In this document: positions 1 through 33,962 of the stretch, in pieces
Numbering within the stretch: the first letter of the stretch is position 1
Layout: each line of letters opens with the position of its first letter
Source: Spirochaetales bacterium
GTDB lineage: Bacteria > Spirochaetota > Spirochaetia > Sphaerochaetales > Sphaerochaetaceae
Direction of reading: 5' to 3'
Length of the DNA stretch: 33,962 nt
Assembly: GCA_012728215.1 (NCBI GenBank)
Contig: JAAYFO010000010.1
Span: forward strand, 1 to 33,962
Notes under the pieces: model-generated
Database searches by the model: none
What the model saw: the letters and a program-made list of their open reading frames with translations, nothing else
What the model was told of the DNA's origin: nothing
Position numbers and translations under genes: made by a program

Positions 1-65
1 ACAGCAGAGCCTGTCGCTGCAAGCACAAAACCAAGTTTTCCCGAAAACTTGCTTCCAGCATCCAT
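1..65 (-). CDS. Neurotransmitter:sodium symporter (NSS/SNF) family transporter, N-terminal fragment running off the window
   Basis: Reverse complement of 1-65 reads MDAGSKFSGKLGFVLAATGSAV, matching the conserved NSS N-terminus (S.LGFVLA.AGSAVGLGN.WRFPY). A GGAGG Shine-Dalgarno lies just upstream. Confidence 0.8.
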   Translation of the reverse strand, partial: MDAGSKFSGKLGFVLAATGSA

Positions 66-86
66 AAATACCTCCATGCAGAATTG

Positions 87-117
87 ATTGTAACAGTTGC
101 CAAAGATTTGGCAACTG
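87..117 (-). promoter_or_regulatory. Sigma70-type promoter overlapped by a perfect inverted repeat, upstream of the NSS transporter
   Basis: Minus strand: CAGTTGCCAAA-TC-TTTGGCAACTG (94-117, 11-bp arms). TTGCCA (-35, 109-114), 16-bp spacer, TACAAT (-10, 87-92), then the SD and ATG. Confidence 0.6.
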
Positions 118-186
118 AAATCAGATGTGAAATTCTAGAAATGAATAATTATGCCTTCTGCAATGATAAAACTGAATAATGGGTCA

Positions 187-2928
187 TCAGAGATTGCGGC
201 CACAGCAGTTCTTGTACTTCTTGCCGCTTCCGCATGGACAAGGATCGTTCCGGCCTACCTTGGTCTGAGTCCTGACAACAGTCTCACCCTGCCTCGATTC
301 CATTATTGGAGCATGCTGTCTTTGGCTGTCCAGCTGATTAATGCCGTTGTGATTCGCAACAGTCTCCTGCTGTGGTCCGCGGGCCTGACTCTGAGGATTG
401 ATCCTGACTATGAGCATTCTTGTCAGAACGCTTTTTCTGATGTTCTCCAGCATTTCATCGAAGATATCGAAACCTTCCAGCTTGTATTCGGTGAGCGGAT
501 TCATCTGTGCATAAGAACGGAGCCTGACGCTGTCCATCAATTCTGAAAGCTGATCAAGATGGTCCTGCCATCTTCGGTCAATCTCATAAAGATACACCTG
601 CCTGGTCAATCCATTGAACACATCACTCCCAAGTGCCTCCGCCTTTAGGGTGAGATTCTTCTCAAAGCTTTCCGAAATCTTCTTCTGCAGCTGTTCCTGA
701 GTGAGGCTCTCGTCCTCTGCACTGAAAGGGAAGAGAATGCGAAGCTCATCTCTGATGACTTCATAGACATGATTGATCATCTTCTTTCCAGCGAGTTTTT
801 CCTGCCCATTGAAAATCTCTTCCAGGATATCGTTCTTTGCCGAAATCAGTCTTGGAAGCATGTCCTTCTCCATAAGGATGGAATCCCTTTGCTGGTAGAT
901 GTATTCACGCTGCTCGTTGAGCACGTTGTCATACTCCAGAAGATGCTTTCGTATATCGAAGTTACGCTCCTCGACCTTCTTCTGGGCATTCTCAATCACC
1001 CGGGACACCAGTGAATGCTCTATCGGCTCACCTGTGTTCATGCCCAGCTTGCCAAGCATCCCCTTTATGCTGTCTTTTGCAAACAGCCGCATCAGAGTAT
1101 CGTCAAAGCTCACATAGAAACGGGATTTTCCAGGATCGCCCTGTCGTCCGCTTCTGCCTCGTAGCTGGTTGTCGATTCTACGTGATTCATGTCGTTCCGT
1201 TCCCAGAACATACAGTCCACCAAGGCTCTTGACCTCATCATAGTTCTTCTCCCATTCAGGACGAAGCTGAACCATTGCGGCCATGACGGCTTCATCATCA
1301 GCCTCAGACCCAACCTTCTTCCGTGCCAGGCCCTCCAGCGAACCGCCGAGCTTTATATCCGTTCCTCGTCCTGCCATGTTGGTTGCAATCGTGACTGCAC
1401 CCCTGGAACCTGCTTCCTCGATTATCAGAGCTTCACGTGCATGGTTCTTGGCATTGAGGACGTTATGTCTGATTCCCATCCTGGTAAGAAGGCTTGACAG
1501 CAGTTCCGATTTCTCGATTGAAACAGTTCCGACAAGCACCGGCTGTCCTTTCTCATGTGTCTCTTGAATATCCTTGCAGATAGCCGCAAGCTTGAAATCC
1601 TCTGACAGGAACACCAAATCGTCAAGGTCGGTTCTCTGCACCGGGACATGGGTGGGAATCACCACTACATCCAAACCGTAGATATCAAGGAATTCAGATG
1701 CTTCAGTATCGGCAGTGCCTGTCATTCCGGAAATCTTCGAATACATTCTGAAGAAGTTCTGAAGAGTGATTGTTGCGATGGTCTTGTTTATTCCATAGAC
1801 CCTGATATGCTCCTTCGCCTCTATGGCCTGATGAAGCCCTTCGCTGTAACGTCTTCCCTCCAGGATACGACCGGTGAATTCATCGACAATCTTGATCTTT
1901 TTGTCCTGGACAATATAATCCACATCCCTCTTGTAGCAAAGCTTTGCAGTGAGAGCCTGAGTCACGTAATGAACATAATCGAAGTTCTCATCATCGTATA
2001 TCGAGCCCTTGATTATGTTGTTCTGCTGGAGCAAGGACTCCATCTTGAGCATTCCATCCTTGGTGAAGGACACATGACGGGTCTTCTCATCCTTCTTGTA
2101 ATCACCTTCATCCTGTTCAGGGACGCTTCTGTCGAATCTGTCGAGGATTGAGGTCTCGGGATATTCACCTGTCTCAGGGTCCTTTGGGCATTCACGGAAC
2201 GAATTGAGAATCCTCTCGGCATTCTTTGCCTTCTGGGAATCATCCTCACCTTGACCGCTGATGATCAGAGGAGTTCGTGCCTCATCAATCAGAATTGAGT
2301 CTATCTCATCGACAATGCAGTAATGATGGCCGACCTGAAGCTTGTCTTCCTGACGATACTTCATGTTGTCACGAAGATAATCGAATCCAAGTTCATTATT
2401 CGTGCCATAAGTGATGTCACAGTTATAGGCAGCCCTCTTCGACTCGTTGTCCATCGATGAAAGAACCACCCCGACGCTCAGACCAAGGAATCTGTACACC
2501 TTGCCCATCCATTCGGAGTCACGTTGAGCAAGATAATCGTTGACAGTGACGATATGCACACCCTTTTCTTCCAATGAATTGAGATAAGCCGGCATGGTAC
2601 TGGTGAGGGTCTTTCCCTCTCCTGTCTTCATTTCCAGGATCTTTCCCTGATGAAGGACAATGGCTCCCATCACCTGAACATCATATGGTCGCTCTCCCAG
2701 AACTCTGAAAGCCGCTTCTCTTGCTATGGCGAAAGCCCAGGGCAGAAGGCTGTCCAACGACTCGCCTCCCGCCACTCTCTGCTTCAGCAGTTTCGTCTCC
2801 TTGGGAAAATCCCCATTATCAAGCGACTTAGCCTTGTCTTCCAGACTGTTGACCTTATCCACTATGGGAAGAAGCGCCTTCACATCTCTATCATTCTTTG
2901 TTCCAAATATCTTTGTAAAAATGCTCAT
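187..2928 (-). CDS. secA: Preprotein translocase ATPase SecA
   Basis: 913 aa; GEGKTLTSTMPAYLN Walker A, DEIDSILIDEARTPLIISG, C-terminal zinc motif GRNDPCPCGSGKKYKNCC. Confidence 0.98.
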   Translation of the reverse strand: MSIFTKIFGTKNDRDVKALLPIVDKVNSLEDKAKSLDNGDFPKETKLLKQRVAGGESLDSLLPWAFAIAREAAFRVLGERPYDVQVMGAIVLHQGKILEMKTGEGKTLTSTMPAYLNSLEEKGVHIVTVNDYLAQRDSEWMGKVYRFLGLSVGVVLSSMDNESKRAAYNCDITYGTNNELGFDYLRDNMKYRQEDKLQVGHHYCIVDEIDSILIDEARTPLIISGQGEDDSQKAKNAERILNSFRECPKDPETGEYPETSILDRFDRSVPEQDEGDYKKDEKTRHVSFTKDGMLKMESLLQQNNIIKGSIYDDENFDYVHYVTQALTAKLCYKRDVDYIVQDKKIKIVDEFTGRILEGRRYSEGLHQAIEAKEHIRVYGINKTIATITLQNFFRMYSKISGMTGTADTEASEFLDIYGLDVVVIPTHVPVQRTDLDDLVFLSEDFKLAAICKDIQETHEKGQPVLVGTVSIEKSELLSSLLTRMGIRHNVLNAKNHAREALIIEEAGSRGAVTIATNMAGRGTDIKLGGSLEGLARKKVGSEADDEAVMAAMVQLRPEWEKNYDEVKSLGGLYVLGTERHESRRIDNQLRGRSGRQGDPGKSRFYVSFDDTLMRLFAKDSIKGMLGKLGMNTGEPIEHSLVSRVIENAQKKVEERNFDIRKHLLEYDNVLNEQREYIYQQRDSILMEKDMLPRLISAKNDILEEIFNGQEKLAGKKMINHVYEVIRDELRILFPFSAEDESLTQEQLQKKISESFEKNLTLKAEALGSDVFNGLTRQVYLYEIDRRWQDHLDQLSELMDSVRLRSYAQMNPLTEYKLEGFDIFDEMLENIRKSVLTRMLIVRINPQSQARGPQQETVANHNGINQLDSQRQHAPIMESRQGETVVRTQTKVGRNDPCPCGSGKKYKNCCGRNL

Positions 2929-3005
2929 GTGATAATTATACTGATAATTGTTCCTAACGGGTAGAACCTAAGCGTTCTTTCGCGTTTTTTTTGTCTCTCA
3001 TGCTG

Positions 3006-3034
3006 TTGTTACGGTTGTTTTGCAATGCTATAAT
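3006..3034 (+). promoter_or_regulatory. Putative sigma70 promoter for the aldolase gene
   Basis: TTGTTA (3006-3011), 17-bp spacer, TATAAT (3029-3034); AAGGAG SD before the ATG at 3088. Confidence 0.6.
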
Positions 3035-3087
3035 GGACAAAAAAATCTCAAAGAAGGCAAACCTTTTACAAAGTCAAGGAGAAAGTA

Positions 3088-4380
3088 ATGAATATCCGAT
3101 ACATTCATCCGGCAGATCAGCTGGTAATGTTCATGTCAAGAATCTATGAAAGAGGACTTACAACTACATCAGGTGGAAATCTTTCCATCCGTGATGACAA
3201 CGGTGATGTCTGGATCACCCCTGCCGGAGTCGACAAGGGGTCGTTGACAAACCAGGATATCATGCTGGTCAAGAAGGATGGCACAATAATCGGAAACCAT
3301 CGTCCGTCAAGCGAACTTCCGTTCCATCTTTCCGTCTATCGTAAGAGACCTGACATAAATGCAGTCCTTCATGCACATGCACCGGGGATGGTCGCATTCT
3401 CCATCGCCCGCAAGCTTCCGGAACTTGATCTGATTCCAACAGTCAGAAAGACATGCAGCAAGATTGCCATAGCAGCCTATGCAGTGCCTGGCAGCACAGA
3501 ACTCGGTGAGAATATCGCAAAGCACTTTGAGAATGACAACGATATCGTAATCATGGAGAATCACGGTGTCTGCATCGGCGCAGAGGACATGTTCCATGCA
3601 TTCATGAAGTTCGAGACCCTTGAATTCTCTGCTGACCTTGAGATCCTTGCCAGCAAGATTGGCAAGATATCCCGTCTGAAGGAAAGCGAGATAGACAAGA
3701 CTGAAACCAGCTATCACAAGAAGATGGATGATTTTGTTCCCCACACCCAGTCCTCCGAGGAACTCGCCGCCAGAAGGGACATGACCAGGCTGATCCACCG
3801 TTCCTACAAGATGGGACTGTTCACAGCCACCCATGGGACATACTCAGTCCGTCTCAGCGATGGGAGCTTTCTCATCACCCCGTTCGGAATGGACAGGGCA
3901 TATCTGAACGAAGAGGACCTTGTCAGAGTCAAGGCTGGAATGAAGGAACAGGGCAAGTACCCGTCAAGAGCAGTCCGTGTACATGAACTGATCTACCAGA
4001 AAAACAACGGCATCAATGCAATTCTGATTGCTCATCCCAAGTATGCCATGGCATTTGCAGTGACCGATGCGGTCCTGGACCCCAGAACAATTCCGGAAAG
4101 CTACATCCAGCTGAGAGATCTTCAGAAAGTTCCATTTGGATATCTTTACAGCAATCCTGAATCAATTGCAGGCATGTTCACGCCTTCAAAACCGGCACTG
4201 ATGTGTCAGAACGACTGCGTCATAGTCACCGGAGATTCACTTATCAATGCATTCGATCGTCTGGAAGTTCTTGAATCAACCGCACACTCGATCATCAACA
4301 CCCATGATATTGGCAAGATCGTACATATCACGGATTCTGAAATCGCTGACTTGAAGACAGCATTCCATTTGGTCGACTGA
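3088..4380 (+). CDS. Tandem class II aldolase/adducin-fold protein (two domains)
   Basis: First domain has SGGNLSIRD, SSELPFH, LHAHAPG and MENHGVCIG motifs. The second half (THGTYSVRL, LIAHPKYAMAF) repeats the fold in degenerate form. Confidence 0.88.
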   Translation: MNIRYIHPADQLVMFMSRIYERGLTTTSGGNLSIRDDNGDVWITPAGVDKGSLTNQDIMLVKKDGTIIGNHRPSSELPFHLSVYRKRPDINAVLHAHAPGMVAFSIARKLPELDLIPTVRKTCSKIAIAAYAVPGSTELGENIAKHFENDNDIVIMENHGVCIGAEDMFHAFMKFETLEFSADLEILASKIGKISRLKESEIDKTETSYHKKMDDFVPHTQSSEELAARRDMTRLIHRSYKMGLFTATHGTYSVRLSDGSFLITPFGMDRAYLNEEDLVRVKAGMKEQGKYPSRAVRVHELIYQKNNGINAILIAHPKYAMAFAVTDAVLDPRTIPESYIQLRDLQKVPFGYLYSNPESIAGMFTPSKPALMCQNDCVIVTGDSLINAFDRLEVLESTAHSIINTHDIGKIVHITDSEIADLKTAFHLVD

Positions 4381-4407
4381 CTGATTGAAGATTGAATATC
4401 ACACAGG

Positions 4408-4436
4408 GCAGGCATCTTGATGATGTCTGCTTTTTT
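4408..4436 (+). terminator. Rho-independent terminator after the aldolase gene
   Basis: GCAGGCATC-TTGAT-GATGTCTGC followed by T6 (one G-U wobble). Confidence 0.8.
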
Positions 4437-4437
4437 A

Positions 4438-5547
4438 TCAGAAGAATACCGAAGGATCCAGCATTATGCCGTTCTGTTCTATCTTGAACAAAAGCGTAGG
4501 GCTGTCATATGGCGAGGATTCGCTGCTGATTGTACCGATTTTCTGCCCTGCATCAACCTTGTCGCTCACACTCACACTGACTGAATCGGAATTGAGGAAG
4601 CAGTAATACGAGTTATAACCGCCTTCATGGGAAATCTTGACAAAGAAACCCATCTCTCCCGAAGCATCGTATGCGACATCCATCACTGTTCCGAATGAAG
4701 CAGCGTTGATCGAGGCACCTTCACTTCCCGAGATGAGAATTCCATCAAGAAGCTTTGAAGCCTTGGTGCCGGGGTTGACCTGAGACTGACCGTAATAGGC
4801 AACGACATGTCCCTTTGGAAGCGGCGAACTGAAATCGATTCCGCTTGCGGCGAACGAAATGGATTCGACTGAACTCTCATCAGGAATGAACAGCTTCTGT
4901 CCGACAAAGATACCCTCGCCCTTCAATCCATTTATCTCCATCAGCGTCTTCCACCCGATGGTGAGGTTGAACTTATTGACGATGTATGAAAGCGTGTCGT
5001 CCTTCTCGACAGTGTAATACCTTCCATTACGGTCAGGAATCACAATCGAAGTCCCTGCAACAACCGCGGCAGGATTCTTTATCTGGTTAATGCTGAGAAG
5101 AGTCTGAATCGAGACATTGAACTTCGATGCGACAGTTTCAAGAGTCTCAGAACCAACCAAAGTGTAATTCTGATACTTGACCTCTGCGTCAAATGAATTT
5201 CTCGAAGTATCCTTCAAGCTTGCCGCCGTAGTGCCCTGATTGAACTCCAGGGCTGTCTCCGGAATATTTGGACTGAGCACAGTCGCTTCTGTGGAACCAC
5301 TGGCCTCCGGCACTGCTTCTGCAGGAGCCTCAGAAGGAACATCAAAAGAAGATGTCTGGGCTACCGTCGTGCCGGCAGTTGGAGCTTCCACCTTGGACAG
5401 AAGGTTGTAGATGATCAAAACGGCAACTGCAATGATTATGAGAGTAAGAAGACAGATGACTGCGACCACTGCCTTTGAAAGCTTCTTTCTGGATTTCTGT
5501 CCGCCTTCAGACATTGAAGACAGATCATCGTAATTCGTTTTTAACAT
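4438..5547 (-). CDS. Membrane-anchored LysM (x2) protein with C-terminal LytM/M23-like domain
   Basis: N-terminal TM segment, two LysM-like segments (YTLVGSETLETVASKFNVSIQTLLSINQI; YTVEKDDTLSYIVNKFNLTIGWKTLMEINGL), C-terminal M23 fold-like region with canonical metal ligands missing. Confidence 0.82.
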   Translation of the reverse strand: MLKTNYDDLSSMSEGGQKSRKKLSKAVVAVICLLTLIIIAVAVLIIYNLLSKVEAPTAGTTVAQTSSFDVPSEAPAEAVPEASGSTEATVLSPNIPETALEFNQGTTAASLKDTSRNSFDAEVKYQNYTLVGSETLETVASKFNVSIQTLLSINQIKNPAAVVAGTSIVIPDRNGRYYTVEKDDTLSYIVNKFNLTIGWKTLMEINGLKGEGIFVGQKLFIPDESSVESISFAASGIDFSSPLPKGHVVAYYGQSQVNPGTKASKLLDGILISGSEGASINAASFGTVMDVAYDASGEMGFFVKISHEGGYNSYYCFLNSDSVSVSVSDKVDAGQKIGTISSESSPYDSPTLLFKIEQNGIMLDPSVFF

Positions 5548-5557
5548 ATTTCTGCTC

Positions 5558-5587
5558 TCGACATACTTATTGGTTAATAATATTATA
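5558..5587 (+). promoter_or_regulatory. ftsI promoter; its -10 overlaps a divergent -10 for the LysM gene
   Basis: TCGACA (5558-5563), 17 bp, TATTAT (5581-5586), 6 nt, ATG (5593). On the minus strand, TATAAT at 5582-5587. Confidence 0.55.
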
Positions 5588-5592
5588 CTTTT

Positions 5593-7242
5593 ATGAGCAA
5601 TGCTAGTAGGGAAAAAAGATTTTACAGACTCTTCGTCATATTTTCCATGTCTTTTGCCGTCCTTATCATCTTATTCTTTGCTTACAGAATGCTGTTTTCA
5701 AGGAGCAGCACGAAGAAATACTCAGACCCAGTGATATCCTCCACCTGCCAGAGGGGAAACATTCTTGACCGCAACGGAGAGATAATTGCCACAAGCATTC
5801 CATATCTGATGGTGATTGCCAATCCAAGACAGATTGTGGAAAAGGAAAGCTCAGCATTGAAGCTTTCTCAGATCCTTGGAGTTCCTTACGAGACGGTTCT
5901 TTCTTCATTGTCAGTCGATTCCGGATATCGAGTCCTCAAAAGGAAGATAGATTCTTCACAGTACGATTCTCTGAAGTCCAGACTTTCCGACGCAGGGCTT
6001 CTGGGACCGGTGTACATCCAAAGATATGATGGAAGATTCTATCCATCAGGGTTTCACGGTGCACAGATAATAGGTTTCACCGATGTGGATGGAAATGGAA
6101 TAGAAGGAATTGAAATGGCTTTTGATTCCATCCTCAAGGCCTACCCGACAGTGGGCAGGGAAACTTCAGTTGGGAATGATGTCTACCTCACCATCGACAT
6201 GCAGCTTCAATATCTCTGCGATTCAGTGATTCAGACAATGTGTGAGGAACACGACCCTGATTATGCAGTGCTTATTCTCCAGGATGCCAGGACTGGAGAG
6301 ATTCTTTCCTCCGTCTCATATCCATGGTACAACCCAAACAACTATAATCTCAGCACCGAGGACTCACTTCAGAACAAGGCTTTCGCCTTCATGTATGAGC
6401 CAGGCTCAGTGTTCAAGATATTCTCGCTTGCAGCATGTCTTGAGGCCGGAACAGCGGATTTCACGACAGAATACGAATGCACTGGGTCCCGTACATTTGT
6501 CACTGATTCAAGACAGAGCGTCACAATAACCTGCCATGAGCCACATGGGGTGATCGACTATGAAGGAATGATTGCAAAATCCTGCAACGGTGCAATATCA
6601 AACTGGGCATTGCAGACTTCAAATGAAGAATTCTACAATGGACTGGAGGATTTCCATTTCTCCACGGAGTACGACATCCCATTGTTCAACGCCTCCGGGT
6701 CGCTGTCATCACCGGAAAACTGGTCATATCGATCCAAGAGTACAATCAGCTTTGGGCAGGAAATGATGGCTACGCCACTTCAGCTTGCAAATGCGGCGAC
6801 GGTGTTCACCAATCAGGGAATTCTGCTTGAGCCACAGCTGATTCTCAAGACTGTCAGCCAGGACGGAATCATTTCCAACCAGGCAAAGAGAACGGAGCTC
6901 AACCAGACAGTCAGTGCCGAAACAGCATCAAAGGTGCTGCTTGCCATGAAGAAAGCCACCGAGAAAGGCGGAACTGCAATCAAGACCTCTGTAGCCGGGC
7001 TGGAAGTTGCAGCCAAGACTGGAACTGCAGAGATCCTGAACTCGGACACTGGTGCTGTGACCGCATCCACGCTTGCCGTGTTTCCTGCGGATGATCCAAT
7101 GTACATAGTCTACATCGCCGCCAGCAACCCGAAGGGTTCAACGATATGGGGTGCCAACATAGCCAGCCCAGCCATAGGCAACCTGATTGATGACATGGTG
7201 AGTGCAGGAAAGCTGAAAAGCCTGGAATACAAGCTACCCTAG
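5593..7242 (+). CDS. ftsI: Penicillin-binding protein transpeptidase (FtsI/PBP class B)
   Basis: N-terminal TM, RGNILDRNG, SxxK (EPGSVFKIF), SxN (KSCNGAIS), KTG (AAKTGTAE). Confidence 0.88.
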   Translation: MSNASREKRFYRLFVIFSMSFAVLIILFFAYRMLFSRSSTKKYSDPVISSTCQRGNILDRNGEIIATSIPYLMVIANPRQIVEKESSALKLSQILGVPYETVLSSLSVDSGYRVLKRKIDSSQYDSLKSRLSDAGLLGPVYIQRYDGRFYPSGFHGAQIIGFTDVDGNGIEGIEMAFDSILKAYPTVGRETSVGNDVYLTIDMQLQYLCDSVIQTMCEEHDPDYAVLILQDARTGEILSSVSYPWYNPNNYNLSTEDSLQNKAFAFMYEPGSVFKIFSLAACLEAGTADFTTEYECTGSRTFVTDSRQSVTITCHEPHGVIDYEGMIAKSCNGAISNWALQTSNEEFYNGLEDFHFSTEYDIPLFNASGSLSSPENWSYRSKSTISFGQEMMATPLQLANAATVFTNQGILLEPQLILKTVSQDGIISNQAKRTELNQTVSAETASKVLLAMKKATEKGGTAIKTSVAGLEVAAKTGTAEILNSDTGAVTASTLAVFPADDPMYIVYIAASNPKGSTIWGANIASPAIGNLIDDMVSAGKLKSLEYKLP

Positions 7243-8414
7243 CCTTCCACGTTCGGCTGAGCCAGCATGCTTATGTCCAGAGTGAAGCCCTTGAGCTTGG
7301 AAAGGACAGCAAAACTTGAAGCGAAGTGAATATTGCTCATCAGATCTTTTCCATCGGTGATGAATAGAAGAGGCATCCCATAGCGGTTGCACACACTGAT
7401 GACATTTCCAATCGTCTCGCTTTCATCGCATTTGGTAAGAATCAGACTCTGGAATGCTACTCGTTCAAAGATTGAGAATATCTTCACGATATCCTTTTCC
7501 TTCATCGATGCATCCATGACGAGGAAGTACTTCGTATCGAACTTCGGAAGCTGCCTGAAGAGATCCAGAAGATGCTTTCTAGCATCATCATCACCCAGAG
7601 CAGACGAAAACGAATCCAGAATGTAGATGTCCCTGTTGGCAGAACCAGTGATTCTCTGCAAGGGCTCCATGCAGCTGTGACGCGTATGAAACACCCCGTT
7701 CGGATCAATCGTCACATCAGAACGGGTCCTTGCATCGAAAGGTTCGTCATTGAGTTCAACGACCTCCACCGATTTGCCAAGCCCGGACACTATCAGGTTG
7801 CCTATCTTGCTGGCGGCTGCAGTCTTGCCCACACCACTGGCCCCAGCCATCACGAAGAACTTCGGTGGATAGAGCTGAGTTGTGTGATCGGATTCGAACG
7901 ATGAAACGATGTTGTCCAGCATCAGCATCTCGAAATCCTGATCTGAAGGAAGATCAGGAAGCGCCTTTGCAAGCTGCTTCCTCACATCCTCTACAAGCTT
8001 CTCGATGTATTCTGATGAGAAATCATTCTGAACCAGAATGTCCCGTGCTTTTTCAAGATAGGGTTCAAGGATCTTCAGATCATCGTTGTCTTCCTTCTGC
8101 ACCGAAGATTTTTCCTCATCAAGCTGCTCTTTCTGACGGTCGTTCTCATAGAAGAACTGCGAATAGTTTGAAACATCATCCAGATCGGAATCACTTCCAA
8201 GCGAAGATGTATTCTCATGCTCAGCAGGTGATTCATGTTCCACAGAGCTTCCTCTGGGTGCGATGAAGACAGTGAGCTCACACCTGTGCTTACCAAAACC
8301 CAGACTGCTGCGAAAATCTCTGCGGGAAGATATGCGCATTGACTCTCCGTAAAGGAGACGAGCCTTGTTCACTGCTTCCTCATATGTGTCACAAACTATC
8401 TTGAAGTTCTCCAA
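7239..8414 (-). CDS. FlhF-like SRP-family GTPase
   Basis: TTG start with GAGG SD. FlhF-like N-terminus (TYEEAVNKARLLYGESMRISSRRDF), P-loop AGASGVGKTAAASKI, TKCDE. The expected DTxG is replaced by DSFSS. Confidence 0.78.
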   Translation of the reverse strand: MENFKIVCDTYEEAVNKARLLYGESMRISSRRDFRSSLGFGKHRCELTVFIAPRGSSVEHESPAEHENTSSLGSDSDLDDVSNYSQFFYENDRQKEQLDEEKSSVQKEDNDDLKILEPYLEKARDILVQNDFSSEYIEKLVEDVRKQLAKALPDLPSDQDFEMLMLDNIVSSFESDHTTQLYPPKFFVMAGASGVGKTAAASKIGNLIVSGLGKSVEVVELNDEPFDARTRSDVTIDPNGVFHTRHSCMEPLQRITGSANRDIYILDSFSSALGDDDARKHLLDLFRQLPKFDTKYFLVMDASMKEKDIVKIFSIFERVAFQSLILTKCDESETIGNVISVCNRYGMPLLFITDGKDLMSNIHFASSFAVLSKLKGFTLDISMLAQPNVEG

Positions 8415-8428
8415 AACGCAACCTCAGC

Positions 8429-9808
8429 TTAAAGAATGTATTGTGAAAGATCCTGGTTCTTCACAACCTCAGAAAGACGCCCATCGACATACTGCGGGGT
8501 GATGACCACCTTCTGGCCTGAAAGCTGATCGGCACTGAAGGCAAGCTCTTCAAGAAGAGTCTCCATGATGGTGTACAGTCTTCGAGCTCCGATGTTCTCG
8601 TTTACAGCATTGACTTCATAGGCAATCTCTGCAATTCTCCTGATTCCATCATCGGAGAACTCCAGATCCACCCCTTCGGTCTTCATCAGTTCCTTGTACT
8701 GGACCGTTATAGCATTCTCAGGTTCACAAAGGATTCTTGTGAAGTCCTCCGTACTTAGTGCAGATAGCTCCACTCTCAGAGGGAATCGTCCCTGAAGCTC
8801 AGGAATAAGGTCACTGGGCTTGGAAACATGGAATGCGCCGGCAGCAACGAACAGGACATGGCTTGTGTCAATCACACCCCATTTCGTGTTGACCTTGGTG
8901 CCCTCTACAATCGGAAGGATGTCTCGCTGGACACCTTCACGGGAAATGTCCGGAGAACTGGAATTTGAGTTCGAACCTGCAATCTTGTCTATCTCATCGA
9001 TGAAGATGATGCCCATCTGCTCAGTCCGCTGCTTGGCGATTTCAATGAGCTTGTCCTGATCAATCACCTTCTCGCTCTCTTCCTCAATTAGAATCTCACG
9101 AGCTCGCTTGACCGAGACCTTTCTTTTCTTGGGACCTCTGGACATGTTGCCGAAGATGCTCCCAAGACTGTTCACCGCATCGCTGATATCACTGGGGTTA
9201 CCGCTTGTCATAAGCTCGATTCCAATTCCAGATGGCTTTGCAGGAGCACTGACCATCTCAATCTCCTTGTCCTCAAGAGCACCGCTTCTAAGGAGTATCC
9301 GATAGCTCTCCCTTGTTTCGCCGACCTTGCCATCGAAGCTTTCAGAAGGCCCTTCATGCGGCTTCAGATTAGGAATGAGGAGGTCAAGAAGACGTTCCTC
9401 GACTCTCTTAGCGACAGTCTCCTGATTGTTTTCCGCCATCTCCTTCTTCACCCCGGCTATGGCGCTTCCCATGAGATCTCGTACCATTGATTCGACATCA
9501 CGTCCCACATATCCCACTTCAGTGTATTTGGTCGCCTCGACCTTGATGAAGGGAGCGTTGGACAGCTTGGCGATTCTTCGGGCAATCTCGGTCTTTCCGA
9601 CTCCTGTCGGTCCAATCATTATAATATTTTTCGGGAACACTTCATCACGAATTCCATCAGGAAGCTTCTTACGCCTCGTTCTGTTGCGCAATGCGACAGC
9701 GATGGTCCGTTTTGCCTTTTCCTGACCTATGACGAATTTATCAAGCTCCTTCACTATCTCGGAAGGAACCATCTCATCCAGACTCTTCTTGTTCTCAATC
9801 AGTTCCAT
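8429..9808 (-). CDS. hslU: ATP-dependent protease ATPase subunit HslU
   Basis: IGQEKAKRTIAVALRNR, GPTGVGKTEIARRIAKL, IIFIDEIDKIA, LQGRFPLRVEL. Confidence 0.97.
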   Translation of the reverse strand: MELIENKKSLDEMVPSEIVKELDKFVIGQEKAKRTIAVALRNRTRRKKLPDGIRDEVFPKNIIMIGPTGVGKTEIARRIAKLSNAPFIKVEATKYTEVGYVGRDVESMVRDLMGSAIAGVKKEMAENNQETVAKRVEERLLDLLIPNLKPHEGPSESFDGKVGETRESYRILLRSGALEDKEIEMVSAPAKPSGIGIELMTSGNPSDISDAVNSLGSIFGNMSRGPKKRKVSVKRAREILIEEESEKVIDQDKLIEIAKQRTEQMGIIFIDEIDKIAGSNSNSSSPDISREGVQRDILPIVEGTKVNTKWGVIDTSHVLFVAAGAFHVSKPSDLIPELQGRFPLRVELSALSTEDFTRILCEPENAITVQYKELMKTEGVDLEFSDDGIRRIAEIAYEVNAVNENIGARRLYTIMETLLEELAFSADQLSGQKVVITPQYVDGRLSEVVKNQDLSQYIL

Positions 9809-9822
9809 TGTAAATTCCTATT

Positions 9823-10356
9823 TTAAATTATATCAGACACGCAGTTGTGGTTTGTATAGATGCAGATGTCTCCGGCAATGGAAAGAGCTTCCTCTGCGAT
9901 TCTCCTGGCATCCCAGTCCACGCCGGCCTTAAGATAGGCACGTGCAGCTGACAAGGCAAAGTTTCCACCGCTTCCGATGGCGACAGAATCAAATTCCGGT
10001 TCCAGCACATCCCCCTGTCCTGTGACGAGGAAAATCTTCCTGCCATCAGTGGCGAGAATCATCGCTTCCAGCTTGCGAAGGTTCCGATCCGTTCGCCATT
10101 CCCGTGCAAGATCCACAGCCGCCCTTGTCAGATCTCCAGAGAACTGCTTCAGCTTCTTCTCAAAGAGATCGCACAGAGTGAAGGCATCAGCGGTGCCTCC
10201 TGCAAATCCAACGAGGATTCTGTTCTCATATATTCTTCGGACCTTGTGAACGTTGCCCTTCATGATTGTCTCGCCATTGGTGACCTGACCATCACCTGCC
10301 ATTGCCACATGTCCATCCTTTCGGACAGCGATGATTGTAGTGCTTCTGAAACTCAT
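9823..10356 (-). CDS. hslV: ATP-dependent protease peptidase subunit HslV
   Basis: [39 protein letters not shown] short MSFRS segment precedes the catalytic Thr. Confidence 0.97.
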
Positions 10357-11249
10357 TCCTTCTTCCTTTCATGCGGAAAGCTCCTGTTGTAGACTTCCCG
10401 CAGCCTTTCATTGGTAAGATGCGTATAAATCTGTGTCGTCGATATGCTCCTGTGTCCCAGCATCTCCTGGACAGCCCTTATACTGGTGTCATGATCCAGA
10501 AGATGAGTGGCAAACGAATGTCTGAACACATGCGGTGTGAACTTCTTTGTAATCGACAGCTCAACTTTATACTTATCAAAGATACTATGGACAAACGAAA
10601 CCGACAACCGTTTTCCATTTTTATTTATCAAAAGGGCCTCGGCATCGATTATTTTCACTCTTTGCCTGAATCCAATATATGCTCTGAGAATGTTAGCTGC
10701 CCTTGGCGTGAGGAAAACATATCTCTGCACTGAGCCTTTTCCCTTCACAAGGATCCTTGCACCTTCCCAGTCGACGTCCTTCTCATTGATTCCTATCAGT
10801 TCACTAAGTCGGCAACCTGTGCTGTAGAACAGGTTGAAGATCGTACTGCATAGCATTCCATGAAAATCATCACATGGGATATCCAGCACCCTGTGGATTT
10901 CATCCTCGCTGAGAACTGAGGGAAGCCGACGGTACCGGCTGCTTCCTCTGATTCTTGAAAAAGGATTGTCCTTGGCCTCACCTTCCATGCAAAGATAGTG
11001 GAAGAATCCTCTCATGGTCGAAAGAATCCTGTTGATGCTGCTGGCGGCAAGCTTGTCATTCATAAGCTCTGAGATAAACAAGCCGGCATCTTCATTTCTC
11101 ATCTGAGCTAGAGTCAGGTCAGTGCCCCTGAGAAACCCCATGAGCTTCTCCAGGTCCAGCCGATAAGAGGAAACGGTATTCATGGAATAGCCAAGCATGC
11201 TCGACAGGTATGACAGAAATCCTTCCTTCAACTCTTCATTAGTCTTCAT
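10353..11249 (-). CDS. xerC: Tyrosine recombinase XerC-like
   Basis: [37 protein letters not shown]. Adjacent to hslVU, as in the codVWX-type arrangement. Start placed at MKTNEELK; the ORF opens further to 11306. Confidence 0.85.
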
Positions 11250-11287
11250 CACAGATGAAATATACCATTTTACTGATGAAATTACCA

Positions 11288-12235
11288 TCACGACTTGACG
11301 TACCATGCTTCACAATACCTATAGCGATTACAGTTTTGCAGTTCAAATTCCGGACTGTAAGGCACTCTGTGCACTGTAATTGCATCCTTTTCAATCAACT
11401 GAGCAACAGTATCGATTTCTGAAGCGCCATCATCGCAAAGAAGCGAACTCCCTTCAAATTGCCTGCCACTTCTTCTTGCAGATCCATGTACATAGACATC
11501 CCTTCCGCCATCCAGTGCAAATCCTGCAGTTCCCAATGCGCCTGAATGGATTCCAGCCTGAAACACGACAGTGAACCGAGTCAGCAGAGCCAGAACTTGA
11601 TTGCGAATAGGAAAGTTGTATCTCATCCCACAAGCAGAAGGCAGAAACTGAGAAATCAGCAACCCTCCCTGAGAGATGATCCTCTGCTTGAGATATCCGG
11701 CATTATGAGGATAGTCAACATCCAACCCGCATCCAAGCACCCCGATCACTCGGCCGCCTCCATCAAGACAACCTTGCATCACAGCCTGATCCAGGCCATA
11801 GGCAAGTCCGCTGACCACCGACACGCCATTGAGACCGCACTCCAATCCAAACCTGTACGCTTGCTGCCTGCTTTCTCCAGTCGGACGTCTGGTTCCAACA
11901 GCAGTCAGACTATGATTCCAGTTCTGATCGAGCGAACCCGTGAACATGAGACCAAATGGAAGATGACGCTCATCCCCAAGAAGAAACGGATATTCACTGC
12001 TGAAGCAATGGCAAAAACCGTGACAATCAGCCCTTTCGAGGAAATTCTCTGCCAGATGATAGCATTGCTCAGCCCTGCTGACATCATAAGTGAAATTCTT
12101 TCCAATCTTCAGATACTGACCGACAGCCCCTGGCCTTCCCTCAAAATCCTCCAAGGAAAAATGGCTCTGAAACAGGACCTTTTTCACATACTCCGAAATC
12201 CCTGGAATGCAGAAAATGAACAAACCTCTGTCCAT
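11288..12235 (-). CDS. dprA: DNA-processing protein DprA/Smf
   Basis: AVGTRRPT, SGLAYGLDQAVMQGCLDGGGRVIGVLGCGLDVDYP, NFPIRNQVLALL. Start set at MDRGLF because AGGAGG lies directly upstream. Confidence 0.88.
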   Translation of the reverse strand: MDRGLFIFCIPGISEYVKKVLFQSHFSLEDFEGRPGAVGQYLKIGKNFTYDVSRAEQCYHLAENFLERADCHGFCHCFSSEYPFLLGDERHLPFGLMFTGSLDQNWNHSLTAVGTRRPTGESRQQAYRFGLECGLNGVSVVSGLAYGLDQAVMQGCLDGGGRVIGVLGCGLDVDYPHNAGYLKQRIISQGGLLISQFLPSACGMRYNFPIRNQVLALLTRFTVVFQAGIHSGALGTAGFALDGGRDVYVHGSARRSGRQFEGSSLLCDDGASEIDTVAQLIEKDAITVHRVPYSPEFELQNCNRYRYCEAWYVKS

Positions 12236-12300
12236 GACAGCTGACCTCCTGCCCATTACAACGGGAGAATCAGCTTCATGCTGAGAAGAAAAACAACATG

Positions 12301-13203
12301 CTACTTGCCACCGCCATCGGGGTGATGCTTGTTGAACTCACTTTGGAGCTGGTCTGTATCGACATGAGTGTAGACCTGAGTCGTTCTTATGTCGCTGTGC
12401 CCCAGCAGCTCCTGAACTACACGGAGATCCGCCCCACCCTGAAGAAGATGAGTGGCAAAGCTGTGTCTAAGGGTATGGACCTTGGCATCCTTTCCGCAAT
12501 CAGCGCAATACGCCTTGAACCGCTTCCATACCAGTGCCCGGGTAAGCCGCTCACCCCGCCTTCCAACGAACAGGAACCTGCATCTGGGATTGTCATTCAC
12601 CAACACTGGCCGGCTTTCAATCATATACCTTGAAAGAAGGTCACGAAGGATTGTTCCCACCAGCACAATGCGCTGCTTGTCACCCTTTCCTATGACGGAA
12701 AGAACTCCTTGCTCACAATCGTAGTCCTGAACTCTCAGAGCGGTGGCTTCGGACACTCTCAGTCCACATGAATAGATGGCTTCGAAGAGCGTCCTGTCGC
12801 GAAGTCCAAGAGGGGTCGTCACATCCATAGTGTCAAGTATTGCATCCACTTCGCCGGTCTTAAGCACTTTTGGCAACGGTTTCTCGACCTTGATCTGTCC
12901 GATGAGCTCAAGCGGACTGACATCCATGATGTCGCTTTGAATCAGGAATACATAAAAAACCCGAAGGATGGTGATTATTCGGGAAACAGTCCTCGTGCCG
13001 ACCTTGCCATCCTTGGATCTGAATCCAAGATATTCGGTTATCTCATCGACATCAACGGCATCGGCCTGATGACCTCTTCCTTCAAGGAATGCAATATAGC
13101 GCCTTATTTCAGCGACATAGCAGGAAACGGTATTCGGTGACGAACGCCTTTCGACAAAAAGAAACTGTCGGAAACTGGAAATCAGATCATCTGAAACAGA
13201 CAT
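12301..13203 (-). CDS. xerD: Tyrosine recombinase XerD-like
   Basis: [55 protein letters not shown]. Confidence 0.88.
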   Translation of the reverse strand: MSVSDDLISSFRQFLFVERRSSPNTVSCYVAEIRRYIAFLEGRGHQADAVDVDEITEYLGFRSKDGKVGTRTVSRIITILRVFYVFLIQSDIMDVSPLELIGQIKVEKPLPKVLKTGEVDAILDTMDVTTPLGLRDRTLFEAIYSCGLRVSEATALRVQDYDCEQGVLSVIGKGDKQRIVLVGTILRDLLSRYMIESRPVLVNDNPRCRFLFVGRRGERLTRALVWKRFKAYCADCGKDAKVHTLRHSFATHLLQGGADLRVVQELLGHSDIRTTQVYTHVDTDQLQSEFNKHHPDGGGK

Positions 13204-14423
13204 CAGCGACGTTCATCTTCATCATTGTCGGCAGTCTTGTACCTCAATACTGCAGGTGTCGAGAAATCAGAACCGGGGTTGGACCTTCTTGTAATCTGAC
13301 TCTGCAGATCCTGCCATCGGTTGATCTTGATGTAGTTCTCGCTTCTTGCAGCTGGATTAGCCGTGGCTTCTTCGCGTTCCTTTGCAGGGATATCGCTGAT
13401 TCGGCTTTCCTGAGGCTTCTGAGAGACAGTAGGCATCTCGACAGTGGTCTGGTTCTCGAATCCAGTTGCGACGACAGTGACCTTAATGCTGTCCCCCAGA
13501 TCCGGATTGTAAGCCTGACCAGCAATGATGAGGGCATCGGGATCGCAGTTCTCGGTAAGAAGTTCCACGACATCCTGATATTCCTGCAATGTAAGGCCAT
13601 CACCTCCGCAGAGATTGACAAGAACGCTCTTAGCTCCCTTTATGCTGGTATTCTCCAGCAGAGGATTGGATATAGCCTGTCTGGCGGCATCCAGAGCCCT
13701 TGTTTCGCCTTCTCCGATTCCGATTCCCATCAGGGCATCACCCTTGCCCTTCATCACGGTACGGACATCGGCGAAGTCAATGTTGATCTCTCCAGGTTCA
13801 GTGATGAGTTCGCTGATACCCTGGACTCCCTGACGAAGAACATCATCGGCCATAAGGAAGGCCTGCTTGATCGGGGTGTTGTTTTCAGCGACCTTCAGAA
13901 GATACTGGTTTGGAATGAGAATCAGAGTATCTACGCTCTCACGAAGCTTTGCAATTCCTTCCTGTGCCAAGGCAAGTTTCTTACGACCCTCGAATGCAAA
14001 AGGCGTAGTCACCACAGCCACAGTCAGCACATTCTCCGACTTGGCTATCTCGGCCACTACTGGAGCCGCACCAGTGCCGGTGCCGCCGCCCATTCCTGCT
14101 GTGATGAACACCATGTCGGTGCCTTTCATCAGTTCCTTGATCTCTTCCTTGGACTCGATTGCAGCCTTCTCGCCGACCTCGGGAATACCTCCGGCACCAA
14201 GTCCTCCTGTCAGTTCCTTGCCAATCGGCATCCGGATCTGAGCATTTGACTTCTGAAGAGCCTGAACATCAGTATTGAGAGAGACAAAAGTTACCTTCTT
14301 AAGACCGCTTGCAATCATTCTGTTGACAGCGTTGCCACCTGCACCACCCACTCCAACGACCTTTATGTCTGTTGGCGCAGTCTGATCATCCTTCAGCAAA
14401 TCTTCTATCATTCCAAAATCCAT
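13203..14423 (-). CDS. ftsZ: Cell division protein FtsZ
   Basis: [32 protein letters not shown]-terminal peptide TPAVLRYK. Start at MDFGMIEDL with a GAGGGG SD. Confidence 0.98.
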
Positions 14424-14438
14424 AATCGAACCCCTCAT

Positions 14439-15698
14439 CTATTTTGCAACCGTTCTGAAGAATCGAGAAATCTTCTTGAAGATATTTTCTGAAGAAGACT
14501 GCTTCCATTCATTTCCAGAGCTTCTGACACTTTTCTTTCCAACAGCAGCAGAAAGAAATCTGCTGGCTTCATTCTGCAGCAAGCCAAGTACAGTTGTGTA
14601 CTTAGGATCGATGTAGCTTCTGTCCAATCCATGAAGCGCTTCCGGGAACCCGATCCTTGGCTGCAACCTGAAAATCTCACTTGCCAGTTCACTGACACCC
14701 GACAGAAGCGCACCACCACCGACGAGGACAACCCCACCAGCGAACTGGGACTGCGGACAGCACTTGTCAAGATCATTCTTCAGGAACGAGAAAATCTCCG
14801 CCATCCTGGGCTCGATGATCTTGCAAAGCTCCTTCTTTGGCATGCTTATAGCCCTGAGGCCCTGAACCTGCGGAATGACAACCATATCGTTTGGAGCTAT
14901 CGATGGGATGTAGCAGCATCCGCTCCCGCACTTGACGCTCTCCGCCACGGCATGGGATTTTCCAAGTATGTAGGCGATGTCATTCGTAACATCGTTGGAA
15001 CCCAGGTCTATGCCGCCGGCATAGCATGGAGAACCATTGGAATATGCAATCATGTTGGTCACCTGGCTTCCGATATTGACAAGCACCGTCCCAACTTCCT
15101 TCTCCTCGGATGAAAGAACCACTTGCGCATCGGCCAGAGACTGAAGAATCACACGCTGCGAGTCAAATCCCGCCCTGATCAGAGTCTTCCGGTCTGTCTG
15201 AATCACATCGGACTGCCCAGTGACTATGAGAACCTTGGTCTCAAGCCTGTGACCAAGCATGTTGATCGGGTCCTTGATTCCTTCCTTTCCATCTACACAG
15301 AAATCCTGAACCAGCGTATGAAGGATCTCCTTGTCAGCTGGGAGATTGAAGGCCTTGGCGACTTCCAGACTTCGATAGATGTCATCACGTGTTATCTCAA
15401 GGTCCTTGCCGGTAATGCCGACCACACCTTCGGAGTTGTATGTTTCAATCTGACTGCCACCGACACCGAAGATCACGCTGTCCACTTCGGCGCCAGCCTG
15501 AAGCTCTGATTCCTGAACAACGGATGAAATGGTACGGAGACATTGTTCTATATTCACAATCTTTCCATGAATGACGCCCTCGCTTGGTCTTTCACAAACA
15601 GTATCGACCATGAGCTGTCCATCACGGGAAACAGAACCAATGACAGCACGCACCCAGGAGGAACCTATATCCAGCGCCATCAATTTTTTTTCTGCCAC
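14439..15698 (-). CDS. ftsA: Cell division protein FtsA
   Basis: LDIGSSWVRAVIG, VNIGSQVTNMIAYSNG, GGVVLVGGGALLSGV. C-terminal amphipathic helix NIFKKISRFFRTVAK. Confidence 0.96.
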   Translation of the reverse strand: MAEKKLMALDIGSSWVRAVIGSVSRDGQLMVDTVCERPSEGVIHGKIVNIEQCLRTISSVVQESELQAGAEVDSVIFGVGGSQIETYNSEGVVGITGKDLEITRDDIYRSLEVAKAFNLPADKEILHTLVQDFCVDGKEGIKDPINMLGHRLETKVLIVTGQSDVIQTDRKTLIRAGFDSQRVILQSLADAQVVLSSEEKEVGTVLVNIGSQVTNMIAYSNGSPCYAGGIDLGSNDVTNDIAYILGKSHAVAESVKCGSGCCYIPSIAPNDMVVIPQVQGLRAISMPKKELCKIIEPRMAEIFSFLKNDLDKCCPQSQFAGGVVLVGGGALLSGVSELASEIFRLQPRIGFPEALHGLDRSYIDPKYTTVLGLLQNEASRFLSAAVGKKSVRSSGNEWKQSSSENIFKKISRFFRTVAK

Positions 15699-16444
15699 GG
15701 CAACCTCCTAACCAATGCATTGGCATACAGATCAAAGACCTGGTGCGTATCATTCTGGGCAGTTTGGGCAACAACAAGCTTCAAAGCGGTATTCAGCCTT
15801 CGCGACGAGACTCTTTCCCTGACGGAGATTTCAGCATCACAACTAATGAAATCCACAATAAGCCAGCCCAGATTTCCACTCATATTATTATCGTATTTCA
15901 ACGTAATTTTCAAGGACTTATCTGTAACAAGGGACTTTAGGTCATTGAGATCAATGAAAAACTCTGATGAAGGACCGAATACAAGAAGATTTTGAAGAAA
16001 AGCCGATGAAATCTCCATTTCATATTCGTTTCCTGCCAGAACCTCATCGTATCTGCCTTCAATTCTGACGACATCATTTCCTCTTATCTGCCACAAGGAA
16101 TCCACCCCGTCGTCCCCCTGGTCACGAACAACGAGCAGAAAAGCCGGATCTTCATTCTTCAGCCTCACCTTGAGAACTCCTCTGACGCTTCCCGACACTT
16201 CTGCATCGGCAATTCCATCCAGTGCCTCGATTTTCGATTCCAGTCGGCTGAACCTTCGCTGCAATGTCCCCTGCCTCAGCCATTCTGTGGCAAGCGCTGC
16301 GACCTGCTCATTGCAGAAGCAGTGCCCTGTCGATTCCACCTCAAAGCTGTCCAGGCCTCCGATGAACACGAACCAGAAGGTCAATGCGATTGCAATAAGA
16401 AGAAGCGCTATGCAAAAGACTATCATCCACTGACCTGTATTCAT
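15680..16444 (-). CDS. ftsQ: FtsQ/DivIB-like division protein
   Basis: Single N-terminal TM and POTRA-like region (VESTGHCFCNEQVAALA...LDGIADAEVSGSVRGVLKVRLKNEDPAFLL). Position between ftsW and ftsA. Confidence 0.72.
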   Translation of the reverse strand: MNTGQWMIVFCIALLLIAIALTFWFVFIGGLDSFEVESTGHCFCNEQVAALATEWLRQGTLQRRFSRLESKIEALDGIADAEVSGSVRGVLKVRLKNEDPAFLLVVRDQGDDGVDSLWQIRGNDVVRIEGRYDEVLAGNEYEMEISSAFLQNLLVFGPSSEFFIDLNDLKSLVTDKSLKITLKYDNNMSGNLGWLIVDFISCDAEISVRERVSSRRLNTALKLVVAQTAQNDTHQVFDLYANALVRRLPWQKKN

Positions 16445-17595
16445 GGCTTCTCCGGGAATACCAGATCATCAGTGGCGGCGGACAGCGTGACTTCAGCCTT
16501 TCTTGAAGAAAGGGAGTCGCGTACAATCCTTGCCAGGAATCCAGCTTCTATAATCACGACAAACAAATTGGTGCCACCCTGTGAAAAGAACGGCATAGGT
16601 ATTCCCGTCGGAGGGAACAGACCGCTTACCACCGCGGCATTGACCAGAGACTGCCAGAAGATCATCGTCGTGAACCCAAATGCGGCATAGCCCGAAAAAC
16701 GGTCTCTTTCCCATATTCTTCTGCTTCCTCGCCATCCGATGACGGCAAAGGCGATGAACAGCAGAAAGATCAGCAGAACCCCAGCAAAGCCAAGTTCTTC
16801 CGCTATGTTGGCAAGAATGAAGTCATTCTGGACTTCGGGAAGTATTCCTTTCTTGTAATATCCATTTCCAAGCCCCTTTCCCCACAGGCCTCCGGAGGAT
16901 ATCGCCTTTCTGGCGATTGTCACCTGATAGTTTATCCCTGAAGGATCGAGATTCGGGAAAAGAAACGCCGCAATCCGCTTCACACGATAAGGCTCACTTA
17001 GCATGACGGCAGTCCCGCCAACCATCAGAAACCCGAACCCAAGAAGAACCCAGGGAAGGTTCACATGTGAAAGGAGCAGCATTGCTATGCATACGCCCAG
17101 ATACACGACTGTAGTCGAGTAGTCCTTCTGAAGAAGAATCAATGTGGCAAAGCAAAGGCACACACCTGCGCAGATGAGCTGCCTGACCATCTTGGAATTG
17201 GAATCCTCGATGGAAAGCACAGATGCAAGAAACAGTATCGTGCTGAACTTGACGATCTCCGACGGCTGAAATGACGGAAGCGGTCCCAATGAGAGCCACC
17301 TTCGTGCTCCCAATGTGCTGACCCCGAAATTGGTGAAGAGCGTAAGAAGCATGAGAATCAGGCAGATCGCCATCAGAGGAATTACAGAGAAACGGAAGAA
17401 CCTCATGGGTATCAATGCGATTACGAAGCTTGCAACTATGGCCGCCACCGCAAAAACAATCTGGCGCTTCAGAAAATAGGAGCTGTCGAACCCAAAACTC
17501 AGCGCTTCCTCATAGCTTGCAGAAAACATGCATAGTAGACCAAGGAGGACCAGAGCCAGAGTCACGAGAATGAACACCAGGCTTTCAGTCTTCAT
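16441..17595 (-). CDS. ftsW: SEDS glycosyltransferase FtsW
   Basis: Polytopic; GARRWLSLGPLPSFQPSEIVKFS, LQKDYSTTVVYLGV, NDFILANIAEELGFAG, PFFSQGGTNL. Confidence 0.94.
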   Translation of the reverse strand: MKTESLVFILVTLALVLLGLLCMFSASYEEALSFGFDSSYFLKRQIVFAVAAIVASFVIALIPMRFFRFSVIPLMAICLILMLLTLFTNFGVSTLGARRWLSLGPLPSFQPSEIVKFSTILFLASVLSIEDSNSKMVRQLICAGVCLCFATLILLQKDYSTTVVYLGVCIAMLLLSHVNLPWVLLGFGFLMVGGTAVMLSEPYRVKRIAAFLFPNLDPSGINYQVTIARKAISSGGLWGKGLGNGYYKKGILPEVQNDFILANIAEELGFAGVLLIFLLFIAFAVIGWRGSRRIWERDRFSGYAAFGFTTMIFWQSLVNAAVVSGLFPPTGIPMPFFSQGGTNLFVVIIEAGFLARIVRDSLSSRKAEVTLSAATDDLVFPEKP

Positions 17596-18548
17596 GACAG
17601 CCTCCAGATGGCCAGAGCAATGAGACTCCCCATGACGTTGATCGAGGTGAACAGCAGAACTATCTTCCAGGCAGGCATGCCATGGTGCTCAAGCAGATGA
17701 TGCAACGGAGCTATTGCGAACACCTTCTTTTTCAGGATCCTGATGCTCAGAATCTGAATCAGGCTTGACAGCAGTTCGATGCAGAACAGGATGCTGCAAA
17801 CAAGCAGAAGAAGATCCTTTCTCATCAGAAGCGCCATGGCGCCGATGAGCCCTGCCAATCCGTGACTTCCAACATCTCCCATGAATATCCTCGCCGGACT
17901 ATGATTGAAGACAAGGAATCCACCCAATGTGCCGATCACAACCCATGGCATCATGCCGAATTGTGTTCCCCACCCCATGAGTGAAATCGCCAGGAGAACA
18001 GGAATCGTAGAACAGGACGCCAGACCATCAACGCCATCAGTGATGTTCAATGCATTGACATAGAACACAAGGAAAAAAGCCGCGGGAAGGACATACCATA
18101 TTCCGAAGTCAGACTCCATTCCAAAGATGAACCTGGATTTAGTCACATCAAAGTCCTTCCAAATGATCAGGAACACCACCAGGACGGCGGCAAAAATCTG
18201 ACTTGCAGACTTCTGCTTCACCGTGAACCCATCGCCATTATCCGATCTGAGCTTCAAGACATCATCGCAGAATCCTGCAATTGAAAAAACCCAGAGAGAA
18301 AAAAGCGGTATGTATACCTTTGGGGATCTGAAGTCCATGAAGATGAAAAAGCAGGCCGTCACTGCGACGAGAAATGCAATCCCACCGAAGAACGGAGTCC
18401 TGGACTTGCGCTGATCTTGAATGAGAAGCTCCGGCTTGACTGCCACGAACATCCGTTTCTTTTGAAGAATGACCACAAGGAGCCAGGTTGACATGACACT
18501 TATAGCGAAAGCACTGAGAAAAGCCGGAACCACTGATAGAAAAATCAT
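17592..18548 (-). CDS. mraY: Phospho-MurNAc-pentapeptide transferase MraY
   Basis: QRKSRTPFFGGIAF, FCDDVLKL, NALNITDGVDGLA, FMGDVGSHGLAG, APLHHLLEHHGM. Confidence 0.96.
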   Translation of the reverse strand: MIFLSVVPAFLSAFAISVMSTWLLVVILQKKRMFVAVKPELLIQDQRKSRTPFFGGIAFLVAVTACFFIFMDFRSPKVYIPLFSLWVFSIAGFCDDVLKLRSDNGDGFTVKQKSASQIFAAVLVVFLIIWKDFDVTKSRFIFGMESDFGIWYVLPAAFFLVFYVNALNITDGVDGLASCSTIPVLLAISLMGWGTQFGMMPWVVIGTLGGFLVFNHSPARIFMGDVGSHGLAGLIGAMALLMRKDLLLLVCSILFCIELLSSLIQILSIRILKKKVFAIAPLHHLLEHHGMPAWKIVLLFTSINVMGSLIALAIWRLS

Positions 18549-18559
18549 GGATTCTTCTC

Positions 18560-19960
18560 CTATTGTCCAAGCAACGTAGGAAGCAGGCGCTCCATCTGCA
18601 TCACTCTGGAACCCTTAAGGAGAAACAGGTCACCCTCGGTCATGGTCCGCTTCACATCATTCTGAATCTCTTCGAACATGTCAGAATAGAACAGCTTTCC
18701 ACAAAATGCCTCATTTTTCAGCATATCGTAGACTTCCTCCATCTCCTTGCCATAAAGAAACACGTTGGAAGCCCCGCTCTTTCCAATCTTCTGCCCCAGC
18801 AGTCTGTGAGAACAGGCGCTTGCCGATCCAAGCTCCTTCATCGAACCGAAAGCAAGATTCTTTCTTCCTTTCCATCTCAGACGCTGAATGACATCCAGTA
18901 TTGCATAGCTTGATTCATAATTTGCATTATAGGAGTCATCAATGACAGTGACTTCCCCTTCGTAGACCTTTGACCTGCCAGGAATCTGCACGACACGTGA
19001 TACGCCCTCGGCGATCTGGTGCGGAGTGCATCCCAGTTCTTCTGCAATCTGAATTGAACCGATGCAGTCCATCAGAGAATGCCATCCAAGGCATGAAAGG
19101 TGCATCCTCTCACCCCTGTATTTCAACACCCATCCATTGAGTCCCATGTTTGTCAGTGACTCAAGCCCCTTGATGGAATTCACACCATACTCATCGACTC
19201 TGACAGGGGAATATTTCTTGATGTAGTTTCTATAGCAGCAGTTCTCGCTGATGAACGCATGCTCGACAGCAGCAGTGAATATCTTCCGCTTCTCATCCAC
19301 AAGAGTCCTTGTATCGCCGAACTTTTCCAGATGCGATTCGCATATGTTGGTGATCACAGCCACATCGGGTTTGACTATCGAACTAAGCATGTCCATTTCA
19401 CCGACATGATCGATTCCCAGCTCGAAGACACCATAACGGCAGCTTGAATTGAGACTGAATATCGAAAGAGGAAGGCCGAAAAGGCTGTTAAGGTTTCCAG
19501 GAGTCTTGGCTGTCTTGGCTCTCATGCCCAGGATTGAAGCCAGGATTTCCTTGGTAGTCGTCTTTCCGCAGCTTCCTGTGATCGCGATCATCTGGGCATT
19601 GAATTTCTCGGCATATCCCCTTGCGAGCTGATGAAGCCCCTTAAGGGTATCAGGAACCAGTACAAGCGAACACGGTTTGCCAATCATCTGACGCATGCAT
19701 TTGTATGCCTGATTCTGTTCTGCCAGGACAGCTATGGCACCTCTTTGGATTGCATCGATGATGAAGTCATGGCCATCAACCTTGCTTCCCCTGGTTGCTA
19801 TGAAAAGAGAACCGGGACTTGCATCACGGGAGGAAAGGACGACGCTGGTGATCGGTTGTCTTCCACTGTTGGCCACATAGGTGATTCCTCTGACAAGACG
19901 GGCAACTTCGGATATTGAATTGAACAATGGTTCGATTTCTTTATTCATATGCTGCCTCAT
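18560..19960 (-). CDS. murF: UDP-MurNAc-tripeptide--D-Ala-D-Ala ligase MurF
   Basis: AITGSCGKTTTKEILASIL, FELGIDHVGEMD, VIDDSYNANYES. Start may be the internal ATG at 19948. Confidence 0.95.
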   Translation of the reverse strand: MRQHMNKEIEPLFNSISEVARLVRGITYVANSGRQPITSVVLSSRDASPGSLFIATRGSKVDGHDFIIDAIQRGAIAVLAEQNQAYKCMRQMIGKPCSLVLVPDTLKGLHQLARGYAEKFNAQMIAITGSCGKTTTKEILASILGMRAKTAKTPGNLNSLFGLPLSIFSLNSSCRYGVFELGIDHVGEMDMLSSIVKPDVAVITNICESHLEKFGDTRTLVDEKRKIFTAAVEHAFISENCCYRNYIKKYSPVRVDEYGVNSIKGLESLTNMGLNGWVLKYRGERMHLSCLGWHSLMDCIGSIQIAEELGCTPHQIAEGVSRVVQIPGRSKVYEGEVTVIDDSYNANYESSYAILDVIQRLRWKGRKNLAFGSMKELGSASACSHRLLGQKIGKSGASNVFLYGKEMEEVYDMLKNEAFCGKLFYSDMFEEIQNDVKRTMTEGDLFLLKGSRVMQMERLLPTLLGQ

Positions 19961-20237
19961 CTACGAAATAATTCTTTTCAGGTTCAATCTTCTTCACTTC
20001 CACTTTAAGAATGCCACTGGACCAGGAAAGGAATTCAGGAGTGCCTGCCTGTGCAATCTGAGCATTCAGAAGCATGATGCTGTCTCTAGTTTCTGAAGCC
20101 TTTTCTTCAGTATCTCTGATGAGCGCCTCAATCGATGCGCAATCAGCTGATTCCAGAATGGAAAAGAAAGCGCACAAAGCGACAAGGCACATTGCCAAAG
20201 TCATTTTCGCCATTCTCACAACGCTTCTTTTCTCCAT
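19941..20237 (-). CDS. ftsL: Small single-TM protein, candidate FtsL
   Basis: 98 aa with N-terminal TM and a short helical extracytoplasmic region, between rsmH and murF. Positional evidence dominates. Confidence 0.55.
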   Translation of the reverse strand: MEKRSVVRMAKMTLAMCLVALCAFFSILESADCASIEALIRDTEEKASETRDSIMLLNAQIAQAGTPEFLSWSSGILKVEVKKIEPEKNYFVDEAAYE

Positions 20238-20238
20238 A

Positions 20239-21147
20239 TCAGGTCCCCAGCTTTTCCACTACTCTTAGTTTTGCACTTCTAGATGGTGGATTAATCTCAC
20301 ACTCTTCTCTTGTCGGTTCCAAAGGTTTCTTGTTCAGAAGAACTATATCCGGCTTATCCATTGCAAGATGCTTCTTGAACGTCCATTTTGCAATCCTGTC
20401 TTCCAGTGAATGGAAGGTTATCACAGCGATTCTTCCCTTGGGCTTCAAACATCCGATTGCCGCATCCAAGGCTGGCTCAATCCTGTCAAGTTCCTTGTTG
20501 ACCTCTATCCTGATTGCCTGGAACGTCCGTGTCGCAGGATGAATCCGACCATATCTGTAGTTCACTGGAACGGAATTGAAGATCACATTCTCCAGCTCTC
20601 CGGAGGTCCTTATGGGATTCTTTGTCCTGGCATCCACAATGGCCTTGGCTATTCGTCTGGAATAACGCTCCTCGCCATAGTTGTAGATCACATCGGCAAG
20701 ATCATCCTGACTGTATTCATTGACCACCTCATAGGCGGAAAGGCTCGAATCCACACACAGCCTCATGTCGAGGATCTCTTCCTTCTTCTGAAAGCTGAAG
20801 CCGCGCTGGGATTCCTGATAATGGAATATGCTTATTCCAAGATCGAAGAGAATGAAATCAACTGTCCCAAGCTCATGATCCCTCAGATAATCATCAAACC
20901 ATGTATTAACGCTCTGGAAGCGGTCGCCAAACACTGAAAGGCGCTCTTCGGCCTTTTTGATGATCTGGGCATCTCTATCCAGACCAACGATTCTCAAGCC
21001 AGGATAGGCACTGAGCATCATTTCAGAATGCCCGCCCTCGCCCAATGTACAGTCAATCATGCTGCAGCTGGCGTTGCAATCAGTTATTGGAAAGCTCTGA
21101 AGCACTTCGTTCTTCATCACTGGACAGTGCAGTATATTGACGCTCAT
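20239..21147 (-). CDS. rsmH: 16S rRNA (cytosine1402-N4)-methyltransferase RsmH/MraW
   Basis: HCPVMKNEVL, DCTLGEGGHSEMML, FILFDLGISIFHYQ, ITFHSLEDRIAK. Confidence 0.96.
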   Translation of the reverse strand: MSVNILHCPVMKNEVLQSFPITDCNASCSMIDCTLGEGGHSEMMLSAYPGLRIVGLDRDAQIIKKAEERLSVFGDRFQSVNTWFDDYLRDHELGTVDFILFDLGISIFHYQESQRGFSFQKKEEILDMRLCVDSSLSAYEVVNEYSQDDLADVIYNYGEERYSRRIAKAIVDARTKNPIRTSGELENVIFNSVPVNYRYGRIHPATRTFQAIRIEVNKELDRIEPALDAAIGCLKPKGRIAVITFHSLEDRIAKWTFKKHLAMDKPDIVLLNKKPLEPTREECEINPPSRSAKLRVVEKLGT

Positions 21148-21596
21148 GACTTGCTCCTCAGGTAATTGCTCAGTATTGAGGCATCTTCTTCCAATGTCCT
21201 GTCAACTTCATCCATCTTCTCGGCATAATGATCAGTGTTCCAAATCTCGATGTAGGTTCTGTTTCCGAGAATCGTGCATTCGCTCTTCGGCTCCATCATC
21301 GCGAATTTTCTGAAATTCTGAGGAATGCAGATCCTTCCGTTCTTGTCCAGATCGACATCCTGACATGCAGACACAAGTCTCCGTGTTATGTTAATGGTCT
21401 TGATATCAAGCATTGCTGCCGGATCATCGGCTATGGATGAAGCGAACTTCTCATATTCTTCTTCAGTGAAGAGCCAAAGACAGTTAGAAAACGATCGTGT
21501 CAGAACAAGATGAGCCTCTCCAAGTTCCAATCTGAACTTCAAAGGTATCATCAAACGTCCTTTTTCATCAATTGTATTGATGTATTCGCCACGCAT
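21144..21596 (-). CDS. mraZ: Transcriptional regulator MraZ
   Basis: MRGEYINTIDEKGRLMIPLKFR. Duplicate AbrB-like half (DLDKNGRICIPQNFRKF). Start set at 21596 with an AAGGAA SD. Confidence 0.95.
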   Translation of the reverse strand: MRGEYINTIDEKGRLMIPLKFRLELGEAHLVLTRSFSNCLWLFTEEEYEKFASSIADDPAAMLDIKTINITRRLVSACQDVDLDKNGRICIPQNFRKFAMMEPKSECTILGNRTYIEIWNTDHYAEKMDEVDRTLEEDASILSNYLRSKS

Positions 21597-21633
21597 CAGT
21601 TTCGTTCCTTTTGTCAAAAACAGGGATTAATTA

Positions 21634-21699
21634 CCACTTTTCACCACTAGGATACACCTCACAACTCTGAATCGCAACTTTAATTCCCACTTTTTCCAC
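21634..21699 (-). promoter_or_regulatory. dcw operon promoter with paired GTGG (MraZ-box-like) repeats on both sides
   Basis: Minus strand: TTGCGA (21672-21677), 17 bp, TATCCT (21649-21654). GTGG repeats at 21634/21644 (10-bp period) and 21687/21696 (9-bp period). Confidence 0.5.
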
Positions 21700-21961
21700 T
21701 AAACATCAACTTAATCACGCTGTGTCACTTAACGCAGAGAAAGGACATAAAATGTCCCACCATTATCAATGCCAATCTCACATCTGGTAAGCAATTGAAT
21801 GATCAAAGGTTAGGCAAGACGGTTCGGCCTGTCCAAAACAATGTCAATTTTTACCATTGTTTCAGTAAAAAGATGTCGCTGAATCCTTCATGCAGGCCTG
21901 CAGAAATCCTGCCCTGATTACAGATTAGGACTGTCTGTCTTGAAAATACGGCAAAAGCCTG

Positions 21962-23560
21962 CTACTTCAGATGTTCAGGATTGAAGATGTTGTAATCAAT
22001 ATATCTGAAGACGTTGTTACGTTTCTCTGCCTTGACAAGCCATTCGGTGTTCACGGCATTCTTGCACATGTTGTTATACACAAGATTCAGATTCTTGATG
22101 TGAGAAGACAAAGTAGCCTCTGCAAAACTCCTTGAGGTATGATTGTGAATCATGAATGGCCAGTCACTCGCCATGAGCAGAAGTGTCTCACGGGCAGCCT
22201 GATTCAGGAAGCGCTGCTTCAAGGAACTCTGGTCCGGAAAACGGCAGGCAAGCTCCTCCATGTTCCTTACAGCCTCGAATGTATGCCGGTAAATCCATGC
22301 ATTGGTGCTGTTATCAATCCAGAATGACGAGAATCCACCTTCGCCCCAGCTGGAGAAGGAAGGTTCCATGATTTCTGCATCAATCCCCTGCTCCAGATAG
22401 TTGGAGGGCGTGATGAGAGCCATGTCATTGGCAATGCTGCATTCCCTTATGACATTCTCAAGCCATTCCACACCTTCGAACCACCAGTGGCCGAACAGCT
22501 CGCAGTCAAAGCTAAGCGTGTACAGCGGATCCACATCCAGGATGTCCGAAAGAGCCACGCCTTTATGTCTGACGTTGAAAAGGAAATTCTTCGCATGAAG
22601 ACGCACCTTGGCTGAAGCCTTTGATGGATCATAGACCTTCTTCTGGTCGGTCTTGCCTGTTATCGCATGATACTTGAACCCAGTGAACACTCTCACATCA
22701 GGTTCATGAATGTATGGACGGATGTAGTCAAGGTCCAAATCATAGCCAATATCCCGGTAGAACTCCCGGTAATCACTGTCACATGGATATCCGTTGGTGC
22801 TGGACCAGACAAGAGACGTCAGATAATAGTCACGGGCAAATCCATACACACCGTTCTCGCACTGTATAGGTGCATAATTAGCACGCTTGACAAAAGGATT
22901 GGCCAGGACCACAGCCTGGGCTGCGAGATGCATCCAGTTGATCCCGGATTTCTTCAGCAGTCCTTCCAGCCCTGGGTAATAGCCACATTCAGGAAGCCAG
23001 AATCCATTGGGCTGTGCGGCGAAGTTATATGCGTGGCTCATCACGCCGGTCTCAATCTGTGCATTGACAGCGACAGGATTGGACTGATAGGCAGGAAGAT
23101 AGCAATGAGTGGCGGCAGTGGTGATCAGCTCAAGATACCCAAGCTCCGAAAGCTGCTTGAAGCCTTCCAGGATGTTACGCTTGTAGAGATTCTCGAAATC
23201 CTCCAGGTTCTGTTCCAGATTCCTGCGATATATCTCGAGGGTTCTCAGGGCATTCTCATTATCTTCCTGGCGCAGTCTTTCCTGTTCCTTCTCTCCAAGT
23301 TCAATATGGAGCTCCAGATATCCGACAAAACGCTCCTGAAGCATCTTGTCGGTAAGCATTGCGCAAAGTGTCGGAGAAAGAGAGAAAGTCAGCTGGAACT
23401 TGATTCCTTCATTCATCAGTCTGTTCATCATTCTGAGAAGCGGAAGGTAGCTCTCGTTCATTGCTTCAAAAAGCCAGTCCTCTTCGAGGAAGCGAGGATA
23501 TTCAATATGACGTACAAATGGGAGATGCGCATTGAAAACAAATGCTAGTTGATTGGTCAT
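21962..23560 (-). CDS. GH57 1,4-alpha-glucan branching enzyme (DUF1957-type)
   Basis: FVFNAHLPFVRH, GFWLPECGYYPGLE (nucleophile region), YTLSFDCELFGHWWFEGVEWL. Confidence 0.93.
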   Translation of the reverse strand: MTNQLAFVFNAHLPFVRHIEYPRFLEEDWLFEAMNESYLPLLRMMNRLMNEGIKFQLTFSLSPTLCAMLTDKMLQERFVGYLELHIELGEKEQERLRQEDNENALRTLEIYRRNLEQNLEDFENLYKRNILEGFKQLSELGYLELITTAATHCYLPAYQSNPVAVNAQIETGVMSHAYNFAAQPNGFWLPECGYYPGLEGLLKKSGINWMHLAAQAVVLANPFVKRANYAPIQCENGVYGFARDYYLTSLVWSSTNGYPCDSDYREFYRDIGYDLDLDYIRPYIHEPDVRVFTGFKYHAITGKTDQKKVYDPSKASAKVRLHAKNFLFNVRHKGVALSDILDVDPLYTLSFDCELFGHWWFEGVEWLENVIRECSIANDMALITPSNYLEQGIDAEIMEPSFSSWGEGGFSSFWIDNSTNAWIYRHTFEAVRNMEELACRFPDQSSLKQRFLNQAARETLLLMASDWPFMIHNHTSRSFAEATLSSHIKNLNLVYNNMCKNAVNTEWLVKAEKRNNVFRYIDYNIFNPEHLK

Positions 23561-24306
23561 TACTTAGTCTCCTCCACCATGTTGGTTGCAGGTACGATTT
23601 TGGGATTAAGCTGATTGAACAGCTCATTGACAAGCCTGTTGTTAATGATCTCTCCATTCTTCGAAGAAATGCATGAAAGAATCAATGAAGCCTGATTGCT
23701 GTTCTGAAGCCTGGCTATGACATCCTGTCCAATTGCCCTGGGTGCCTGAATGACCTCACTGGTTGCAAGAACCTCGAAGATCTTTTCTGAAGGAAATTCA
23801 CAGACCAGCTCCAAATGATATTTCATCCCCATCCAAGGAAGAGCGATGGACCATGAACGGTCTTTGGAAGCGACATCGATATCGTAAACTTCCTCTTCAT
23901 CCCCTTTTTCATCCACTGCATGGGATCTGATGAATATCCTGTAATCGGGATCACGATCGATGCATTCATTCTTGGTATTGGGCGAAATGCTCCAGAATAC
24001 ATATCCCCAGAATGGATCCTTCATCAGAAGATGGATGGACGTCTCAAGGTATTCATCAGGCAGAGCCTCGACTCCCGGAAGATTCAGCATCCGGTTCATC
24101 TGGACATCGGTAAGGCAATTCATGAATTTATGAATGCCTGTCTTCGTCATAAAATCCTTGGAGCCTTCGCTGACATCATCATAGAGCTCACTGATTCCTT
24201 CAATGAGTTCCTCTCTGGAAAGAGACTCCCAATCATCCATATTTTCCTGACTGGCGATATACTGCAGTTCCGCTGTGGACAAAGTGTCAATTTTCAATAA
24301 GACCAT
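23560..24306 (-). CDS. DUF4912-domain protein with N-terminal SAP/Rho-N-like helix
   Basis: DPFWGYVFWSISPNT core. LSTAELQYIASQENMDDWESLSREELIEGI at the N-terminus. Start placed at 24306 (GGAG SD); the ORF track's 24360 start contains the -35 and -10. Confidence 0.78.
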   Translation of the reverse strand: MVLLKIDTLSTAELQYIASQENMDDWESLSREELIEGISELYDDVSEGSKDFMTKTGIHKFMNCLTDVQMNRMLNLPGVEALPDEYLETSIHLLMKDPFWGYVFWSISPNTKNECIDRDPDYRIFIRSHAVDEKGDEEEVYDIDVASKDRSWSIALPWMGMKYHLELVCEFPSEKIFEVLATSEVIQAPRAIGQDVIARLQNSNQASLILSCISSKNGEIINNRLVNELFNQLNPKIVPATNMVEETK

Positions 24307-24328
24307 TAAGACTCCAACTATAAATACG

Positions 24329-24357
24329 ATTATCTGAATTTTGGACTGCTTAGTCAA
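24329..24357 (-). promoter_or_regulatory. Promoter of the DUF4912-GH57 operon
   Basis: Minus strand: TTGACT (24352-24357), 17 bp, GATAAT (24329-24334), then GGAG and ATG at 24306. Confidence 0.6.
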
Positions 24358-24443
24358 CACGATGAAGACAAAGACTGCTGGTTACCGTTTTTATTTTAAT
24401 AGCATAGCAAACAAAGTTAATAATATGTTATACTGCCAAGGTT

Positions 24444-26753
24444 ATGAAAACATCGATAATCATTCACGGACATTTCTACCAGCCCCCTCGTGAAAACCCC
24501 GAGACAGGTCTTCTGCCCAAGCAGATTGAAAGGAGCAGGTACTCAGACTGGAATCAGGCCATAACAGAAAACTGCTATCATGCGAACTGCCATTCCCGCT
24601 ACCTGGGGCCATACGGCGAAATCAAATCAATTGTCAACAACTATGATCACATATCATGGAACTTCGGTCCCACATTGCTTCGTTGGTTCGACAATGAAGA
24701 CCCGTCCGTAATCCGCTATCTTCAGGATGCGGACAGGCATGCCATCAGAGAGACAGGACATGGCAACGGAATCGCACAGGGTTTTGGACACAGCATTCTG
24801 CCGTTGGACTCACCTTCCAACCGCAAGATCCAGATTGCATGGGGAATCGAAGACTTCAAATCCCGATTCGCTCGGATGCCCGAGGGATTCTGGTGCCCTG
24901 AATGTGCAATCAATCCAGAGACTATCGACGACCTCTGTGACGCAGGAATCAAATTCGTCATTCTGTCTCCATGGCAGGCTTTCAGCATTGAGGATAACGG
25001 AAAGCAGAAGGCACTCGGTTCCAACCCTGCACCGTGCGATGAACCTTTCTGGATAAAAGGCACCAATGGCAAGCTCGCTGCCTTTTTCTATGACCCTGAG
25101 CTGGCCAGCGGAGTAAGCTTCGGGCATCTTCTGCGAGATGCGGACCAATTCTACCATCTTCTGGTGCAGAGACGAAATGAGGCAACCACGACACCACGTC
25201 TGATGCATTATGCCACTGATGGCGAAATCTACGGTCATCATGAGCCGTTCGGCAACATGGCGCTCACTGCATTGATAAAGAAGATCAAGGATGGCGAAGA
25301 CTTTGAACTTACCAACTATGGAGCCTATCTGGAGAAGCATCCTCCTGTAAGGACAGCGGTTCTCAAGAAGGGCGATGACAACCTCGGGACATCCTGGAGC
25401 TGCTGTCATGGAGTCGGTCGCTGGTTCCGCGATTGCGGATGCTCCACAGGAAGTCAGCAAGGATGGAACCAGAAATGGCGTACTCCCTTGCGCAATGCCT
25501 TCAACAGGCTGGGCAATCGCCTGAGTGATGTGTTTGAGAAGGAAGTACATAAAATGCTTCCAGACTCTCCTCCAGGCTTCTCCCATGTGATTCTTCGTGA
25601 TTACTACAAGGTTCTGACTAAGCGAATCGACATTGACCAGTATCTTGCCAGCCTCAGCATTGACCAATCCGACCGCGTCACGATGGCCAGGCTTCTGTGC
25701 GGAATGAAGAACTGCCTTTACAGCTTCACCAGCTGTGGCTGGTTCTTCAATGACTTGTCCGGGATAGAACCGCGTCAGAACATCAACTATGCACTTTTTG
25801 CAATCAAGCAGTTCTGGGAATTCCTCAGCCCCTCTGATCTGGACATGTTCCTAAGCGATCTGAGCAAGGCTGAAAGCAACATAAAGGCTCAGGGAAACGG
25901 AAAGCAGATAGCCATCTCTCTTTGCAATGCCATTGAAGGCACCAGCGAAGCAGTGATTGCCGCATATCTGAACCATCTGATTGATTCAAGACAGATGCTG
26001 AGAAGATATGGATACTTTCAGATTGAAGCCTCCGGCGATTTCTCAGAGTACCTTCTCACAAATTCCACGACGCTGGAAAAGAGAGCATTTCACATAATGC
26101 TTGACTATGATGAGAGGACCCTGACACTCACCAATCTCTCTCCTGGCAAGGCCTTTGACATTCTGAAGGACAATTCGTTGAGAAAGTCTGTGGATGAGAA
26201 GAAGTATTCCTTCTCCAGCATACCTGAGAGACTCAAATCCCTGCTTCTCATGCGCATAGACGATTCTGTCTGCATTCATGAGAAGAATCTGGTAAGGGAG
26301 ATCGGGCATTCGATTGAAATGCTTGGATTGATAGCTCAATCCACCGGGACAACGGAGCCTGACATAGACTATGCGCTTCCCTTCCGAGCACTGAGACAGT
26401 TCTTCAATACCGACATGGATACGATAATCAGTGAATGGACGGACAACAAGCTGTTCATAGCAAGGATCATGACACAGATCAGCAGTTATGCCCCCACAAG
26501 GACAAAGCAACTGCTGAACGACCTTCTTTCGGGCTGCATAAACAGGCTGGCGGCACTTCTTTTCAAAGAAAGCTACAGCGAGCGACGGATGAACTTCAGC
26601 TATGATCTTCTCAGGACTGCTAGGAAATGCAAGATTGAGCCTGACATCACATACATGCAGGATGCACTGTATCCGTACATGATGGACAAGAGACATGATT
26701 TCCCATTGATGCGGAACATGCTGACTGATCTGAATTTCTCAACACAGGGCTGA
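24444..26753 (+). CDS. GH57 family protein with C-terminal DUF3536-type region
   Basis: HGHFYQPPRENP, GFWCPECAINPETID, LMHYATDGEIYGHHEPFGNMAL, SSWSCCHGVGRWFRDCGCSTG-type segment. Confidence 0.87.
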   Translation: MKTSIIIHGHFYQPPRENPETGLLPKQIERSRYSDWNQAITENCYHANCHSRYLGPYGEIKSIVNNYDHISWNFGPTLLRWFDNEDPSVIRYLQDADRHAIRETGHGNGIAQGFGHSILPLDSPSNRKIQIAWGIEDFKSRFARMPEGFWCPECAINPETIDDLCDAGIKFVILSPWQAFSIEDNGKQKALGSNPAPCDEPFWIKGTNGKLAAFFYDPELASGVSFGHLLRDADQFYHLLVQRRNEATTTPRLMHYATDGEIYGHHEPFGNMALTALIKKIKDGEDFELTNYGAYLEKHPPVRTAVLKKGDDNLGTSWSCCHGVGRWFRDCGCSTGSQQGWNQKWRTPLRNAFNRLGNRLSDVFEKEVHKMLPDSPPGFSHVILRDYYKVLTKRIDIDQYLASLSIDQSDRVTMARLLCGMKNCLYSFTSCGWFFNDLSGIEPRQNINYALFAIKQFWEFLSPSDLDMFLSDLSKAESNIKAQGNGKQIAISLCNAIEGTSEAVIAAYLNHLIDSRQMLRRYGYFQIEASGDFSEYLLTNSTTLEKRAFHIMLDYDERTLTLTNLSPGKAFDILKDNSLRKSVDEKKYSFSSIPERLKSLLLMRIDDSVCIHEKNLVREIGHSIEMLGLIAQSTGTTEPDIDYALPFRALRQFFNTDMDTIISEWTDNKLFIARIMTQISSYAPTRTKQLLNDLLSGCINRLAALLFKESYSERRMNFSYDLLRTARKCKIEPDITYMQDALYPYMMDKRHDFPLMRNMLTDLNFSTQG

Positions 26754-26772
26754 TTCCAGTTCAGGCTGCTTC

Positions 26773-28416
26773 TCAGCTACTGTGAAGCAAGGCCTGGGCG
26801 TGCCTGAGGGATTCCTCGTTTTCATCACCGCTAAGCATGCGGGCTATCTCGTGGATGCGGGATTCTTCATCGGCAAATGCGATGCAGCTGAAGGTCCTTC
26901 CCGCCTCCTCGTGCTTGGATACAATGAACTGCGCATCTGCCATGGCCGCAATCGAAGCCAGATGAGTTATCACTACAACCTGTCTGGAACGAGCCAGATT
27001 GCAGAGCTGGATACCGACAGCCTGAGCGACTGTCCCGCCAATCCCTGCATCAACCTCGTCAAACACCTGTGTCTGAGTGTCATCGACTTCTGCAAGCACA
27101 GTCTTTATGGCAAGCATGACTCTTGAAAGCTCTCCGCCTGATGCTATCTGCGAAATCAGCTTCGGTGGCTCTCCCTTGTTGGGAGAAATGAGGAAATTCA
27201 CATCATCCATACCATTAGGCCCCAAATCGGAAGGCAGAATTTCAATTATGAACTTGCCCGACGGCATTCCCAGGTGTGAAAGAGAAGCTTCAATCAGCTT
27301 CTGCAGAACCAAGGCGGCCTTCTTTCTTGCTGAGGAAAGCTTCTGTGCAAGGTCAAGCACTTCATTTTTCTGTTTGCTGATCATGTTTTCCAGCCGTGAC
27401 AGTTCAATCTCAGTCTTTTCTGCTGAGTGAAGAGTGTTCTTTGCATCATGGCAGAAAGCAATCACATCCTCAATCATCGCACCATACTTTCGCAGTCTGC
27501 GTATGGCCATCAGCCGTTCCTGAAGGCTGTCAAGCTTCTCCTGTGAAAATGAAAGATTGGAGATTCTGTCTCTCAATGTCTCAAAGACATCTTCGTTTTC
27601 AATCCTGAGCGACTCGACTCGCCCTGAAAGATCGGCAAGAGTCGAATCAGCCTTCATCGCCTTGACGAGGTCACTTTCCGCATCAAAGAGCAGGTCCTTG
27701 GCCGATGACACTGCATTGATTGCCAGCTGAAGGTTCTCACTGAGCATCTCGTAATTCGAGATCACTGCGATCTGGTCCTTTATCTCCTGATCCTCACCGG
27801 GATGAGGATCGACCTTTGATATTTCCGAGACAGCGAACTCAAGGTAGTCCTTCTCCATCTGGGCCTTTCTGAGTCTGTCCTCGAAATCACTCTTTTCCTG
27901 CTCCATCGCCAGAAGTCGCTGATATGACTGCTGATATGAAGCGACAAGCTCCTGATTTCTTGCATAGGAATCGAGAATCCGCCGTTGTCTGTCAAAATGG
28001 ACAAGGCTCTGATGCTCATGCTGAGAATGCATGTCTATCAGAGAATCCATGAAGCATACAAGTTCATTTCTGGAGACGCTCTGGCCCTGGATTGAAATCA
28101 GGCCTCTGCTTCCGTTTGCTCTTACCACCCTTCTGACGGTTACCGAATCATCTTCCGCCTCGATGCCTCGTTCCTTGAGAAAATCCAGAACAGAATGCCC
28201 TTGAGGTATGCTGACAAGTGCATTGACGACACATTCCTCTGCACCTGTCCTTACAGCCTGAGAATCCGCCTTTTCACCAAGAAGCAAGCCCAAAGCATCT
28301 AGAATAATTGATTTTCCAGCTCCGGTTTCTCCAGTAATGACATTGAATCCTTTTGAGAAATCTATCTCAAGGTTTTCAATCAACGCGAAGTTTCTAATCT
28401 GCAAACTTTCGATCAT
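26773..28416 (-). CDS. recN: DNA repair protein RecN
   Basis: IRNFALIENLEIDFSKGFNVITGETGAGKSIILDALGLLLG, ASGGELSRVMLAIK, FDEVDAGIGG. Confidence 0.96.
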   Translation of the reverse strand: MIESLQIRNFALIENLEIDFSKGFNVITGETGAGKSIILDALGLLLGEKADSQAVRTGAEECVVNALVSIPQGHSVLDFLKERGIEAEDDSVTVRRVVRANGSRGLISIQGQSVSRNELVCFMDSLIDMHSQHEHQSLVHFDRQRRILDSYARNQELVASYQQSYQRLLAMEQEKSDFEDRLRKAQMEKDYLEFAVSEISKVDPHPGEDQEIKDQIAVISNYEMLSENLQLAINAVSSAKDLLFDAESDLVKAMKADSTLADLSGRVESLRIENEDVFETLRDRISNLSFSQEKLDSLQERLMAIRRLRKYGAMIEDVIAFCHDAKNTLHSAEKTEIELSRLENMISKQKNEVLDLAQKLSSARKKAALVLQKLIEASLSHLGMPSGKFIIEILPSDLGPNGMDDVNFLISPNKGEPPKLISQIASGGELSRVMLAIKTVLAEVDDTQTQVFDEVDAGIGGTVAQAVGIQLCNLARSRQVVVITHLASIAAMADAQFIVSKHEEAGRTFSCIAFADEESRIHEIARMLSGDENEESLRHAQALLHSS

Positions 28417-29268
28417 CTAGCAAATGCCTCCATCCCATCGGAGCTTTTCCCTGACCACTTCGAAGAAGCTTCTACGACCTGGGTTGACAAACAGCGCTTT
28501 CTTTTCTGAAACGATTTTCACGGCATCTCCCTCTCCCAATTCCATGAGCACCTGTCCATCGGCATTAAGGCATATGCCGGTACGTTGATCATTCTTGACA
28601 AGGAAACTCACAGTGGAGCCGCCGCTTACCACAATCGGACGGTTTGACAATGAGAAAGGACAGATTGGATTGATTATCATCGCATCCATGTATGGGTCAA
28701 GGACCGGCCCTCCGGCCGCCATGCTGTATGCAGTGGAACCAGTAGGGCTTGCAACGATGACACCATCGGATCGAATGGCACCGCCAAAGCACCCATTGAT
28801 GAACATATCAAGCTTGAGAACCTTGGAAATGCCACTTCCTGAGATGACGATGTCATTCAGTGCATCAGAAAAAAAAGTGAATTCAGTCTGACCTGGCTTT
28901 CTGTAATACGAAGAAAGCATCTTTCGCTTTGAAAGATCTAGCCTTCCTTCAGCAAATTCTATATATGTCTCCTTCCATCGGTCAGCTTCGACTTCCGTGA
29001 TGTATCCAAATGTGCCGAGGTTCACGGCGATGATAGGTGTGCTCTCACAATCCGACAATGCCCTGCAGCAGGTCAGAACCGTTCCATCACCACCTATGGA
29101 GAAAGCCAGGTCCGCACAGAGCCTTGAATCACTGTGCTCCAATTCACCCACATCCATTATATTCAGGCATTTGTCATCAAAGAATTCCTTCATCTCGCTG
29201 ACAATCGCCTCAGCCTTGTCCTTGGATTTGTTGAATACAATCAGTATCCGCTCAATTTTTCTATTCAT
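28417..29268 (-). CDS. nadK: NAD kinase
   Basis: SIGGDGTVLTCCR, GTFGYITEVE, GVIVASPTGSTAYSMAAGGPV. Start at MNRKIERI with AAGGGG SD. Confidence 0.94.
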   Translation of the reverse strand: MNRKIERILIVFNKSKDKAEAIVSEMKEFFDDKCLNIMDVGELEHSDSRLCADLAFSIGGDGTVLTCCRALSDCESTPIIAVNLGTFGYITEVEADRWKETYIEFAEGRLDLSKRKMLSSYYRKPGQTEFTFFSDALNDIVISGSGISKVLKLDMFINGCFGGAIRSDGVIVASPTGSTAYSMAAGGPVLDPYMDAMIINPICPFSLSNRPIVVSGGSTVSFLVKNDQRTGICLNADGQVLMELGEGDAVKIVSEKKALFVNPGRRSFFEVVREKLRWDGGIC

Positions 29269-29294
29269 TGCAATCCCCTTTGCATACCTGTCCA

Positions 29295-30305
29295 TCAGGG
29301 AAGATGGGCAATCACCTTGGCCACGGAATCAATTTCGTTACGAGAAAGAAATGGATATATCGGAAAGACTACAGCTCTGAGAAGATATGGGATTGCACAG
29401 GGAAAATGATCGAAATCATCCAGAAAAGGAATTCCTGCGGAATCAGAAAAAGCCATCCTTATCGGAACCTGATATCTGTCACCGAACTTTATGACATCCT
29501 GTGGCTTGGAATCCAGAAGAACACAGAAGTATCCACCATTGATATCAAAGTCAACGCTGTTGAGTCCGAACAGCTTGTGTCCCGAACTCATGAGACTCTG
29601 TCTGAAAAGCCTGTATATCTCCTTCCTGCGTGCAAGCCGCTCCTCAAGATTTGCCAGCTGGACTATTCCAAGGGATGAATTGAGATCCGGAAGGCTGCGG
29701 AACAATGAATCGTCCGAGTCCTGGCTTTCAATCTTTCCATCCCGGATTCCACAGAAGGCACCGCCACCTGTAGATATGAGATTGTTCTCCTCCAAGGCGC
29801 AGATGACTGCATCACCCTGATGTCCGGCTGCATCATCGTTGAAACGGCTTCCCATGCTTCTTGAGACGTCCTCGATAATGAACATTCCAGTCTCATGAAA
29901 ATTCCTCTGATATGGTATCGAACCGAACGGTTCATCAATGATCACCGCCTTTGCAAGGCAGTTTTTAACCTTGTTCAAATCAATGCAGCAGTTCTCAGGA
30001 TCTATGTCTATGTATTCCACTGAAAGACTGCACTCTGAAGCAACATCAGCGTAGAGTCTGGGAGACAGAACCGACATGGCAATGCTGTCTCCAGGCTGCA
30101 GATCGGCAATAAGAAAGGCATTCTTGATTGCATCTGGATACGAGCGCAGGGCAATACCGTCACTAAGAGACAGCAGCCGGCAGAGACCTTCAACAAATTC
30201 CTTACGCCTTATTCCAGGACCTATTTTTTCATCAACCATTGTCTGGAGCACCGAATCCATATCCTTTCGAGTGATGGTCGGCTTATAAAACTCAATTTGA
30301 CCCAT
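29295..30305 (-). CDS. DegT/DnrJ/EryC1-family fold protein lacking the PLP lysine
   Basis: Overall DegT architecture (YKPTITRKDMD..., PGDSIAMSVLSP, MFIIEDVSRSMGSRF, STGGGAF), but EENNLISTGGGAF at the expected K-x-x-[ST]-[TC]-G-E-G-G site. Confidence 0.72.
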   Translation of the reverse strand: MGQIEFYKPTITRKDMDSVLQTMVDEKIGPGIRRKEFVEGLCRLLSLSDGIALRSYPDAIKNAFLIADLQPGDSIAMSVLSPRLYADVASECSLSVEYIDIDPENCCIDLNKVKNCLAKAVIIDEPFGSIPYQRNFHETGMFIIEDVSRSMGSRFNDDAAGHQGDAVICALEENNLISTGGGAFCGIRDGKIESQDSDDSLFRSLPDLNSSLGIVQLANLEERLARRKEIYRLFRQSLMSSGHKLFGLNSVDFDINGGYFCVLLDSKPQDVIKFGDRYQVPIRMAFSDSAGIPFLDDFDHFPCAIPYLLRAVVFPIYPFLSRNEIDSVAKVIAHLP

Positions 30306-30311
30306 GAATTG

Positions 30312-30352
30312 ATTATAACTTCTACAAAGACAAGAAACAAGTTGTTTCTTGT
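30312..30352 (-). promoter_or_regulatory. Promoter of the DegT-like gene with a perfect 23-nt inverted repeat over the -35 region
   Basis: ACAAGAAACAA-G-TTGTTTCTTGT at 30330-30352 (plus strand). Minus-strand TTGTTT-N17-TATAAT (30312-30317)-N6-ATG. Confidence 0.5.
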
Positions 30353-30404
30353 GGTTTGGAAGGCCTTAAGCGCCTCAGGCTCTTCACTGTCACATGCTTT
30401 CAGG

Positions 30405-30683
30405 TCAGATCAGATTCACCACAAGCATCATGCAGAACAAGGCAACTCCAACAAGGGAAATCACCAGGGATTTCCTTGATTCGCCCTTCTCAATGATACT
30501 TACAGCCGATCCGCCTATTCCAATCACAGCAGGAATGAGAATCGCCAGTAGTTTCGGCATTGTCGTAGGGTTTCCATTCAGGTCAATCTGTGTCGTGACC
30601 ACATCAGGCAATGCCAGATAGCATACAATTGACAGAACCACTGACACAATAAGCAGAATTACTGCAAGAACACGCAATTTCAT
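30405..30683 (-). CDS. Small DUF1648-type (SdpI-like) membrane protein
   Basis: LPDVVTTQIDLNGNPTTMPKLLAI signature between TM segments. Start at 30683 (ATG) or an overlapping TTG at 30698. Confidence 0.65.
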   Translation of the reverse strand: MKLRVLAVILLIVSVVLSIVCYLALPDVVTTQIDLNGNPTTMPKLLAILIPAVIGIGGSAVSIIEKGESRKSLVISLVGVALFCMMLVVNLI

Positions 30684-30694
30684 ATTCTTTAAAC

Positions 30695-33600
30695 TCAAAT
30701 GACCTTGAGAACAAAGTCTTGGCTGTACAATACAGTCATCAGAGAATAAACATTGATTCGCAGTACGATCTCCTGTCCAGCCACAGCGTTCTTTGCCACA
30801 TGAACAAGCAATCTGTTCCTGACGTCAGGATTGATGGAAGCTATGCTCAAGAGCATGTTCGGCACAAGATTGCCTGAAGTCTTGACTATGCCAGTCAAGA
30901 CTTCTGCATCTCCTTGAACGACTTCAACGGATAGATTGACAAGTGGAGAAGTCGAAAGCCCGATATTTCTCACATCGAATCCAATCTCCACTGTTTCCCC
31001 GGCCTTTGCTTCCAAAGCCCTCTTGGAATTGTCCTCGGCGATCAGATAGATGTCCTCCATCAGAATGTTGAAGGTCCTTCGTCCTGTTACAAGATCATAA
31101 TCCACTATCCAGCTTCTCAATGATGAATCTGTGAACTGGAACCGTATTGGAAGCTTCACATTCACTGGGACCACTGGCGATACTGTCAGACCAGGTCGGG
31201 AGAATGAGACGGGAACCGTTCTTCCTGGATTGAGATTGCCGACGACTACACTTGCCCTCTCTGAAATCAAATCGTTGTCAAAATATACGACAAAACGGAC
31301 TTTCTCAAGTGGTTTCTCACCCTTATACTCAATGACTGGTTTGATCTTCAGAACATCAGACGAATAGACTCGTTCGAAGTTTTCCTTGCCTTCGATGAAT
31401 ACGTTGACTATCGACATATCAGGATTATATGCCTTCATATCCACTGAAACAGTCCACTTGAGATCATTCTTGTCAATATTACTGCAGGTCAGGTCAATAA
31501 CAGCGGTTCTGTCATTCTTCAATTCAGCAGTGACATAACCCGAAAGCTGTGTTGAAAGAGGAAGATTTGGCCTGAAGTTGACAACCGTGGTCTCACCGGC
31601 CTTCAGAAGAGGAACTATAATTCTATCGCCTTCAACCTTGAGGAATTCATCGCTGCTGGAAATATTCACTTCGACATTGTAGAGGTTTTCGAGCCCATTA
31701 TTCGAAATGCTGAGCTGCACTCCGAATCTTTCACCATTCTCGAGGAATTCATCGCCATTTCCAAGCTTGATCAGCTCGAACTTATCAAGCGCCAGGTTCA
31801 TTATTGAATTCTTAAGGACCCAGTCGAACTTGCCATTGAAGACCTTTCCGCTCTTTGTTGTCGCACGCAGCAGAATTGTCGCATTTCTGTCATCACCAAA
31901 TCTGGAAGGATCGGCAATGAGCGACAAAGGCTTGTCCGAAGGGCTCAGGAGTCCGGACTTCAGCTCTTCTGATGTCTGGTAGTTTCCCGATGTGCTTGCA
32001 AACCATCCAGCTTCGAGTTTGTCTATTGTCCATGATACCCAGTTCCGACCGCCATCCGCTGAGGCCTCCACAAGAAGGTCGTCAAGAGCCTTCTCGCCAT
32101 AGTTGAATATTCCAAGGCTTATATATAGCTCACGCAGAATGCCATCTGGTCCAGGCATATCATTCACTCTGAAATCAGTGAATGCCACGCCTTCCTTGAT
32201 CACTTCGACTATCGGAGCTTCAAAATCCGATTTGCTCAATGTAAATTCCAATGTCCCAGAGTTATTGAACTTATCCTGAAACTCGATGGCAAATTGCGGG
32301 TCGGTGGTCATGTCCTCAATCTGAAGATAATAACGAAGATAAGTGGAACTCCCTGATTTGACATCATCTAAAATCACAAGATCACCACCATTGTCCTTGT
32401 CGATTATCGAAAGGCCGTCACTCTTGGCAAGCCTGAAAGTCGGGCTGACCAAAGTGCTTTGGGATGAGTTGTTCATCACCTCAACAAAGAGTTCATGTCT
32501 GTTCCTGTCATAGCTGATCTGCCCCAGGCCAATGATCAAGGATCCTTTGCTGACAGCAATATCTACATCTCGGTAATATACTCTGCCTCTTGAATCCTCC
32601 AATGCGGCAATGAGATCAATCTGTCCTTCTGACTCAAAATCCTTGCCAAGCTGAACCAGTATGCCCTGCTTCATTGGAAATTCCTGGGTCTTTCCAGATA
32701 CCATCACTATGCCTTCAAGATCACGAGGTGAATAGAGCGAGACGGTCAGTCGGCCTTCCATGGCTTCCTGTTCCAACGCTTCGGCGTCACCGCTGGATCG
32801 GAGGTTCAGAACAATGCTTCCGGTTTCACCATTCTGAAGAATTCCATCGCCATTGCCATCTACTTCCTCAAAAGATGATAACTCAACATCATGGCTGATC
32901 CATACACCCTCGGCAATCTGAGTCTTTCTCATGTTCAAAAGCTTATCATTCGGACGGTAAAGCGTTCCATCGATTCGCCATCCCCAGAAGCAGCTCTGAT
33001 CATCCCCTCGCTCAACGATGTCTGGAAGAACCAATTCCTCATCATCCTGCCCCATGGACAGGACATACTCATCAATCTTCATTCCTGGCTTGAAAAGGAC
33101 ATCTGAATTCCATATAGGCTTGAATGACATATCTGAATATTCAGCTTTCCATGTCGTTCCATTTTTCCAGACCTTTCCTTTGGAATCATACCAACCGGAA
33201 ACGGTGACGCCTTCATCCTGGGATGAGGACGAAGGTATGGTCACTTCCTCATATGGATATACTTTGATTTCCAGGTCGGATCGAGTGGAATCTATAGACG
33301 AATATAGAAATCTTACGTGGACAGCGAGACCCAAGGTATCGAACAACTCATATTTGAGTTCCTGAGTCTTATCTGGAGTGTATCCTGAACTATCGAGGAT
33401 TCTAAGACAATAATCAATTGTCTTGTTGTCAAGCTTGGATTTTTGGAATTCATCAAGTTCATTTTGAACCATCTGGGCACTGTATGTGTCAAAGCGACCT
33501 TCATAGAATCTTATCCGTTTCTCCAAATTGGCAGCTTTTTCAATCTTTCTATCAGAAAATTCGAGGATTCTACGACGAATTTCAGGATAGGTGCGACTGG

Positions 33601-33703
33601 CAAGTATCTCGTTTTCTATCTGCAAAAAAGTAGTTGATTCTGCAAACGCCATTCCACCCACTAGTATGAACAGAAATACAAATACAAGACTCTTTTTCAA
33701 CAT
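30695..33703 (-). CDS. Large secreted protein with repeated beta-sandwich (CARDB/Ig-like) segments
   Basis: Signal peptide MLKKSLVFVFLFILVGGMAFA. Ca-loop-like DGNGDGILQNGE and KLGNGDEFLENGE repeats. InlB-repeat-like segment VTVSGWYDSKGKVWKNGTTWKAEYSDMSFKPIW. Start moved from 33745 to 33703. Confidence 0.7.
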   Translation of the reverse strand: MLKKSLVFVFLFILVGGMAFAESTTFLQIENEILASRTYPEIRRRILEFSDRKIEKAANLEKRIRFYEGRFDTYSAQMVQNELDEFQKSKLDNKTIDYCLRILDSSGYTPDKTQELKYELFDTLGLAVHVRFLYSSIDSTRSDLEIKVYPYEEVTIPSSSSQDEGVTVSGWYDSKGKVWKNGTTWKAEYSDMSFKPIWNSDVLFKPGMKIDEYVLSMGQDDEELVLPDIVERGDDQSCFWGWRIDGTLYRPNDKLLNMRKTQIAEGVWISHDVELSSFEEVDGNGDGILQNGETGSIVLNLRSSGDAEALEQEAMEGRLTVSLYSPRDLEGIVMVSGKTQEFPMKQGILVQLGKDFESEGQIDLIAALEDSRGRVYYRDVDIAVSKGSLIIGLGQISYDRNRHELFVEVMNNSSQSTLVSPTFRLAKSDGLSIIDKDNGGDLVILDDVKSGSSTYLRYYLQIEDMTTDPQFAIEFQDKFNNSGTLEFTLSKSDFEAPIVEVIKEGVAFTDFRVNDMPGPDGILRELYISLGIFNYGEKALDDLLVEASADGGRNWVSWTIDKLEAGWFASTSGNYQTSEELKSGLLSPSDKPLSLIADPSRFGDDRNATILLRATTKSGKVFNGKFDWVLKNSIMNLALDKFELIKLGNGDEFLENGERFGVQLSISNNGLENLYNVEVNISSSDEFLKVEGDRIIVPLLKAGETTVVNFRPNLPLSTQLSGYVTAELKNDRTAVIDLTCSNIDKNDLKWTVSVDMKAYNPDMSIVNVFIEGKENFERVYSSDVLKIKPVIEYKGEKPLEKVRFVVYFDNDLISERASVVVGNLNPGRTVPVSFSRPGLTVSPVVPVNVKLPIRFQFTDSSLRSWIVDYDLVTGRRTFNILMEDIYLIAEDNSKRALEAKAGETVEIGFDVRNIGLSTSPLVNLSVEVVQGDAEVLTGIVKTSGNLVPNMLLSIASINPDVRNRLLVHVAKNAVAGQEIVLRINVYSLMTVLYSQDFVLKVI

Positions 33704-33709
33704 GATTTT

Positions 33710-33739
33710 ATTATTGCCCATTTCCATGCAAAATGTAAA
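33710..33739 (-). promoter_or_regulatory. Putative promoter of the large secreted protein gene
   Basis: Minus strand: TTTACA (33734-33739), 18 bp, AATAAT (33710-33715), 6 nt, ATG (33703). Confidence 0.45.
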
Positions 33740-33785
33740 CAACAATCATCTTTCATTGACTTTTTTATGCATTGGATTCAAATTG

Positions 33786-33821
33786 AAAAAACCCAGAAAG
33801 CAATGTCATTGTCCTGGGTTT
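33786..33821 (-). terminator. Rho-independent terminator of the rRNA operon
   Basis: Minus strand: AAACCCAG...CTGGGTTTTTT, 8-bp perfect stem with inner CAATG/CATTG stem, T tract. Confidence 0.85.
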
Positions 33822-33850
33822 GAAATCGAAGGGAAAAAAAGATAAAAAAA

Positions 33851-33962
33851 GGCCCGGCGGCTACCTACTCTCCCGCAAATCAATGCAGTACCATCGGCGT
33901 GTGAGCGCTTGACTTCCGTGTTCGGGATGGGAACGGGTATTGTCACTCAGCTATGGCCACCG
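33851..33962 (-). rRNA. rrf: 5S ribosomal RNA (right window edge; the operon continues beyond)
   Basis: Reverse complement CGGTGGCCATAGCTGAGTGACAATACCCGTTCCCATCCCGAACACGGAAGTCAAGC...GGGAGAGTAGGTAGCCGCCGGGCC is 5S-like. Confidence 0.95.

Follow-up and report, generated by a model that had tools for sequence, protein, structure and literature searches.

Genes of an uncultured spirochaete with a -10 box exactly six nucleotides before the ATG and a probable leaderless start

In this study, we observed that four genes of an uncultured spirochaete, among them secA and an ftsI-like gene, carry a -10 hexamer that ends exactly 6 nt before the ATG (N6) and no Shine-Dalgarno (SD) sequence, and that this -10/N6/ATG pattern is not due to chance. 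The four genes are most probably leaderless, like about 2-4% of all genes, and this class exists side by side with SD-led genes; we give this reading a probability of roughly 0.88. In the proposed mechanism, sigma-70-type promoters would drive the four genes, and the commonest start point, 7 nt past the hexamer, would be the A of the ATG. Such an mRNA would possess no 5' leader, and the ribosome would recognize the 5'-terminal AUG instead of an SD sequence. We infer the actual transcription start and the leaderless mode of translation from the exact spacing, its enrichment in the genome, the pyrimidine at -1, the enriched -35 boxes, the exclusive use of ATG, the absence of SD and the spacing found in orthologues.

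The window, i.e., the whole stretch of DNA that was analysed, is a single contig (33,962 b) of a MAG of 1.76 Mb (212 contigs, 97% complete). The SecA encoded on it shares 73% identity with SecA of Spirochaetales bacterium RGIG8304, a MAG from water-buffalo rumen, and because of this match the host is taken to be a gut-type spirochaete. Pfam supports the gene names used here (secA, aldolase II, LysM and M23 peptidase, Transpeptidase/PBP_dimer for the ftsI-like gene, DegT and CARDB). The first-pass annotation had described N6 spacing without SD at four genes, and direct reading confirmed it at each of them. The ftsI/PBP-like gene (5593..7242, + strand) is preceded by TCGACA (5558-5563), N17 and TATTAT (5581-5586), followed by N6 and the ATG (5593-5595), so that promoter and start span 5558..5595. 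The other three genes lie on the minus strand. In secA (187..2928), TATAAT (2935-2940) is separated by N6 from the ATG (2928-2926; site 2926..2940). The DegT/DnrJ/EryC1-like gene (29295..30305) has TTGTTT (30340-30335), N17, TATAAT (30317-30312), N6 and ATG (30305-30303; site 30303..30340). The gene of a large secreted protein (30695..33703, start set at 33703), which has a CARDB domain and a signal-peptide-like N-terminus (MLKKSLVFVFLFILVGGMAFA), has TTTACA (33739-33734), N18, the weak -10 box AATAAT (33715-33710), N6 and ATG (33703-33701; site 33701..33739). All four are predicted to be leaderless, and no SD-like tri- or tetramer occurs within the 20 nt preceding the ATG at any of the four sites.

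The -35 boxes of these genes differ in quality. They are good in ftsI (TCGACA, N17) and the secreted protein gene (TTTACA, N18) and moderate in degT (TTGTTT, N17); secA shows no recognisable -35, its best candidate being TCTACC at N19. Compared with the sigma-70-type consensus (TTGACA/TATAAT, spacer 16-18), ftsI matches 5/6 positions in TCGACA and 5/6 in TATTAT at N17. The C at the second -35 position of ftsI is unusual for sigma-70-type promoters and recurs in relatives. Neither TATTAT nor AATAAT, taken singly, shows a genome-wide N6 peak in the host genome; thus, ftsI and the secreted protein gene rely on their -35 matches and on conservation. Elsewhere in the window, the ATG of a DUF3536/GH57-like gene (24444, + strand) follows TATACT at a distance of 9 nt and is not preceded by a proper SD; this gene possibly has a near-leaderless start too. 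The gene of the large secreted protein is preceded, at about 150 nt, by a 5S rRNA gene (Rfam RF00001; 33852-33962, minus strand) that the contig end truncates, and the contig break probably falls inside an rRNA operon.

If leaderless starts form a class of their own, -10-like hexamers should be enriched at N6 throughout the genome, as the first-pass annotation had predicted, and this was found. In the whole genome, TATAAT-N6-ATG occurs 14 times, compared with a single match for the reversed pattern. In a gene-level sample of 80 stretches (682 kb, 39% of the MAG), we counted the TATAAT-Nk-ATG sites whose ATG begins an ORF of 100 aa or more; there are 10 with k=6, and the other values of k between 0 and 40 have 0-4 each. 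For the same sample we called 645 genes with a home-made procedure; their starts were set by a hexamer coding score only, and upstream signals therefore had no influence on the N6 result. With a strict -10 box (TAnnnT with at most one mismatch to TATAAT), 15 ATG genes fall at N6, and other gaps hold 0-8 (mean about 2-3). Composition-preserving shuffles of the upstream regions gave a mean of 2.2 at N6 and a maximum of 8 in 300, so that the TAnnnT signal at about -12 to -7 by which TA-led genes are defined is present above chance. The number of N6 candidates rises to 25 if alternative starts are also counted. All 15 N6 genes begin with ATG, and GTG/TTG starts showed no N6 excess in this sample. 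SD tetramers peak 5-9 nt from the start of the 645 called genes; therefore, SD is the main start mode in the host genome. None of the 15 N6 genes has an SD tetramer, which is partly forced, as the -10 box sits where an SD would be. From the N6 excess over chance, we estimate that very likely about 2-4% of the host genes have leaderless starts.

Bacterial transcription favours a start at a purine that follows a pyrimidine. C occupies position -1 in 12/15 N6 genes and in 84/413 other ATG genes (Fisher p 2e-6), and a pyrimidine does so in 14/15 and 194/413, respectively (p 3e-4). C also precedes 18 of 38 non-start ATGs with a -10 box at N6 (24% for any ATG), which means that the contrast at -1 may partly reflect sequence context and that this test is weakened. 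Similarity to a -35 box, located at N16-18, is greater at the N6 genes than at the non-start controls (p 1.7e-4). Both tests concern 15 N6 genes from one MAG. Taken together, C/T at -1, a -35 at about N17 and the exclusive use of ATG fit a transcription start at the A of the ATG.

The coexistence of two start classes was likewise borne out among first genes. Those without SD have a -10 box at N6 in 11/104 cases, whereas the -10 boxes of SD-bearing ones all lie at least 15 nt upstream, except for one stray at 0. The assertion that other first genes of the window have a clear SD was checked in part: the aldolase gene and hslU possess one, mraZ shows AAGGA upstream of the second in-frame start, and none was seen at the DUF4912 start as called. 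In principle, the hexamers could be chance AT-rich sequence, with SD-less genes using an S1-type mechanism and their true promoters lying further upstream. The 93/104 SD-less first genes that have no -10 at N6 speak in its favour, since another SD-less route must exist for them unless their starts are miscalled. As an account of the N6 genes, however, this is very improbable, given 15 observed sites against 2.2 in shuffles, the enrichment of -35 boxes at N16-18 and the retention of N6 by orthologues with different hexamers.

Conservation of the spacing in related genomes, the further check that had been proposed, was seen both in a genome of the same genus and among orthologues. In a 333-kb sample of the same-genus genome G002, 14 sites fall at N6, compared with about 2 at other gaps. 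We collected 93 non-self orthologues of secA, degT, hflX, pgsA and dinB, whose starts were placed by aligning them with the query, irrespective of any motif (hflX, the PgsA-like gene and dinB were identified from their sequences). A strict -10 box lies at N6 in 15 of them and at any other gap in 0-4. With a relaxed -10, N6 orthologues carry C/T at -1 in 21/22 cases and ATG in 22/22. A plain count of exact TATAAT over 41 relatives gave 999 at N6, compared with 854 at N5 and 936 at N8; about 10 of the 41 show a nominal individual N6 excess, and G000 itself shows none (p 0.18) in this count, which is blind to the following ORF. This test is blunt because AT-rich genomes swamp the signal.

The degT N6 spacing is kept in eight genomes (G001, G005, G008, G009, G010, G012, G015 and G027) with varying hexamers and discriminators, some of the -10 boxes being weak. 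Retention of N6 while the other sequence changes supports a leaderless start. In the same-genus G002, degT has N8, and in G004 and G006 it is leadered, with GTG and an SD. secA keeps N6 in four other genera (G008, G009, G010 and G015); an N6 -10 box is absent from secA in the same-genus G002 and in several other genera, where upstream regions are longer and some have an SD. In G003, G005, G016 and G027 (loci L231, L215, L214 and L217, respectively), we noted a GTATAC/GTATATT-type promoter upstream of secA, a leader of about 30-40 nt and an SD-like sequence. The leadered secA of other genera suggests that the gene switched its start class within the family and beyond. The secreted protein gene reads TTTACA-N17-GATAAT-N6-ATG in G002, the one relative examined, and dinB in G002 begins with TTG and an SD. 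This mixture of N6 and leadered orthologues indicates that the leaderless state comes and goes over short evolutionary distances. The description of ftsI as the best case thus holds by its -35/-10 score but not by conservation of the spacing, in which degT and secA stand first.

Transcription might also begin 1-5 nt before the ATG, with initiation on ultra-short, SD-less, AU-rich leaders. Orthologues at N7-N9 do exist (such as the N8 degT of G002), and ftsI starts 7-9 nt from its -10 box in families f3, f4 and f17, in most of f11 and in most of f1. A gap of 9 nt between TANTAT and the ftsI start is common among relatives; use of that box would imply a leader of about 3 nt, and a leaderless start would require the overlapping TATATT at N6 to serve as the -10. 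A tolerated leader, however, would spread the signal over N6-N11, and the observed peak is confined to the single position N6 in the host, in G002 and among orthologues; moreover, the pyrimidine at -1 suits a start at A(+1). We therefore regard ultra-short leaders as unlikely for the class and favour a leaderless start at the A of the ATG.

Leaderless starts are already known in bacteria, predicted for Spirochaetes and mapped in Leptospira, and are thus not new for spirochaetes. TA-led leaderless genes were predicted in 207/953 bacterial genomes, including 6/18 Spirochaetes genomes with an average of 3.9% (1.8-6.9) of genes (Zheng et al. 2011, PMC3160421). As in our case, these genes have TAnnnT about 12 bp before the start codon and form a minority beside SD-led genes; here, an uncultured spirochaete lineage is concerned, and the exact N6 spacing and the switching between leadered and leaderless states were traced gene by gene. 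In Leptospira interrogans, also a spirochaete but of a different group, dRNA-seq found 170-184 genes whose transcription start is the start codon and about 440 with less than 10 nt (PMC5243855). The starts were mapped on RNA there and are read from sequence here, and in contrast to the clear -10 motif of the present genes, the Leptospira study reported sigma-54 elements as its only conserved motifs (PMC5243855). Leaderless genes of Deinococcus-Thermus and Actinobacteria likewise have a -10 box directly before the start codon and lack SD, but there they make up more than 20% of genes (Zheng 2011, PMC3160421), compared with a few percent here.

Our analysis shows that the exact N6 spacing in this spirochaete is real and retained across related genera. 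An uncultured gut spirochaete lineage is added to the leaderless set, with secA and ftsI, which are essential in model bacteria, among its genes. Leaderless ATG genes with leadered GTG or TTG orthologues that carry an SD provide a natural series for studying when and why a leader is dropped. For annotation, a gene finder using SD only can misplace N6 starts. Furthermore, leaderless and leadered mRNAs were reported to respond differently to some antibiotics that act on initiation (PMC9581028).

The least expected by-product of this study is that the ftsI promoter lies in an element conserved throughout the class. The divergent LysM + peptidase M23 gene (4438..5547, minus strand) shares with ftsI an intergenic promoter region of 45 bp. 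Between the two genes (5556..5587) lies a copy, here TCTCGACA...ATAATATTATA, of the element TATCGACA-N17-TANTATA, which adjoins ftsI, or a short ORF followed by ftsI, in 47 genomes from 13 families. An opposite-strand ORF nearly always stands beside it, recognisable as M23-like in most cases, so that the divergent order is conserved as well. Most of the 47 genomes were collected by a search for TCGACA-N17/18-TANTATA, and those letters are conserved by construction. Two sets of data are free of this bias. In columns outside the search pattern, the TA before TCGACA is conserved at 0.99 and 0.94 and the ATA before TANTATA at 0.99-1.00. Among ftsI orthologues fetched by protein, 13/20 full-length ones carry the element; it is absent from those of G006 and G012. 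TANTAT and the start are 6 or 9 nt apart in f1, 9 in f3, f4 and f17 and 3-9 in f11, in all cases without SD. The gap amounts to 29-43 nt in f22, where an SD is present, and to 35-37 nt in f6 and f10, which lack one. The ftsI -10 box can be read in more than one register, as TANTAT at N17 from the -35 or as TATAnT three bases further on, and in several relatives the latter is separated by N6 from the ATG.

For ftsI, the conservation could instead reflect an operator or dedicated promoter of the divergent M23/ftsI pair, with N6 being incidental. Such a role would account for the maintenance of TATCGACA-N17-TANTATA in 47 genomes whether ftsI is leadered or not, for a -35-like block that reads TCGACA and not TTGACA, and for the single convincing copy in the host genome sample. 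On the other hand, the spacing of the two blocks (N17, N18 in two genomes) is that of RNA polymerase -35/-10 boxes, and f1, f3, f4, f11 and f17 all show SD-less starts at a distance of no more than 9 nt. We consider this explanation doubtful but worth keeping in mind for ftsI, and read the element as a promoter that serves the peptidase/ftsI pair, is conserved and possibly acts in both directions; the ftsI leader would have been lost in part of the families. A dedicated regulator may exist. It is tempting to speculate that such a regulator, or a sigma factor of its own, acts on the class-fixed element and couples septal wall synthesis to wall cleavage, and that ftsI of several families turned leaderless, but we hold this proposal only tentatively.

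A regulon of TCGACA promoters was not apparent, as the 682-kb sample has one strict match, and a PWM scan of this sample gave no second convincing site; the scan also missed the element of G002 itself, which has a spacer of 18 instead of 17. The second-best PWM site (L071:138-176 and nearby) is a ATCGATAT-rich, repeat-like stretch with repeated ATCGATA words. Outside the class, 11 matches were found in 100 genomes of the phylum, all without the extended ATATTANTATA block, and were judged to be chance. Other conceivable identities of the element are a DnaA box (TATCCACA, to be compared with TATCGACA), a dif site or, on the opposite strand, a sigma-28 promoter (GTCGATA).

The ftsI/M23 region contains overlapping opposite -10-like boxes, TANTAT on the forward and TAATAT on the reverse strand. 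This is similar to bidirectional promoters with a shared -10 symmetry (Warman et al.; PMC12825309), in which the start points lie 10, 18 or 23 bp apart. For ftsI/M23, the start points would be separated by about 24 bp, near the 23-bp class (PMC12825309). Unlike that set, the present case concerns a single locus that is fixed throughout a bacterial class; its conserved -35-like block is unusual, and its bidirectionality is putative. A further divergent arrangement was noticed at L300 of G002, where two ORFs each have a -10 box at N6 and their promoters overlap in one short intergenic region; these ORFs possibly form a leaderless divergent pair.
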